A stretch of 64,000 bases of DNA, taken from contig NZ_QJKB01000003.1 in assembly GCF_003201815.1 (NCBI RefSeq), positions 248,001-312,000 on the forward strand. Direction: 5' to 3'. The notes under the pieces were generated by a model, which did not search any database, had not been told where the DNA came from, and saw only the letters and a program-made list of their open reading frames with translations. The stretch's first letter is position 1. Every line of letters begins with the position of its first letter. Source of the DNA: Undibacterium pigrum (GTDB taxonomy: Bacteria; Pseudomonadota; Gammaproteobacteria; Burkholderiales; Burkholderiaceae_D). Of the stretch, positions 1 to 64,000 are shown in pieces. The translations under genes and the position numbers were made by a program.

Positions 1-1160
1 TCATTGAGCAGTGAGGCCGCATAGGAAATCGAGGACAACGGATTGCGTACCTCATGCGCTATACTGGCTGTCAGTCGCCCCATCGAGGCCAGCTTCAGTT
101 GCTGCGCCTGATTTTCAATATCAGATACATCCTGCATGAAGACGATAGTATAAGACCCGCTACGATCTTTCTTGGCACCGGCATTGACACCCTTGATGGC
201 AACCACACGCAGTTTCAGGTGAGTGACGAAATGCGGGCGTTCGCGCTCATTGCGCTCCCCGGTTGCGGTATCGGCTGCCAGTTCCCCCAGTTCAGGGCGA
301 ACATCTTCGAGATAGCAGCGTATGGATACGAAAGAAATTTCTTCTTCCTTACGGCGATCTGGCAGATTGGGACGCCCTTGCATGCTGCTCAACACTTCGA
401 CGATGGGGCGCAAGGAGGAGATATCGGCCAATTCAACTCCTATCATTTCCTTGGTGAGATTCCCGCCCAGCATACGTACTGCTGCTGGATTGATCTCAAA
501 CAGGCATGCATCCTGATTTAACACCAGGATGCCATCGCCCATATCTGAAATAACCAGTTGATTAATCGCCTGCTGTATGGCCAATGCATTGCCACGCTGT
601 GCTGCCAGTCTCTCCTGGTTAATGAGATTATTTGCCAGGCGATTTACCACAGACACCACCGCAAAATAAGCAGCACCAAACAAGCCCGCCTGCGACAAGG
701 GTGCGCCATCTTCCGCCCGTATGTAGTGATACATGCTTTCGCCCAACAAAAACAGGACGACGATGGACGTAAAAAAGAAGGACCAGATCAGGGGACTAAG
801 TATGGCTGCACCTGCCAGCGGAAACAGATACAAAATGCCCAAACCACCTTTATTGCCACCACTGGCCAGATACATGATGGAAATAATGATGATGTCGACC
901 AGTATCTGCGATGTCAGTTGCCGCATGAAGCGACGCGGATACAATTGCTTGAGCACCAGGAAACCGATGGCGACCGCCAAATAGATCAAGCCTATGTCAC
1001 GGCCAAACAAATACTCATTGGCCCAGACATCCTTGTCAGTGCGCAGGCTAAGCAAGATCAGCAAACTGGCGGCAACGACTACCCGCGAAGCATTCAGCGT
1101 TTGTAACGAACGCCAGAATGATTGGGAAGGTTCACCAATGGCAGAGTGGTGTTCAGACAT
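1..1160 (-). CDS. pilS: PilS-type sensor histidine kinase, 3' part missing (cut by window edge)
   Basis: The visible 386 residues are the N-terminal part of a membrane sensor kinase. They hold a hydrophobic segment-rich region (about residues 20-180, several TM helices), a PAS-like stretch starting near LVISDMGDGILVLNQDA, and the dimerisation/H-box helix SIAHEVRNPLSSI just before the window edge. This order, and the N-terminal LNASRVVV, match PilS, the kinase that with the sigma-54 activator PilR controls type IV pilin transcription. The kinase ATPase domain and any pilR lie beyond base 1. The start is the ATG at 1158-1160, preceded by GGCGGG. An in-frame TGA lies nine codons upstream. It is the last visible gene of a minus-strand run with the PP0621 and CcsA-like genes. 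PilS is inferred from family resemblance; NtrB-type kinases are the alternative. Confidence 0.8.
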   Translation of the reverse strand, partial: MSEHHSAIGEPSQSFWRSLQTLNASRVVVAASLLILLSLRTDKDVWANEYLFGRDIGLIYLAVAIGFLVLKQLYPRRFMRQLTSQILVDIIIISIMYLASGGNKGGLGILYLFPLAGAAILSPLIWSFFFTSIVVLFLLGESMYHYIRAEDGAPLSQAGLFGAAYFAVVSVVNRLANNLINQERLAAQRGNALAIQQAINQLVISDMGDGILVLNQDACLFEINPAAVRMLGGNLTKEMIGVELADISSLRPIVEVLSSMQGRPNLPDRRKEEEISFVSIRCYLEDVRPELGELAADTATGERNERERPHFVTHLKLRVVAIKGVNAGAKKDRSGSYTIVFMQDVSDIENQAQQLKLASMGRLTASIAHEVRNPLSSISYAASLLN

Positions 1161-1184
1161 CAATATCCCGCCTGTAGTACCGCA

Positions 1185-1424
1185 TCATGCGAGATCAGCA
1201 TGTTCTTTACTGCAGTACATTTGCTCACCACGTTGCACCGCTTCCGATGCTGGCAGATAAATCTGGCAATGTGCACAACAGACCATGGTCTCCGCCGACG
1301 AGGCGCTGTGTGGATGAGTATCTGTGCTTGTGCTCGTAGCCACCGGTCTTTTTGGCGGCTGCATTTTCTTTTTCAAAGCCAGGATGATCAATACCAGCAG
1401 ACCTAACCAGAACAACATTCTCAT
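1185..1424 (-). CDS. PP0621-family small membrane-anchored protein
   Basis: A 79-residue protein with one N-terminal TM helix (MRMLFWLGLLVLIILAL), a basic/proline/threonine linker and a C-terminal cysteine-rich unit, CCAHCQIYLPASEAV...YCS. This is the layout of the PP0621 family found beside pilS or ypjD in beta- and gammaproteobacteria. The four cysteines could bind zinc, which is inferred; no function is known. Its ATG overlaps the stop of the upstream ccsA-like gene (ATGA, 1421-1424), so the two are probably translationally coupled, and pilS follows 24 bases downstream. Confidence 0.8.
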   Translation of the reverse strand: MRMLFWLGLLVLIILALKKKMQPPKRPVATSTSTDTHPHSASSAETMVCCAHCQIYLPASEAVQRGEQMYCSKEHADLA

Positions 1425-2230
1425 GACAGGCTCCTGTGCAACAAGACTTCGAGCACAAAGCGGCTACCCACATAAGCCAGCAACAAGGTGACGAAACCTG
1501 ACAACGTGAAAGTCAGTACAGTTTTACCACGCCAGCCACGCCAGAAACGACCGGTCAGCAAAATGGCGAACAAAAGCCAGGACAACAGTGACAGCAAAGT
1601 CTTGTGATCCCACTTGAAAGCAACACCCAATACCTGCTCTGAAAATATGACGCCTGACAAGACAGTCAATGTCAATAAAACAAAACCAAGCAAAACAAAA
1701 CGAAACAGGATTTTTTCCATGGTCAGCAAGGCAGGCAATCTGTCGATCAGCTTATTGAGCCAGTCTGCCTGATGCGAGCCACGCAACTGGTGCAAATGTT
1801 TATCCTGCACCGTCATGACTACCGCATGAAAAGCAGCAATGGTCAGCGTGCTGTACGCCAGCATGGCAATTACCACATGCCAGGGGAACATGGCGGTTTT
1901 ACCTGCCAGAGCGATCAGGCTACCCGGGAAGAAGCTGGGCAATATTGCCATCACGGCAGCATTTGGCATTAATAACAGACGCAAACCATCCAGCGCAGCA
2001 TTGCGGTTTTCCAGCCAGCACACAAACACTGACACCCATAAGGCCGCCGACAGCATAACGGCAAAACCCACTCTGAGCGCATGATCAGGGAAAATGGTCA
2101 GCCACAATGCCATGCCATGTGTCAGCCAGGCAAGGACGCTGACGGCATTGACCAGTGTCAGCAAGCGTCCGGGCAATACTACACTTAGTATATATAAGCC
2201 TGCGGCAAGAAATGATAGATAGATTTGCAT
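1421..2230 (-). CDS. CcsA/YpjD-family cytochrome c assembly-like inner-membrane protein
   Basis: A 269-residue polytopic protein with about eight hydrophobic helices from MQIYLSFLAAGLYI to the C-terminal LLLAYVGSRFVLEVLL. The signature FKWDHKTLLSLLSWLLFAILL near residues 207-227 is typical of the CcsA/HemX/YpjD superfamily, whose best known members handle haem in cytochrome c maturation. In many proteobacteria ypjD lies directly beside ffh. Here ffh is about 8.3 kb away because the ABC-transporter/two-component module is inserted between them. The haem-related role is by family only. The Shine-Dalgarno is weak (TTGGCCC). Confidence 0.8.
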   Translation of the reverse strand: MQIYLSFLAAGLYILSVVLPGRLLTLVNAVSVLAWLTHGMALWLTIFPDHALRVGFAVMLSAALWVSVFVCWLENRNAALDGLRLLLMPNAAVMAILPSFFPGSLIALAGKTAMFPWHVVIAMLAYSTLTIAAFHAVVMTVQDKHLHQLRGSHQADWLNKLIDRLPALLTMEKILFRFVLLGFVLLTLTVLSGVIFSEQVLGVAFKWDHKTLLSLLSWLLFAILLTGRFWRGWRGKTVLTFTLSGFVTLLLAYVGSRFVLEVLLHRSLS

Positions 2231-2298
2231 GGGCCAAGTTTACACCATGTCGCATAAAATTTGGATTATGCACATTCTGCGGCGTCAACTTGCTATCG

Positions 2299-3657
2299 CT
2301 AGCCAGTCACGGCATTGATCGAAGACAAAGATTTTTGATATTTTTTGATTTTGTCATACAAAGTTTTTTTGGGGATGCCCAGCAGTTCGGCGGCGGCAGC
2401 AACATTATTGCCACTCTTTTCCAATGCAGACTGTATCAAACTGGCTTCATACGCATCCAGTTTCTCAGGCAGATTGACGCTGGTGATTGGCGATTTCTGC
2501 TCGCCAGCCAATGCAGGCAGGTCGGCAAATTCAGCCACGCCCAGCACCAGTTGATCGGCAAAATTGCGTAACTCGCGTACATTGCCCTGCCAGTCAGCCT
2601 GCATCCACTGTTGCATTTGCGCTGCTGACCAGAGTGGCACATCCTTTTGATAACGAAGTGCTGCCCTTTGCACGAAATACGACAGCAACAAGGGAATATC
2701 TTCACGCCGCTCATTGAGTCTGGGCAAATGCATGGTGATGACGCTGAGGCGGTAATACAGGTCTTCGCGGAACTGCCCTTGCGCACTAAGTTTCAGCAAG
2801 TCTGTTTTTGTCGCTGCAATGATGCGACAATCCAGCGCAACGGATTGATTGCCGCCCAGTCTTTCCAGACTGCGTTCCTGCAAAACCCTGAGCAATTTGA
2901 TTTGCAGGTTCAGCGGCATACTTTCAATTTCATCAAGAAATACCGTGCCACCCTGCGCATATTCCAGCTTGCCTATGCGGCGTTTCTGGGCGCTGGTGAA
3001 AGCCCCTGCTTCATGACCGAAAATCTCGCTTTCGAAAACAGACTCTGGCAAAGCACCGCAATTAATAGCAACAAACTCGCCTTTGCAGCCGCTGGCCAGA
3101 TGCAATTGCCGCGCCACCACTTCCTTGCCGGAACCGGTCGCACCATTGATCAATACATCCACTTGCGTAGGACCTATGCTTTGTATGAATTTCCTGACTT
3201 TTTCTATTTGCGGGCTTTGGCCTATCAAGTCCGGTGTGGTCGCATGGTTCAGCCAGGATAATTTGAGCTTACGGTTTTCCATGACCAGGCGTCGCTTTTC
3301 CTGCGCGCGCAGGCAAGCGTCGAGCAGGCGTTCAGCCGCAAAAGGTTTTTCCAGGAAATCATAAGCGCCATGACGCATGGCCTCCACTGCCATGCTGACA
3401 TCGCCGTGGCCAGTGATAATGATGACAGGCAGTTCTGCGTCTATGCTTCTTACTTTTTCCAGTACGTCCAGGCCAGACTTGCCGGGCAAGCGCACATCGG
3501 TGACGATAATGCCAGCATAATCTGCCTTGATATGGGTATCAGCCAGTTCGGCACTGGCACAAGCCAGTACCTCGAAACCACCCAGCTCCAGCGTCTGGGT
3601 GGTAGCCAGGCGCACTGCCTGCTCATCCTCTATTAATATAGCCAGCATTTCTGTCAT
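2299..3657 (-). CDS. DctD-like sigma-54-dependent response regulator
   Basis: A 452-residue NtrC-class activator. The receiver domain occupies residues 1-120 with phospho-acceptor D54 in IIVTDVRLPG. The AAA+ domain (about 145-375) has Walker A GATGSGKE and Walker B GGTVFLDEIES. A Fis-type helix-turn-helix is at the C-terminus (NVAAAAELLGIPKKTLYDKIKK). The sigma-54 contact loop reads GAFTSAQ instead of the consensus GAFTGA, a substitution that deserves note. It follows its kinase gene by 53 bases and is preceded by AAGGACAAGGA, which can serve either the ATG at 3657 or the one at 3648. The partner is the DctB-like kinase; the ABC operon upstream carries a matching sigma-54 promoter, so that transporter is a likely target (inference). 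Confidence 0.88.
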   Translation of the reverse strand: MTEMLAILIEDEQAVRLATTQTLELGGFEVLACASAELADTHIKADYAGIIVTDVRLPGKSGLDVLEKVRSIDAELPVIIITGHGDVSMAVEAMRHGAYDFLEKPFAAERLLDACLRAQEKRRLVMENRKLKLSWLNHATTPDLIGQSPQIEKVRKFIQSIGPTQVDVLINGATGSGKEVVARQLHLASGCKGEFVAINCGALPESVFESEIFGHEAGAFTSAQKRRIGKLEYAQGGTVFLDEIESMPLNLQIKLLRVLQERSLERLGGNQSVALDCRIIAATKTDLLKLSAQGQFREDLYYRLSVITMHLPRLNERREDIPLLLSYFVQRAALRYQKDVPLWSAAQMQQWMQADWQGNVRELRNFADQLVLGVAEFADLPALAGEQKSPITSVNLPEKLDAYEASLIQSALEKSGNNVAAAAELLGIPKKTLYDKIKKYQKSLSSINAVTG

Positions 3658-3710
3658 TCCTTGTCCTTACTATATATACGTCGTACGCGCTCAGACTTGT
3701 TCAGTCTTGC

Positions 3711-5543
3711 TCAGTCCTGATTTGACGGATCAGCCGCCAGCGGGATGCAAACGGTGAATTCAGCGCCGCCATCCGGGCGGTTATTTGCCACCAGGCTGCC
3801 ATTCATGGCTTGCACGATGGACGAAGAAATCGCCAGGCCCAGACCCAGTCCATGCCCAATCTCCTTGGTGGTGAAAAAGGGTTCAAACAAATGCCCGGCC
3901 ACATGCTCGGGTATGCCAGTGCCAGTGTCTGTGATACTGATTTTCGCCATTCCCTCTACATTACTAAGCTGGACTTCAACTTCCTTGACGGGACTATTTT
4001 CCACCGCATCCAGGGCATTGCGTATCAGGTTGATCAGGACTTGCTCTATCCTGACTGTGTCGCCCAGCACTTTGACGGGTTCGGCCACGCGCACATGCAA
4101 GTTAACTCCACGCCTGTCAGTTTCGCTACGCAATAAGCTGACAGCAGACTGGATGGCCATCTGCACATCGACCTCGGCAATCGCATTCGGGCTTTTCCTG
4201 GCAAAGCCTTTGAGTTGGGCAATGATGCTACCCATACGTTCGCTGGCATGGCTGATATGTTCCAGGTTAGCCAAAGCCTGCTCTGCCTTGCCGCGGTTCA
4301 TGAAAGTGATGGCGTTGTCGGCAAAGGCGCGTATTGCTGTCAGTGGCTGGTTCAATTCATGGGTGATGCCGGTCGCCATCTGGCCCAGCATGGCCAGTTT
4401 GCCAGCCTGCACCATTTCATTTTGGGTAGAGCGCAACAGGGTTTCCGTATGCTTGAGTGTCAGATAACGGTTTTCAAGTTCTGCGTTTGCCTGCGTCAAT
4501 TGCTGGGTGCGCTCGGCAATATGCAGCTCCAGTTCATCCGCTGCTTTCTTCAAGGCATGTTGTGCCAGCCGCCCCTCCTCCAGCCTGCGGCGACGCTGAT
4601 CAAGCACGGCTGCAAAGGCCAGCGCGATTCCCAATATTAAAGCCACTACCAGGGCTGATTGCAAACCCGCCCGCGTGACTTTGCCCTGATCGGGAAATAA
4701 CATTAACTGCCAGTTTAGTCGCCCTATCGGCCTTTGCAAATATTCATCAAAGCCTTTTTTTTCTGCCAAAGGCAACTCGGAGATTGCTTCTATATTTTTT
4801 CCACCATATTGCAAAGTCGTCTTCAAATCTTGCTGCACTGCTGGCGACAGGCTTTGCAAGCTATGGTATTTCCAGGAACCGCGATTACTCAGGAAGACGA
4901 CGCCATGTCTGTCACTGAGTGCAATGGGTTCTTCGCTACTGCCCCAGGCTTGCTCAAATTCGTTGAGAATGATTTTGACGGCAATCACCCCTATCGGTGC
5001 CTGCGTCCCCCGTTTGCTACCAGGTGGATAGACAGGCTGGGAAATAAAATAGCCTGGGATATTCGTGGTATTGCCTATCGCATAAAAATGACCGGGCCTG
5101 AGCTGCTTCAGTGCTTCAGAAAAATAAGGTCTGAAGGCAAAATTCTGTCCCAGATAAGTTTGTGCAGTATTCCAGTTACTGGCGGCGATAGTATTGCCCT
5201 GCACGTCCATGAGATAAATCGCCGCTACCTTGGCTTGCTCAGCCAGCTCTTGCAAACTCAGGTTCAGGGCTTGTATCTGACTGGCATCGTTCTTATGCAG
5301 CAAAGCCTCTGCCGTCAGTGGCAGATAAGAAATGGCAAAAGGCAGGGTTTCATAACGCTCCAGTACTGACTCAATATCAAGAGCGATGATCTGCAATTGC
5401 CGGTCTCCAGCCTGGCGGTTATTTTCCCTGGCGATGCTGGCAGCGACAAAATAGCTGGCCAGCACCAGCGCAATGCTCACCACAGCCACGCAGATAAAAA
5501 TCAGGCGTCGTTGAAGGACACTGTCAGTACGCGGCGCCGTCAC
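3711..5543 (-). CDS. DctB-like membrane sensor histidine kinase
   Basis: A 610-residue kinase with TM1 (about 13-35), a periplasmic double-Cache (PDC) domain (about 36-290), TM2 (about 296-314), a coiled coil (320-385), an H-box with H395 in TGITHELNQP, and a HATPase with N box LINLIRNALDAV, G1 DTGTGIP and G2 GLGLGLAIS. This is the DctB architecture that senses C4-dicarboxylates in other bacteria. No dicarboxylate transporter is nearby, so the ligand here is unknown and is more likely linked to the adjacent ABC importer. It starts with GTG at 5541-5543, without a clear Shine-Dalgarno, three codons after and in the same frame as the stop of the Cache gene. Confidence 0.87.
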   Translation of the reverse strand: MTAPRTDSVLQRRLIFICVAVVSIALVLASYFVAASIARENNRQAGDRQLQIIALDIESVLERYETLPFAISYLPLTAEALLHKNDASQIQALNLSLQELAEQAKVAAIYLMDVQGNTIAASNWNTAQTYLGQNFAFRPYFSEALKQLRPGHFYAIGNTTNIPGYFISQPVYPPGSKRGTQAPIGVIAVKIILNEFEQAWGSSEEPIALSDRHGVVFLSNRGSWKYHSLQSLSPAVQQDLKTTLQYGGKNIEAISELPLAEKKGFDEYLQRPIGRLNWQLMLFPDQGKVTRAGLQSALVVALILGIALAFAAVLDQRRRRLEEGRLAQHALKKAADELELHIAERTQQLTQANAELENRYLTLKHTETLLRSTQNEMVQAGKLAMLGQMATGITHELNQPLTAIRAFADNAITFMNRGKAEQALANLEHISHASERMGSIIAQLKGFARKSPNAIAEVDVQMAIQSAVSLLRSETDRRGVNLHVRVAEPVKVLGDTVRIEQVLINLIRNALDAVENSPVKEVEVQLSNVEGMAKISITDTGTGIPEHVAGHLFEPFFTTKEIGHGLGLGLAISSSIVQAMNGSLVANNRPDGGAEFTVCIPLAADPSNQD

Positions 5544-5549
5544 AAGTAC

Positions 5550-6008
5550 TTACTTATAGATACCGCAGTTGATAACAATGTCTTCATACTTTTCAAAGTA
5601 CATGGATTTTTGCTCTATTTGTTTAGACACAGGATTAACGAATTTATAGTCTTGCCAGCCTTTACCCTTGGTCTTGGCAAGCTCCATGCGCTCACGCACA
5701 AACAGCTTGCCATCGGCATCTTTCAAATCCATCAAGTCTTTACCCTGCATCTTGGCATTGGCACCGTGAGCCAGGTTCTTGCCATTCATGTCATTGATGG
5801 TGACATACAGGTCACGATCGCGGAAAGGCCCCTGCAGATTATTCACGTCAGCAAAAGTCTTGTCTCTGCCATTCGCCTTGATACTGGCGATCACTTTTTG
5901 CACCATGGCGACTGCCTCGGTTGCCGTGCCATGAGCACTTTGCGCGTGACTGGACGCGCCCAGCAAGAAAACCAATCCCGCTACTACAATTCGTACGAAT
6001 TTCAGCAT
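5550..6008 (-). CDS. Secreted single-Cache-domain protein
   Basis: A 152-residue protein with a signal peptide (MLKFVRIVVAGLVFLLGASSH, cut after AQS or HAQ) and a Cache-like domain recognisable by LYVTINDMNGKNLAHGANAKM and DLMDLKDADGKLFV...GKGWQDYKFVNP. Free periplasmic Cache proteins are thought to bind small molecules and may present them to a sensor. Its position directly in front of the DctB-like kinase, whose own sensor is also Cache-type, suggests an accessory ligand-binding role (inference). The stop codon is followed after only two sense codons by the kinase GTG in the same frame. Confidence 0.75.
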   Translation of the reverse strand: MLKFVRIVVAGLVFLLGASSHAQSAHGTATEAVAMVQKVIASIKANGRDKTFADVNNLQGPFRDRDLYVTINDMNGKNLAHGANAKMQGKDLMDLKDADGKLFVRERMELAKTKGKGWQDYKFVNPVSKQIEQKSMYFEKYEDIVINCGIYK

Positions 6009-6087
6009 GATGTCTCTCCTTATGATTTTTATGGGCGCGTCCGTGTTTCTACTTCTTACTCCTTACTTCCTGCCTCCAACTTACTGC

Positions 6088-6906
6088 TCAATCTACTGCC
6101 GCCATCTTCAATTCATCATTGTGATGTCTTTGCTGCTCTTCCATGACCAACTGTCCCAGCTCACGTTTCAAGGCATTGAAGCCGGTTGAGGAAGGATCAC
6201 GTGAACGTGGCAATTCAACGATCAAATCCTTTTTCACCGTACCTGGCCGGTAAGTCATGACGATGATACGATCAGCCAGATAGATTGCTTCTTCTATACT
6301 ATGTGTCACAAAGATGATGGTTTTCTTCAGTTCTGACCAGATGCGCAACAACTCGTCCTGCAAGTTACTGCGTGTCAGGGCATCCAGTGCACCGAAGGGC
6401 TCATCCATTAACATAATAGGCGAATCCAGCGCCAATACACGGGCAATTGCAACGCGCTGACGCATACCACCGGACAAGTCCTTGGGAAAGCGTGCCTTGA
6501 AATCACTCAGACCCAGCATGGCCAGCAGGCTGGCGACTCGCTGCTGGATTTCTGCCTTGCCCATGCCCTTGATTTCCAGACCAAAGGCAATATTCTGCTC
6601 GACTGTCATCCAGGGGAAAAGTGCATATTCCTGGAACACCATGCCACGGTCAGGGCCGGGAGCATTGACCTTTTGACCATTGGCAATAATATGGCCGGAG
6701 GTCGGCAAGGAAAAGCCAGCAATAGCATTCAGCAAAGTCGACTTGCCGCAGCCCGATGGTCCAAGCAGGCAAACGAACTGGCCTTCCGGTATCTCCAAAT
6801 TGATATCGCGCAAGGCCACGACTTCTTTGTCAGCGGTCTTGAAGATCTTGTTCACGCCTACGATGTCAATATGGGTAGGGTTCGTTTCAATATGAGTAGA
6901 GTTCAT
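6088..6906 (-). CDS. NitT/TauT-family ABC transporter ATP-binding protein
   Basis: A 272-residue ABC ATPase of the nitrate/sulfonate/taurine class. Walker A is GPSGCGKST, the Q-loop is VFQEYALFPW, the signature is LSGGMRQRVAIARVLA, Walker B is PIMLMDEPFGALD and the switch histidine is in FVTHSIEEA. The start chosen is the ATG at 6904-6906, one base after the permease stop, with GGAG inside the end of the permease gene. An in-frame ATG at 6924 would overlap the permease. With the permease and binding protein upstream it forms a complete importer; the substrate cannot be deduced (SsuB/TauB/NrtD-like sequences transport sulfonates, nitrate, pyrimidine precursors and others). Confidence 0.9.
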   Translation of the reverse strand: MNSTHIETNPTHIDIVGVNKIFKTADKEVVALRDINLEIPEGQFVCLLGPSGCGKSTLLNAIAGFSLPTSGHIIANGQKVNAPGPDRGMVFQEYALFPWMTVEQNIAFGLEIKGMGKAEIQQRVASLLAMLGLSDFKARFPKDLSGGMRQRVAIARVLALDSPIMLMDEPFGALDALTRSNLQDELLRIWSELKKTIIFVTHSIEEAIYLADRIIVMTYRPGTVKKDLIVELPRSRDPSSTGFNALKRELGQLVMEEQQRHHNDELKMAAVD

Positions 6907-6907
6907 T

Positions 6908-7726
6908 TCAATTCTCCAGTCCACGGTGCCAGCGCAGCAAATAATTATTCAGTTTATTCATGGCCAGATCAATTGCCAGACCCAGCAAGCCTATGCTCAT
7001 CATGCCCGCGATAATCTTGTCAGACCAAAAATACTCGCGCGCTTCCAGTATGCGGAAGCCCAGGCCGTTATTCACGGCGATCATTTCGGAGACGATGACC
7101 ACGATAAAAGCGGTCCCGATACCAATGCGTACACCAGACAAGATATAAGGTACAGCTGCTGGCAGCATCACGCGTACAAACATGGTGGTCTGGCTGGCAC
7201 CCAGATTACGGGCAGCCCTGATATAGATACCATCCACATGGCGGACACCGGCGATGGTGTTCATCAATACCGGGAAGAATGCGCCTATCGCGATCAGGAA
7301 AATGGCAGGCGGATTACCCAGGCCGAACCAGAGTATCGACAAAGGGATATAGGCAATCGGCGGTATCGGACGCAAAACCTGGATCAGGGGATTCATCCAG
7401 GCATACATTCTTTGACTGGAACCCATGGCCAGACCCAGCGGCAAGGCCAGACCTGCACCGACCAGAAATCCCACCACCACGCGGTACATACTGCCCATGG
7501 TGTCGCGTATCAATTCTCCTGAAAAAGCCCAGGCCAGCCAGCTGGTTGTTGCTGCATCCCTGGCTTCATAAGGTGAGGCATACTCTATCCATTTTTTTAC
7601 CACGGCCAGTGGTGTCGGCAAGACCTGGGCATTGACCAACCCCATCGTGGTCACCGTATGCCAGATTGCGATCAGAATAACGGGCACGATCAGCCCCGCG
7701 CCAATTTCACGCCATTTGAATTTCAT
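6908..7726 (-). CDS. NitT/TauT-family ABC transporter permease
   Basis: A 272-residue inner-membrane permease with about six TM helices. The ATPase-docking EAA loop of the BPD_transp_1 family is near residues 170-190 (YIRAARNLGASQTTMFVRVMLPAAVPYI). It resembles SsuC/TauC permeases. The gene sits between the binding protein and the ATPase with a one-base gap to the latter. A stem-loop lies between the binding-protein gene and this gene and may set their different expression levels. Confidence 0.9.
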   Translation of the reverse strand: MKFKWREIGAGLIVPVILIAIWHTVTTMGLVNAQVLPTPLAVVKKWIEYASPYEARDAATTSWLAWAFSGELIRDTMGSMYRVVVGFLVGAGLALPLGLAMGSSQRMYAWMNPLIQVLRPIPPIAYIPLSILWFGLGNPPAIFLIAIGAFFPVLMNTIAGVRHVDGIYIRAARNLGASQTTMFVRVMLPAAVPYILSGVRIGIGTAFIVVIVSEMIAVNNGLGFRILEAREYFWSDKIIAGMMSIGLLGLAIDLAMNKLNNYLLRWHRGLEN

Positions 7727-7753
7727 GATTTTTCCTTCAAGAATTGAAGAGCC

Positions 7754-7790
7754 GGGTGAGCAGAATTTGCTCAGAAAAGCGGGCTCACCC
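7754..7790 (-). other. Intercistronic stem-loop between binding protein and permease genes
   Basis: GGGTGAGC (7754-7761) is the exact reverse complement of GCTCACCC (7783-7790), with a 21-base loop that contains a smaller repeat, GAGCA...TGCTC. No U-run follows on the minus strand, so it is more likely an mRNA-stabilising or partial attenuator element that favours the binding protein over the membrane components. Confidence 0.55.
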
Positions 7791-7829
7791 TTTACTCAAG
7801 CTAAAGACTTACTAATGCTTACTTGATGC

Positions 7830-8801
7830 TTATTTTATGTTGAGGCTTTTCTTGGCTTGTTCCAGAAGATCGGTTTTTACCCAATCCTTGGCGACGGGTG
7901 GCTTGGCCATTTTGCCTACGCCATATTTTTGCATCAGATCAGTGGTGATCTGTATGTGCTCTGCCGTCACGTCATAGGTATATGGCGAGTTTTCTATGGC
8001 ATTGACGAAGTCTTCATGGCTGACCTGACCCTTGAACATGTTTTCACGCACATATTTCTCGGCCAGTTCTTTATTGTCGATAAAGGTCTTGGTGGCCTCA
8101 ACAAAACAGCGCATGAATTTTTCTGCGACCGGGCGACGCTCTTTGTAGAACTTCTCGGTCATGACCATGGTACGCACAGGCTCACCTATGGGAGTGTCAT
8201 AAGGCTTGATGATTTCATTGCCAAAGCCCTTGTTGATGGCCTGGGAAGAATAAGGTTCGGATTGCATGATGGCATCGATGTTCTTGCCCAGCAAAGCCTG
8301 ATTCAGATCAGGGAAACCAAGGTAAATGATTTGCACATCCTTGCCTGGCTGGTCAGAATATGTCAGGCCGTTTTGTGCCAGTTCAGCGGCCAGCAAGATA
8401 TCCTGAATACCGCCACGGGTAACACCAACTTTTTTGCCTTTCAAATCTTTGACAGTTTTCATGCCCAGATCGGCACGGCCAACCAGGCGTGCGCCACCTT
8501 TGGCAAAACCGGCAACCAGATAAATTGGTGTGCCGCTGGCACGGGCAGAAATCACCGCTTCAGAGGACACAGCGCCAACATCAAGCTCACCGGCGATAAC
8601 GGCTTGCATGGCATCAAGACCTTTGGCGAACACGCGCTCTTCTACCTTGATACCGCATTTGGGTGCGATTTCCTTGATATAGGATACCGCGCCATAGTGG
8701 GCAAATTTCAGATTACCGAGGCGCACGACTTCCTGTGCCTGGGCTACGCTGGCAAACAAGCCTGAACTAATAACACTGGCAAGCAAAATCTTTTTAAACA
8801 T
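7830..8801 (-). CDS. NitT/TauT-family ABC transporter substrate-binding protein
   Basis: A 323-residue periplasmic protein with signal peptide MFKKILLASVISSGLFASVAQA and an NMT1/SsuA-like fold: VVRLGNLKFAHYGAV, then ELDVGAVSSEAVISARASGTPIYLVAGF, then DLKGKKVGVTRGGIQDILL. It is the ligand-recognition part of the importer. The start is the ATG at 8799-8801 with AGGAG eight bases upstream. An upstream in-frame start at 8867 would precede the signal peptide with a charged stretch and is rejected. A sigma-54-type promoter lies 47-62 bases upstream of the start codon. The substrate is unknown. Confidence 0.88.
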   Translation of the reverse strand: MFKKILLASVISSGLFASVAQAQEVVRLGNLKFAHYGAVSYIKEIAPKCGIKVEERVFAKGLDAMQAVIAGELDVGAVSSEAVISARASGTPIYLVAGFAKGGARLVGRADLGMKTVKDLKGKKVGVTRGGIQDILLAAELAQNGLTYSDQPGKDVQIIYLGFPDLNQALLGKNIDAIMQSEPYSSQAINKGFGNEIIKPYDTPIGEPVRTMVMTEKFYKERRPVAEKFMRCFVEATKTFIDNKELAEKYVRENMFKGQVSHEDFVNAIENSPYTYDVTAEHIQITTDLMQKYGVGKMAKPPVAKDWVKTDLLEQAKKSLNIK

Positions 8802-8847
8802 TGTTGTCTCCTGAATGTGATTTGATTTTTTCCTACGCGTACTGATT

Positions 8848-8863
8848 AGCAGGTATTGTGCCA
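8848..8863 (-). promoter_or_regulatory. Sigma-54 (-24/-12) promoter of the NitT/TauT ABC operon
   Basis: The minus strand reads TGGCAC-AATAC-CTGCT, which matches the consensus TGGCAC-N5-TTGCW at all but one position and keeps the GG and GC cores at the right spacing. Transcription would begin near 8837, giving a 36-base leader with the AGGAG Shine-Dalgarno. The cluster itself encodes a DctD-like sigma-54 activator. Confidence 0.75.
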
Positions 8864-8927
8864 GCATCAGAATTTAAGTAAACAACTGATTTTATTCAGG
8901 TTTCTATGCAGAATGTAGCTGGCTTGA

Positions 8928-8972
8928 TGCGAAAACCCGGATTAACTGCGCTGCGCATTCCGTGTTTTCGCA
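8928..8972 (-). promoter_or_regulatory. Inverted repeat, candidate activator (UAS) site for the DctD-like regulator
   Basis: TGCGAAAAC (8928-8936) and its exact complement GTTTTCGCA (8964-8972) flank CCGG/CCG-containing sequence. The pair lies about 90-135 bp upstream of the predicted sigma-54 start, the usual place for an NtrC-class enhancer. A second inverted repeat, CGCTGAC-N11-GTCAGCG, is at 8984-9008 and overlaps the end of the next gene. The binding role is inferred. Confidence 0.4.
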
Positions 8973-9002
8973 CTTACAGTCTGCGCTGACCGAACCCGGA
9001 TG

Positions 9003-10151
9003 TCAGCGTAGAAACTTGCCGTCCTTGCCTATCATCGTCAAATCCACAAACTCACTGCCACTGTGGTCACGCTCACTATAAGTAACGGTGATACCACCCA
9101 GATCGACCTTGTGCATGGATTCCAGTGCGCGTATCAATCCATCCCGCGTCAGGCCCTTACCCGCACGCTTCAAACCTTCGACCAGCAATTTGGCAGAGAC
9201 AAATCCTTCCATCGCAGCATACGAAGGTGCCACGCCATTATCCTTGGCAATGGTTTTGAATTCCTGCCCCAGGATACTCGAGACCAGGTGCGGTGCGGGC
9301 ATGATTTGCGAAACCATAATACCTGTCGCCACCGGCCCCAGCGAATCGATAAAGGATTGCGACGCATTATTCGACAGCGTCATGATTTGTATGGTACTGC
9401 CTTTGGCACGCAGGCCACGGATAATGTCAGTGACCGTGGCTGCAGAACCAACGACGATAAGTGCCTTGGCCGGGGATTTGACAACATCTTCAATCACTTT
9501 TGGCACATCTGGTTTTGCCCTGTCATATTTACTGAGCAGGGAAGGCTTCAATTTGAAGCTATCCATCGCGGTGGTAAAACCAGCAAAACCGTCGCCACCA
9601 AAAGTATCATCAACATGGACGATGGCAATGTCTTTCAAGCCTATGGTAGAAAACTGTTCGACGGCTTTTTTTACTTCATCCTGGTATTTGGCCCTGACGT
9701 TAAATATATAGCGGTTGACCGGACTATGAAATACCGCGGCCCCTGTGCTGGGAGCAATCAGCGGCACTTTGCTACTGGCAAGGATAGGCAGAATGGCCTG
9801 GGTATGCGGCGTGCCACGACACTGAAACAGGGCAAAGACATGGTCTTTCTTGATCAGCGCCTCGGCATTGCTGGCGGCGATGGCAGGATCAAACTTGTCA
9901 TCGACGATATGCATCTCTATCTTGCGACCATGCACGCCACCGTTTTTGTTGATGTGATTAAAATAAGCCGCAGCGCCAGCATTCATTTCCTTGACTGGCC
10001 CGGCAATTTGTCCGGTCAGGCCTACAGTTTGTCCTATCAGTATGCTATTGTCAGTGACGCCCTCTTCTGCCTGGCTATAGCCAGAAAAAGCAAGCAGGGT
10101 GCACAGGCTAAGTATGCGTGGCAAGCGCCAGGCACGATGAAGTCGACTCAT
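9003..10151 (-). CDS. Branched-chain-amino-acid-type ABC substrate-binding protein (orphan)
   Basis: A 382-residue type I periplasmic binding protein with a basic N-terminus and signal peptide (LSLCTLLAFSGYSQA). It has the LivJ/Peripla_BP_6 pattern: NSILIGQTVGLTGQIAGPVKEMNAGAAAYFNHINKNGGVHGRKI, then APSTGAAVFHSPVNRYIFNVRAKYQDEV. No livFGHM partners are present, so it is an orphan binding protein that may serve a transporter elsewhere or a sensory function. It is upstream of the NitT/TauT operon in the same direction but separated by a 201-base gap with its own control sites. GGAG precedes the ATG by six bases. Confidence 0.85.
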   Translation of the reverse strand: MSRLHRAWRLPRILSLCTLLAFSGYSQAEEGVTDNSILIGQTVGLTGQIAGPVKEMNAGAAAYFNHINKNGGVHGRKIEMHIVDDKFDPAIAASNAEALIKKDHVFALFQCRGTPHTQAILPILASSKVPLIAPSTGAAVFHSPVNRYIFNVRAKYQDEVKKAVEQFSTIGLKDIAIVHVDDTFGGDGFAGFTTAMDSFKLKPSLLSKYDRAKPDVPKVIEDVVKSPAKALIVVGSAATVTDIIRGLRAKGSTIQIMTLSNNASQSFIDSLGPVATGIMVSQIMPAPHLVSSILGQEFKTIAKDNGVAPSYAAMEGFVSAKLLVEGLKRAGKGLTRDGLIRALESMHKVDLGGITVTYSERDHSGSEFVDLTMIGKDGKFLR

Positions 10152-10568
10152 GATTGTCTCCAGATTATTGAGCGTCTATTTTTAGAATCTGCGACAAAAC
10201 TCAGCTGTCATGGCGATGTGTCCATGTCATCTTGATTTTGTGGCAAGCTCTGGGATAGCACTCTTATTAGCAGACTTCATACCAAGCATGAATGAAGGCT
10301 GGTAGACTCGTTTTAGCCTATTTTGTAAGCAAAATATATCCGTAATATCCCTCACGCGTCTGGAAATTCGCACAAGCATTCACAATAATTCTGAAATTCC
10401 AGAATTTCAAGTGTAAATTTAAGATGATCCTCCTGCCAGAATGTGTGAAATGCCTGAGTCTGCAAGCAGTTCAGGTAAAATGCCTGCTACTGAGCTACTA
10501 CTGCTGCCTGTGACAGACAGCAGTGAGCGCCGCCCTATTGATTTTTTCTTAAGAATTCCTAAGCAAAC
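10152..10568. other. Divergent intergenic region (417 bp) with palindromes
   Basis: The region separates the minus-strand binding-protein gene from plus-strand ffh. It contains an 18-bp palindrome, TGAAATTCCAGAATTTCA, at 10392-10409 (only the central CA is unpaired), overlapped by a second repeat AATTCT/AGAATT, and a 25-bp imperfect palindrome ACTGCTG...CAGCAGT at 10500-10524, about 45 bases before ffh. No convincing gene or RNA gene was seen. Confidence 0.5.
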
Positions 10569-11936
10569 ATGCTCGATAACCTTACCCAGCGCCTCGCCAA
10601 AGTCGTCAAGACCATGCGCGGCGAAGCTCGTCTGACTGAATCAAATACCGCTGACATGTTGCGTGAAGTGCGTATGGCCTTGCTGGAGGCCGACGTTGCC
10701 TTGCCAGCCGTACGTGAACTGATCGCCCGTGTCAAAGAAAAAGCCATGGGTGAAGAAGTCATTTCTTCCCTGACTCCAGGTCAGGCTTTGGTTGGCGTGG
10801 TGCAAAAAGAACTTGCTGCCCTGATGGGTGCCGACCTGGGTGAAGAAGCATCCCAACTGAGTTTCAACTGCCAGCCACCAGCCATTATTCTGATGGCCGG
10901 TTTGCAGGGTGCGGGTAAAACCACGACCGTCGGTAAGCTGGCCAAGTATCTGAAAGAGCAAAAAAAGAAAAAAGTATTAACCGTTTCCGCCGACGTTTAT
11001 CGTCCTGCCGCGATAGGTCAGTTACAGACCGTGACAGCACAGGTTGGTGCCGACTTTTTTCCATCCCTGCCAACTGACAAACCGGTAGATATCGCATTGG
11101 CTGCGCTGGATTACGCAAAAAAACATTACCACGATGTGTTGATTGTTGATACTGCTGGTCGCCTGGGTATAGATGAAGCGATGATGCAGGAGATTGCTGC
11201 TGTTCACGCCGCCATCAAACCGATAGAAACCCTGTTCGTGGTCGATGCCATGCTGGGTCAGGATGCCGTCAATACCGCCAAGGCATTTAATGATGCCCTG
11301 CCTTTGACCGGTGTGGTGTTGACCAAACTGGATGGTGACGCACGCGGTGGTGCGGCCCTGTCGGTACGTCATATCACCGGCAAACCGATCAAATTTGTCG
11401 GTGTAGCTGAAAAACTTGATGGCCTGGAATCCTTTGATGCCACTCGCATGGCCAACCGTATCCTGGGTATGGGCGACATCCTGGCGCTGGTGGAATCAGC
11501 GCAAAAAGGCATGGACGTGGCTGCGGCACAGGATCTGGCGCACAAGATCAAGGATGGCGGCAAATTCGACATGAATGACTTCAAGATGCAAATTTCGCAG
11601 ATGAAGAATATGGGTGGGTTGTCGAGCCTGATGGATAAGCTGCCAGCACAGATGCAACAAGCCGCCAGCGGTGCGAATATGGATCAGGCTGAAAAACAGG
11701 TGCGCCGTATGGAAGGCATGATCAATTCCATGACGCCACAAGAGAGATCCAAGCCAGAATTGATCAAGGCTTCGCGCAAACGCCGCATAGCAGCAGGTGC
11801 TGGTGTACAGATACAGGAAGTCAACCGCATGCTGGCCCAGTTTGACCAGATGCAGTCCATGATGAAGAAATTGCGAGGTGGCGGCATGATGAAGATGCTG
11901 CGCAGCATGAAGGGAATGATGCCGGGCAAGCGTTGA
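10569..11936 (+). CDS. ffh: Signal recognition particle protein Ffh (SRP54)
   Basis: 455 residues, the normal Ffh length. The N domain is residues 1-95, and the NG GTPase has G1 GLQGAGKTTT (111-120), DTAGR (about 193) and TKLDGDARGG (about 253). A methionine-rich M domain (about 300-455) ends in MKKLRGGGMMKMLRSMKGMMPG. With 4.5S RNA it delivers nascent membrane proteins to FtsY. The Shine-Dalgarno is not obvious (AAGAATTCCTAAGCAAAC before ATG). A strong terminator hairpin follows 57 bases after the stop. The 4.5S RNA gene is not in the window. Confidence 0.98.
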   Translation: MLDNLTQRLAKVVKTMRGEARLTESNTADMLREVRMALLEADVALPAVRELIARVKEKAMGEEVISSLTPGQALVGVVQKELAALMGADLGEEASQLSFNCQPPAIILMAGLQGAGKTTTVGKLAKYLKEQKKKKVLTVSADVYRPAAIGQLQTVTAQVGADFFPSLPTDKPVDIALAALDYAKKHYHDVLIVDTAGRLGIDEAMMQEIAAVHAAIKPIETLFVVDAMLGQDAVNTAKAFNDALPLTGVVLTKLDGDARGGAALSVRHITGKPIKFVGVAEKLDGLESFDATRMANRILGMGDILALVESAQKGMDVAAAQDLAHKIKDGGKFDMNDFKMQISQMKNMGGLSSLMDKLPAQMQQAASGANMDQAEKQVRRMEGMINSMTPQERSKPELIKASRKRRIAAGAGVQIQEVNRMLAQFDQMQSMMKKLRGGGMMKMLRSMKGMMPGKR

Positions 11937-11993
11937 GTTTTGCCAGATTCAGCTAAAATTTTCGCAGTATTTCTGTTCGCATTTCTCTCTATG

Positions 11994-12040
11994 AAAAAAT
12001 GCCGGATAGCAGCCAAAATGGCGCTAATCCGGCATTTTTT
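11994..12040 (+). terminator. ffh: Rho-independent terminator after ffh
   Basis: AAAAAATGCCGGAT (11994-12007) pairs perfectly with ATCCGGCATTTTTT (12027-12040). The stem continues inward through AGC/GCT and GCC/GGC with single-base bulges around an AAAAT loop. The A-run on the left makes it potentially bidirectional. Confidence 0.9.
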
Positions 12041-12215
12041 TAGACTTAAATCCAACGACAGGCAAATTCCTGCACTTTTTCATGAAATTCCAGCAAAAAA
12101 CACTTGCATCCCTGTAAAAACCGCACCACTATTAGCGATGCGTGAAGTGACGCAATGCAGGAGCTTTTCAAAACGATCAAAGCTCCGTCCACGAAATTTG
12201 TGAAGGAGGCTATTT

Positions 12216-12623
12216 ATGGCAACAGCACCAAAAAAACCAGCAGCAAAACCGGCAGCCAAACCAGCGGCTAAACCAGCAGCAAAAGCAGCAGCTCCAAAAG
12301 CTGCAGCAGCGAAACCTGCAGCAAAAGCAGCAGCGCCTAAAAAAGCCGCAGCCGCCAAACCAGCAGCAGCACGCAAGCCAAATGCAGCGTTCATGAAACC
12401 TATGACTATCTCCCCAGTTCTGGCAGCAGTCATCGGTTCCGCAGCAATTCCTCGTACTGAAGTCACTAAAAAAGTATGGGAATACATCAAGAAACACAAA
12501 CTGCAAGATGAAGCAAACAAACGCAACATCAACGCGGATGACAAGTTGAAAGCCGTTTTCGATGGCAAAAAACAAGTGTCCATGTTTGAAATGACTAAAC
12601 TCATTTCCGGTCATCTGTCCTGA
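12216..12623 (+). CDS. SWIB/MDM2-domain protein with histone H1-like Ala/Lys/Pro tail
   Basis: A 135-residue protein. Residues 1-50 are a low-complexity tail of repeated AKPAAKPAAKAAAPK units, like bacterial H1-type nucleoid proteins. Residues 55-135 form a SWIB domain (FMKPMTISPVLAAVIGSAAIPRTEVTKKVWEYIKKHKLQDEANKRNINADDKL..VFDGKKQVSMFEMTKLISGHL). SWIB domains occur in eukaryotic chromatin remodellers and in chlamydial and betaproteobacterial proteins. The basic tail suggests DNA binding; the role is not established. GGAGG precedes the ATG by eight bases, and the gene has its own terminators on both sides, so it is monocistronic. Confidence 0.93.
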   Translation: MATAPKKPAAKPAAKPAAKPAAKAAAPKAAAAKPAAKAAAPKKAAAAKPAAARKPNAAFMKPMTISPVLAAVIGSAAIPRTEVTKKVWEYIKKHKLQDEANKRNINADDKLKAVFDGKKQVSMFEMTKLISGHLS

Positions 12624-12692
12624 TTTTTTCAGGAAGAGATTCCCGAAGTTGCTTTGGGAAACTTAAGGGAAGCAGTTAGTCCCATCCCAAAC

Positions 12693-12726
12693 AAAAATGC
12701 CCGCATCGCGCGGGCATTTTTGTTTT
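12693..12726 (+). terminator. Rho-independent terminator after the SWIB gene
   Basis: AAAAATGCCCGC (12693-12704), loop ATCGC, GCGGGCATTTTT (12710-12721), followed by more T residues. The 12-bp stem is perfect. Confidence 0.92.
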
Positions 12727-12985
12727 TAAACCCAGAAATTCAAGGGCAGGCAATTAATGGCTTCGAAGCCGAGCAAGCTTAAAATAAGCTGGGCAAGCCT
12801 GTGGTCAGCATACAGATTAATTGATAAAATATTCAATCCCTGCGATGCTTCCTGCGAATAAATCAGATAGCGCCCGACCTTGAGGTTACAGTTACGTCCC
12901 TGGTGCTAGCGTAGCTGCTTGCTATATTCTTTACCTCATCCGCATGTTGCGTCAATAAATACCCAACAAAAATGGAACCCGCTTT
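12727..12985. other. Intergenic region between SWIB gene and PDZ lipoprotein gene
   Basis: About 260 bases without a supported gene. A perfect 12-bp palindrome GGCTTCGAAGCC is at 12759-12770. The rest is presumed promoter/leader for the lipoprotein gene; no confident -35/-10 pair was found. Confidence 0.4.
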
Positions 12986-13777
12986 ATGCTACGTTGCATC
13001 CTCCTCCTGGCTGTTACTCTTATTCTGTCCGCTTGCGCCAGCGGTCACACGAAATTCTACAAATCATATGCAGATGCGAAGACACTGACAGATGTGCAAA
13101 CACTGTCGCCGAATGACAAACCCCAAATTTTTGCGTCAGACAATCTGGCAAGAGATATCAAGATAGCCCGCTCAAAAGGCTATTTAGTTATTGGTGAGTC
13201 TTCCTTCAACGGAGAAAAAGAATCAGACCGCGGCATCATTCAACAGTCCCAGCAAAATGGCGCAGTCATGGTCATCTTCTCTTCCAAGTTTGCAGAAACA
13301 AGAACTATTACGACACCTCTTTTCTTGCCCAACAATAAAACTACTTATTCATCAGGAACGGTCAATGGCACCGGGGGCAGCGCCAATTATTCTGGTTCAA
13401 GCACCACTTATGGAACTACGGTAGTCCCCATCACGACTGAACAGCAACGGTATAACCAGGCAGCCATTTACTTCGTCAAGTCGACAAAAAAACCACGCGT
13501 GGGCTTGTTCGTCGTCGATCTGACACCTGAGATCAGAAAAAATCTGGAACGCAACACCGGGGTTATCGTTGATATTGTGTCAGAAGAGTCGCCCGCTTTT
13601 ATAGCGAATATTTTGCCTGGTGACATCATTATCGAAATCAATGGAGCCACGGTAATCAATACCAAACATGCCCTTGAACTATTAAGAGCAACTACCCCGC
13701 CTGGCGGAAAGTATACTTTGAAGATCATAAGAAACGGTACTGAACGTCTCTTTGATATCAATCTGCCTGCTGGCTAA
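12986..13777 (+). CDS. PDZ-domain lipoprotein
   Basis: A 263-residue protein with a lipoprotein signal (MLRCILLLAVTLILSAC, lipobox LSAC, Cys17). A middle region carries a Ser/Thr/Gly-rich stretch (about 122-145). The C-terminal PDZ domain (about 180-262) is recognisable by GVIVDIVSEESPAFIANILPGDIIIEINGATV and the closing GGKYTLKIIRNGTERLFDINLPAG. It is probably an outer-membrane or periplasmic lipid-anchored adaptor. No protease catalytic domain is present. It stands alone between two terminators. Substrate and partner are unknown. Confidence 0.82.
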   Translation: MLRCILLLAVTLILSACASGHTKFYKSYADAKTLTDVQTLSPNDKPQIFASDNLARDIKIARSKGYLVIGESSFNGEKESDRGIIQQSQQNGAVMVIFSSKFAETRTITTPLFLPNNKTTYSSGTVNGTGGSANYSGSSTTYGTTVVPITTEQQRYNQAAIYFVKSTKKPRVGLFVVDLTPEIRKNLERNTGVIVDIVSEESPAFIANILPGDIIIEINGATVINTKHALELLRATTPPGGKYTLKIIRNGTERLFDINLPAG

Positions 13778-13804
13778 ATCCTTGCGAGTACGCTTCAAAA
13801 ATTG

Positions 13805-13848
13805 AAAACCTGCCTCAGATGTGCGTTTACATCCCAGGCAGGTTTTTT
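13805..13848 (+). terminator. Rho-independent terminator after the PDZ lipoprotein gene
   Basis: AAAACCTGCCT (13805-13815) pairs with AGGCAGGTTTT (13836-13846), with an inner GATGT/ACATC extension and a run of six T. It is convergent with the minus-strand gene that ends at 13936. Confidence 0.9.
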
Positions 13849-13935
13849 CATCGAAACAGGCGAATTTTCCTGACGCGCAATGTAACAGGAATGTTGAGTG
13901 TAGGCACAGGCATTTTTTCTGCTTTTGAATTCGCA

Positions 13936-14610
13936 TTAAAATTTGACACAAGCGCCAGGCACAGCGGGCAGCTCATTGCCCAGAATTTCACCCGGTTTGC
14001 GATGTGCTATGCAATAGGTGCCATAGGGCGTCGTGACTTCCGACACTGGCCTGCCATCACCAAGAATCTGCACTTCATGTTTATAGCTGTCACGCATAAT
14101 GGCAGATGCTGATTTGACCGCTGCACCAAATTTCCCCATCGCTGAGGGTGCTGCTTTAACACTGACCTGGTCGCGGTACTGAAAGTCTTTTCTCAGTCCA
14201 TTGAAAATCTCCCGCGTGTCACGGGTAATGGCAATTTCAGTTGAGGGACTTGTCAGCTCTTTTTCGGCTGAATGAGTCGATGCTTGCTGGCTACTGACAA
14301 CCACCTGGTCAGCGGCACTGATAGCTGAACTGTGTCGTGGCGCTGGCATGGTTTTGCTCTGACGGGATGGCTCAGTCAAATCCTGCGTAGCTGGTGAACG
14401 TGGTGCCAGTTTCTCTTGTCCAGGCTGTTTCAAAAAAATCAGGTTGGTATCGCTGCCATTGCTGTCACTAATTGCCTGCGTCAATTCATCCCTGTGCATC
14501 GCTTTCAAGCGCGGCCACAGCATATACAAGGCGGCGTGAAACAAGAGGACTCCAAACAATATACGCCATTCATTGCCTTGAGCAAGCGGGCGATAAGACA
14601 CTGCCAGCAT
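13936..14610 (-). CDS. Unrecognised membrane-anchored protein, paralogue of its upstream neighbour
   Basis: A 224-residue protein of no recognised family. It has one N-terminal TM helix (about 15-34, ILFGVLLFHAALYMLWPRL), a long Ser/Thr/Pro-rich presumably periplasmic linker (about 50-140), and a C-terminal unit ending SEVTTPYGTYCIAHRKPGEILGNELPAVPGACVKF with two cysteines that could form a disulfide. The architecture recalls TonB-like energy transducers, but no TonB C-terminal motif is visible. Its C-terminal unit resembles that of the upstream gene 15 bases away (VTTPAGSYCV...C), so the pair is probably a tandem duplication. GAGG precedes the ATG by eight bases. Confidence 0.7.
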   Translation of the reverse strand: MLAVSYRPLAQGNEWRILFGVLLFHAALYMLWPRLKAMHRDELTQAISDSNGSDTNLIFLKQPGQEKLAPRSPATQDLTEPSRQSKTMPAPRHSSAISAADQVVVSSQQASTHSAEKELTSPSTEIAITRDTREIFNGLRKDFQYRDQVSVKAAPSAMGKFGAAVKSASAIMRDSYKHEVQILGDGRPVSEVTTPYGTYCIAHRKPGEILGNELPAVPGACVKF

Positions 14611-14625
14611 GAATCTGCCCTCGCC

Positions 14626-15321
14626 TCAATAACTGCCACAACTGACAGTCTGTATGCCAGGCGCCTTGGTGATATCCGCACCGGGTTTTGCACCTATCAC
14701 ACAATAAGAACCTGCCGGCGTCGTGACCTTGGTCATGGCTGTGCCATCTGACATGATGATGTTCTTATAGCTGGTGCCACGGGGACGTGCAGCGGCGGCA
14801 ACGTTAATACCAAATTGCACCATGGATGATTTCTCTGGCTTGATATCGGTCAGGATGCGGTTGGGCATTTCGCGTTCTACCTGCTTGATGACTTTGCTGA
14901 TGTCACGCTGGATGGCAACAGGCGACTCACCAGTTAATACAGGCGTGCTTGCTTCAGTATTCGTGACCGGGATGGGGCTTACTGTAGTGCCAGGACCTGT
15001 ATCACTGGTAACCGGTATGTTGGGAGTATCCGGCACGAGCGGTGTACGGGGTTTAAGTAGCGTCGGCATCTGACTGGGTGGCGTCGCTGGTTTTGTCACA
15101 GGTACAGGCTGTTCCGGCTTGGCTTGCACCGGAGCTTCCAGCATGCGAACTGCAAAAGCCAGTGGCGCGCTGATCTCATGTTTATGCCTGACGAGGCTTG
15201 GCCAGAGCATGATCAGCAAGACATGGGCAAACAATACTGTCAGCAGCAATTGCCAGCGTGAGCGCAATAGCTTGCGCCAGTCTTTGCTGCCAAATTCTTC
15301 TTGATAAAAGAGAGCCTGCAT
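14626..15321 (-). CDS. Unrecognised membrane-anchored protein, first of a paralogous pair
   Basis: 231 residues of unknown function: a basic N-terminus, one TM helix (about 25-44, LLLTVLFAHVLLIMLWPSLV), a proline-rich linker (about 70-130, PVTKPATPPSQMPTLLKPRTP), and a C-terminal unit FGINVAAAARPRGTSYKNI...TKVTTPAGSYCVIGAKPGADITKAPGIQTVSCGSY. The shared pattern with the next gene (VTTPxGxYC, then PGxxx, then a terminal cysteine, plus the common HxxLxMLWPxL TM) marks them as paralogues. A 32-bp palindrome lies 25 bases upstream. The membrane anchor and linker suggest a protein reaching across the periplasm; nothing indicates a catalytic activity. Confidence 0.7.
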   Translation of the reverse strand: MQALFYQEEFGSKDWRKLLRSRWQLLLTVLFAHVLLIMLWPSLVRHKHEISAPLAFAVRMLEAPVQAKPEQPVPVTKPATPPSQMPTLLKPRTPLVPDTPNIPVTSDTGPGTTVSPIPVTNTEASTPVLTGESPVAIQRDISKVIKQVEREMPNRILTDIKPEKSSMVQFGINVAAAARPRGTSYKNIIMSDGTAMTKVTTPAGSYCVIGAKPGADITKAPGIQTVSCGSY

Positions 15322-15345
15322 GTCGGGTCTTGGTGTATTTCTGAA

Positions 15346-15377
15346 TATGATCGAGCATTCTGGAATGCCCGATCATA
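15346..15377. promoter_or_regulatory. 32-bp near-perfect palindrome upstream of the paralogous pair
   Basis: TATGATCG-A-GCATTC-TG-GAATGC-C-CGATCATA: both arms match except one A/C mismatch. No U-run follows on either strand, so it is more likely an operator or a leader hairpin than a terminator. It lies 25 bases upstream of the ATG at 15321. Confidence 0.5.
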
Positions 15378-15473
15378 CTTGACCCGTGATTTATGCAAAG
15401 GCCTATTCTACAAGCCCAGGAGTAGCGTCAATTGCTACCTGAAGAGTGATACAGATTTTACTCAGTAAATGAA

Positions 15474-16187
15474 TCAGCTGTTGAATTCCCAATTCTTCCA
15501 GTTGGACAGTACTGCCTTGGGATATTCAGGACGGCCACGGCTACCGTTATAACGGCCCAGAGCAAGATAAAGATCGCCCTTTTCCATATCGATATACAGA
15601 CGCAAAATAGAGCAGCCATAACGCAGGTTTGTCTGCATCTGGAACAGCTTTTTCGCATCGCCGTCACCAATCACGCGCGACCAGAATGGCATGACCTGCA
15701 TATAGCCACGCGCACCGACGACAGAAGTCGCATATTTGCGGAAAGCCGACTCTACCTGTATCAAACCCATGACCATGGCGACATCCAGACCAGCGCGCTT
15801 GGATTCATACCAGATGGCGTCCAGCAATTCCTTGCGGGTCTGCAAATCAGGTATGCGGCGCTTGAGGCGGGTCGCCATTTCTCCCTGCCAGGTCAGGTAT
15901 TTGATACGTTCTTCTATGCTGGCAAACGTAGGTTTGGGTGGCGTGGAATCAGAAACGGCTTTAGCCAGCGCAAGACGCACAGAGTCTGCCATGGCTTCTT
16001 CTTTTTGATTACCGGCTTGCGCAGGTAAAGCAGAAAAAACCAACAGGCAGATCGTCGCATGAAGGATGGATTTTTTCCATCCTTCACATATAACTCGTGT
16101 GACTTGCATGGCTTGCAAATCAAACTTGCTGCTACCGCTCAATCTTCCTTTGCACCAGACGCAAAAGCGCAAGAAAAAATACTTCAT
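15474..16187 (-). CDS. Lytic transglycosylase (SLT family)
   Basis: Up to 237 residues, with the SLT domain in the C-terminal half. The catalytic glutamate is in GLIQVESAF, followed by VVGARGYMQVMPFW, then LRYGCSILRLYI and ALGRYNGSRG. It cleaves the glycan backbone of peptidoglycan in the periplasm. The signal peptide core is ILHATICLLVFSALPAQA. The longest start (ATG 16187, eight bases after the proS stop) puts about 44 residues before it; the ATG at 16109 gives a normal signal peptide but has a poor Shine-Dalgarno. A perfect 11-bp inverted repeat lies inside the signal-peptide coding region (16060-16086). Confidence 0.87.
   Translation of the reverse strand: MKYFFLRFCVWCKGRLSGSSKFDLQAMQVTRVICEGWKKSILHATICLLVFSALPAQAGNQKEEAMADSVRLALAKAVSDSTPPKPTFASIEERIKYLTWQGEMATRLKRRIPDLQTRKELLDAIWYESKRAGLDVAMVMGLIQVESAFRKYATSVVGARGYMQVMPFWSRVIGDGDAKKLFQMQTNLRYGCSILRLYIDMEKGDLYLALGRYNGSRGRPEYPKAVLSNWKNWEFNS
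16060..16086. repeat. Perfect 11-bp inverted repeat inside the transglycosylase signal-peptide coding region
   Basis: TGAAGGATGGA (16060-16070), loop TTTTT, TCCATCCTTCA (16076-16086). In mRNA it would fold into an 11-bp hairpin with a five-A loop close to the translation start. Confidence 0.6.
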
Positions 16188-16195
16188 CCTGCTGC

Positions 16196-17932
16196 TTATT
16201 TAGCTGCCATCTTGGCCTGGATGAAGGCCAGCATTTCGGCCACAGGCACATTGCTGGCTTCGGTATCGCGACGGCCCAGATATTCAAGCTTGCCTTCTTT
16301 GAGGCCACGGTCGCCAATGACGATGCGGTGTGGCACGCCTATCAGTTCCCAGTCGGCAAACATGGCACCAGGACGTTCGCCACGGTCATCCAGTATGACG
16401 TCGATGCCAGAAGCCAGCAAGGCGTGGTACAGGGATTCCGCCTCAGTCTTGACGGCTTCACTGCGGTCCATGCCCATAGGACAGATGACGACTTCAAACG
16501 GTGCAATCGCCGTTGGCCAGATGATGCCTTTGTCATCGAAGTTCTGTTCTATCGCTGCGCCCAGAATGCGGGTGACTCCTATGCCGTAACAACCCATTTG
16601 CAGCAATTGCGGCTTGCCATTTTCATCAAGGAAAGTGGCTTTCATATCGTCGGAATAGCGGGTGCCGAGCTGGAATACGTGACCCACTTCGATGCCGCGC
16701 TGAATTGCCAGTACGCCCTTGCCATCTGGAGATGGATCACCAGCGACTACATTGCGCAAATCAGCAACCACAGGCTCAGGCAGATCGCGACCCCAGTTGG
16801 CACCGGTGAAGTGGAAATCAGCTTCATTCGCGCCACAGACAAAGTCGGTCATGTTGGCGACGGTTCTGTCAGCCACGATATTGACTGGTTTTATTGTACC
16901 TATAGGGCCGAGGTAACCTGGCTTGGTGCCAAAATGCTCGACAATTTCAGCCTCGGTAGCAAAGCGGTAGTTGGCCATGCCTGCGATCTTGCCTGCCTTG
17001 ACTTCATTGAGTTCATGATCGCCGCGCAACAGCAAGAGCCAGATTTGCGCCGCTTTGCCGCTGTCTTTTTCAGCATCAACTGCAAGCACGATGGACTTGA
17101 CCGTGGTTTCCAGTGGAATATTGAGCAATTGCGCGACATCTTCACACTTGGCTTTGCCAGGCGTGGCAGTCTTGGTCAGCGCAGCGGTAGCGGCTGGGCG
17201 ACTGGTTTGCGTAGGCAATGCTTCTGCCGCTTCCATATTGGCAGCGTAATCAGAAGTCGGGCAATACACCAGCGCGTCTTCACCGGTGTCGGCAATGACG
17301 TGGAATTCATGTGAGCCAGAACCACCAATCGCGCCGTTATCGGCAGCTACCGCACGGAATTCCAGGCCAAAGCGCTGGAAGATGCGTGTATAGGCGTCGT
17401 ACATGATTTCATAGGACTTTTGCATGCCTTCGACATTACGGTCAAAGGAATAAGCATCTTTCATGGTGAATTCACGACCACGCATGAGGCCAAAACGTGG
17501 ACGGCGTTCGTCACGGAACTTGGTCTGGATGTGATAAAAATTCACCGGCAACTGGCGGTAAGAGCGAATTTCTGTGCGTATGACGTCAGTAATCGCTTCT
17601 TCAGAAGTGGGCTGGATGATGTAATCACGGCCATGGCGATCTTTGACGCGCATGAGTTCTGGCCCCATCTTGTCCCAGCGGCCAGTTTCTTGCCAGAGTT
17701 CTGCTGGTTGCACGACGGGCATCAACATCTCGATCGCGCCAGCGCGATTCATTTCCTCACGAACAATATTCTCTACTTTGCGGATGATGCGCAAGCCCAT
17801 GGGCATGTAGTTATAGATACCGGAACCGAGGCGTTTAATCATGCCTGCACGCATCATCAGTTTATGGCTGACGATCTCGGCATCGGCAGGAGCTTCTTTC
17901 AGTGTGGAAATAAAAAATCGTGTAGCACGCAT
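16196..17932 (-). CDS. proS: Prolyl-tRNA synthetase
   Basis: 578 residues, the length of the bacterial-type ProRS with an editing (INS/YbaK-like) insertion between motifs 2 and 3. Seen: N-terminal [46 protein letters not shown], motif 2 region [27 protein letters not shown], insertion near residues 230-380, motif 3 [12 protein letters not shown], and a C-terminal anticodon-binding domain. It charges tRNA-Pro and hydrolyses Ala-tRNA-Pro. The start at the ATG 17930-17932 fits the family; an upstream in-frame start adds 12 residues not seen in the family. It is followed by the transglycosylase gene after eight bases. Confidence 0.97.
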
Positions 17933-18156
17933 GACAGTGATTCTTTTTAAATGGAGGGTTATAATCAACTCAATTTTAAAGGATTAGCTGGCTAATGCGC
18001 CCACTCTTTGCACATTTGATGAAGGAAACTGCGATTTGTTCGCCTCCCAGGGGGCTGTCCGTCGAAAAACGCGGTATTTTGCGACGAAACAAACGCTCTC
18101 TACGCTATCTATTGCAGGAGCAAGCCGTTTAGCCACAGAAAGTTTTGAGGTTGAAC
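17933..18156. other. Divergent promoter region between proS and rppH
   Basis: 224 bases with no gene. TTATAATC near 17961-17968 reads TATAAT on the plus strand and a TATAA-like box on the minus strand. A weak hairpin, GTCGAAAA...TTTTGCGAC, is near 18061-18086. Individual promoters could not be fixed. Confidence 0.4.
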
Positions 18157-18747
18157 ATGCTGGATCGTGAAGGCTTCCGCCCTAACGTTGGCATAATTTT
18201 GCTAAACGCCAACAATGAAGTCTGGTGGGGAAAGCGGGTGCGCGAGCATTCCTGGCAATTCCCCCAGGGGGGCATTAAATATGGTGAGTCACCTGAACAG
18301 GCGATGTTCCGGGAACTCGAAGAAGAAACCGGCTTACTGCCTGAGCATGTCAAAGTCATAGGGCGTACCCGTGACTGGCTGCGCTATGAAGTGCCGGATC
18401 ATTTTATCAAGCGTGAAATCCGCGGGCATTATCGCGGGCAAAAACAGATCTGGTTTTTGTTGCGCATGATAGGCCGTGATTGCGATGTCAATTTGCGGGC
18501 CAGCACGCATCCTGAATTTGATGCCTGGCGCTGGCACGACTATTGGGTGCCTCTGGATGTGGTGATTGAATTCAAGCGCGGTGTGTATCAATTGGCTCTG
18601 CAGGAATTGTCACGCTATGTACACCGCAACGAGCACCCCAACTCCAGTCGCAACCGCTATTTGCGTAACCAGCAGCAGTCACAACAATCGCAGCAGTCGC
18701 AAAAAAGTCAGGATTGCAAGAAAACCGAGCCGGAAGAATCGAAATAA
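18157..18747 (+). CDS. rppH: RNA pyrophosphohydrolase RppH (Nudix)
   Basis: 196 residues. The N-terminal [27 protein letters not shown] and the Nudix box [23 protein letters not shown] (GX5EX7REUXEEXGU) are characteristic of RppH/NudH, which removes pyrophosphate from mRNA 5' ends and starts decay. The C-terminus has a Gln/Ser-rich tail ([14 protein letters not shown]) of no known function. The ATG at 18157 has GAGG six bases upstream; a TTG four codons earlier is rejected. The CNP1-like gene follows after three bases. Confidence 0.95.
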
Positions 18748-18750
18748 TTT

Positions 18751-19260
18751 ATGTTGAATAAAAAACTAGCTCATATCATCATTTCCCTGGCACTGCTGCC
18801 TGCCAGCTTTGCCCATGCGGCAGAGCCTGATCTGGAAGAAGATGACAAGGAATGGCGCGAAGTTGCCCTGCAATTGCCAGAGGCACCAAAGGCTGAAAAC
18901 CTGTTAAATTTTTACAAGAGCCCTACCCAGTCTTTTGCGATTGACACTACTTCTCTCATCGTAGCGGCAGACGGCACTATCCGTTATAGCCTGGTTGCGA
19001 CCAGCTCTGGCGGTGCCAAAAATATCAGCTATGAAGGTCTGCGCTGCCAGACATATCAGGTCAAGCTGTATGCCTTTGGCAGACCTGATGGCACATGGTC
19101 ACGCTCGCGCCGCAACCAGTGGGATAGCATCACAAATACCGGTGCCAACAAACAGCATGCGGCCTTGTTCTCTGACTACTTCTGTGAAGGCAAAACGATA
19201 GCTGGCAAAGCCAGTGTCCTGGTGGATAAGCTGCGCGGAAAGAAAATGACGTATTATTGA
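18751..19260 (+). CDS. CNP1-like family secreted protein
   Basis: 169 residues with signal peptide MLNKKLAHIIISLALLPASFAHAAEP, then an acidic stretch and the conserved pattern EWREVALQLPEAPK...LLNFYKSPTQSFAIDTTSL...ISYEGLRCQTYQVKLYAFGRPDGTW...YFCEGKTI, as in the CNP1-like (cryptic neisserial protein) family of betaproteobacteria. Two cysteines could form a disulfide. Function is unknown. It lies three bases after rppH and ends before a terminator, so the two are co-transcribed. Confidence 0.85.
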   Translation: MLNKKLAHIIISLALLPASFAHAAEPDLEEDDKEWREVALQLPEAPKAENLLNFYKSPTQSFAIDTTSLIVAADGTIRYSLVATSSGGAKNISYEGLRCQTYQVKLYAFGRPDGTWSRSRRNQWDSITNTGANKQHAALFSDYFCEGKTIAGKASVLVDKLRGKKMTYY

Positions 19261-19278
19261 TTTTACGCTACGCACATG

Positions 19279-19319
19279 AAAACAGGCACTCAAGAGTAAA
19301 TTGAGTGCCTGTTTTTTTG
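19279..19319 (+). terminator. Rho-independent terminator between the CNP1-like gene and proB
   Basis: AAAACAGGCACTCAA (19279-19293) and TTGAGTGCCTGTTTT (19301-19315) form a perfect 15-bp stem with a seven-base loop and a T-run. With A-runs on the other side it can serve both converging genes. Confidence 0.93.
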
Positions 19320-19326
19320 TCCAGAT

Positions 19327-20445
19327 TTACAGTAAAACCAGATTGTCGCGGTGTATCAGTTCAGGCTCTTCTACAAAACCAAGTATGGCCTCAATCTCGG
19401 TTGAAGCATGGCGCTTGATACGGCGTGCATCTGCACTTGAATAATTGCTGAGACCACGGGCTACCGGTGTACCCGCTTCATCACAGCAGGTGACCACAGC
19501 ACCACGACTGAATTCACCTCGCACATCAAGTACACCTATGGGTAACAGAGACTTGCCCTCACCGGTCAGTTTTTGTACTGCGCCGGCATCCAGTACAACC
19601 TGGCCAAGAGTCTGCAGATGATCCATCATCCATTGCTTGCGGGCCGCTACCGGTGCCATTTGCGAAATCAATTGCGTGCCTATGGCCTCGCCCTGAGCCA
19701 GACGCAGCAAGACGTTCTCTTCACGTCCCCAGGCAATAACAGTATGTGCACCAGAACGGGCACCACGCTTTGCCGCCAGTATCTTGGTCAGCATGCCGCC
19801 ACTACCAAGGCTGGAACCTGCACCACCAGCCATGGCCTCCAATGCGAGGTCACCCGCCCTGGCTTCATGGACGAAGCTAGCATTCGGGTCTTTGCGCGGG
19901 TCAGCGGTGTACAAGCCCTTTTGGTCAGTCAGGATGATCAAAGCATCACCTTCGATCAAATTGGCGACCAGGGCACCCAGGGTGTCATTATCACCAAATT
20001 TGATTTCATCAGTGACCACCGTATCATTTTCATTGATGATGGGGACTATGCCCAGGCGTAATAAAGTAAGCAAGGTGGAACGTGCATTCAGATAGCGTTC
20101 ACGGTCGGCCAGGTCAGCATGCGTCAATAAGATTTGCGCCGTGCCTAGCTGGTGCTCGCGAAAACTGCTTTCATAAATTTGTGCCAGGCCCATCTGGCCT
20201 ACGGCGGCACAGGCCTGTAATTCATGAATGGCTGTCGGCCGCTTGTCAAAACCCAGGCGTTGCCGACCTTCGGCGATAGCGCCAGAACTGACCAGCACTA
20301 CTTCCTTGCCCATGGCACGCAAGCCAGCAATCTGGGCAGCCCATTTGGCAATGGCTTGCTTATCCAGACCCTTACCGTCATTGGTGACCAGGGATGAACC
20401 CACTTTGATAATCAGACGTTTTGCTTGCTGAATGACAGATTGCAT
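19327..20445 (-). CDS. proB: Glutamate 5-kinase (with PUA domain)
   Basis: 372 residues, the standard length for the kinase-PUA form. Amino-acid kinase motifs are [50 protein letters not shown] and GTGGMLTK-like [16 protein letters not shown]. The PUA domain starts near residue 280. It phosphorylates glutamate in proline synthesis. The ATG at 20443-20445 is chosen although its Shine-Dalgarno is poor; the frame stays open upstream to 20562 but that extension is AT-rich and not family-like. Unlike the common obgE-proB arrangement, a terminator and a promoter separate the two here. Confidence 0.95.
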
Positions 20446-20607
20446 AAATAAGTGAAAATGTGATTTGGTGATATTGCTGCGTAAAGCGGCAAACAAATCA
20501 AAATTATACTTTATATGGATACTATCATTGCAATCTAAATTTAATTCATATTTAAAAGCCATATTCTACTTTTTATGAGATTTTTATTATTAAAAAGAAA
20601 TTATTTT

Positions 20608-20635
20608 GATATAAAAAATAAACATTGATAGTCAA
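20608..20635 (-). promoter_or_regulatory. proB: Candidate sigma-70 promoter of proB
   Basis: Minus strand: TTGACT (20635-20630), 16-bp spacer, TATATC (20613-20608), in a strongly AT-rich stretch. It predicts a leader of about 155 bases. Confidence 0.55.
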
Positions 20636-20691
20636 TTCTTCGCAAGTACCAAGCAGTTGATGGGTTGTTGATGAACAGGAGATAGCAGACG

Positions 20692-20722
20692 AAAAAAAAC
20701 CTGGCTTTCACCAGGTTTTTTT
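20692..20722 (-). terminator. obgE: Rho-independent terminator after obgE
   Basis: AAAAAAAACCTGG...CCAGGTTTTTTT: a GC stem flanked by A- and T-runs, just downstream of the obgE stop on the minus strand. Confidence 0.9.
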
Positions 20723-20730
20723 AATCTTCT

Positions 20731-21852
<1,122 letters not shown>

Positions 21853-22023
21853 CTAAAAAAGCTTGTATAAATTTTTGTAACCTGATGGAACAATAAATTT
21901 ATACAGGATTTCTTCAAATTAAAAGGGCCAATACCAAACTGCCCATGCAGAGTGTTGCTTACGGAGAGGTGAGCTTGCGGTAAAGGATTGCCGCAATGAA
22001 CTGGAACGGAGACTGATCCAACT

Positions 22024-22054
22024 AAAAAGGCCCTACCGATGGCAGAGCCTTTTT
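22024..22054 (-). terminator. rpmA: Terminator after rpmA
   Basis: AAAAAGGC (22024-22031) pairs with GCCTTTTT (22047-22054), with an inner CC/GG pairing. On the minus strand a T-run follows. The remaining 21844-22023 holds no gene and probably the obgE promoter. Confidence 0.8.
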
Positions 22055-22095
22055 ATCATACTGGCTTGCGCCCTGCTTTGAATTACTTCAGAGCA

Positions 22096-22362
22096 TTACG
22101 CTGCTGTATCTGCAACAACAATTGCGAACTGGTGACGTGCTGCACCTTTAGTTGCGAATTGTACTTTGCCGTTAACCAGAGCGAACAAAGTGTGATCTTT
22201 GCCCATACCTACGTTTTCACCAGCGTGTACGCGTGTGCCGCGTTGACGAATGATGATGCCGCCAGCATTGATAGTTTGGCCGCCGTAAACTTTAACGCCA
22301 AGGCGTTTTGATTCTGAGTCACGACCGTTGCGCGTGGTGCCGCCGCCTTTTTTGTGTGCCAT
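22096..22362 (-). CDS. rpmA: 50S ribosomal protein L27
   Basis: 88 residues; [29 protein letters not shown] is diagnostic of L27, whose N-terminus reaches the peptidyl transferase centre. AAGGAG lies ten bases upstream. It follows rplU by 48 bases. Confidence 0.98.
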
Positions 22363-22410
22363 TTTTAATTAGCTCCTTAAATACAGGTAGATTGATTGCT
22401 GATCTACAGA

Positions 22411-22722
22411 TTAGCCGTTGATAGAAACGATTTGCAGTTCAGTGTAGTTTTGGCGATGGCCTTGACGTTTCTGATAGTGCTTACGACGACGCATTTTGAA
22501 AATGCGCACTTTGTCGTGACGACCGTGATCTATAACCTTAGCCAGCACCGTAGCACCTGCGACCAATGGAGCACCAAACTTAATGGTCTCACCAGCGCCC
22601 AAAGCGAGCACTTGATCAATGGTGATTTCGGAGCCAATGTCTGCAGGTATCTGTTCTACTTTAAGTTTTTCACCAGCGACAACTTTATATTGTTTGCCAC
22701 CGGTTTTTATGACCGCGTACAT
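22411..22722 (-). CDS. rplU: 50S ribosomal protein L21
   Basis: 103 residues with [30 protein letters not shown] and the C-terminal [21 protein letters not shown], diagnostic of L21. The ATG at 22720-22722 is preceded by GAGG; the in-frame extension upstream is not part of the family. First gene of rplU-rpmA, under the promoter at 22802-22830. Confidence 0.98.
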
Positions 22723-22801
22723 GTGAAACCTCATCAAATAAAAATTAGGGATTTTCTCCCCGCCAGACAAAAATACACCTGGGAAGTCGGGAAAACCCCA
22801 A

Positions 22802-22830
22802 ATTGTACATAATCCTGCCTGACGCGTCAA
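22802..22830 (-). promoter_or_regulatory. rplU: Sigma-70 promoter of rplU-rpmA
   Basis: Minus strand TTGACG (22830-22825), exact 17-bp spacer, TACAAT (22807-22802). It lies about 80 bases upstream of the rplU ATG. Confidence 0.75.
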
Positions 22831-22944
22831 AGACTATTTGCATATTTTTTCAGCAAAGCCATGGTAAACGGGCAATTTGCCAGCAGGAAATAGATGAGGC
22901 GCAAGAGAACCGGTGCAATTCAAGCAAATACCAGCACTGCATCG

Positions 22945-22950
22945 TATAAT
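22945..22950 (+). promoter_or_regulatory. ispB: Candidate -10 box of ispB
   Basis: A perfect TATAAT, 35 bases before the proposed ispB start. No good -35 hexamer is seen at 16-18 bp. Confidence 0.45.
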
Positions 22951-22984
22951 CGCGGTCATCCCGGATTTTTAAGCAGGTTCCCCC

Positions 22985-23965
22985 TTGTCTGCCACAAACA
23001 ACCAAAACCCCATCACAGAACTGATTTCCTCCGACATGAACGAGGTAAATCAAGTCATTCGCAACAAACTGCACTCTGAAGTTGCCCTGGTCAACCAGAT
23101 AGCCGAATACATTATCAACGCCGGTGGCAAGCGTATACGCCCGGTACTGGTCTTGCTGGTGGCAAATGCCTTTCAATATCAAGGCAAACACCATCATGAA
23201 CTGGCCGCCATCGTTGAATTCATCCATACCGCCACGTTGCTACATGACGATGTAGTAGATGAATCATCCATGCGCCGTGGTCGCAAGACCGCCAATGCCC
23301 TGTTTGGTAATGCTGCCTCAGTCCTGGTGGGCGACTTTTTGTATTCGCGCGCTTTTCAGATGATGGTGTCCATCAATAGCATGCAAATCATGCAAATCCT
23401 GGCGGATGCTACAAATGTGATAGCAGAAGGCGAAGTCTTGCAGTTACTCAATATGCATGACCCTGATGTCACTGAAGAACGTTATCTCCAGGTAATACGT
23501 TCAAAAACTGCCAAGCTGTTTGAGGCTGCCGCCGAAATTGGTGCCCTCATAGCTGGCGCTGACCAGGCAGAGATTGAAGCAGCTGGAGAATATGGCCGCT
23601 CGCTCGGCACGGCATTCCAATTGATAGATGATGTACTCGATTACTCTGGCAATGCCGATGACATAGGCAAGAATGTAGGCGACGACTTGCGCGAGGGCAA
23701 ACCTACGCTGCCACTGATCTATTTAATGAAAAACGGAACTGCCGAAGAAAGAGAACTGGTACGCGCCTGCATAGAAAATGGTGATGAATCCAAGTTCGAT
23801 GCCATACTGGCTGCGATTACACAATCTGGAGCTCTGGCCTATACTCAAAATGAGGCTGTCAAAGCAGCGGACCGGGCAGCAACTGCCATCTCAGGCTGGC
23901 AGGATAATCAGTATAAACAGGCAATGGTCAAGCTGTGTGCCTTTGCCGTTGGCAGAAATCACTAA
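22985..23965 (+). CDS. ispB: Octaprenyl/polyprenyl diphosphate synthase
   Basis: 326 residues if read from a TTG start. It has both aspartate-rich motifs of trans-prenyltransferases, LLHDDVVDESSMRRG (first DDxxD) and LIDDVLDYSG (second), with GGKRIRPVLVLL between helices. It makes the ubiquinone side chain. The frame is closed by a TAA at 22970, so the only starts are TTG at 22985 (GCAGG seven bases upstream) or ATG at 23036; the TTG keeps the family's usual leader (ITELISSDMNEVNQVIRNKL). Divergent from rplU. Confidence 0.92.
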   Translation: MSATNNQNPITELISSDMNEVNQVIRNKLHSEVALVNQIAEYIINAGGKRIRPVLVLLVANAFQYQGKHHHELAAIVEFIHTATLLHDDVVDESSMRRGRKTANALFGNAASVLVGDFLYSRAFQMMVSINSMQIMQILADATNVIAEGEVLQLLNMHDPDVTEERYLQVIRSKTAKLFEAAAEIGALIAGADQAEIEAAGEYGRSLGTAFQLIDDVLDYSGNADDIGKNVGDDLREGKPTLPLIYLMKNGTAEERELVRACIENGDESKFDAILAAITQSGALAYTQNEAVKAADRAATAISGWQDNQYKQAMVKLCAFAVGRNH

Positions 23966-24300
23966 GACTTGGATTTCTCCTGGATTTTCGCTGATCTAAC
24001 AGATTGTTACAAAATCGGGCAGTCTGATATTGCTGCCCAAAATCTGTACTAACAGACGCAAAAAAAACCTGAAAAATTTGGCATGGCTATTTAGTTGAAA
24101 ACAATCTATACAGAGTAAAGAAGTAATGAATCAGAGCCGAAAATGGCGAAAATGATTCATTGCCTGATGGCGTTGTAGCCACAATGCAATTTTTGTCTGA
24201 TCCAGTGTGGCTGCACTATGGAACGACTTTACAAATAACAGGCTTGGTTGCATTATCATAAGGCAACTGAATGTATTGGCAAATTTACTCAAAAGATCCT
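23966..24300. other. Intergenic region between ispB and pilB
   Basis: 335 bases without a gene. A nested hairpin lies just after ispB: ACAGATT (23998-24004)/AATCTGT (24041-24047) outside and GGGCAG (24017-24022)/CTGCCC (24033-24038) inside, with no T-run. The rest is presumed pilB promoter; no sigma-54 site of good quality was found. Confidence 0.45.
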
Positions 24301-26031
24301 ATGTCCGCAGTCCTACCAAATTCAGCGCCCCAAATGGCAACGCCAGGCTTGGCAAGAGCCTTGATGCAGGCTAATTTATTGACGCAGGCTCAAGTTGAAA
24401 CCGTCAGTAAAAAAGCACAAGCAGAAAAAATAGGCTTTATTGATGCCCTGACACAAAGTGGCACAGTCAGTGCACGTGATCTGGCAACATTTTGCTCTGA
24501 TGCATTTGGCTACCCTCTACTGGATTTATCTGTCATCAATGAGTCCCTGATCCCGGATAAGCTGGTGGATCAAAAACTCATGCAGGCACAACGACTGCTT
24601 GCGGTGGCAAAAAAAGGCAATAAGGTTTCCCTGGCGATTTCTGATCCGACCAATAATTCTGCACTGGACCAAGTCAAATTTCAAACTGGCCTGGGGATAG
24701 ACATTATCGTCGTACAACACGATGCTCTGGTTAAATTGCTGGATAAACTGGGCAAGTCCTCGGAACAAAGCCTCAATGAAATTGGCGGCGATGAGTTTGA
24801 TCTGGAATTCAAGGAAGATGACCTGGGTGCTGGCGCTGCTGCCGAAGCACAGGCAACCGAGATTGATGATGCTCCGGTTGTCAAGTTCCTGCAAAAGATG
24901 CTGGTTGATGCCATCAATATGGGGGCTTCAGATTTGCATTTTGAACCCTTTGAAAAGTTCTACCGGATACGTTTCCGGGTTGACGGCGAACTCAGGGAAA
25001 TAGCGCAGCCACCACTGGCGATCAAAGATAAACTGTCTTCACGTATCAAGGTTATCTCCAAACTTGATATCTCGGAAAAACGTATTCCGCAAGATGGCCG
25101 CATGAAATTGCAACTGTCGGCCAGCAAATCCATCGACTTTCGTGTGAGCACTTTGCCCACTCTGTTTGGCGAAAAGATCGTTATGCGTATTCTGGATGGC
25201 TCCCAGGCGCAAATGGGTATTGATGCCCTGGGCTATGACCCTGATCATAAGGCAATTTTGCTTGACGCCATCCAGCGTCCTTATGGCATGGTTCTGGTTA
25301 CCGGGCCTACGGGTTCAGGTAAAACGGTTTCCCTGTACACCTGCCTTAATGTCATTAACAAGCCAGGTATCAATATCTCCACCGCTGAAGATCCGGCTGA
25401 GATCAACTTACCTGGTGTGAACCAGGTCAACGTCAACGATAAAGCTGGCCTGACCTTTGCTGCCGCGCTGAAATCTTTCTTGCGTCAAGATCCTGATGTA
25501 ATCATGGTCGGTGAGATTCGCGACCTAGAAACTGCCGACATCGCCATCAAGGCTGCGCAAACTGGTCACATGGTGTTCTCGACCCTGCATACAAATGATG
25601 CGCCAGCTACCCTGACTCGTCTGATGAACATGGGTGTGGCACCTTTCAATATTGCCTCATCCGTTATTTTGATCACGGCACAAAGGCTGACGCGTCGCCT
25701 GTGTACCTGCAAAAAACCGGTGGAAATTCTCGATGAAGTATTGCTGGCAGCCGGCTTCAAGGATGAAGACCTGGATGGTACCTGGAAACCTTATGGTCCA
25801 GTAGGCTGTGATCGTTGCAACGGTGGCGGCTATAAGGGCCGGGTAGGTATCTACCAATTGATGCCTATATCTGAAGCTCTGGAACGCCTGATTTTGGCAA
25901 GTGCCAGTGCTCTGGACCTGGAAGAGCAGGCACAAAGAGAAGGTATCAGAAATTTACGGCAATCCGGATTACTAAAAGTCAAACAGGGGCTGACCAGCCT
26001 CGAGGAAGTCCTCGGATGTACCAACGAATAA
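24301..26031 (+). CDS. pilB: Type IV pilus extension ATPase PilB
   Basis: 576 residues. N-terminal MshEN-type domain; GspE/PilB ATPase with Walker A GPTGSGKTVS, Asp box and Walker B (RQDPDVIMVGEIRDLETADIA), His box (TGHMVFSTLHTNDAP), and the zinc tetracysteine (CTCKKP...CDRCNGGGYKGR). It powers pilin polymerisation at the inner membrane. The start at 24301 (MSAVLPNS) fits the family; an in-frame ATG at 24271 with AAGG upstream would add ten residues. First gene of pilBCD-coaE, 15 bases before pilC. Confidence 0.95.
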   Translation: MSAVLPNSAPQMATPGLARALMQANLLTQAQVETVSKKAQAEKIGFIDALTQSGTVSARDLATFCSDAFGYPLLDLSVINESLIPDKLVDQKLMQAQRLLAVAKKGNKVSLAISDPTNNSALDQVKFQTGLGIDIIVVQHDALVKLLDKLGKSSEQSLNEIGGDEFDLEFKEDDLGAGAAAEAQATEIDDAPVVKFLQKMLVDAINMGASDLHFEPFEKFYRIRFRVDGELREIAQPPLAIKDKLSSRIKVISKLDISEKRIPQDGRMKLQLSASKSIDFRVSTLPTLFGEKIVMRILDGSQAQMGIDALGYDPDHKAILLDAIQRPYGMVLVTGPTGSGKTVSLYTCLNVINKPGINISTAEDPAEINLPGVNQVNVNDKAGLTFAAALKSFLRQDPDVIMVGEIRDLETADIAIKAAQTGHMVFSTLHTNDAPATLTRLMNMGVAPFNIASSVILITAQRLTRRLCTCKKPVEILDEVLLAAGFKDEDLDGTWKPYGPVGCDRCNGGGYKGRVGIYQLMPISEALERLILASASALDLEEQAQREGIRNLRQSGLLKVKQGLTSLEEVLGCTNE

Positions 26032-26046
26032 TAAGAGAATAATGAT

Positions 26047-27291
26047 ATGGCAACTAATCTGGCGAAATCCGCAAAATCCGCAAAATCAGGACAAATCAAA
26101 GAGCATCTGTATGCCTGGGAAGGCAAAGACAAATATGGCAAGGTAGTCAGGGGGGAAACACGCGCTGGGGGCGAAGCTATCGTCAATGCCACATTGCGCA
26201 GACAAGGTATTCTGGTTACTAAGTTAAAGAAGAAAAGCTATACTTCTGGCCAAAAAATTACGGACAAGGATATCACCTTGTTTACCCGTCAATTGGCAAC
26301 AATGATGAAGGCTGGCGTGCCTTTGTTGCAGTCCTTTGATATTGTGTCCAAAGGCCATAGCAATCCATCTGTCTCCAAATTATTGCAGGATATTCGTGGT
26401 GACGTGGAAACCGGCACCAGCCTGAACGCTGCTTTCCGTAAGTTTCCACTATATTTCGACCCGTTATTTTGCAACTTGGTGGGCGCTGGTGAGCAAGCAG
26501 GTATTTTGGAAGACTTGCTGACTCGACTTGCCATTTACAAGGAAAAAACGCTGGCGATCAAGGCCAAGATCAAGTCGGCATTGACTTATCCTATTGCCAT
26601 TTTGTCCATCGCTTTTCTTGTTACCGCAGTTATCATGATTTGGGTGGTTCCTGCTTTTAAACAGGCTTTCAGCAGTTTCGGTGCAGAATTGCCAGCACCT
26701 ACCCTTTTTGTCATGTCTATATCAGACTTTTTTGTCCAGTATTGGTATCTGATTTTTGGTATCACGTTTGGCAGTATATATTTCTTCTTCCAGACATGGA
26801 GACGCTCTTTACAGATGCAGCGAACCATGGACAGACTGTTGCTGCAGGCGCCAATTTTTGGAGCAGTAATCAGAAAGGCAACGATTGCCCGCTGGACACG
26901 CACACTGGCCACCATGTTTTCAGCGGGTGTGCCACTGGTCGAGTCCCTGGATTCTGTGGGCGGCGCATCAGGCAATGCGGTCTACCTGGATGCCACGATC
27001 AAGATACAAACTGAAGTCAGCACAGGTACCAGCCTGACCGTTGCCATGCAAAACTCGAATGTATTTCCATCCATGGTTACGCAAATGGTGGCGATTGGTG
27101 AGGAATCTGGTGCGCTGGACTCCATGTTGGGTAAGGTGGCCGACTTTTATGAAGAAGAGGTCGATGAAGCCGTGGCTGCCATGTCCAGCCTGATGGAACC
27201 TATCATTATGGTGATTCTGGGTGTGGTCATTGGTGGCCTGGTGGTTGCCATGTACTTGCCTATCTTCAAAATGGGTTCGGTTGCGGGATAA
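26047..27291 (+). CDS. pilC: Type IV pilus inner-membrane platform protein PilC
   Basis: 414 residues with two T2SSF domains (about 80-200 and 285-405), each starting with a TRQLATMMKAGVPLLQSF/TRTLATMFSAGVPLVESL-type motif, and TM helices near residues 180, 230 and 385. The N-terminus has a short Ala/Lys/Ser repeat (AKSAKSAKSG). It is the membrane platform turned by PilB. The stop overlaps the pilD start (TAATG). Confidence 0.95.
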   Translation: MATNLAKSAKSAKSGQIKEHLYAWEGKDKYGKVVRGETRAGGEAIVNATLRRQGILVTKLKKKSYTSGQKITDKDITLFTRQLATMMKAGVPLLQSFDIVSKGHSNPSVSKLLQDIRGDVETGTSLNAAFRKFPLYFDPLFCNLVGAGEQAGILEDLLTRLAIYKEKTLAIKAKIKSALTYPIAILSIAFLVTAVIMIWVVPAFKQAFSSFGAELPAPTLFVMSISDFFVQYWYLIFGITFGSIYFFFQTWRRSLQMQRTMDRLLLQAPIFGAVIRKATIARWTRTLATMFSAGVPLVESLDSVGGASGNAVYLDATIKIQTEVSTGTSLTVAMQNSNVFPSMVTQMVAIGEESGALDSMLGKVADFYEEEVDEAVAAMSSLMEPIIMVILGVVIGGLVVAMYLPIFKMGSVAG

Positions 27292-28190
27292 TGGAAGTAC
27301 TACTATTTGCAACACCGCATGATTATTTGTCCACAATAGCCTTCGGGCTATTGGGATTGCTCATAGGTAGTTTTTTGAATGTAGTGATTTATCGTTTACC
27401 CAAAATCTATTTGCGTGAGGTGGATAATTTTGTCGCTGAGCAACGCAAAGAAGCATTGCCGCATCAGGATAAATTCAACCTCATGCTACCCAGATCTGCT
27501 TGTCCGCATTGCGGCCATCAGATTACAGCCATGGAAAATATACCCGTCATCAGTTACCTGGTGATTGGTGGCAAGTGCACGGGCTGCAAGGCAAAAATAT
27601 CCATACGCTATCCCCTTATCGAGGCATTGACCGCCCTGCTTTCTGCGGCCATGATCTGGCATTTTGGCAGTGGTGTGGCAGGCGTGGGGGCAGTCGTGTT
27701 TGTATGGTTCCTGATCGCCATGACTTTTATAGATATTGACCATAAGTTATTGCTTGATGACCTGACCCTGAGTTTGATGTGGATAGGTTTGCTGGTGAAC
27801 TTCAATGGCAATTTTGTCCCTCTCAAGGATGCAGTTTTAGGCGCTTGCGCTGGCTACCTGTCGCTATGGTCGGTTTATTGGGCTTATAAACTGTTGACAG
27901 GTAAAGAAGGCTTTGGCTACGGTGATTTCAAATTACTCGCAGCCTTAGGGGCATGGATGGGCTGGACAGTGTTACCTGTCATCATTTTGCTGTCTTGCTG
28001 TGTTGGTGCCGCAATAGGCATTACACAAATCTTGATTTCCAGAATGGGCTGGGGCAAAGAGACCGGCTGGAGCACAGAAATGTCTTTTGGCCCTTATTTG
28101 ACAGGTGCCGGCTTGATTGCACTGATTTGGGGCAAGGACATCGTGAATATCTATTTAAGCAGCAATCAATGGCTGGCAATTTCTCACTAG
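27291..28190 (+). CDS. pilD: Prepilin peptidase / N-methyltransferase PilD
   Basis: 299 residues, polytopic. It has the N-terminal cytoplasmic domain with two CxxC pairs (CPHCGHQ...CTGCKAK) and the aspartyl protease aspartates in [12 protein letters not shown] and [14 protein letters not shown] (GxGD). It cleaves and N-methylates type IV prepilins. The ATG overlaps the pilC stop and the 3' end overlaps coaE by 22 bases, so translation is coupled. Confidence 0.95.
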
Positions 28191-28783
28191 GCCTGACAGG
28201 CGGCATAGGCAGTGGAAAAACCACTATTGCCAATATGTTCGCTGAACTGGGTGCGGCACTCATTGATACTGATCTGATTGCCCATGAGTTGACCATGCCA
28301 GGTGGACTGGCTATTCCCGCTATACGTGAGCAATTTGGTAGTGAATTTATCGCGGCAGATGGTGCCATGGACAGGGCTGCCATACGCCAGCTGGTGTTTG
28401 GCAGTCTGGAACAAAAACATAAGCTGGAAGCCATACTCCATCCTTTGATCCGTTCAGAAACCGAACGCCTGGCAGCAGAAGCCAGGGGGGACTACCGTAT
28501 TTTCGTGGTCCCGCTGCTGGTCGAATCTGGCAACTGGAAACAGCGCGTGGATCGTATTCTGGTGGTTGATTGTAATGAAGAGACGCAGATCAGGCGCGTC
28601 ATGTCGCGTAATCAGTTAAGCAGGGCACAGGTAGAAGCCATCATGCGCAATCAGGCCCGGCGACAGGACAGATTGAATGCGGCAGACGATGTCATCGTCA
28701 ATGATGGTGATCTGAAAAATATACGCGAAGAAGTTTTACGTCTGCATCAACAGTATCTGCAGCTTGCAGATATCAGCAAGTAA
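28169..28783 (+). CDS. coaE: Dephospho-CoA kinase
   Basis: 204 residues. P-loop [26 protein letters not shown] and [23 protein letters not shown], typical of CoaE, the last step of coenzyme A synthesis. The ATG lies inside the end of pilD (overlap 28169-28190), the usual pilD-coaE arrangement. Confidence 0.95.
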
Positions 28784-28920
28784 GTATTTGCGTGCCAAAA
28801 GCAACAATATCCTACAAAAAAAATAATAGAAATCTGCACGCGGTGTTTGTAATTTCACACAGTATGGTTCAGAATCATGTGCAGCTTTGATTGGCACCAA
28901 ATTTTGACAGGGAAACTATT

Positions 28921-29676
28921 TTGATTGTTTACGAATACCCTTTTAACGAGCGTATTCGCACGTTATTGCGGCTGGAAGACTTATACGAAAAATTCACGTT
29001 TTTCCTGCATCAGTCTGACCCCATGCAGCATCACGTTGCCCTTGCCACCATTTTTGAAATGTTGGAAGTCGCTGGTCGCGCCGACCTCAAATCCGATCTC
29101 TTGCAAGAACTCGAAAGACAAAGACACACACTCATCAGTTTCAAATCCAATCCCAATGTACAGGCAGAAATGCTGGATAAAGTGTTGGACGATGTTGACC
29201 GCGCCAGCAGTGCCCTGGTTGCCAGCACAGGCAAGACCGGCCAGAACGTGCGTGACAATGAATGGTTGATGAGCATACGTGGCCGCACCATCATCCCCGG
29301 CGGCGCCTGTGAATTTGACTTGCCCAGCTACCATGCCTGGCAAAAAAATTCGGCTGAAAAACGCTTTGCCGATATCAGCGCCTGGTTTGCCCCTATCGCC
29401 CCGCTGTTTGATGCCATCAATGTAGTCTTGCGCCTGCTGCGCGAATCTGGCTCGACTTCCAAAGTCATCGCCCAGGCTGGCAGTTACCAGCAGATGCTGC
29501 AAGGCAAGGTTTATCAGTTATTGCGCGTCAATGTCCTGCAGGAACTGGGGGCCATACCTGAAATCTCTGCGAATAAATATATGTTGTGGATACGTTTTAT
29601 GTCACAGGATGGCGACATGAAGCCCAAAGCCTACGAAAACGATATCCCGTTTGACCTGACTCTCTGTAATTTCTGA
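28921..29676 (+). CDS. zapD: Cell division protein ZapD
   Basis: 251 residues read from a TTG codon: [24 protein letters not shown], then [16 protein letters not shown] and the C-terminal [30 protein letters not shown], diagnostic of ZapD, which cross-links FtsZ filaments. No ATG exists near the conserved N-terminus; TTG at 28921 has AGGGA about eight bases upstream, so a non-ATG start is the best reading. A TTG at 28891 would add ten non-conserved residues. yacG follows after two bases. Confidence 0.92.
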
Positions 29677-29678
29677 AC

Positions 29679-29858
29679 ATGGCTACTTTTGTTGATTGTC
29701 CCACCTGCAAAACCAGGGTGGAGTGGAAAGAAGAAAACCGCTGGCGTCCTTTTTGCTCTGAACGCTGCAAACAAATCGACTTGGGTGCCTGGGCAGAAGA
29801 GAAATACACGATACCTGCAGTCAATTTACCTGAAGACCCGGAGGAACTGGCTGAATAA
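29679..29858 (+). CDS. yacG: DNA gyrase inhibitor YacG
   Basis: 59 residues: [18 protein letters not shown] then [26 protein letters not shown] and an acidic tail. The C-X2-C...C-X3-C zinc finger and the WRPFCSxRCKxIDLGxW motif identify YacG. It lies two bases after zapD in the conserved coaE-zapD-yacG order and converges on the TyrR-like gene 66 bases away. Confidence 0.95.
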
Positions 29859-29924
29859 ACTGCTTATTGAGCTGCATATTCAGCCGCTAATTAAGCCACT
29901 CATTAAGCCACTCATGCAAAAAGC

Positions 29925-31481
29925 CTAACGTTTTTGCGGGATACCGTATTTACGCAGCTTGGTGGCAATCATGGAATGCGAAGTTGCCAGACGTGTCGCC
30001 AGCTTGCGGCTGGACGGATATTGTGGATACAGGTTTTCCAGCAAACTGCGCTCAAAGGCATTCACCGATAATTCCCAGCTTTCAGTAGTATCGCTCTTCA
30101 CCACTTCTGCCGTGATACTGCCTTCGGCCCAATCAAGGTCGGCCGCTTCCAGCACGCGCTGATCTGACATGGTAATCGCACGAAACACCACATTCTGCAA
30201 TTGCCTGACATTACCTGGCCAATGATTGGATACCAGGGCTGCACAGGCCGATGAATTCAAACGGCACACCGGTTTTTGCGCCTGGGTGCAGGCGCGCTCT
30301 ATGAAATGCCTGGCCAGTGGCAGGATATCGTCAGGTCGTTCACGCAGGGCTGGCATTTCCAGATGCAATACATTCAGGCGGTAAAACAGGTCTTCACGGA
30401 AACTGCCTTCCTGCACCATCTTGCGCAAGTTCCTGTGGGTGGCGCTGATGATGCGCACATTCACCTTGACCTCTTTATCGCTGCCTATGCGGCGGAACTT
30501 GCCGTCATTCAGGAAGCGCAGGAGCTTGGCTTGCAGGTATAGCGACATCTCGCCTATCTCATCGAGAAAGACCGTGCCGCCATCTGCCATTTCAAACAGG
30601 CCAGGCTTGCCGCCGCGCTGGGCACCGGTGAAAGCGCCGGACATATAGCCAAATAATTCGCTCTCGGCCAGGCTTTCTGGCAAGGCTGCGCAATTCAGTT
30701 CCAGGAAAGCCGCATTGCTGCGGCCACTGACACCGTGGCAAGCCTGGGCCAGCAATTCCTTGCCGGTACCGGTCTCGCCTGTGATCAGCAAAGGCGCATC
30801 AACCACGGCCACGCGCGCGGCCTTGGTTTTCAGGCTACGTATCTGTTCTGATTCACCGATGATGAAATGAAAGCCGCTGCCTTCTGAGTGCTGCAGGGCA
30901 TGCAGGCGGCCACCTATGCGGGTGGGTGCGTGAAAGGTCAACACGGCACCTACCGAGCGGCCATGGGTAATATCGACGCCCTGGGGCTCTGATACTGGCG
31001 TCACGTCCATGAAATAAGGTTCGCCATTGAGGCTGACTTCACGGCTGGGCAGGCGGAAACCGCAATTGACCAGCTCTTCCTGTATGCCAGCATCGTCAAG
31101 CACCTGGTTCAGGCTGCGCTGGCACAGGCTGGACTCGCTCATGCGGGTTGCCGTGGCTGCAGCGACATTGGCAATCACAATATGGCCGCTGGCATCTATC
31201 GCCAAGACCGGGTCCTCCATGACGGCCATCATGGTGTCGAGATTGAGACGGCGACGTATGCCGGGCAAAACATCCAGCACCTTGATTTCACCTACCCCGC
31301 GTACAGACTGGCAGTCAGCCTGCAATGAGGGGAGCATGAATTCCAGCAGTTCAGGGCTGTCGATATAGATATTGGGTGGATCAACTTCAACCGCCACCAC
31401 ATTGAGCCCACGACGCGCCAATACCGCCAGTATTTCGTGGGCAATACCTACTCTGTCCTTGAACTGGATATTGATGCGCAT
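29925..31481 (-). CDS. TyrR/PhhR-family sigma-54-dependent transcriptional regulator
   Basis: 518 residues with the TyrR domain order: ACT (1-75, MRINIQFKDRVGIAHEILAVLARRGLNVVAVEV), PAS (about 80-185), AAA+ with Walker A GETGTGKE (235-242), GAFTGA (282-287) and Walker B GGTVFLDEIGEM, and a C-terminal HTH (SSRKLATRLATSHSMIATKLRKYGI). E. coli TyrR lacks a functional GAFTGA, while PhhR-type proteins keep it and activate sigma-54 promoters; this one keeps it. ACT domains bind amino acids. It is last in the alr-dadA-Rrf2-like-tyrR run, 55 bases after the Rrf2-like gene, and is the obvious candidate activator for that operon (inference). Confidence 0.88.
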   Translation of the reverse strand: MRINIQFKDRVGIAHEILAVLARRGLNVVAVEVDPPNIYIDSPELLEFMLPSLQADCQSVRGVGEIKVLDVLPGIRRRLNLDTMMAVMEDPVLAIDASGHIVIANVAAATATRMSESSLCQRSLNQVLDDAGIQEELVNCGFRLPSREVSLNGEPYFMDVTPVSEPQGVDITHGRSVGAVLTFHAPTRIGGRLHALQHSEGSGFHFIIGESEQIRSLKTKAARVAVVDAPLLITGETGTGKELLAQACHGVSGRSNAAFLELNCAALPESLAESELFGYMSGAFTGAQRGGKPGLFEMADGGTVFLDEIGEMSLYLQAKLLRFLNDGKFRRIGSDKEVKVNVRIISATHRNLRKMVQEGSFREDLFYRLNVLHLEMPALRERPDDILPLARHFIERACTQAQKPVCRLNSSACAALVSNHWPGNVRQLQNVVFRAITMSDQRVLEAADLDWAEGSITAEVVKSDTTESWELSVNAFERSLLENLYPQYPSSRKLATRLATSHSMIATKLRKYGIPQKR

Positions 31482-31536
31482 GCGTTGCTTTGTAATGAAA
31501 CGATGAAAGTCTGATCAAGTATGATTAATGTACGGA

Positions 31537-32100
31537 TTAATACGGTTCCGGGATATAACCACGTGGGCGGGCATGCTGGCGGCGGAAGGAGCTATTCGAT
31601 GCCAGGCCACGCAAGCGCCCCAGGTCAAATTGTTCCAGTTGCTGCAAGACTGCGCGATTGAGCGTCATTTTAACTTGCATCATCAACAAGTCTACACTTT
31701 GCTGGCTGGAAGTACGGGTATTGCGTCTTTCCTGAGGCACTTCCGCCTCTTCGTCTTGCGCAGCTTTTTCAATTGCCTTGGCAGCGGCACGCTCTTCGGC
31801 ATTGACGAAGCTGCGATACACATCAGCCAGGGTGATGATGCCGTTGCAATCACGACAGTGCCAGGCATCTTTCTCCTTACTGTCGCGGCTGACCAGGGCA
31901 TCCTTGCTCAACACTGCCAGTATAGAGCGTATCAGGCGCGGGGTCTTGCCTGTTGCCTGTGCCAGCGCGGTGATATTCGCAGTACGCGGCATTACCATCA
32001 TGATTTGTGCCAGTAACTCGATGGCGGTAAAAAACCGCGCATTCAGGTTGGCATCAGAAAAGACCTGGGTTGATGACAGTAATTCTTCAATTGCATTCAT
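31537..32100 (-). CDS. Rrf2-like winged-helix transcriptional regulator
   Basis: 187 residues. The N-terminal winged helix-turn-helix (about 20-100) reads [12 protein letters not shown]...[31 protein letters not shown]...[12 protein letters not shown], an Rrf2-like pattern. A CRDC pair sits near residue 82, not the three-cysteine Fe-S pattern of IscR/NsrR. The C-terminal half is Glu/Arg-rich and unrecognised. The start overlaps the dadA stop (ATGA, 32097-32100), so it is coupled to D-amino acid dehydrogenase and probably belongs to its control. Confidence 0.7.
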
Positions 32101-33389
32101 GCCAACTCCTTGTGTATAAAAATTGGACTGTTGACGCTGCCGTAACGGTCCATGAATAAACCTTCAGTAGAAATAGCCGGGCGCTTGCCAGAAACCACAT
32201 CAGCAATGAACTGGCCAGAACCGCAAGCCATGGTCCAACCCAGCGTGCCATGACCGGTGTTCAGGTACAGATTGCGATAAGGCGTAGGGCCAATGACAGG
32301 GGTACCATCCGGCGTCATTGGACGCAGGCCAGTCCAGAATTCGGCTTTGCTGACGTCGCCACCACCAGGGAACAAATCAGTCACTGAATGCTCCAGGGTG
32401 GCACGGCGGTCTGCACGCAGGTCGAGGTTATAGCCAGTGATTTCGGCAGTACCACCGACACGTATGCGGTCGCCCAGGCGGGTAATTGCGACTTTATAGG
32501 TCTCATCCATGACCGTCGACTCCGGCGCTTTTTGTGCGTCGGTAATAGGGACGGTAATTGAATAGCCCTTGATAGGGTAAACAGGAATCTTGATGCCCAA
32601 TTCTTTCAAGAGAATCGGGGAGTAACTGCCAAGTGCCAATACGAAACAGTCTGCCTTGATCTCACCTTCCGAGGTGATGACAGAAGTGATGGTATCGCCG
32701 CTCTTGACCAGTCTTTGTATGGTGACGCCGTACTTGAACTGGGCACCCAGTTCTTGCGCGAATGTGGACAGGCTCTGGGTGAACTTGAAGCAGTCGCCGG
32801 TTTCATCGCCCGGCAAACGCAGGGCACCGACAAATTTATCCTGCACATTGACCAGTGCGGGTTCCACTTTCAGGCAACCGGCCTTGTCCAGTTTTTCATA
32901 GGGCACATCGTAACGTTTGAGGATGGCGATATCGGCCTCTGCACCATCCAGTTGTTGCTGGTTGCGGAACAGTTGCAGCGTACCCTGGGTACGTTCGTCA
33001 TAGCTAATGCCGGTATCGCTGCGCAGTTGTTGCAAAACATCGCGGCTGTATTCAGCCATGCGCAACATGCGGCCTTTATTGATTTCATAGCGTTTGCTGG
33101 TGCAGTTCATCAGCATTTGCGTGACCCAGCGCCACATGGTCGGGTCAAAGCTCGGACGTATTGCCAGTGGACTATGCTGCATCATCAGCCATTTGATGGC
33201 TTTCAGGGGCACGCCAGGGCCCGCCCATGGCGCTGAATAACCTGGAGAGACTTCGCCTGCATTGGCATAACTGGTTTCCAGGCCTGCGGCTGGCTGACGT
33301 TCGATAACGGTGACTTCATGGCCTGCCTTGGCAAGGTAATACGCTGACGCTGTACCGATAACACCTGCACCCAATATAACTATTTTCAT
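32097..33389 (-). CDS. dadA: D-amino acid dehydrogenase
   Basis: 430 residues of the DAO/DadA family. The N-terminal FAD dinucleotide fold is [29 protein letters not shown], followed by [30 protein letters not shown] and the C-terminal [16 protein letters not shown]...[16 protein letters not shown]. It oxidises D-alanine and other D-amino acids to 2-oxo acids and passes electrons to the respiratory chain. Downstream of alr by 100 bases containing a stem-loop, and coupled to the Rrf2-like gene. GGGAG precedes the ATG by eight bases. Confidence 0.94.
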
Positions 33390-33448
33390 TTTATTTCTCC
33401 CGGCTCACTGCTGGATTAATTTACTTGTCTGTTGTGTTCTTTGTTTGT

Positions 33449-33478
33449 TCTGGCTGCTTGCTCAGGCAAGCGGCCAGA
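33449..33478 (-). other. Intercistronic stem-loop between alr and dadA
   Basis: TCTGGC-T-GCTTGC, loop TCAG, GCAAGC-G-GCCAGA: a 13-bp stem with one G/T pair and a tetraloop. No T-run follows on the minus strand, so RNA processing or stability is more likely than termination. Confidence 0.6.
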
Positions 33479-33489
33479 CATATGAAGGC

Positions 33490-34602
33490 TTAATTGCTAT
33501 AAGTACGCTCATAGCGGCCTCCCAGACTGGTCAGGATTTCATAGCCTATGGTGTTGGCACGTGCTGCTACCTGATCTACCGTGTTGTCTGCAGAAATCAG
33601 TTCTACCAGTGCGCCGGGTTGCAGATGTTCTGCAGCGACTGCAGTCACATCCAGAGTGATGGTGTCCATCGATACATTGCCGACCATGGGTACTGCCTGG
33701 CCAGCAATATGGGCAATGCCACGATTGCTGAGGCTGCGCATCCAGCCATCTGCATAACCTACACCAACGGTGGCTATGCGGGTGGTCTGGCTGCTGCGCC
33801 AGGTCGAGCCATAACCGACACCGGTGTCAGCCGGAATTTCACGGGTTTGTATGATGCGGCCTTGCAGGTGGGCAACGGCACGCAGGGGATTAGCCTGGCC
33901 AGCGACAGGGGCAACCCCATACAAGGCAGCGCCAGGACGGGCCATGTCGAAATGAAAGTCTTTACCCAGGAAGATGCCGGAAGAATTGGCCAGACTGGCT
34001 GGCAAGCCCTGGCAAGCCGGGATTTGTGTGCGCAAGGTATTAAAGGCTTGTAACTGCCGCTGATTGACCGGGTTAGCCTGGTCTTCTGCACTGACCAGAT
34101 GGCTCATGATGTACTGCAGGTCTATGCCCTCGCTGAGGCTGGCATCAGCCTGCCATTGCTGTACCTCGACGGCAGACAAACCCATTCTGGCCATGCCGGT
34201 ATCAACTTGCACAATGGCTGGCAAGCGGCGCTGTTCCTTTTGCGCCAATGCACGCCAGGCCAGCATTTGTGGCAGGCTATTCAATACCGGTGTGCAGCTA
34301 TGTTCCAATAGTTCCGCCTCATGCCCAACAGGTGAGCCATGCATGACATAGATGGCAGCATCTGCAGGCAAATGCTCACGAATAATGATCGCCTCTTGCA
34401 AATGCGCGACAAAAAAATCGCGGCAATCTTCTGCATACAAGGCTTGCACTACCGGTACAGCGCCGAGGCCATAGGCATCTGCCTTTACTGCAGCACCACA
34501 TTTCGCAGCACCCAGTAAGCCGCGCAGCAGACGATAGTTATAACGTATTGCCTGTAAGTCAATACGAAGTACTGCACCTGCCATTCCAGCAACTTGCTTC
34601 AT
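33490..34602 (-). CDS. alr: Alanine racemase (catabolic DadX-type by context)
   Basis: 370 residues. PLP lysine K40 in AAVKADAYGLG, catalytic tyrosine in VGYGSTWRSS, and C-terminal SMDTITLDV and GALVELIS. It interconverts L- and D-alanine. The pairing with dadA implies the catabolic isozyme (DadX): L-alanine is racemised, then oxidised by DadA. A perfect sigma-54 promoter lies 41-56 bases upstream. GGAG precedes the ATG by nine bases. Confidence 0.94.
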   Translation of the reverse strand: MKQVAGMAGAVLRIDLQAIRYNYRLLRGLLGAAKCGAAVKADAYGLGAVPVVQALYAEDCRDFFVAHLQEAIIIREHLPADAAIYVMHGSPVGHEAELLEHSCTPVLNSLPQMLAWRALAQKEQRRLPAIVQVDTGMARMGLSAVEVQQWQADASLSEGIDLQYIMSHLVSAEDQANPVNQRQLQAFNTLRTQIPACQGLPASLANSSGIFLGKDFHFDMARPGAALYGVAPVAGQANPLRAVAHLQGRIIQTREIPADTGVGYGSTWRSSQTTRIATVGVGYADGWMRSLSNRGIAHIAGQAVPMVGNVSMDTITLDVTAVAAEHLQPGALVELISADNTVDQVAARANTIGYEILTSLGGRYERTYSN

Positions 34603-34642
34603 ATCTCACCACTCCATCGCATCAAAGAAATGCGATTAGTTA

Positions 34643-34658
34643 TGCAATCGTCGTGCCA
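34643..34658 (-). promoter_or_regulatory. Perfect sigma-54 promoter of alr-dadA
   Basis: Minus strand TGGCAC-GACGA-TTGCA: exact match to TGGCAC-N5-TTGCW. Transcription is expected near 34631, giving a leader of about 29 bases with a GGAG Shine-Dalgarno. Confidence 0.85.
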
Positions 34659-34803
34659 CAAAATTTTATTGAAGAAATTCAATGACTTATAGAATTTATG
34701 TCGGAAGCCATTAAATTTCCGTATCGAATTCAATACAGTCTTTGATTTTCTGCGACATTTCAAACTAGAGTCAGCTCTCTACTGCGTACTAAAAACAGCA
34801 CAG

Positions 34804-34841
34804 CGTATTCATTTTAATACAGTGTATTGTTTTAAATACAC
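34804..34841 (-). promoter_or_regulatory. Tandem TGT-N12-ACA-like operator boxes (TyrR-type) upstream of alr
   Basis: Box 1 at 34804-34821 is CGT-ATTCATTTTAAT-ACA (one mismatch); box 2 at 34823-34840 is TGT-ATTGTTTTAAAT-ACA (exact). Both are GTATT-N6-AATAC palindromes, 19 bp apart. They lie about 180-200 bp upstream of the predicted sigma-54 start, as enhancers for an AAA+ activator would. TyrR boxes have the form TGT-N12-ACA; assignment to the TyrR-like protein is inferred. Confidence 0.6.
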
Positions 34842-34994
34842 ACGCATAATAAAATAAAGCACAGATAATCTCAGCCTGAATAGCTGCCGACAATAAGTGA
34901 TACTACGGATTGTTTGTCATAAAAAGACAGTTTGATGACAGCACTCAGGAGTCGCATGACATGAAGTATAGACGTGGGGAAATAAAGTGAAAGT

Positions 34995-35033
34995 CAAAAA
35001 GGGTCAGAGCCGACAAGACATATCAGCTCTGAC
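34995..35033 (-). terminator. mutT: Rho-independent terminator after mutT
   Basis: GTCAGAGC (35003-35010) pairs with GCTCTGAC (35026-35033). On the minus strand the stem is followed by CCTTTTTG. It lies 70 bases after the mutT stop. Confidence 0.7.
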
Positions 35034-35102
35034 AGTCATTGACCATCATTGATCATGATGAAAGAAGGTGGGGACTAATAGCCAGAAAACTGGCAGGTAA
35101 AA

Positions 35103-35519
35103 CTAAGCTGCTGAGCTGACCTCATCCTCGCGCAGCAAATCCAGCCATTCCAGCAGGGGTATGGTGGCTGGCAATAAAGGTGTGAGACCTACACTGCCCT
35201 GCCAGGCAAAAGCTTGCCCTTCCAGGCTTTGCGGCTCGCCCTGCCATTCACGGCTGATATAGAAATGCAGCCTGACATGAGCATGTGGATAGATGTGCTC
35301 CACGCCGCACCAGGGTTCAGCAGTTAACACCTGTATGCCCAGCTCTTCGACAAATTCGCGCTTGAGGGCGTCGAGTATGGATTCATCCGGCTCAACCTTA
35401 CCACCCGGGAATTCCCAATAACCCTCATACGGCTTGCCTGCAGGGCGCTGCCCCAGCAAGACATCGCCATTGGCTTTCATCAGGATGCCAACGGCGACAT
35501 CCACAGGTTTTGCGCTCAT
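35103..35519 (-). CDS. mutT: 8-oxo-dGTP diphosphatase MutT-like Nudix hydrolase
   Basis: 138 residues. N-terminal VDVAVGILMKANGDVLLGQRPAGKPYEGYWEFPGGKVEPDESILDALKREFVEELGI contains the full Nudix box (GX5EX7REUXEEXGU). It removes oxidised nucleotides. The ATG at 35517-35519 lies one base after the stop of the DUF815 gene, with GGAG inside that gene; longer in-frame versions reach into the upstream gene and are rejected. Last gene of an argJ-DUF815-mutT run. Confidence 0.93.
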   Translation of the reverse strand: MSAKPVDVAVGILMKANGDVLLGQRPAGKPYEGYWEFPGGKVEPDESILDALKREFVEELGIQVLTAEPWCGVEHIYPHAHVRLHFYISREWQGEPQSLEGQAFAWQGSVGLTPLLPATIPLLEWLDLLREDEVSSAA

Positions 35520-35520
35520 C

Positions 35521-36390
35521 TCAAGACTCCGCCAGCTTGCCAGCATAGTCGCGGGCAAATTGCCAGGCCACGCGGCCAGAACGCGAACCGCGTTGCAAAG
35601 CCCAGCGCAGGGCATCACCACGTGCTTCTTCTACCTGCGCAGCAGTACAACCCATGCTGCCCAGCCAGTAGGCGACGATATCGAGGTAATCATCCTGTTT
35701 GAAAGGATAGAAAGAAACCCAGAGGCCAAAGCGTTCAGACAAGGAGATTTTTTCCTCTACCGTTTCACCCGGATGCAGGTCACCATCATCGCTATATTTA
35801 TAGCTGGCATTGTCTGACATTTTCTCAGGCAAGAGATGGCGACGGTTTGAAGTGGCATAGATCAGTACATTATCGGACTGGGCAGAAATACTGCCATCCA
35901 GCGCCACTTTCAAGGCCTTGTAACCCGCCTCACCTTCTTCAAAGGACAGGTCATCACAAAAGACGATGAAACGTTCAGGGCGCTCGGCGATCAGATCAAC
36001 GATGTCCGGCAAGTCAGCCAGATCGGCCTTATCAACTTCGATCAGGCGCAAACCCTGGTCAGAAAACTGGTTCAGGCAAGCCTTGATCAGCGATGATTTG
36101 CCTGTGCCACGTGCACCGGTCAGCAAGACATTATTGGCTGGTTTGCCGTGGACGAATTGCCTGGTGTTTTGTTCTATCTGGGCTTTTTGAGCAGCAACAT
36201 TGCGCAAGTCATCCAGCGCTATGGTCGAGGCATGACGCACGACTTGCAAATAGCCCTGGCCACCACGTTTGCGCCAACGATAGGCAAAGCCCAGGTTCCA
36301 GTCGGGTGCTGGTGTACTGGCAGGCAATATGTTTTCCAGCCTGCTCAGCAAATGCTCGGCACGCAAGAGAAATTGATCAAGCTGCGTCAT
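35521..36390 (-). CDS. DUF815-family AAA+ ATP-binding protein
   Basis: 289 residues. Walker A GARGTGKSSL, Walker B FIVFCDDLSFEEGEAGYKALKVALDG, sensor YATSNRRHLLPE and the following DNASYKYSDDGDLHPGETVEEKISLSERFGLW are conserved in the DUF815 family, which is regularly encoded between argJ and mutT in betaproteobacteria. The role is unknown. It lies 12 bases after argJ and one base before mutT. Confidence 0.88.
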   Translation of the reverse strand: MTQLDQFLLRAEHLLSRLENILPASTPAPDWNLGFAYRWRKRGGQGYLQVVRHASTIALDDLRNVAAQKAQIEQNTRQFVHGKPANNVLLTGARGTGKSSLIKACLNQFSDQGLRLIEVDKADLADLPDIVDLIAERPERFIVFCDDLSFEEGEAGYKALKVALDGSISAQSDNVLIYATSNRRHLLPEKMSDNASYKYSDDGDLHPGETVEEKISLSERFGLWVSFYPFKQDDYLDIVAYWLGSMGCTAAQVEEARGDALRWALQRGSRSGRVAWQFARDYAGKLAES

Positions 36391-36402
36391 TGTCTGTCCA
36401 GA

Positions 36403-37641
36403 TCAGGAACGGTAGTCGGCATTGATGGAGACATAGTCATGCGACAAATCGCAAGTCCAGACTGTCGCTGCCGCATCACCACGTGCCAGTTTGACGCGTA
36501 TGGTGATTTCGCTCTGCTTCATGATGCGCTGGCCATCTTCTTCACGGTACTCAGGATTACGACCACCATTCTTGGCGACCCAGACATCATCCAGGTAGAG
36601 GTTCAGTTTGCCTACATCCAGGTCATTCACACCAGCGTAGCCTATGGCAGCCAGGATACGGCCCAGGTTAGGATCGGAAGCAAAGAAAGCGGTTTTCACC
36701 AGAGGGGAATGGGCGATCGAGTAGGCGATCTTGCGACATTCTTCTACATCACGGCCTTCTTCCACAGCAATCGTCATGAACTTGGTCGCACCTTCGCCAT
36801 CACGGATAATCATGTGGGCGAGTTTTTGCGACAGCGCAGTCACGGCTTCTGCCAGTGCTACATATTCTGGTGTCTCGACATCATTGACTTCAACTTCACC
36901 TGCGCCAGTGGCGATAAGCATGAAGGAATCATTGGTGGAAGTGTCGCCATCAATGGTGATGCAATTGAAAGACTTGTCGGCCGCCTGCTTGACCATGTGG
37001 TCCAGCACGTTTTGCGCAACCTTGGCATCTATCGCCAGGTAACCCAGCATGGTCGCCATATTTGGCTTGATCATGCCCGCACCTTTGCTGATGCCTGTCA
37101 TGGTCACGGTTTTGCCGTTGATTTCCACCGTTGCCGACGCCGCCTTGGGCTGGGTATCGGTAGTCATGATGGCGGTCGCGGCATTGAACCAGTTGTCGGC
37201 TGTCAGGTTGGCTATGGCTGCTGGCAAACCGGCGACCAGCCTGTCGACTGGCAATTGTTCGAGGATCACGCCAGTAGAAAATGGCAGGATTTGCGAAGCT
37301 TCACAACCCAGCAATTCTGCCAGTGCAGCGCAAGTTGCATTTGCAGCCGCCAGGCCAGCATCACCGGTGCCAGCATTGGCATTGCCAGTATTCACCACCA
37401 GCGCGCGGATAGGGCTAGATGCCATGTGCAGGCCTTCCAGGTGGGCCTTACAGACTTGCACGGGGGCTGCGCAAAAGCGATTGGTCGTAAATACCCCGGA
37501 GACGGTTGCCGTAGGGGCCAGTTCCATGACCAGTACGTCTTTGCGATTGGGCTTGCGTATGCCAGCCTCGGCATAACCGAGGCGTATGCCGGCTACCGGT
37601 TTCAAATCTGCAGCCACAGGGATGGGGGAATTAACGGCCAT
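36403..37641 (-). CDS. argJ: Bifunctional ornithine acetyltransferase / N-acetylglutamate synthase
   Basis: 412 residues. The autoproteolytic site is [15 protein letters not shown] (cleavage before the Thr of ATML), and [24 protein letters not shown] and [12 protein letters not shown] are typical of ArgJ. It recycles the acetyl group in arginine synthesis; the precursor self-cleaves into alpha and beta chains. The ATG at 37639-37641 has AAGGA upstream; the frame extends 32 codons further but without family-like sequence. Confidence 0.96.
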
Positions 37642-37743
37642 GGTTTTTCCTTGCGTTGAAATCAAGCCGACATTGTAGGGCATTTTGTTGCACTGCGAAG
37701 CATGTTTGCGCTGAGGAAATTTCACGCGCAACAGCAAAGTCTC

Positions 37744-38925
37744 TTACAGCCCCATGATCATTTGAGCAATGATATTTTTTTGTATTTCATTTGAGCCACC
37801 ATAGATGGATAGCTTGCGCATGTTCAGGTAATTGATGGCGAGTGGACTGGCCAGTTCGCTGGTATCCTGACGATCACGCAAGGGCAAGGCCTGCTCCCCT
37901 ACTGCCTGCACCAGCAATTCGGTAATAGCCTGTTGTATTTCCGTACCCTTGATCTTTAATATCGATGCTTCCGGCCCGGGTGCATGGCTCTGCTCTTCTG
38001 CAGACAGGACGCGTAGATTGGTCATTTCCAGCGCCATCAAGTCTATCTCTACCTGTGCCATGCGTGTGGCGAAAGCGGCGTCTTCTATGAGCGGTTTGCC
38101 ATTCTTGAATTCACGTGCTGCCACTCTTTTCAGTCTGGCCAGCTCGCGCTTGGCTATGCCTATGCCCGCGATATTGGTGCGCTCATGCCCCAGCAAGAAC
38201 TTGGCATAAGTCCAACCCTTGTTTTCTTCACCCACCAGGTTAGCGGCTGGCACTTTGACGTCATCAAACCAGACTTCATTGACTTCATGTGCACCATCCA
38301 TGGTGATGATGGGCCTGACCGTGACGCCGGGAGATTTCATGTCGATGAGCAGGAATGAAATACCGCGCTGGGCCTTGGCTTCGCGGTCTGTACGGACCAG
38401 GCAAAATATCCAGTCGGCATAATGTGCCAGTGTGGTCCAGGTCTTTTGGCCATTCACCACATAGTATTCGCCTTCGTTGTCACGCCTGCGATCAGCCGTA
38501 GCCTTGACGGAAGCGAGGTCTGAGCCGGAGCCAGGCTCTGAATAGCCCTGGCACCACCATTCATCGGCTGAGAGTATGCTCGGTAAAAATCGCTGTTGTT
38601 GCTCATGCGAGCCAAATTCCATGATGACGGGTGCCACCATCTTTATGCCAAAAGGCGGCAGGCGTGGCGCACCAGCAGCGGCGCATTCTTCTTCGAATAT
38701 ATAACGCTGCACGGCTGACCAGCCAGTGCCACCATGAACAGCAGGCCAGGAGGAAGCACCCCAGCCCTGGGCATGAAGTATCTTTTGCCACTGCTGGTAA
38801 TCACTTTTTTCCAGTGCTATACCATGGTGCACTTTATGGCTGATGGCCTGAGGTAATGAAGTTTGCAGAAAATGACGGACCAGTTGACGGAAACCCAGCT
38901 CTGCATCGTTAAAGTTCAAGTCCAT
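37744..38925 (-). CDS. Acyl-CoA dehydrogenase family protein
   Basis: 393 residues with the three-domain ACAD fold: helical N-terminus, mid-domain (GYSEPGSGSDLASVKATAD...YVVNGQKTWTTLAHYADWIFCLVRTD) and C-terminal helices ending in LNMRKLSIYGGSNEIQKNIIAQMIMGL. It oxidises an acyl-CoA ester with FAD; the substrate is not predictable. The catalytic base cannot be assigned with certainty. It stands alone between secA and argJ, which are adjacent in relatives, so it is probably an insertion. GAGGGGG precedes the ATG. Confidence 0.9.
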   Translation of the reverse strand: MDLNFNDAELGFRQLVRHFLQTSLPQAISHKVHHGIALEKSDYQQWQKILHAQGWGASSWPAVHGGTGWSAVQRYIFEEECAAAGAPRLPPFGIKMVAPVIMEFGSHEQQQRFLPSILSADEWWCQGYSEPGSGSDLASVKATADRRRDNEGEYYVVNGQKTWTTLAHYADWIFCLVRTDREAKAQRGISFLLIDMKSPGVTVRPIITMDGAHEVNEVWFDDVKVPAANLVGEENKGWTYAKFLLGHERTNIAGIGIAKRELARLKRVAAREFKNGKPLIEDAAFATRMAQVEIDLMALEMTNLRVLSAEEQSHAPGPEASILKIKGTEIQQAITELLVQAVGEQALPLRDRQDTSELASPLAINYLNMRKLSIYGGSNEIQKNIIAQMIMGL

Positions 38926-39072
38926 AAGCCCCCTCAGGTCTGGTCATCACAGCTTGCGATTCCAGAATATAGAACGAATGCTCAAATAAGCACGCCCGTT
39001 CACTTTAACTCTGAGCCTTACTTGCGTCAAGTGAGGGCATAAGGAATCACTAAACTGGTGCTGGATGATGAA

Positions 39073-39105
39073 AAACAAAAGGCGACCAATGGTCGCCTTT
39101 TGTTT
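39073..39105 (-). terminator. secA: Rho-independent terminator after secA
   Basis: AAACAAAAGGCGACC (39073-39087), loop AAT, GGTCGCCTTTTGTTT (39091-39105): a perfect 15-bp stem with T-rich flank on the minus-strand 3' side, 17 bases after the secA stop. Confidence 0.9.
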
Positions 39106-39121
39106 CTTTACTACTCAATAA

Positions 39122-41881
39122 TCAGGCAAGCTTGCCATGACATTGCTTGAACTTTTTGCCGCTACCGCAAGGGCAAGGATCATTACGGCCTACCTTCAGG
39201 GCGTAATTGATTTCTGGCTGATCCGTACCAAAATCGGCAACCGGTGCCAGCATTTCTTCAGGCGTTGCATCTGCATCAAAATCAGCGTGCTGGTAATGCA
39301 CGTTTTCAATCTGTGACTGTGCCAGTCTTTCTTCTGCCGCATCAATCTCTTCACGGGATTGTATGCGCACAGTAACCACGGTCCTGACCACTTCGTTCTT
39401 GATGGCTTCCAGCATCTGGCCAAACAGTTCAAACGCTTCGCGCTTGTATTCCTGTTTAGGATTTTTCTGAGCATAACCGCGCAGATGTATACCCTGACGC
39501 AAATGATCCAGCGCAGACAGATGCTCACGCCAGTGCGTATCTATGCTTTGCAGCATGACATTGCGTTCGAAACCGGCAAAAGATTCCTTACCGACGATGG
39601 CAATCTTGGCTTCATAAACATCATTGGCCGCTTTTTGCACACGCTCCAGAATATCTTCATCGGTGATATTGGCATCGTCTTTAAGCATTTGCGTCAGCGG
39701 CAAATCCAGTGCCCATTCATTACTCAAGACAGCTTCCAAAGCCGGGATATTCCATTGCTCTTCGACGGATTCTGCAGGCACATATTCACGCACGATATCT
39801 TCAAACATGCCATGACGCAGGGAAGAAATCAGCTCAGCCATGTCTTGCGCTTCCAGCAATTCATTACGCTGCTGGTAAATCACTTTACGCTGGTCATTGG
39901 CAACGTCATCGTATTCCAGCAATTGCTTGCGAATATCAAAGTTGCGTGCCTCTACCTTGCGTTGCGCGGATTCTATGGAGCGGGAAACGATGCCTGCTTC
40001 GATAGGTTCGCCTTCAGGCATCTTCAGCCTGTCCATGATGGCGCGGACGCGGTCACCGGCAAAAATACGCAACAGGGTATCGTCGAGCGACAGATAGAAA
40101 CGGGAAGAACCAGGATCACCCTGACGGCCTGAACGACCGCGCAATTGATTATCCACGCGACGGGATTCGTGACGCTCAGTACCAACGATGTGCAAGCCGC
40201 CAGCATTAACAACCGTCTCGTGCAGGGACTTCCATTCATCACGCAGCTTTTGTGATTGTGCCGCCTTGTCTGCATCAGACAGGGCCGCATTGGCTTCTAT
40301 CATTTGCACTTGTTTGGCGACGTTACCACCCAGCACGATATCCGTACCACGACCCGCCATATTGGTAGCGATGGTAATGGCTTTTGGACGACCTGCCTGG
40401 GCAATGATTTCCGCTTCACGGGCATGCTGCTTGGCGTTCAATACATTGTGTGGCAAACCTGCCTTGTCCAGTATGCCGGACAAGAGTTCAGAATTCTCAA
40501 TCGAGGTCGTACCCACCAGCACTGGCTGACCGCGCTCGTAGCAATCCTTGATATCAACCAGCATGGCATTGTATTTCTCTTGCGCTGATTTATAGACCTG
40601 GTCTTGCCTGTCCTTACGCTGGGAAGGACGATTCGGTGGAATGACCACGGTTTCGAGGCCGTAGATTTCCTGGAATTCATAGGCCTCTGTATCTGCCGTA
40701 CCTGTCATGCCTGACAGTTTGGTGTACATGCGGAAGTAGTTCTGGAAAGTGATCGATGCCAGTGTCTGGTTTTCATTCTGGATGCGCACACCTTCTTTGG
40801 CTTCAACAGCCTGGTGCAAGCCATCCGACCAGCGACGGCCTGTCATCATACGGCCAGTGAATTCATCGACGATGACGATTTCATCGTCTTGCACTACATA
40901 GTGCTGATCTTTGAAATACAGGGCGTGAGCGCGCAAGGCAGCATACAAATGATGGATCAGGGTGATATTGGCGGCATCATATACAGATGCGCCTTCAGGC
41001 AACAAACCCATTTGCATCAGGATGCGTTCTACCTTGTCATGACCAGCTTCAGTCAGCAAAACCTGATGGGCTTTTTCATCCTTGGTGTAATCACCTGGTA
41101 CTTCTATCTTGCCTTTGCCATCGGGTGTTTCTTCACCGATTTGCAGGGTCAGCAGTTTTGGTACTTCATTGATTTTGTAATACAGCTCAGTATGATTTTC
41201 AGCCTGGCCGGAAATGATCAAAGGAGTACGGGCTTCATCGATAAGAATCGAGTCAACTTCATCGACAACAGCAAAATTCAGGCTGCGCTGTACACGGTCT
41301 TTGGCTTCATAGACCATGTTATCGCGCAGATAATCGAAACCGTATTCGTTATTTGTGCCGTAAGTAATGTCAGAACCATACGCTGCCTGTTTGGCATCGT
41401 GATCAAGTTGAGACAGGTTGATACCGGTAGTCAGGCCCAGCCAGCCATACAATTGCCCCATCCATTCAGCATCGCGCTGCGCCAGGTAATCATTGACGGT
41501 CACCACGTGCACGCCCTTGCCTGACAGGGCATTCAGGTAAATTGGCAGGGTCGCCATCAGGGTTTTACCCTCGCCCGTGCCCATTTCAGCAATTTTGCCA
41601 TAATGCAAAACCATGCCGCCTATCATCTGTACGTCAAAGTGACGCATCTTCAGGACGCGTTTGCTGGCCTCGCGGCAAACTGCGAAAGCTTCGGGGAGGA
41701 TGGCATCAAGTGTCTCTCCGTTCGCAACACGTGCTTTGAACTCCGCAGTCTTGGCTTGCAAAGCCTCGTCTGACAAGGCTTCCAGCTTGGGTTCCAATGC
41801 GTTGATCTCACGCACCGTCTTTTGGTATTGCTTCAAAAGCCGCTGATTGCGGCTGCCGAATATCTTGGTCAGGAATGACAT
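39122..41881 (-). CDS. secA: Preprotein translocase ATPase SecA
   Basis: 919 residues, full length. Walker [15 protein letters not shown]-like [20 protein letters not shown], helicase motif [13 protein letters not shown], preprotein cross-linking domain, and the C-terminal zinc/SecB-binding motif [14 protein letters not shown]. It drives secretory proteins through SecYEG. The Shine-Dalgarno is weak. The 220-base gap upstream has a hairpin TTTGCCTG...CAGGCAAA (42001-42030) but no secM-like gene. Confidence 0.98.
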
Positions 41882-42000
41882 GCTATGAACGGAAAGTTAA
41901 ATTCTTAAAAAAGTAGCTGAAAAATGGTTAATTTGACAGCAACAATAGGCTAACCTGTGATTTTACCATGTGACACTCAATTAACCAGTAATTGCGCATT

Positions 42001-42030
42001 TTTGCCTGCCATTTAAGCAAGACAGGCAAA
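42001..42030. other. Hairpin in the M23 peptidase-secA intergenic region
   Basis: TTTGCCTG (42001-42008) and CAGGCAAA (42023-42030) with a 14-base loop, in the 220-bp gap 41882-42101 that otherwise shows no gene. No T-run; role unknown. Confidence 0.4.
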
Positions 42031-42101
42031 GACTGATCAAAATCAGGCAAACAAATCGCAGATACAGACTCGCAATTGGTGTCTGAATCCGCAAACTCAA
42101 G

Positions 42102-43052
42102 TTATTTTTGATTCAATGTCGCAAGATTGGCCTGATTGGCGCCAGCAGACAAGAATTTGTGTGGGTTTTGTGGCACACCTTTGACATGTACTTCAAAATG
42201 TAAATGTGCACCAGTGGAGCGGCCTGTGGAACCGATGTCAGCAATATGCTGGCCACGCTTCACTATATCGCCCAGCTTGACGTGGATTTTGGAAGAATGC
42301 GCATAGCGGGTCATGATTTCACCGCCATGATCAATTTCCACCATATTGCCAAATTGTGGATGATATTCTGCCGCCACCACCACACCACCAGCAGCAGCAA
42401 CGATAGGGGTGCCGCTAGGGCCAGAGAAATCTATACCCTCATGATAGGCACTACGGCCAGAGAACGGGTCCAGTCGCCAGCCAAAGCCAGATGCATTGTA
42501 AGCAACATTAACCGGTTGTATCGTAGGCAAAAGCTTGGACTGCACCTTGAAGCCCATGAGCTTGGTTTCCACCACATTCATGTAATCTGAGCGGTGTTCT
42601 ATATCCACTGACATGGCAGCCAGTGCTGCCTGGAACTCGGCCAGGTTCAATTCCTGGGCTGGTTGGGTTGATACTTCAGGGCCACCGCGACCTGGCAGCT
42701 CCTTGAAATTGAATTCTTCCGGCTTGACGCCTGCCAGACCCTGCACCCGTTCACCAAGCGCATCGAGGCGTATCAGTTGCGCTTGCATCTCCCCCAGCTT
42801 GGCAGCCATGGCAGCGAGGTTTTCTTTCATGAACTTGTCTTTATTGCCAGCATCACTGGTCGCTGCCACTGGTACCAGATCGCGCAAGACTGGCAAGTCG
42901 GCGCTGGCCAGCTTGAGTGTCAGGGCAGCCATCAAAGCAGCACAAAAGGTGGTAACAAGCAGGAATGCAAATAAGGCAAGAATTACATGGCGGGAAGACA
43001 AAGTCACTGACTTTGCCTGGGTAAAGCGGGAGTGCATCAAAATGATTTGCAT
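42102..43052 (-). CDS. M23/LytM-family metallopeptidase, membrane-anchored
   Basis: 316 residues. One N-terminal TM (about 25-48, HVILALFAFLLVTTFCAALMAALTL), a coiled-coil-like region (about 75-105), and a C-terminal LytM domain with metal ligands in YHEGIDFSGPSGTPIVAA, then GGEIMTRYAHSSK and AHLHFEVHVKG. All four Zn-ligand positions (H-x3-D, HLH region) appear present, so it may be an active DD-endopeptidase. The ATG at 43050-43052 has GAGGAG seven bases upstream. It lies between DUF721 and secA, a conserved betaproteobacterial order. Confidence 0.9.
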   Translation of the reverse strand: MQIILMHSRFTQAKSVTLSSRHVILALFAFLLVTTFCAALMAALTLKLASADLPVLRDLVPVAATSDAGNKDKFMKENLAAMAAKLGEMQAQLIRLDALGERVQGLAGVKPEEFNFKELPGRGGPEVSTQPAQELNLAEFQAALAAMSVDIEHRSDYMNVVETKLMGFKVQSKLLPTIQPVNVAYNASGFGWRLDPFSGRSAYHEGIDFSGPSGTPIVAAAGGVVVAAEYHPQFGNMVEIDHGGEIMTRYAHSSKIHVKLGDIVKRGQHIADIGSTGRSTGAHLHFEVHVKGVPQNPHKFLSAGANQANLATLNQK

Positions 43053-43134
43053 CAATATGCTCCTCTGAAAACGAGGGACGACCTATAGCTCCTTGTGAGA
43101 GCTGGCCTGTCCTGTTTGTGGTAAGGTATTGCGC

Positions 43135-43638
43135 ATGTCAACATTCTCACGCCCTACCTATCCGATTAACATTAAACGCGGTCGCAAAGTGCCTGGAGCC
43201 AGCGAAGCCGGTGACTTTTTGCGCAGTAACGAGAGAATCTCCCAACTGCTACCCACAGTGCAGCGCAATCTGAAGCTGCAAAAAGACTGTGGACTCATAC
43301 TGCCGCCGATATTTGCCTCTTGTGAGGTTATGCAAGTAACGGAGGGGCAGTTGACGCTTTCTGCGCCGAATGCCGCACTGGCGACCAAATTGAAACAGCA
43401 ATGTCCGAAACTGCAAGCATTTTTGCAAGAACGGGGATGGCAGATTAACGCAATCCGGATTAAAGTACAAGTCAGGCGCGTCGTCGAGAAACCTGTTGCT
43501 GTTAAGCAAATAGCATTTTCAGGCAAGGCCTTGCAGGCTTTTGGACAGCTGGAACATGCACTGGAAGACACCCCGCAGAATGCAGATTTGCGCGCAGCAT
43601 TGGCGCGTTTGATAGAACGTCACCGCTCTGGCAGCTGA
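43135..43638 (+). CDS. DUF721/DciA-like protein
   Basis: 167 residues. A basic N-terminus, then FLRSNERISQLLPTVQRNLKLQKDCGLILPP, then the DUF721 core CEVMQVTEGQLTLSAPNAALATKLKQQCPKLQAFLQERGWQINAIRIKVQ. DUF721 includes DciA, which helps load the replicative helicase DnaB. The ATG at 43135 has AAGG ahead of it. Divergent from the M23 gene and convergent with lpxC. Confidence 0.85.
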   Translation: MSTFSRPTYPINIKRGRKVPGASEAGDFLRSNERISQLLPTVQRNLKLQKDCGLILPPIFASCEVMQVTEGQLTLSAPNAALATKLKQQCPKLQAFLQERGWQINAIRIKVQVRRVVEKPVAVKQIAFSGKALQAFGQLEHALEDTPQNADLRAALARLIERHRSGS

Positions 43639-43662
43639 TTTCATCAGGCATCAGCCTGCACC

Positions 43663-44598
43663 TCAAGCGAGTGCCCACTCCCTGTCTACTTGCGTGGCAT
43701 AAGTCGGTGGTGCCGTGCCCAGATCATCAAAGCTGACAATTTCATATGCATCTGGCTGTGCCAGCAAGGCGCGCAATAGCTGGTTATTCAGGCCATGACC
43801 AGATTTGTGGGCGGTATAACTGGCGAGGAAGGGATGGCCGATCAGGTATAAATCGCCAATCGCATCCAGTATCTTGTGACGGACAAACTCATCATCAAAG
43901 CGCAGGCCATCTGAATTCAGGATACGGTATTCATCCATGACAATCGCATTTTCCATGGAGCCGCCACGGGCCAGGCCTATGCCTCTGAGCATTTCCACAT
44001 CCTGCATGAAACCGAAAGTGCGCGCCCTGGCAACATCCTGCACAAAGGTGGAACTGGCAAAATCAACGACGGCTGTTTGCACCGTGCCATCAACTGCCGG
44101 ATGATTGAATTCAATAAAGAAATGCAGCTTGAAACCATTGAAAGGCTCCAGCCTGGCCCATTTCTCGGACTTGCCTGTGCCTTCGCGGATTTCTACTGGC
44201 TTTAATACGCGGATAAATTTCTTGGCCGCGTCTTGTTCCTGCATGCCAGCCTGCTGCAATAAATAGACGAAAGATGAAGCCGAACCATCCATGATGGGGA
44301 TTTCTTCGGCGCTGACATCGATGTACAGATTATCAATACCCAGGCCTGCGCAGGCAGACAGCAAATGTTCCACCGTTGACACCTTGCCATGCTCATTCGA
44401 CAAGGTCGAAGCCATGCGAGTATCGCCCACTGCCAAAGCCTGTGCGGGTAATACCACGGGTGGATTCAAATCTGTGCGTGTGAAAATAATGCCGGTATCG
44501 ACTGGTGCCGGGCGCATGACGAGTTCAACCTTGGTACCGGAATGCAGACCGACACCAACGGTTTTCACGACTTGTTTGATGGTTCTTTGCTTTAACAT
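43663..44598 (-). CDS. lpxC: UDP-3-O-acyl-N-acetylglucosamine deacetylase LpxC
   Basis: 311 residues. [20 protein letters not shown], the zinc histidine in [25 protein letters not shown], and [14 protein letters not shown]...[16 protein letters not shown] identify LpxC, the first committed step of lipid A synthesis. The ATG at 44596-44598 has no Shine-Dalgarno; TATAAT lies six bases upstream (see findings). Downstream of the ftsZ region but separated by two genes. Confidence 0.97.
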
Positions 44599-44613
44599 CG
44601 CGCTATTATAGCG
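44599..44613 (-). promoter_or_regulatory. lpxC: TATAAT box within a 13-bp palindrome immediately before lpxC
   Basis: Minus strand CGCTATAATAGCG followed by CG and the ATG. The -10-like TATAAT (44610-44605) would put transcription start at or within a base or two of the ATG. No good -35 is visible. The palindrome could instead be an operator. Confidence 0.45.
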
Positions 44614-44669
44614 TTTCAGGCAATTTCTCATGCAGGCAGAAGGAAAATTAGCCGTTTCACATTTTAAAA

Positions 44670-45161
44670 ATGAATACAAAAACAACAATTCAAATCCGCC
44701 GTGCTGTCATCACCGATCTGGATGCCATGTGTGATCTCAGCGATCAGATCAATGCCCAGCACCACGCCGCAGCCCCCAAGATTTTCGTACAAAAAACAAA
44801 TCGCGAACTTGACCGCCAGTTCTGGCACGGCACTTTTGAAAACCCTGCTGCTTGTGCCTTACTGGCCTGCGATGGAGAGCAGGTTCTGGGTTTCATCACC
44901 ATGAGCTGGAATGAAAACACGACTATCCCCTTCTTGTACCGACGTCGCATCTGCCGCATAGGCACGATCGTGGTATCTGATGCACATCAAAAGCGGGGAA
45001 TAGGGAAATTATTGATGGATGGTGCCACGAACTGGGCGCGCGAGCATGACGCAGTGGAGATCAGGCTGGAGGTTTTTGACTTCAACCGCAATGCCATGGA
45101 TTTTTATACTGCCCAGGGTTATGGCGTGCAGTCGCACATCATGAGCAAGTCGCTTGAATAA
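44670..45161 (+). CDS. GNAT-family N-acetyltransferase
   Basis: 163 residues. GNAT motifs: [43 protein letters not shown] (motif A with R/QxxGxG/A) and [21 protein letters not shown] (motif B). Substrate unknown. Divergent from lpxC with a 71-base gap; ends at a shared terminator. Confidence 0.88.
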
Positions 45162-45177
45162 AAATATCGCATAGTTA

Positions 45178-45217
45178 AAAAAATGGCGCTCAGTTAAAAA
45201 ACTGTGCGCCATTTTTT
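45178..45217. terminator. Bidirectional terminator between GNAT and peroxiredoxin genes
   Basis: AAAAAATGGCGC (45178-45189) pairs with GCGCCATTTTTT (45206-45217), with an inner CAGTT/AACTG-type extension. A- and T-runs on both sides serve both converging genes. Confidence 0.9.
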
Positions 45218-45237
45218 ATGCCAGTCAGAAAACCTGA

Positions 45238-45744
45238 TTAGCCCAATTGTGCTAGCAGAGTTTCTGCGTTAGACACTTCAAACTTGCCGCCTTCTTCAAT
45301 ATTCAGTTGCTTGACGACACCGTCAACAGCCAACAGAGAATAACGCTGCGAGCGTGTGCCCATGCCAAATTTGCTGAAATCTGCATCCAGGCCCAGCGCC
45401 TTGCTGAAATCTGCATTGCCGTCTGCCATCATGCGGACGATGCCCGTGGATTTTTGATCACGGCCCCATGCGCCCATGACGAATGCGTCATTGACGGAGA
45501 TACACCAGATTTCATCAACGCCCTTGGCTTTCAAATCTGCTGCCAGTGCAACATAGCCAGGCACATGTTTGGCTGAGCAAGTTGGCGTGTACGCGCCAGG
45601 CAAGCCAAAAATCGCAATGGTTTTACCTTTGGTCAGGTCTGCGACTTTGAAAGTATTTGGTCCGAGTGAACATCCTTCTGATTCCACTTCAATAAATTCT
45701 GCCAGGCTGCCTTCAGGCAGGGTATCGCCAATCTTGATTGTCAT
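45238..45744 (-). CDS. Peroxiredoxin (Prx5 family)
   Basis: 168 residues. Peroxidatic cysteine in GLPGAYTPTCSAKHVPGY, with WCISVNDAFVMGAWGRDQ and GMGTRSQRYSLLAVDGVV, characteristic of the Prx5/AhpC-TSA redoxin group. It reduces peroxides using glutathione/glutaredoxin or thioredoxin. It lies between lpxC/GNAT and ftsZ, a position often held by a peroxiredoxin in Burkholderiales. Confidence 0.93.
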   Translation of the reverse strand: MTIKIGDTLPEGSLAEFIEVESEGCSLGPNTFKVADLTKGKTIAIFGLPGAYTPTCSAKHVPGYVALAADLKAKGVDEIWCISVNDAFVMGAWGRDQKSTGIVRMMADGNADFSKALGLDADFSKFGMGTRSQRYSLLAVDGVVKQLNIEEGGKFEVSNAETLLAQLG

Positions 45745-46104
45745 TTTATGTACTCCCTAGATAAGTATTCGGATATTCATTGCCTTGCTGTATGCCGCCT
45801 CCGCCAAAAGCAGGAAGTTTGAGCCATATCAACACCGACAGTGAAGGACGCAAGTATGCCTGAGCTAGAATTTTCTTGCAGAAGTTAAAAGGTAAAAGCT
45901 TAAGACCATTAACCACAGAGGCACAGAGACACCGAGAAAGGCAAGAGAACCCCAAAGCTTTTTCTCTCTTGTTTTTCCTCTGTGGTGTAGCAGGGAATTC
46001 GTGCGGCATGCCGCGCGCCTGCGGAACGAAGTCTGCTTGCAAGCAGACTTTCCACCCTCCGTGTCTCTGTGGTGAGCCTTTCGGTCTATTATTTCGATCT
46101 ACCA
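45745..46104. other. Intergenic region with palindromic repeat element
   Basis: About 360 bases with no credible gene; an apparent 119-codon minus frame crosses the repeat and has low-complexity, non-protein-like sequence. The central part is the repeat element listed next. Confidence 0.6.
45912..46073. repeat. Mosaic palindromic intergenic repeat bounded by ACCACAGAG...CTCTGTGGT
   Basis: ACCACAGAGGCACAGAGACACCGAG-type sequence at 45912-45936 is answered by CCTCTGTGGT (45977-45986) and by CTCCGTGTCTCTGTGGT (46057-46073) in inverted orientation. Inside lie a perfect 12-bp palindrome GCGGCATGCCGC (46003-46014) and a perfect 22-bp palindrome (46029-46050; arm AAGTCTGCTTG). The CCACAGAGRCACAGAG motif recurs in intergenic DNA of many unrelated bacteria; no transposase is present. 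Confidence 0.75.
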
Positions 46105-46139
46105 AATAAAAAACGCCAGCCTCTTCCGAAGCTGGCGTT
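46105..46139 (-). terminator. ftsZ: Rho-independent terminator after ftsZ
   Basis: AACGCCAGC (46112-46120) and GCTGGCGTT (46131-46139); on the minus strand the stem is followed by TTTTTATTT. It closes the dcw cluster 20 bases after ftsZ. Confidence 0.92.
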
Positions 46140-46159
46140 CTGCTGAAAAACCAGATAAA

Positions 46160-47359
46160 TCAGTCAGCCTGTTTGCGCAGGAAAGCTGGGATATCGTAAG
46201 TTTCCATGCCATTTTTTTCCAGGGCACGTACTGTTTCTGATGCAGATTCACGGCGCCATACTGCAGGTTTGCTCAGGCCATCAAAACCTGCGGAACCTGT
46301 TGCAGAACCGGTGCTGATGGTGGCAGATGTCATGACCGGGCTGGCCATCACGGTCTCATTGTGAGTACCAGTACGCAGCATAGGTGTTTGCACCAGCTGG
46401 ATATTTTTCTTGCCACGGCCCAGGCCAGTTGCAACTACCGTTACACGGATATCGTCACCCATGTTGTCGTCGTAAGCAATACCCTGTGCGATCGATGCAT
46501 CCGGTGCAGCAAAGGCGCGCACTGTAGACATGACTTCCTTGATCTCTTTACCTTTGAGACCGCGGCTCGCTGTGACATTCACCAGCACGCCGCGTGCACC
46601 AGACAAATCGATACCATCCAGCAGTGGAGATGCAACTGCCTGCTCAGCAGCGATGCGTGCGCGGTCAACACCAGAAGCTGTCGCCGTACCCATCATGGCC
46701 TTGCCTTGTTCGCCCATGATGGTTTTCACGTCATTGAAGTCGACGTTGATATGGCCAGGCACATTGATGATCTCGGCAATACCGGCGACGGCATTGTTCA
46801 GGACATCATCTGCATGTTGCAGCCATTCGATCATGCTGTCGTCTTCATAAATCTCTTCGAGTTTTTCGTTGAGAATGATGATGAGGGAATCGACGTGCTG
46901 AGACAAGGCTTCCAGGCCTTCGTCGGCGATGTCCATGCATTTCTGACCTTCGTAGGAAAATGGTTTGGAAACCACGGCCACGGTCAGCGCGCCCAATTCC
47001 TTGGCGACTTGCGCAACTACAGGAGCCGCACCAGTACCTGTACCACCGCCCATACCGGCAGCGATGAAGACCATGTGCGCACCGCGCAATGCGTCTTCGA
47101 TGCGGGCACGGGAATCTTCCGCCAGCTTGCGGCCGACTTCCGGTTTCATGCCAGCGCCCAGACCAGTTTCGCCGATCTGTATCACATTATTTGCTTTAGA
47201 CTGCAACAGTGCTTGTGCATCTGTGTTTGCTGCTATGAACTCAACGCCGGACACGCCTTTGTTGATCATGTGCTGAACCGCATTGCCGCCTGCGCCACCT
47301 ACGCCGACAACCTTGATTACGGTGCCTTGTGTGGCGTTATCAACCATATCGAACTCCAT
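46160..47359 (-). CDS. ftsZ: Cell division GTPase FtsZ
   Basis: 399 residues. N-terminal VIKVVGVGGAGGNAVQHMI, tubulin signature GGGTGTGAAP, T7-loop NVDFNDVKTIM, and the conserved C-terminal peptide YDIPAFLRKQAD that binds FtsA/ZipA. Two adjacent ATGs (47362, 47359) are both reachable from GGAGGAG; MEFDMVDNATQ matches the family. Preceded by a TATAAT box and a long stem-loop in the 124-base gap to ftsA. Confidence 0.98.
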   Translation of the reverse strand: MEFDMVDNATQGTVIKVVGVGGAGGNAVQHMINKGVSGVEFIAANTDAQALLQSKANNVIQIGETGLGAGMKPEVGRKLAEDSRARIEDALRGAHMVFIAAGMGGGTGTGAAPVVAQVAKELGALTVAVVSKPFSYEGQKCMDIADEGLEALSQHVDSLIIILNEKLEEIYEDDSMIEWLQHADDVLNNAVAGIAEIINVPGHINVDFNDVKTIMGEQGKAMMGTATASGVDRARIAAEQAVASPLLDGIDLSGARGVLVNVTASRGLKGKEIKEVMSTVRAFAAPDASIAQGIAYDDNMGDDIRVTVVATGLGRGKKNIQLVQTPMLRTGTHNETVMASPVMTSATISTGSATGSAGFDGLSKPAVWRRESASETVRALEKNGMETYDIPAFLRKQAD

Positions 47360-47378
47360 CATGACTCCTCCAGGTAGG

Positions 47379-47432
47379 CAGTTATCAGTCGCTAGGCATC
47401 ACCGGGATGTGACGACTAGCGACTAATAACTG
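47379..47432 (-). other. ftsZ: Long stem-loop in the ftsZ leader
   Basis: CAGTTAT-C-AGTCGCTAG (47379-47395) faces CTAGCGACT-A-ATAACTG (47416-47432): 16 paired bases with one mismatch, loop of 20 bases that itself has CATC/GATG. If transcription starts from the TATAAT at 47449-47444, this structure begins within a few bases of the 5' end and ends nine bases before the GGAGGAG. Confidence 0.65.
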
Positions 47433-47443
47433 TATATCGAACT

Positions 47444-47449
47444 ATTATA
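47444..47449 (-). promoter_or_regulatory. ftsZ: -10 box of a candidate ftsZ-proximal promoter
   Basis: Minus strand TATAAT within CATTTTATAATAG, about 85 bases before the ftsZ ATG. No strong -35; ftsZ commonly has its own promoters inside the dcw cluster. Confidence 0.5.
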
Positions 47450-47483
47450 AAATGACTACACTAAATTAGATACAAAATACAAG

Positions 47484-48716
47484 CTAAAAATTCCCTAAAA
47501 ACCACTCTTTCATGCGTTGCCAGACCGCTTTGGCCGAACCTTCTTGCCTAGTGACCAGATGACCGCGCAAATACTGCTTCTTCGCTTCCAACAACAACCC
47601 CAAAACTGTGGCATAACGCAGGCTGCGCACGACATCTGCCAACTGCCCGCTATACGCCGGCATACCTAATCTGGTCGGCTTCAAAAAGATGTCTTCGGCC
47701 ATCTCGACCATGCCCGGCATGGCAGCAGAACCACCTGTCAAAACAATGCCGGATGAGAGCACATCTTCATAACCGGATTCGCGCACCACCTGGTGCACGA
47801 GCGCAAACAATTCCTCTACACGCGGTTCTATCACTGCCGCCAAAGCCTGGCGCGACAAGGAGCGCGGGCCACGGTCACCCAGGCCAGGCACTTCCAGCGT
47901 ATCGGACGGGTCAGCCAATACCTGCTTGGCGACACCAAACCGCACCTTGATTTCTTCTGCTTCTGAAGTCGGTGTGCGCAAGGCCATGGCGATATCATTA
48001 GTGATCTGGTCACCGGCAATCGGTATTACTGCGGTATGACGTATCGCACCTTCGCTGAATACCGCCACGTCAGTGGTGCCGCCGCCGATATCAATGAGTA
48101 CCACGCCCAGTTCTTTTTCGTCCTTGGTCAGCACTGCTTCAGCCGACGCCATCGGTTGCAGGATCAAGTCAGATACTTCAAGGCCGCAACGGCGTACACA
48201 TTTGACGATGTTCTGTACTGCAGACACGGCACCGGTAACGATATGCACCTTGACTTCGAGGCGTATGCCACTCATGCCTATAGGTTCGCGCACATCGTCC
48301 TGGCTATCGACAATAAATTCCTGCGGCAAGGTATGCAGTAATTGCTGGTCAGTTGGGATGTTGACGGCCTTGGCAGTTTCTATCACGCGCGAAACGTCAG
48401 CTGCGGTGACTTCTTTATCCTTGATCGCCACCATGCCGCTGGAATTAAAGCTGCGGATATGACTACCGGCTATGCCTGTGTACACATTGCGTATCTTGCA
48501 GTCGGCCATCAACTCGGCTTCTTCCAAGGCGCGCTGTATGGATTCGACGGTCGCCTCGATATTGACGACGACACCTTTTTTCAAGCCCTTGGATTCGTGC
48601 TGGCCCAGGCCTATGACTTCATGCCTGCCGTCAGGCATGACTTCCGCCACGACCGCCACTATTTTTGAGGTGCCGATATCGAGACCAACGATCAGATTTT
48701 TAGCGTCTTTTGTCAT
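47484..48716 (-). CDS. ftsA: Cell division protein FtsA
   Basis: 410 residues of the actin-like FtsA family. ATP-binding motifs NLIVGLDIGTSKIVAVVAEV, VVLIDIGGGTTDVAVF and VLTGGSAAMPGMVEMAE, the 1C/SHS2 insertion (about 85-160), and the C-terminal amphipathic helix KAVWQRMKEWFLGNF that anchors it to the membrane. It tethers FtsZ. Its start overlaps the ftsQ stop (48713-48716). Confidence 0.97.
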   Translation of the reverse strand: MTKDAKNLIVGLDIGTSKIVAVVAEVMPDGRHEVIGLGQHESKGLKKGVVVNIEATVESIQRALEEAELMADCKIRNVYTGIAGSHIRSFNSSGMVAIKDKEVTAADVSRVIETAKAVNIPTDQQLLHTLPQEFIVDSQDDVREPIGMSGIRLEVKVHIVTGAVSAVQNIVKCVRRCGLEVSDLILQPMASAEAVLTKDEKELGVVLIDIGGGTTDVAVFSEGAIRHTAVIPIAGDQITNDIAMALRTPTSEAEEIKVRFGVAKQVLADPSDTLEVPGLGDRGPRSLSRQALAAVIEPRVEELFALVHQVVRESGYEDVLSSGIVLTGGSAAMPGMVEMAEDIFLKPTRLGMPAYSGQLADVVRSLRYATVLGLLLEAKKQYLRGHLVTRQEGSAKAVWQRMKEWFLGNF

Positions 48717-49504
48717 GTCTTTCCACTTGCTTTTGTTTGCTTTTTCGATCCGATATTACTGTGACTCGATTTGAGCGCCAGGCCATTCGGATAACGCATG
48801 TCCACACTTTCAATACTGTCTTGCAAACTGGCCAGCAGTTGCGGGTAAACTGTCATCAATTTATCTACCCTGCTCTTGAGCGTTGTTGCATCCTGCACCC
48901 TGCCCAATTGCACCTGCATGCCGTTATTCAACTTCAGACTCCAGGCATAGCGGCTGGAATAATTCACTGAATCCGGTGCCAGGTTAATTTTGGCAAACCA
49001 GTTTTTAAATTCCAGATACTGCGCCAGTACTTCTTTCTCACTACCCTCTGGACCACTCAGTGCCACCAGGTCTGTATCATCTTCAGCTTCTGCCAGGTTG
49101 GCGGTAAATACATCGCCCTTGGCAGAAATCAATTGCCCATCTTCGCCCCAGGTCCCCAGCGCCACATGCTCTTCCAAAGTGACGATGAGTTTGTTGGGCC
49201 ATTCTCTTTGCACCCTGGCTTTGCGCACCCAGGGTACGGTTTCAAACGCGGCGCGCACACTGTCCAGATTTGCGGTAAAAAAATTACCCCTGATCTTGGG
49301 TAGTGCCGTGTTCCTGATCGTGAGCGGATTGACATGCTGCAAGCCCGCACTATTACTTGCATTGCTGGCTTCCACCCGTATTACCTTCAGGGTAAAAAAC
49401 GGCCTCTGTATTACCCACCACACACCGGACAACACCAGAATGAACAACACCAGCCCAAACAGGGCATTCGCGGTATTGTTCATCAGCTTGCTGTCATGCC
49501 ACAT
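48713..49504 (-). CDS. ftsQ: Cell division protein FtsQ
   Basis: 263 residues: short cytoplasmic N-terminus, TM (about 15-32), POTRA domain starting FFTLKVIRVEASNAS...LPKIRGNFFTANLDSVRAAFETVPWVRKARVQREWPNKLIVTLEEHVALGTW. Part of the FtsQLB divisome subcomplex. AGGA precedes the ATG by six bases; overlaps ftsA by four bases. Confidence 0.96.
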   Translation of the reverse strand: MWHDSKLMNNTANALFGLVLFILVLSGVWWVIQRPFFTLKVIRVEASNASNSAGLQHVNPLTIRNTALPKIRGNFFTANLDSVRAAFETVPWVRKARVQREWPNKLIVTLEEHVALGTWGEDGQLISAKGDVFTANLAEAEDDTDLVALSGPEGSEKEVLAQYLEFKNWFAKINLAPDSVNYSSRYAWSLKLNNGMQVQLGRVQDATTLKSRVDKLMTVYPQLLASLQDSIESVDMRYPNGLALKSSHSNIGSKKQTKASGKT

Positions 49505-49516
49505 TTTTTATCCTGC

Positions 49517-50479
49517 TTATTTCTTTGCTTGCGATTTGATTTTCAAACTCGCCATTTTCAAAATTTCCACGCACAAATCTTCATAACTGATACCGACTGC
49601 CTTGGCAGCCATCGGCACCAGTGAATGCCCTGTCATGCCCGGCGAAGTATTAATTTCAATTAAAAACGGTTTGTTATCTGACTTGCGCAACAAGACATCA
49701 ACCCTGGCCCAGCCTTCGCAATCCAGTGCACGGTAGGCATCAACTGCCATCTTCCGGATGGTGTCGGTCAAATCCTGGTCCAGCACTGCAGGGCAAATGT
49801 ACTTGGTATCGTCAGTAAAATACTTATTCTGGTAATCGTAATTGCCATCGGGTGCGACGATCTCAGTAATCGGCAAGGCATACGCCTGCTCACCTTTGCC
49901 CAGTATCGCCACCGTCAGTTCACGACCTTCAACAAATTCTTCTGCCAGCACGACTTCATCAAACTGGGCAGCCAAAGCATAAGCTTCCTGCATATCGGAA
50001 TAACCGACGACCTTGGTAATACCTATTGTAGAACCCTCATGTGGCGGCTTGATGATGAGTGGCAAACCCAGTTCATCCGGCACGCGGCGCAACTCAGTCT
50101 GGCCTGTCAATACAGCATAGGCCGGTGTACTCAGGCCATAGGTTTGCCAGATGCGCTTGGTAAAAATCTTGTCCATGGCGATTGCCGACGCCATGACACC
50201 GCTGCCGGTATAAGGAATATTCAATTGTTCCAGCACACCTTGCAAGCTGCCATCTTCACCATAACGGCCATGCAGGGCGATAAAGACGCGGTCAAATTTT
50301 TCTGCTGCCAGTTCGGCGACACTGCGTTCTGCCGTGTCAAAGCCATGGGCATCTATTCCCTTGCTCAACAAAGCTTGCAAGACACCCTTGCCGGACATCA
50401 GGGAAACTTCGCGTTCAGCCGAACGCCCGCCAAACAGCACGCCTACTTTGCCCAGAGATTTCAAATTCAATTCGCTCAT
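49517..50479 (-). CDS. ddlB: D-alanine--D-alanine ligase
   Basis: 320 residues, ATP-grasp fold. [61 protein letters not shown] and the C-terminal [28 protein letters not shown] identify Ddl. It makes the D-Ala-D-Ala dipeptide for MurF. It lies in the dcw order between murC and ftsQ. Confidence 0.97.
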
Positions 50480-50506
50480 GATGATCTGATCACTTGTTTT
50501 CTACAT

Positions 50507-51892
50507 TTACACTGACTGCGCCAGTTTTGCCGGCACAGCATTGATGGAACCTGCGCCCATGACGATGACCACATCGCCGTCTTTCAATATTCGCACTATG
50601 CTATCCGGCATTTCCAGAATATCTTCTACAAATACTGGCTCTACCTTGCCCATGACGCGCAAGGCGCGGGACAGGGAGCGACCATCTGCTGCAAGTATCG
50701 GTGCTTCACCTGCTGCGTAGACTTCTGCCAGCACTACTGCATCTGCATCAGAAATCACTCGCACGAAATCTTCAAACAGATCGCGGGTACGGGTATAGCG
50801 ATGCGGCTGAAAAGCCAGCACCAGCCTGCGGCCTGGATAAGCACCACGCGCTGCTGCCAAAGTCGCGGCCATTTCCACAGGATGATGGCCATAGTCATCA
50901 ACCAGGGCAAAAGTACCACCGCTTGCCAGAGCGATTTCACCATAACGGGTAAAGCGACGGCCTACACCGTTGAATTCGCTCAGGGCTTTTTGCGTTGCCT
51001 CATCGCTGACGCCAACTTCACGTGCAATAGCTATCGCGGCGCAGGCATTTTGTACATTGTGCATGCCAGGCTGGTTCAGGCTGACCTGCATATTCTCATA
51101 GCCATCTTGCACTACCGTGAAATGCATCTTGCCATTGGCTGCTGTGGCATCAACTGCGCGTACATCGGCATCTGCATGAAAACCATATGTGACGATGGGC
51201 TTGGACACGAAAGGCATGATTTCACGCACATTTGCATCATCCAGGCACAAAACGGCAACACCATAGAATGGCAGGCGCTGGGTAAATTCGATGAAAGCCT
51301 GTTTCAGGCGGGCGAAGTCATGGCCATAGGTTTCCATATGGTCAGCATCGATATTGGTAATGACTTCGATGACAGGCAAGAGATTGAGGAAAGAAGCATC
51401 AGATTCATCAGCTTCTGCCACGATGAAATCGCCACTGCCCAGCTTGGCATTGGCACCGGCACTATTTAGCAAACCGCCAATAACGAACGTCGGGTCGAGA
51501 CCACCTTGCGCCAATACACTGGCAACCAGGCTGGTGGTTGTAGTCTTGCCATGGGTACCGGCAATCGCGATACCGCTTTTCAGACGCATGAGTTCTGCCA
51601 GCATCATTGCGCGTGGCACGATAGGAATATGTTTGGCGCGTGCGGCGATGACTTCAGGGTTATCGCCCTTGACTGCGGTCGATGTCACGACGGCATCTGC
51701 GCCATCAATATTTTCCGCCGCATGGCCTTGCACGACATTGGCACCCAATTGCGCCAGGCGTTTTGAAGCAGCATTGCTGCCGAGGTCAGAACCGGAAATG
51801 GTGTAACCCAGGTTCAACAAGACTTCGGCGATGCCGCTCATGCCTGATCCGCCTATGCCGACAAAATGGATGTGTTTGACTTTGTGTTTCAT
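50507..51892 (-). CDS. murC: UDP-N-acetylmuramate--L-alanine ligase
   Basis: 461 residues. [26 protein letters not shown]-loop [27 protein letters not shown] and [14 protein letters not shown] are typical of MurC, which adds L-Ala to UDP-MurNAc. It overlaps murG by four bases (ATGA). Confidence 0.97.
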
Positions 51893-52980
51893 GCTAATGC
51901 TTCCAGAATATGGGCGATGTTGGCACTGGCTTCGCGCTGCCCGAGGGCGTAGGCTGTTTCAGCCATCGCCAGGCATTGCGCTCTGTCCAGTACTTTTAAT
52001 TTCTCTGCCAGCAAGGCTGGGCTTAATTCAGTTTGTGGCAAATGGATGGCGGCTTTTTGTCCTGCCATCCAGATGGCGTTTTCTTTTTGGTGTGAAGTAC
52101 TCGACGCCATGAAAGGCACGAGTATGCTGGCCACACCGGCAGCAGTCAGTTCAGACACGGTAATCGCACCGGCACGGCAAATCACCAGATCAGCCTCGGC
52201 ATAACGGCGCGGCATGTCGTCAATAAAATCCAGCACTTCTGCCTGCACACCAGCCTGCGCATAGCTCTGGCGCAAGGCTTCTATATGTTGTTTGCCCGAC
52301 TGATGCGTAATCACAGGACGCTGTACTTCCGGCAGCAAGGCCACCGCCTGCGGTACTGCATCATTCAATACCTTGGCACCCAGGCTGCCGCCAACTACCA
52401 GTATGCGCAAAGGGCCAGTGCGGTTTGCATAACGTGTTGCTGGTGCTGGCAATTCGCATATTTCTTTGCGTATAGGATTGCCGATGACTTCTGTTTTTTT
52501 ATCCGCATTCACCGTTGCCGATGGCAGGCCAAACAATAATTTGCTGGCGAAAGGACGCAAAGCCTTGTTCGACAACAGCAAGGCAGCATCGGCATTCATC
52601 AGCACAACCGGCTTGCCACGCAAGACTGCCATGATGCCACCAGGCACGGTCACATAACCGCCCATGCCCAATACCACGTCTGGCTGACGACGACCGATGA
52701 TGCTAAAGCAGCTAAAGAAACTCTTGAGCAACTTGAAAGCACCGCTGACCGTATGCGACAAACCCTTGCCACGCAAGCCAGAGAAATCAATATTGTCCAT
52801 GACGATATTGTGTTTGGGGACAATCTGTCCTTCCATGCCAATTTGCGTGCCCAGCCAGCTGACTTGCCAGCCGCGTTCGCGCATGATGTCGGCTATCGCC
52901 AGGCCAGGGAAAATATGTCCACCTGTGCCCGCTGCCATGATCAGCAATTTTTTTGGCATTTTTTGTATGGCCTGGCTCAT
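51889..52980 (-). CDS. murG: UDP-GlcNAc:lipid I GlcNAc transferase MurG
   Basis: 363 residues, GT28 family. [47 protein letters not shown] and [26 protein letters not shown] are the diagnostic G-loops. It converts lipid I to lipid II at the inner face of the membrane. Overlaps ftsW upstream and murC downstream by four bases each. Confidence 0.97.
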
Positions 52981-54194
52981 GCGCGGCCTCCACGCATCAA
53001 AACGCGGTTTTCATAATCAACACGTAACAAAATCGCCAAACCCACACAATTAATCATGACACCAGAACCACCGTAACTCATCAAAGGCAGGGTCAAACCC
53101 TTGGTAGGCAACAAGCCCAGGTTAACCCCCATATTAATAAACGCCTGCACACCTATCCAGATACCTATGCCCTTGGCCAGCAAACCGGCAAAGGTTTGAT
53201 CCAGTGCTATCGCTTGCCTGCCAATTTCAAAAGCGCGTTTCAGCAACCAGTAAAATAAAAGCACCACCGCCATGACACCAACGAATCCCAGCTCTTCTCC
53301 GATGACAGCCAGCAAAAAATCTGTGTGCGCTTCTGGCAAATAATGCAGTTTTTGTACGCTGGCACCCAGACCCACACCAAACAATTCACCACGGCCAAAG
53401 GCAATCAATGAGTGGGTCAACTGATATGCCTTGCCCAAAGCATGGTCTTCTTCAAATGGGCTGAGGTAGGCAAAAATACGCTCACGCCTCCAGGGCGACG
53501 CCAGAATAACCGCAGTAAAGATGCCAACCAGGGTTGCTGCAATCCCGCCAAACCAGACGCCGTTAATGCCACCCAAAAACAAAATACCCATGGCAATACA
53601 AACAATAACGCCAAAAGCACCCAGGTCGGGCTCCAGCAAAAGCAACAAACCAACGATACCAACTGCTGCCAGCATGGGTACGAAACCCTTGGTCAGTTTG
53701 TGCATGTATTCCTGTTTGCGCACGGTATAGTCAGCGGCATACAAAACCATGAACAACTTCATCAACTCTGATGGCTGCAAATTCAATACCTTGAAGGACA
53801 GCCAGCGTTTGGCACCGTTCACGCCTTTACCCAGGCCAGGTATCAATACAGCCACCAGCAACACCAGGGTCGCCACAAATAAATAAGGCGCATATTTTTG
53901 CCAGGTCGCAATCGGAATACGAAACACCAGCGCGCCAGCAATCAGGGATACGCCGACAAACATGGCCTGACGTATGAGGAAATGCGAATTCTTGTAATTG
54001 GCATACTTGGGTGAATCCGGCAAAGAAATGGAAGCGGAATACACCATGACCATGCCAAACAACATCAGTATCACCGTCACCCATACCAGAGGCTGGTCAT
54101 AGTCCATCATCTTGGACCTGCTGACCAGATTGGTATCCACAGGCGGCTTGCCAAATGGAGACCATCTCTGCAATGGGAGCAGCAGCTGACGCAT
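52977..54194 (-). CDS. ftsW: Peptidoglycan polymerase FtsW (SEDS family)
   Basis: 405 residues, about ten TM helices. [28 protein letters not shown] and the C-terminal [27 protein letters not shown] are SEDS hallmarks. The glycosyltransferase works with FtsI in septal wall synthesis. The ATG shares its A with the murD stop (TGATG), with GGGGAG upstream; an in-frame TTG two codons earlier is less likely. Confidence 0.96.
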
Positions 54195-55699
54195 CAGCAA
54201 ATCTCCCCTCTTGCCAGTGCAACTTCGCGCACGGCATCAACAAACACTTCAGCGCGGTGCGCATAATTGCGGAACATGTCGAGGCTGGCGCAAGCCGGTG
54301 ACAGCAAAACGATGTCGCCATCAGCAGCCATTTCAGCTGCAGCCTGTACCGCCATTTCCAGTGTCGCGACATCGTGCAGCGGCACACCGGTAATGGTCAG
54401 TGCCTGCTGCAATTCTTCTTTGGCTTTGCCTATCAGAACGACGGCCTTGGTATAACGTTCTACCGGATCAGCCAGAGGAGAAAAATCCTGGCCTTTGCCT
54501 TCGCCACCGGCAATCAGAATAATTCGTTTGTGCAATGCGTCTGACTGTTGACCCAGACCCTTCAAAGCAGCGACAGTTGCACCAACATTCGTACCCTTGC
54601 TGTCGTCGATATAATCAACGCCGGCTATATTGGCAACCTGCTCTACTCTGTGCGGCTCACCTTTGTAATCACGCAAGCCATGCAGCAAGGGCGCAAATGA
54701 CAAACCTATGCCACGACACAAAGCCAGGGCTGCCAGGGCATTTGCCGCATTATGCTGGCCACGGATTTGCAAGGCATCAGTAGGCATCAGGCGGCTGACG
54801 ATGACCGGCATTTCTTCCACTTCTTTTTTCTTGCGGCGGCTGCTCGTCACGACAGGTGCATCTTCTGCAGGATTTGCCACTGCCAGCCAGCCCATGCCGT
54901 GCTCATTCAGCAAACCCAGATCAGCCAGATGTTTTGGTGCATCCACACCAAAGCTGACAGCATTGCCAAGCGGCTTAGCCATGGACATGACGAGTGCATC
55001 ATCACGGTTCAGGACTTGCAAAGTCTGTTCGCCAAAAATCTTTGCCTTGTCAGCACAATAAGCTTGCAGGCTGCCATGCCAGTCGAGGTGATCCTGGGTG
55101 ATATTCAAGACTGTTGCCACATCAGCTTGCAGGCTATGCGTGGTATGCAACTGGAAGCTGGACAACTCCAGCACCCAGACTTGCGGCAGGCTGTCCTGCT
55201 CCAGACATTCACGCAATACGTCAAGTACAGCCGGGCTGATATTGCCTGCGACCTTGACTGCCAAGCCGGCACGTTCTACCAGCAAACCAACCAGGCTGGT
55301 GACCGTGGTCTTGCCATTGGTGCCAGTGATGGCGATGACTTTGGGCTGGTATTCGCGCTCAGCTTTCAATACCTGCAGTGCCTGGGCAAACAACTCTATC
55401 TCGCCCCAGACCGGGATATTTTTTTCAGCCGCAACAGGTAAGAGTTCCTGCAACTCGCGCAGAGGTGACAAGCCAGGGCTGACTGCCACCAACTCAACAT
55501 CGTCCAGCAAGGCTGGGTTAAAAGCACCGCTGACAAATTCCACCTGATCTGACAATGCCTGCAATTGCGGCAACCTGTCCAGTGCTTCACGTGTATCGGC
55601 AACACGCAGGCGTGCACCGGCGCGCAATAGCCATTGGGCCATCGCCAGTCCGGTTTCACCCAGACCAAGAACCAGTACATGTTTACCTGAAAAATCCAT
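54194..55699 (-). CDS. murD: UDP-MurNAc-L-Ala--D-glutamate ligase
   Basis: 501 residues, slightly long for MurD (about 440 in E. coli). [24 protein letters not shown]-loop [28 protein letters not shown] and [18 protein letters not shown] identify it. The extra length comes mainly from an insertion around residues 280-300 ([22 protein letters not shown]) that is basic then acidic and looks like a surface loop. One-base overlap with ftsW. Confidence 0.96.
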
Positions 55700-55732
55700 A
55701 AACTCTATATCTATCTTTTTAACGTAACTTAT

Positions 55733-56902
55733 TTAACGTAACTTCAGTGAAGACAAACCTATCAGCACAAGCAACATGGTGATGATCCAGAAACGCACGA
55801 CAACCTGGGTTTCTTTCCAGCCTTTTTTCTCAAAGTGATGATGCAAAGGTGCCATCAACAACAAGCGACGGCCTTCGCCATATTTTCTCTTGGTATATTT
55901 GAAGTAACTGACTTGCAGCATGACGGACACGGTCTCTGCCACAAAAATCCCGCCCATGATGAACAAGACAATTTCTTGTCTGACGATGACGGCTATCGTG
56001 CCCAGTGCACCGCCAAGTGCCAATGCGCCCACATCACCCATGAAGACCTGTGCGGGGTGGGCATTAAACCAGAGGAAGGCCAGACCGGCTCCTGCCATCG
56101 CACCACAGAAAATCAGTAATTCACCAGCACCTGGTATATGCGGTATCAACAGATATTTGGAGTAACCAACATTACCCGTCAGGTAAGCAAACAGACCCAG
56201 GGCAGAACCGACCATGATGGTAGGCATGATGGCCAGACCATCGAGACCATCCGTAAAATTCACGGCATTGCTGGTACCGACGATGACGCAATAAGTCAAA
56301 GCGATAAATCCCCAGACGCCGAGGGGATAGCTAATACTTTTAAAGAAGGGCACGATCAGATCTGCCTTGGGTGGCAAATCCATATTGAAGCCGGACTGCA
56401 CCCAGGCGATAAACAATTCCAGCACTTTGGAGTTGCTTGGTGCTGAGACTGAAAACGCCAGGTAAAAAGCAGCGATCAGACCGATCAGCGATTGCCAGAA
56501 ATATTTTTCCCTGGAACGCATGCCTTCAGGGTCTTTATAAACTACCTTGCGATAATCATCGACCCAACCGACTGCACCGAACCCCAGGGTGACTATCATC
56601 ACGACCCAGATGAAACGATTACTCAAATCACCCCACAACAAAGTGGAAATACCGATGGAGATCAAAACCAGCACACCACCCATGGTAGGCGTGCCAGATT
56701 TGACCAAATGTGTTTCCATGCCATAGCTGCGCACAGCCTGGCCAACCTTGAGTCTGGTCAGCATGCGGATAACCGCTGGACCTGCAAAAATACCGATGGA
56801 GATGGCCGTCATCGTGGCAAAAACTGCGCGGAAGGTAATAAACCCGAATACGCGCAGCCAGCCTATATCCTGCTTTAACAATTCAGCCAACCAGAGCAAC
56901 AT
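55733..56902 (-). CDS. mraY: Phospho-MurNAc-pentapeptide transferase MraY
   Basis: 389 residues, ten TM helices. [29 protein letters not shown] and [22 protein letters not shown] carry the catalytic aspartates and the HHH motif of MraY, which makes lipid I. It starts one base after the murF stop. Confidence 0.97.
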
Positions 56903-56903
56903 A

Positions 56904-58322
56904 CTAGTGATTCCCTATTATTTTTTGTTGTAATGTGTTTTTGTTTATATCGTCCGCTGCCAGAAGATGGGCGACGACTCTTTCCATTTTCATGAAACGT
57001 GAACCTTTGACCAGCACTATCGTGTCAGCCGCAGTTTGCGCGTCGAGGTTCTGGCACAGGTTTTCTACGCTGGCGAAATGCTGCGCACCTGCGCCATAGC
57101 CTTGTGCCGCATGGGCCACAAGTCCACCCAGCAAGAACAATTTTTTGATGCCACGCTGCTGGGCATACTCACCAATCTCATGATGGAATTGCGCGCCGTT
57201 TTCACCGACTTCGCCCATGTCCCCCAGCACCAGCGTGGTGTCACCACCGATTTGTGCCAGCACATCTATCGCAGCACGTACTGAATCAGGGTTGGCGTTA
57301 TAGCTGTCATCAATCACCGTCGCGCCACTATGTGCTTGCTTGCGTTGCAGGCGGCCATTCACGGGTGCAAAATTTTCCAGACCAGCGACGATGGCTTCTT
57401 TACTGACGCCTGTCGCATGGCAGCAAGCTGCAGCGGCGAGTGCATTCAAGACATTGTGCTGACCTGCCGCATTCAGACGTACTGACAAGACCTGTCCATT
57501 CAGGTTGATCTGCAGGTCGCTGCCAAACACGCTGGGCAGGTAAGTCGCATACACATCAGCATCAGGCGTCAGGCCAAAAGTAAGGGTTTTACGCTGGCCG
57601 CGTTCAGACGCAAAGGATTGCCATAAGTCTGAGTAAACATCATTAGCAGGGAATACAGCCACGCCATCATCTGGCAGGCACTGTATCGCCACGCCGTTTT
57701 CACGCGCAACTGCTTCCACGCTTTGCATGAATTCCTGGTGTTCGCGCTGGGCATTATTCACCAGGGCCACAGTGGGCATGGCGGCAGATGCCAGCAAGGC
57801 GATTTCGCCAGGATGGTTCATGCCCATTTCTATGACCGCTGCCTTGTGCCCCGCATGCAATTGCATGATGGTCAGCGGTACGCCGATTTCATTGTTCAAA
57901 TTGCCAGCGGTCGCCAAACGGCCATCTGCGCCAAAGGCTGCTGCCAATATCGAAGAAATCATTTCCTTGACGGTGGTCTTGCCATTGCTGCCTGTCACAC
58001 CAATGACGGGCAGTTTAAATTGTTGACGCCAGAAGCGCCCCACCTGCGCAAGTGCGAGTTTGCTGTCTGCTACCTGCAAAGCGGGCAGACTGAAATCTGC
58101 TGGCAGGTGTTCGGCAATCACCGCTGCTGCACCAGCGGCCGCTACTTGCGGCAGGAAATCATGGGCATCAAAATTCTCGCCGCGCAGGGCGACAAACAGA
58201 TCTCCAGCGCCAACTTTGCGGCTGTCCGTAGTCAGACCTGTTATACGGGTAATGACACCGGCATCACCTGTCAGTTGCGCCGCAGGCAGGGCAGCCTGCA
58301 ATTCCTGAAGAGTAAATTCCAT
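56904..58322 (-). CDS. murF: UDP-MurNAc-tripeptide--D-Ala-D-Ala ligase
   Basis: 472 residues. [26 protein letters not shown]-loop [52 protein letters not shown] and [18 protein letters not shown] identify MurF. It shares one base with the murE stop (TGATG). Confidence 0.97.
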
Positions 58323-59848
58323 CAGCTACTCCTCTTCATATTACCGCTGGTTGCCACGGTAGCGAGTGAGAGTGCGGCATGCTCTTCATCAGAAAATGGC
58401 CATTTCTTGCCATTGATATCCTGATAGGTTTCATGTCCTTTACCCGCCAGCAAAACCACATCATGATGATCAGCATGCTTGATTGCATACAAAATTGCAT
58501 TGGCACGGTCTTCAATAACTTGCGGCGTGCCCGTCATGCCTTTAAGAATATCTTCTATGATTTTCGATGGATTTTCACTGCGCGGATTATCACTGGTGAC
58601 AACAACATGTTGCGCCAGTTCAGCAATTTTGCCCATTTGTGGACGCTTGCCAGGGTCACGATCACCGCCACAACCAAACACGCACCACAAAGCCCCGGCT
58701 CTTTCTTGCGCGACTTGCTGCAAGGCGTCCAGGGTTTTTTCCAGTGCATCTGGTGTGTGCGCATAATCAATGACGACCATGACATGGCCAGCAGTGCCCA
58801 GCAATTGCATGCGGCCAGGAACAGGTGCCAGTTTTTCTATGATACCCACTGCCTTGTTCAGTGCTATGCCCTTACTCAGCAACACGGCGAGTACCGCCAG
58901 GATATTGCTGACATTGAACTTGCCGATGAGCTGGGTCTTGACCTGGGCCGCGCCAAACGGAGATTCAAGATGGAAACTGGTGCCCGCATGGCTGGTTTTC
59001 AGATTGCTGGCGACCAGGGCATCTATGCCTGGCGCGAGTTCTTTTTCCAGGCTATAGCCCAGCAGTTTGGTATCTGGCTGACTGGCTTGCAAATGCCTGA
59101 CCAGCTCCAGACCATAGGCATCATCCAGATTGATGACTGCCGTACCCAGGCCCTGCCAGTCAAACAGCTTTGTTTTTGCGGCAGCATAGGCTTGCATATC
59201 ACCATGATAATCAAGATGATCACGCGTCAGATTGGTCAGCACGGCCACATCAAAATGCAAGCCATTCAAGCGGCCCTGGTGCAGACCTATGGAAGACGCT
59301 TCTATCGCGAGTGCCTGCGCGCCATCGCGCTGCAGGTCTGCCAGTTTTTGCTGCAAGCCTATGGCGTCAGGTGTGGTGTAACCAGTCTCTGCCAGTTGAC
59401 CCAGCATGCCATTGCGGTACTGGCCTATGCCCAGCGTGCCGATAACGGCAGCAGGTGTGCCACTCAGTGACAAGGCCCTGGCTATCCATTGTGTGCAGGA
59501 AGTCTTGCCATTGGTACCGGTAACTGCGACATTGAACCAGCCATCATCAGGCTGGCCATACCAGGCATGGGCTACATGACCAGCCAGGTCCTGCAGGTTT
59601 TCTACCGGCAGATGCGGGATGTTAAGAGCATCATCCCACTTAAACTCATTTGCTTCATACACGACTGCAGCTGCGCCATTGGCAACTGCATGGGCGATGT
59701 GCGCGCGGCCATCAGTGATATGGGTGCGCAAGGCGAAGAAGACATCCCCTGTTTGTATGGAGCGGGAATCTGAACGCAATTGCGCATTCTGCGCATGCTG
59801 CTTCAGCCAGTCCAGTATTGCTATTGTCATTGTATTTTTCTGTGTCAT
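58322..59848 (-). CDS. murE: UDP-MurNAc-L-Ala-D-Glu--2,6-diaminopimelate ligase
   Basis: 508 residues. DSRSIQTGDVFFALRTHITDGRAHI, P-loop VTGTNGKTSCTQWIARAL, DYAHTPDALEKTL and the amino-acid specificity motif DNPRSENP (DNPR type, meso-diaminopimelate) are seen. The start ATG (59848) shares bases with the ftsI stop (TAATG), with AGGA upstream; an ATG six codons later is an alternative. Confidence 0.96.
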   Translation of the reverse strand: MTQKNTMTIAILDWLKQHAQNAQLRSDSRSIQTGDVFFALRTHITDGRAHIAHAVANGAAAVVYEANEFKWDDALNIPHLPVENLQDLAGHVAHAWYGQPDDGWFNVAVTGTNGKTSCTQWIARALSLSGTPAAVIGTLGIGQYRNGMLGQLAETGYTTPDAIGLQQKLADLQRDGAQALAIEASSIGLHQGRLNGLHFDVAVLTNLTRDHLDYHGDMQAYAAAKTKLFDWQGLGTAVINLDDAYGLELVRHLQASQPDTKLLGYSLEKELAPGIDALVASNLKTSHAGTSFHLESPFGAAQVKTQLIGKFNVSNILAVLAVLLSKGIALNKAVGIIEKLAPVPGRMQLLGTAGHVMVVIDYAHTPDALEKTLDALQQVAQERAGALWCVFGCGGDRDPGKRPQMGKIAELAQHVVVTSDNPRSENPSKIIEDILKGMTGTPQVIEDRANAILYAIKHADHHDVVLLAGKGHETYQDINGKKWPFSDEEHAALSLATVATSGNMKRSS

Positions 59849-61611
59849 TACATGCTTTCCTGTACACCTTCTTCAGGAATAATGCTGGTGACGGAAGAGT
59901 CAGGCGGCACATTCAGTGAACGCAAGACATTCGCCATAATTGCTGCAAACACCGGAGCGGCGATAGGGCCTGCAAAGTGTCCGCCAGCAGTTGGTTCATC
60001 TACCATTACCGCAACAATCACACGCGGATTAGAAACGGGAGCAAAACCAATGAAATCAAGCAGATATTTATTCACGTAACGGCCACCCTCATTCTTGTGG
60101 GCAGTACCTGTTTTGCCTGCAACGCGGTAACCAGCAATACGCGCTTGTGGCGCAGTACCACCAGGCTCGGTTACTGTTTCCATCATCAGGCGCACTTGTT
60201 TTGAAGTCTTTTCTGAAATGACACGTGAACCATGCGGCAATTCATCCGACTTTTGAAAAGTCAGCGGTATCATGTCACCATTCCTGGCGAAAATCATATA
60301 GGCACGCGCCATCTGTATCAGCGATACCGAGATACCATGGCCATAGCTCATGGTCGCTTGCTCGATAGGACGCCAGTTTTTGTAATTGCGCAAACGCCCG
60401 GCAACTGCGCCAGGGAAACCGAATTTGGGTTGCTGACCAAAACCCAGGGTAGTGAACATTTCCCACATTTCTTGCGGCTGCATCTGCATTGCCATTTTCA
60501 CTGTGCCGATATTCGAGGATTTTTGTATGACTTGCGCGACAGTCAAAGATCCCTGTTTATGGGCATCATGTATCAGGGCCGGACCTATGGACATGACGCC
60601 AGGCGCAGTCTGGAAGACGGTATCAGGTGTGACGCGGCCAGTTTCCAGAGCCAGGGCTACTGTTACTGGTTTCATGGTGGAACCAGGCTCAAAGGTATCG
60701 GTCATGACACGGTTGCGCAATTGCGCACCAGTCAGCACCGACCTGTCGTTCGGGTTATAGGTAGGCAAGTTCACCAGCGCCAGCACTTCACCGGTTTGTA
60801 CATCCAGCACCACCGCACCACCGGCCTTGGCCTTGTGTTTTTCCAGTGCTTCTTTCAAATGCGTAAAGGCAATGTACTGAATCTTGCTGTCTATCGACAG
60901 GGTCAAATCCTTGCCATCATGCGGTGGACGCACTGCTTGCAGGTCTTCGACGATATGGCCCAGCCTATCCTTGATGACACGGCGACTCCCGGTCTTACCC
61001 GCCAGGTTTTTTTCCGATGCCAGCTCTATACCTTCTTGTCCTACGTCTTCCACATTGGTGAAGCCGACCACATGGGCCATGACTTCACCTTCTGGATAAT
61101 AGCGTTTGTATTCTTTGCGGGTTTCTATGCCAGGTATGCCCAGGGCGACAATCTTGTCTGAGATGGCAGGCTCGACCTGGCGTTTCAGATAAACAAACTG
61201 ACGGTCAGAATCGAGCTTCTTGCGCAATTCTGCTTCCGTCATGTCGAGCAATTTAGCCAGTTGCTGTATTTTTTCCTTGGGGGCTTCCAGTACATCATCT
61301 GGAATGGCCCAGATGGCTTTTACAGGTACGGACGACGCCAATACCTGGCCATTGCGATCAGTGATCTTGCCACGGGTGGCTGGCAACTCCAGAGTACGCG
61401 CGTAGCGATTGGCACCTTGCTGCTTCAGGAAATCCTTGGTAAACCCTTGCAGATACAGGGCTTTGGCAACCAGCGCGATAAAAGCAGCGAACAACAGGAA
61501 CAGCACGAAACGCGAGCGCCAGGCAGGAAGCTTCACATCCAGTACAGGGCTGGAAGAAAAGGCGACGCCGCGTGCAGCGGCGGTACGGGATGTACTGGCT
61601 GATCTGCTCAT
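59848..61611 (-). CDS. ftsI: Septal peptidoglycan transpeptidase FtsI (PBP3)
   Basis: 587 residues. N-terminal TM (about 30-50), class B PBP dimerisation domain, and transpeptidase with SxxK in FEPGSTMKPVTVA, SxN in QKSSNIGTVKMA, and KTGT in VAGKTGTAHK. It is the divisome-specific cross-linking enzyme partnered by FtsW. Its ATG overlaps the ftsL stop by four bases. Confidence 0.97.
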   Translation of the reverse strand: MSRSASTSRTAAARGVAFSSSPVLDVKLPAWRSRFVLFLLFAAFIALVAKALYLQGFTKDFLKQQGANRYARTLELPATRGKITDRNGQVLASSVPVKAIWAIPDDVLEAPKEKIQQLAKLLDMTEAELRKKLDSDRQFVYLKRQVEPAISDKIVALGIPGIETRKEYKRYYPEGEVMAHVVGFTNVEDVGQEGIELASEKNLAGKTGSRRVIKDRLGHIVEDLQAVRPPHDGKDLTLSIDSKIQYIAFTHLKEALEKHKAKAGGAVVLDVQTGEVLALVNLPTYNPNDRSVLTGAQLRNRVMTDTFEPGSTMKPVTVALALETGRVTPDTVFQTAPGVMSIGPALIHDAHKQGSLTVAQVIQKSSNIGTVKMAMQMQPQEMWEMFTTLGFGQQPKFGFPGAVAGRLRNYKNWRPIEQATMSYGHGISVSLIQMARAYMIFARNGDMIPLTFQKSDELPHGSRVISEKTSKQVRLMMETVTEPGGTAPQARIAGYRVAGKTGTAHKNEGGRYVNKYLLDFIGFAPVSNPRVIVAVMVDEPTAGGHFAGPIAAPVFAAIMANVLRSLNVPPDSSVTSIIPEEGVQESM

Positions 61612-61883
61612 TTTGTCTCCACCGCTTTGAGGTACTGCGTACGATCAGGTGTGACTGCCACCATATTCAGCTCACGTGCCGCCGTTGTTTCTATGCGGGA
61701 GTGCTTGCCAAAAGTGGACTGATCGAGTTTCAGTTGCGTCCATTGCAATTCATACTGCTTGCTTAAACTTTGCTCACGCTCCAGCTCTATAAACAGGCGC
61801 CGTGCCTGGTACTGAGAATTAATCAGCGACAAGGCGCAGGCTATCAGGGCGGCGGCCAGAATAATATTGAAGCGGGTGCTCAT
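61608..61883 (-). CDS. ftsL: Cell division protein FtsL
   Basis: 91 residues: one TM (about 5-23, [19 protein letters not shown]) followed by a leucine-zipper-like coiled coil ([30 protein letters not shown]) as in FtsL. It lies between rsmH and ftsI with four-base overlaps on both sides. Sequence conservation in FtsL is low, so position is part of the evidence. Confidence 0.93.
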
Positions 61884-62839
61884 GCATCCCCCTCAGGCAG
61901 GCGCTCTGCCACCCGCAAAATTGCTGAACGCGAACGCGGATTGGCGCTGACCTCAGCTTCGGATGGCTTGATACGGTTCAGCAAGCGCATTTTTGGTTGC
62001 GGCAAATCAAGATGGCGTATCGGCAAGCGGCGATCAGGCTGCTCTACCTTGACCTTGGAAGCAAAAAACTGCTTCACGATACGGTCTTCGAGGGAATGAA
62101 AGCTGATAACCGACATACGGCCGTACGGGGCCAGTGACTCATACGCTGCTGCCAGGCCTATTTCGAGATCTTCAAGCTCCTTATTGATGAAAATCCGTAT
62201 AGCCTGAAAGGTGCGAGTTGCCGGGTCTTTACCCTTCTCGCGAGTTTTGACGGCGTGTGCGACGATTTCTGCGAGCTGTCGTGTTCCACGAATGGCGTCT
62301 GTCTTCCTGCGAGCAACAATCGCCTTTGCAATCTGAAAAGCAAACCGTTCTTCCCCATAATTTTTTATAACCTCCGTAATTTGTTGCTCTTCGGCAGTCG
62401 CCAGCCATTCGGCTGCGGAAATGCCACGCGTAGTATCCATGCGCATGTCTAGCGGACCATCTGACCTGAAGCTGAAACCCCGGCTGGCGTCATCCACTTG
62501 CGGTGATGAAATGCCCAGATCCATCAAAATGCCATCGACCTTGCCGACACCAAGTTCAGGCAGTGCTTCAGCAATCGCTGCAAAACTGTCATGTACGATA
62601 TGGAAACGCGGGTCCAGAATTTCTTTTGCACTGGCGATAGCCTGAGTGTCCTTGTCAAAGGCAATCAGGCGGCCATTGCTACCCAGTTGCGACAAGAGCA
62701 GGCGACTATGCCCACCACGGCCAAAGGTGCCGTCTACATAAATCCCGCTAGTACGCTGATCTGTGATGCCGAGGGCGTCTACAGCCTCATGCAACAGCAC
62801 AGTCTGGTGCGTAAAATCTGCCGCTTGCTGAATACTCAT
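61880..62839 (-). CDS. rsmH: 16S rRNA (cytosine-1402-N4)-methyltransferase RsmH
   Basis: 319 residues. [38 protein letters not shown] (SAM-binding), [33 protein letters not shown] and [16 protein letters not shown] are diagnostic of RsmH/MraW. Second gene of the dcw cluster, nine bases after mraZ. Confidence 0.97.
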
Positions 62840-62848
62840 TGCCCGCGA

Positions 62849-63277
62849 TCAGAAAGAAAAATTGTTTAATACATCAGGAGCGCCGCCAGCTATGGCTTTC
62901 GCTTCGTTTTCTGCCAGCTTGGCAGCATCCCAAATCTCAAAATGGCTGCCCATGCCCAGCAGCATGACATCGCGCTGCATGCCTACTGCACTGCGCAACT
63001 CTGGCGCGACCAGGATACGGCCGGCGCTATCCATGTCCACATCAAAGGCATTGCCAAGAAAAATACGTTTCCAGTCGCGTGCCTGTATGGGCCATGCAGC
63101 GATTTGTTCACGATGAGATTCCCAGGTAGGGCGTGGGAAAAGCAGCAGACAGCCATCAGGATGACGGGTCAGGGTAATCCGGCCTTCGCACTGCACATTG
63201 AGCGCGTCACGATGCCGGGCAGGGATGGACATCCTGCCTTTTGCATCGAGATTGAGTGAGGACGCCCCCTGAAACAC
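62849..63277 (-). CDS. mraZ: Transcriptional regulator MraZ
   Basis: 142 residues with the two AbrB/SpoVT-like half-domains and their DxxxR signatures: [14 protein letters not shown] (about residues 10-23) and [15 protein letters not shown] (about 80-94). MraZ binds direct repeats upstream of its own gene. It starts with GTG (63275-63277), with AGAAGG eight bases upstream. A four-repeat box lies 73 bases upstream. Confidence 0.96.
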
Positions 63278-63349
63278 GCTATCTACCTTCTTCCTGAAAA
63301 TCTGTATGTCTGGCCCAGCATGGAATGTAAGCGAAATAAGGTATTCTGT

Positions 63350-63384
63350 TCCACAAAATTACACTTTTTCACACTATTGCCCAC
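63350..63384 (-). promoter_or_regulatory. MraZ-box array in front of the dcw cluster
   Basis: Minus strand GTGGG-N5-GTGTG-N5-GTGTA-N5-GTGGA: four direct repeats with exact 10-bp period. Known MraZ sites are TGGGN or AAAGTGKN3 repeats at 10-bp spacing. The site lies at about -75 to -110 from the mraZ start. Confidence 0.75.
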
Positions 63385-63792
63385 TTTAGAGGATGACTTG
63401 AGTGTGGTCAAGCGTATTTGCTCAGTAAATTTGGAAAATTTCTAATGAAGTCAATGACTTAGCGCGAACACTTGAGGTGGCGCGCAGACACCCTTCAACA
63501 ATTTATCCTGATAAATTAGGTACTTACGCTGCACAGTGAAAGTAGCGCCTTACATATAACCATGTGTTTATCCCGGATGTTGCGTTTTGGGATGGGAAAC
63601 TCAGGAGAAATGCCTGCAGGAAAGAGGAGTTGACCGCTTTTTAGCCGCTGAAGTGACAATTAATAAACTTTGCTATACCGGAGGAGATGAATCAGGGGGC
63701 AGATTATCGCTGAAATTCTGGCTTCAGGGGCAGTTTTTCAGCACAATTTGTGCGCTGCAACTCGCTCGCGACACGCTCACGATATGAAGATA
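63385..63792. other. Intergenic region between the EAL gene and the dcw control region
   Basis: About 400 bases. No gene is supported: a 66-codon plus-strand frame at 63587-63787 has no family resemblance. No terminator for the EAL gene was recognised. The region probably carries the dcw promoter(s). Confidence 0.4.
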
Positions 63793-64000
63793 TCAAGAAG
63801 CCCGGTTCTGACGCTGCAATAATTGCAAAAACTCTTTATCAGCTACAGCCTTGCTGAAGTAAAAACCCTGGAATTCGTCGCACTTGCAGTCACGCAGGGT
63901 TTCCAGCTGTATAGCAGAATCCACGCCCTCGGCAATCACCTTGATACCGAGAGTATGCGCCATGGCAACAATGGCCAGGACTATGGCCGTGTCATTTGGG
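63793..64000 (-). CDS. C-terminal end of an EAL-domain protein (cut by window edge)
   Basis: The 68 visible residues, PNDTAIVLAIVAMAHTLGIK then VIAEGVDSAIQLETLRDCKCDEFQGFYFSKAV and a short tail ending LLQRQNRAS, match the last third of EAL domains (c-di-GMP phosphodiesterases). The VIAEGVDS and CDEFQGFYFSK motifs are retained. The catalytic EAL motif and any GGDEF or sensor domains lie outside the window, so activity cannot be judged. Confidence 0.88.
   Translation of the reverse strand, partial: PNDTAIVLAIVAMAHTLGIKVIAEGVDSAIQLETLRDCKCDEFQGFYFSKAVADKEFLQLLQRQNRAS

Follow-up and report, generated by a model that had tools for sequence, protein, structure and literature searches.

A predicted sigma-54 promoter and a TyrR-like activator of its own at an alanine-catabolism operon of Undibacterium pigrum

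How can a bacterium be sure of a cell-wall component when the promoter behind it is of a type that stays off unless an activator is present, and when the same operon makes DadA, which destroys D-alanine? The question is raised by four genes in a 64,000-nucleotide stretch of Undibacterium pigrum DNA (the window; contig NZ_QJKB01000003.1, positions 248,001 to 312,000). We read them, with a probability of about 0.8, as a self-regulated alanine-catabolism operon having a sigma-54 promoter and its own TyrR-like activator. The genes are:

33490..34602, minus strand: alr, alanine racemase, 370 aa, first gene of the operon (TIGR00492, 247 bits, cut-off 168)
32097..33389, minus strand: dadA, D-amino acid dehydrogenase, 430 aa (NF001933, 697 bits, cut-off 383)
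31537..32100, minus strand: gene of a 187-aa protein, with an ATGA overlap (4 bp) with dadA
29925..31481, minus strand: tyrR-like gene, sigma-54 activator, 518 aa (PF00158, PF18024 and a borderline PF01842; GAFTGA intact)
29679..29858, plus strand: yacG, 59 aa, convergent with the tyrR-like gene

The earlier note had placed alr, dadA, the overlapping 187-aa gene and tyrR on one strand, and this was borne out. By profile search, none of the four operon genes encodes an AsnC-type regulator, as would be expected of an Lrp/AsnC-controlled dad operon, and Alr scored 167 bits against the DadX model of enterics (NF002970), under its cut-off of 600. A hairpin in the alr-dadA gap was rejected as an attenuator, a similar hairpin being confined to the closest relatives (the window, L048-L050 and L108). 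The region upstream of alr contains:

34643..34658, minus strand: predicted -24/-12 promoter TGGCACGACGATTGCA (12/12 match, GG/GC core), starting 56 bp before the alr ATG
34677..34689, minus strand: IHF-like site TAAGTCATTGAAT, one mismatch to the IHF consensus YAANNNNTTGATW
34720..34737, minus strand: putative TyrR-type box 3, TGTATTGAATTCGATACG
34804..34821, minus strand: putative TyrR-type box 2, TGTATTAAAATGAATACG, starting 19 bp past the start of box 1
34823..34840, minus strand: putative TyrR-type box 1, TGTATTTAAAACAATACA, perfect
34865..34893, minus strand: weak sigma-70-like candidate TTGTCG-N17-GATTAT, a pattern picked by eye from the alignment
34993..35033, minus strand: intrinsic-terminator-like hairpin between mutT and the operon, with a 13-bp stem and a T-rich tail (1 found, shuffle mean 0.6; z -6.75 for 34980-35060)

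The perfect TGGCAC-N5-TTGCA site said to head the operon is indeed present (12/12, at 34658-34643) and is kept across relatives, and an rpoN gene was detected in the U. pigrum genome. The -24/-12 match alone is not decisive, since the exact pattern occurs at 23 places in the 6.4-Mb genome (the reversed pattern at 0), and conservation is what decides. Upstream of this site lie three 18-bp boxes of the TGTA-N10-TACA type that goes with TyrR-like enhancer-binding proteins. Measured from the -24 element, they start at distances of 182, 163 and 79 bp, and they follow the pattern TGTATT-N6-AATACA, two of them 19 bp apart and the third about 82 bp further. The motif was first spotted by eye in the window, where the pattern at up to two mismatches is in no excess (17 versus 22 in shuffles); genome-wide, up to one mismatch, it occurs at 140 places versus 95 for the control, a modest excess, and because of these counts and an incomplete listing of the places a wider TyrR regulon predicted from the boxes was dropped. 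Single sites therefore mean little, given the 23 exact -24/-12 matches and box counts near those of the controls.

The layout as a whole was compared at 50 of 54 loci, those with upstream DNA. Ahead of the first operon gene, 41/50 loci have a sigma-54 site scoring at least 11/12, compared with 6/2000 dinucleotide shuffles and 3/1880 other 450-bp segments; at a threshold of at least 10/12 the counts are 44/50, 41/2000 and 31/1880. Paired boxes 19 bp apart were found in 32/50 loci and in neither control (0/2000 shuffles, 0/1880 other segments), and the IHF-like site is present with at most one mismatch in 41/44 promoters versus 10% of shuffles (exact in 10/44 versus 0.7%). The conservation profile, being anchored on the boxes, favours them by construction, a bias of which the shuffle controls are free. 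Among the 35 genus loci with upstream DNA, the sigma-54 site of at least 10/12 was found in 35, the paired plus third box in 30 and the IHF-like site in 34; among the 15 loci of other genera the figures are 11, 10 and 9, and only L092, L093, L097 and L100 of the 50 loci lack a 10/12 site before the first gene. The same layout occurs at the tyrR/dadA locus of Azoarcus KH32C (12/12 site; genes dadA-ridA-permease-alr) and at tyrR/dadA on two Azospirillum plasmids. A survey of dad loci for a GAFTGA tyrR gene together with a -24/-12 site had been proposed; the layout is shared within the genus, by further genera of its family and by the Azoarcus and Azospirillum loci.

The TyrR-like protein consists of a borderline N-terminal ACT domain (PF01842, 26.3 bits, just under the Pfam cut-off of 27, E 6.5e-6), a middle region, an AAA+ sigma-54 interaction domain with the GAFTGA loop (PF00158, 230 bits) and a TyrR-type helix-turn-helix, HTH_50 (PF18024, 51 bits, cut-off 27). 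PhhR and TyrR of pseudomonads and enterics are composed of ACT, AAA+ and TyrR-type HTH; their ligands are aromatic amino acids, and the window protein differs from them in sequence (about 39-41% identity), being 41% identical to one annotated phenylalanine hydroxylase regulator and 39% to E. coli TyrR, with 474 bits against the TyrR equivalog NF008085, below the NCBI cut-off of 576. It shares 58-59% of its residues with four Azospirillum records, 57% with Azoarcus, 55-57% with six Pseudomonas proteins, of which three have gcvP in the vicinity, and 51% with one P. aeruginosa record; it forms one supported clade with the Pseudomonas proteins (96/99), and proteins at 36-43% identity fall outside this clade. 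By sequence, PhhR and TyrR are more distant from it than the Azospirillum and the GcsR-type Pseudomonas proteins are, and the previous description as TyrR/PhhR-type with an intact GAFTGA loop stands for the loop, 'PhhR-type' being imprecise. GAFTGA is exact in 46/54 TyrR proteins, with GAFSGA or GSFSGA in six, GAFTSA in one and one fragment. A tree placing GcsR within the dadA-linked group (89/91, with a long-branch warning) is not claimed, because a single clade of the dadA-linked, family and Thauera rows was not rejected (p-AU 0.417); no alanine enzyme lies beside the Thauera gene at that locus.

The closest known system is that of Azospirillum brasilense Sp7, in which a TyrR with a GAFTGA loop was reported in 2019 to be needed for dadA mRNA, the tyrR mutant having no dadA mRNA and no growth on D-alanine as sole carbon source (PMC6375630). 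That locus resembles ours in having the TyrR-like GAFTGA protein beside dadA and a promoter region in which three TyrR boxes accompany -24/-12 elements, but its tyrR is divergent from dadA (PMC6375630), whereas in the window alr, dadA and tyrR all point the same way and an Rrf2-like gene is added. Its congeners A. lipoferum and B510, compared instead of the A. brasilense protein, have a 59% identical TyrR in the same layout and no alr annotated beside tyrR/dadA, while the operon alr is the only one found in the window's genus; the text of PMC6375630 has no 'alr' and mentions racemases once, in plants. GcsR of Pseudomonas aeruginosa, a TyrR-like activator of the gcs2 operon described in 2016, is alike by description, with a small-amino-acid catabolic operon, three 18-bp tandem sites and an RpoN site, but differs in its ligand, glycine, and in its box, TGTAACG-N4-CGTTCCG versus TGTATT-N6-AATACA in the window; the same source quotes TGTAAA-N6-TTTACA as the PhhR/TyrR box type (PMC4894688). 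The DadR dad locus of Pseudomonas has the same enzymes, DadA and DadX, but an AsnC-type regulator, and the word sigma is absent from that text (PMC9714295). The earlier note had presented sigma-54 plus an ACT-domain activator as a different control logic; the arrangement holds and is now extended by three boxes and an IHF-like site, but the control logic is not new (PMC6375630, PMC4894688). Among the literature matches listed (titles and abstract starts, with few subscription journals covered), only PMC6375630 concerned TyrR control of dadA.

What is new here is the replacement of alr-dadA by ald under the same promoter and the sole genus racemase beside tyrR. Two relatives (L101 and L106) have the three boxes, the IHF-like site and a 12/12 sigma-54 site ahead of ald, the 187-aa gene and tyrR; the L106 ald protein matches TIGR00518 (539 bits, cut-off 392), and that of L101 was recognised from its first 20 residues, identical to L106. 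At L093, ald (TIGR00518, 542 bits) lies 5 kb from tyrR with a 12/12 site and a box pair 333-352 bp further up. This exchange, with alanine dehydrogenase behind the same promoter in two relatives, is a natural experiment on the signal and points to alanine. A search of the window's genome with PF00842 found the operon alr and no other match, and an alanine racemase lies beside tyrR in 35/35 near-complete genus genomes, 34 of which have no second racemase match and one a partial piece; outside the genus, 15/16 genomes with tyrR have a divergent racemase copy at another place. Promoter layout, gene partners and sequence together outline an alanine class of TyrR-like activators in alpha- and betaproteobacteria.

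In the mechanism that we propose, the TyrR-like protein would sense alanine, probably L- or D-alanine at the ACT domain, and its dimers would bind the three 18-bp boxes upstream of the -24 element; the DNA would bend at the IHF-like site, forming a loop, and the protein, at the cost of ATP, would drive sigma-54 RNA polymerase at 34658-34643 to open. Alr would convert L-Ala to D-Ala, which DadA would oxidise to pyruvate and ammonia. As the activator is the last gene, induction would feed itself, and as the racemase is the only one found in the genus, transcription here would also have to supply cell-wall D-alanine.

Cell-wall D-alanine in the genus may thus depend on sigma-54, although it is physiologically odd for the one racemase to rely on a promoter type that needs an activator, and this counts against our main reading. 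A strict version, in which the divergent racemase of relatives was lost and the sole racemase has no promoter other than the sigma-54 one, controlled by an activator that senses alanine, RpoN and intracellular alanine thereby gating D-alanine for peptidoglycan, seems rather unlikely; if true, rpoN or the tyrR-like gene would be essential unless D-alanine were given. The odds come closer to even, without quite reaching them, for a pair of promoters, a weak constitutive sigma-70 one (perhaps the TTGTCG-N17-GATTAT candidate) serving housekeeping Alr, which peptidoglycan should need from the one alr found, and the sigma-54 one serving catabolism; activator boxes just downstream could also repress the former. 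A TTGYYN-N16..18-RAWNAT pair at a near-constant place in 11/35 genus loci, adjoining a CCGTAGTWTYACTTATTG element common to six relatives' loci, favours this arrangement, but the pattern was fitted after the alignment had been seen and is absent in 24/35 loci, the window has 2 sigma-70 candidates versus 1.5 expected, and scores of at least 9/12 at 140-350 bp upstream of the -24 element occur in 10/44 promoters versus 26% of shuffles. With consensus scores no better than shuffles, a conserved sigma-70 promoter upstream of the boxes was rejected, and in the window the terminator-like hairpin should hold back transcription entering from mutT. Two promoters are compatible with the self-regulated sigma-54 operon and decide only whether the cell wall needs sigma-54.

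The clade shared with Pseudomonas proteins, half of them with gcvP nearby, would also agree with another small or aromatic amino acid as ligand (glycine, as for GcsR, or tyrosine/phenylalanine) and the alanine genes as indirect targets. This is improbable, since 51/54 family loci have an enzyme of alanine metabolism within the unit, either ald or dadA (alone or with alr), and such an enzyme also lies beside the Azospirillum and Azoarcus genes, and since the A. brasilense phenotype concerns growth on D-alanine (PMC6375630). It would be more surprising still if the 187-aa protein were the main regulator and the TyrR-like gene a passenger or a controller of other targets. The start of the 187-aa gene overlaps the dadA stop, and the predicted fold, whose N-terminal half is a winged helix resembling Rrf2/IscR and whose C-terminal part is a long helix, suggests DNA binding, but the gene was not found in 12/36 genus loci where alr-dadA-tyrR and the promoter are retained, and it is divergent in 23 others (25-90% to the window copy).

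The label 'Rrf2-like' for this protein may fit its predicted fold, which resembles Rrf2/IscR proteins; its Pfam Rrf2 score (PF02082, 14.8 bits) is below the gathering cut-off of 30. IscR-type Fe-S Rrf2 proteins have three cysteine ligands, whereas the window protein has just two Cys, at 82 and 85, and position 85 is not Cys in ten other-genus rows. No relatives were found in PDB sequences (E 10) or NCBIfam (E 0.001), and no second copy in the genome (E 0.01).

Acquisition as a unit into a contiguous mutT-yacG neighbourhood, as had been suggested, finds weak support. In the 30 zapD loci examined, from 60 genomes searched, yacG and mutT are adjacent in 17, dadA alone lies between them in 3 and tyrR follows yacG in 3, the remaining 7 giving no such neighbour reading. 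The yacG-mutT slot appears from these sequences to be old and variable, because tyrR with a linked alr is present in all 35 near-complete genus genomes.

The operon lies on the minus strand of the window (G000:C3:248001-312000 of a 6.4 Mb genome in 44 contigs) and comprises alr, dadA, a gene for a 187-aa protein and one for a 518-aa TyrR-like protein, separated by gaps of 100, -4 and 55 bp. The alr, dadA and AAA+ activator genes are all named by Pfam and NCBIfam profiles; the activator has intact Walker A and Walker B motifs, and rpoN is present in the genome. Together with the upstream sites listed here, sequence gives good support to an alanine operon that would depend on sigma-54 and a TyrR-like activator, a kind of arrangement already published. 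The alr-dadA gap (33390-33489, minus strand) holds a stable hairpin without a T-run, and a similar hairpin occurs only in the closest relatives.

Predicted sites upstream of alr (boxes from the upstream scan; -24/-12 site by sequence match).
34823-34840, minus strand: TyrR-type box 1, 18-bp palindrome of TGTATT-N6-AATACA type
34804-34821, minus strand: TyrR-type box 2, 18-bp palindrome of the same type
34720-34737, minus strand: TyrR-type box 3, 18-bp palindrome of the same type
Start 56 bp upstream of the alr start, minus strand: -24/-12 site TGGCACGACGATTGCA

The three predicted boxes fall within 240 bp 5' of alr: the starts of boxes 1 and 2 are 19 bp apart, and box 3 starts 84 bp past box 2 (mostly 80-84 bp in the genus) and 79 bp ahead of the -24 element. 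The genome contains 23 exact copies of the -24/-12 pattern, so the case for a promoter rests on its conservation and on the surrounding sites. Both were counted at the 50 orthologous loci (of 54) for which upstream DNA was available. The sigma-54 site proposed ahead of alr in the earlier note is conserved: 41/50 loci have one that matches at least 11 of 12 consensus positions (6/2000 shuffles and 3/1880 other segments of the same loci). The GAFTGA loop is exact in 46 of the 54 orthologues (GAFSGA/GSFSGA in six, GAFTSA in one, one fragment). The box pair 19 bp apart is present in 32/50 loci, compared with 0/2000 shuffles and 0/1880 other segments. An IHF-like site, scored against the IHF consensus, was found with at most one mismatch in 41/44 promoters and in 10% of shuffles. 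A recount by genus, which took ald as the leading gene at two loci and used a less strict box definition, found a sigma-54 site of 10/12 or better in 35 of the 35 genus loci, the pair and third box in 30 and the IHF-like site in 34 (11, 10 and 9, respectively, of 15 loci from other genera). In a gapless profile anchored on box 1, which favours the boxes, half-site letters reached 2 bits and the preceding 75 bp 0.03-0.52 bits. A further sequence, CCGTAGTATCACTTATTG (34891-34908, minus strand), has no second copy in the window even with three mismatches allowed (0.04 sites expected); CCGTAGTWTYACTTATTG, which lies 51 bp 5' of the window's box 1, is exact in the loci of six relatives.

The earlier note had presented this as a different control logic, which is not new: it is known in outline from Azospirillum brasilense. 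The accessible part of that 2019 study (PMC6375630) describes three TyrR boxes and -24/-12 elements at dadA, and a tyrR mutant that lost dadA mRNA and did not grow on D-alanine as sole carbon source; sigma-54 dependence was deduced there too from the GAFTGA loop and promoter sequence. Similar layouts were found in other distant bacteria. On an Azoarcus KH32C plasmid (L232), dadA-ridA-permease-alr diverges from a tyrR-like gene; relative to dadA, the boxes are at -256, -237 and -156 and a 12/12 sigma-54 site is at -77. There ridA and the amino acid permease stand ahead of alr, like dadY in Pseudomonas. In two Azospirillum plasmids tyrR and dadA are divergent, with a box pair 19 bp apart, a third box 69-71 bp on and a sigma-54 site of 11/12 or 10/12. 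Caenispirillum and a Burkholderiales MAG have a less complete layout (sigma-54 sites of 11/12 and 10/12), in which no 19-bp box pair was found at up to one mismatch per box. The points of interest beyond the published kind are the replacement by ald and the sole racemase.

At two loci from another genus of the family (L101 and L106), ald is preceded by a 12/12 sigma-54 site, an IHF-like site and three boxes, and followed by a gene of the 187-aa type and tyrR; neither alr nor dadA was found at either locus. The L106 Ald protein matches TIGR00518 (539 bits, cut-off 392), and ald of L101 was identified through its first 20 residues, identical to those of L106. At L093, where no enzyme gene adjoins tyrR, ald lies 5 kb from it (TIGR00518, 542 bits); ahead of this ald are a 12/12 site (-145) and, far upstream, a box pair (-497 and -478). 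Such a swap of alanine-degrading routes under one promoter fits alanine as the putative signal.

One alr gene was found in the window's genome by PF00842 profile search and by protein search. In the genus, 38/43 genomes have a PF00842 match, including all 35 with at least 90% completeness and at most 5% contamination; the remaining five are 56-89% complete. The match is single in 37/38 (near-complete G035 has a second, partial piece) and at most 6 kb from tyrR in 38/38; the operon copy is thus the only alr found in the genus. Outside the genus, 15 of 16 genomes with tyrR carry a divergent alr (29-31% identity) separate from that gene, and six carry one 56-60% identical to the window's (five adjoining tyrR, one, in G235, on a contig end). 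A hairpin resembling a terminator separates mutT from the operon, and no sigma-70 promoter conserved by consensus score was found upstream of the boxes; a weak pair (TTGYYN-N16..18-RAWNAT, a pattern fitted after the fact) occurs in 11/35 genus loci. The sole alr, the hairpin and this lack of a conserved sigma-70 promoter raise the question of whether cell-wall D-alanine depends on sigma-54.

Besides L093, three loci depart from the layout: dadA lies close behind mutT in L092; tyrR precedes alr, dadA and the 187-aa type gene in L097; and the operon alr of L100 (G204, oriented 5153-6229) lacks its N-terminal end, as if a rearrangement had separated the operon from its promoter. The matching N-terminal portion of alr (aa 7-78, 65% identity) sits on the same contig of G204, some 3 Mb from L100. 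In L094 (G084), tyrR and a 187-aa-type gene retain boxes and a sigma-54 site, but the unit yielded no alr, dadA or ald.

Regarding the history of the locus, 60 family genomes were searched and gave 30 zapD loci, seven of them unreadable for the mutT-yacG arrangement. The two genes are adjacent in 17/30 (gap 36-479 bp). The proposed acquisition of the module as a unit is a weak reading: the slot is variable across the family, with dadA alone between yacG and mutT in three loci and tyrR next after yacG in three others. In the three dadA-only loci, the sequence immediately 5' of dadA showed no sigma-54 site reaching 10/12 on the dadA strand. What is constant, in near-complete genus genomes, is tyrR with a linked alr. 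The GC content of the operon genes (0.53-0.57) is similar to that of the argJ side (0.53-0.54) and above that of the zapD side (0.47-0.50).

The 187-aa gene, previously called Rrf2-like, was not found in 12/36 genus operons with alr, dadA and tyrR, and is therefore accessory. A winged-helix half resembling Rrf2/IscR appears in its predicted model (mean pLDDT 74.6, pTM 0.53), but an unrelated winged helix scores equally. No Pfam family exceeded its cut-off (Rrf2 14.8 bits, cut-off 30), and the protein has two cysteines, not three.

Orthologues of tyrR (E up to 1e-90) occur in 42/294 family genomes and 6/44 genera. In a tree of 38 activators, which does not include E. coli TyrR, A. brasilense TyrR or P. 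aeruginosa GcsR themselves, a clade of 29 (support 96/99) unites the window's protein with the dadA-adjacent proteins of Azospirillum, Azoarcus, Caenispirillum and the Burkholderiales MAG, one Thauera protein and six from Pseudomonas, three of them encoded near gcvP (GcsR type). Sequences 36-43% identical to the window's lie outside this clade; a long-branch warning applies to the outer rows of the tree. A single clade of the dadA-linked proteins without the GcsR group was not rejected (p-AU 0.417).
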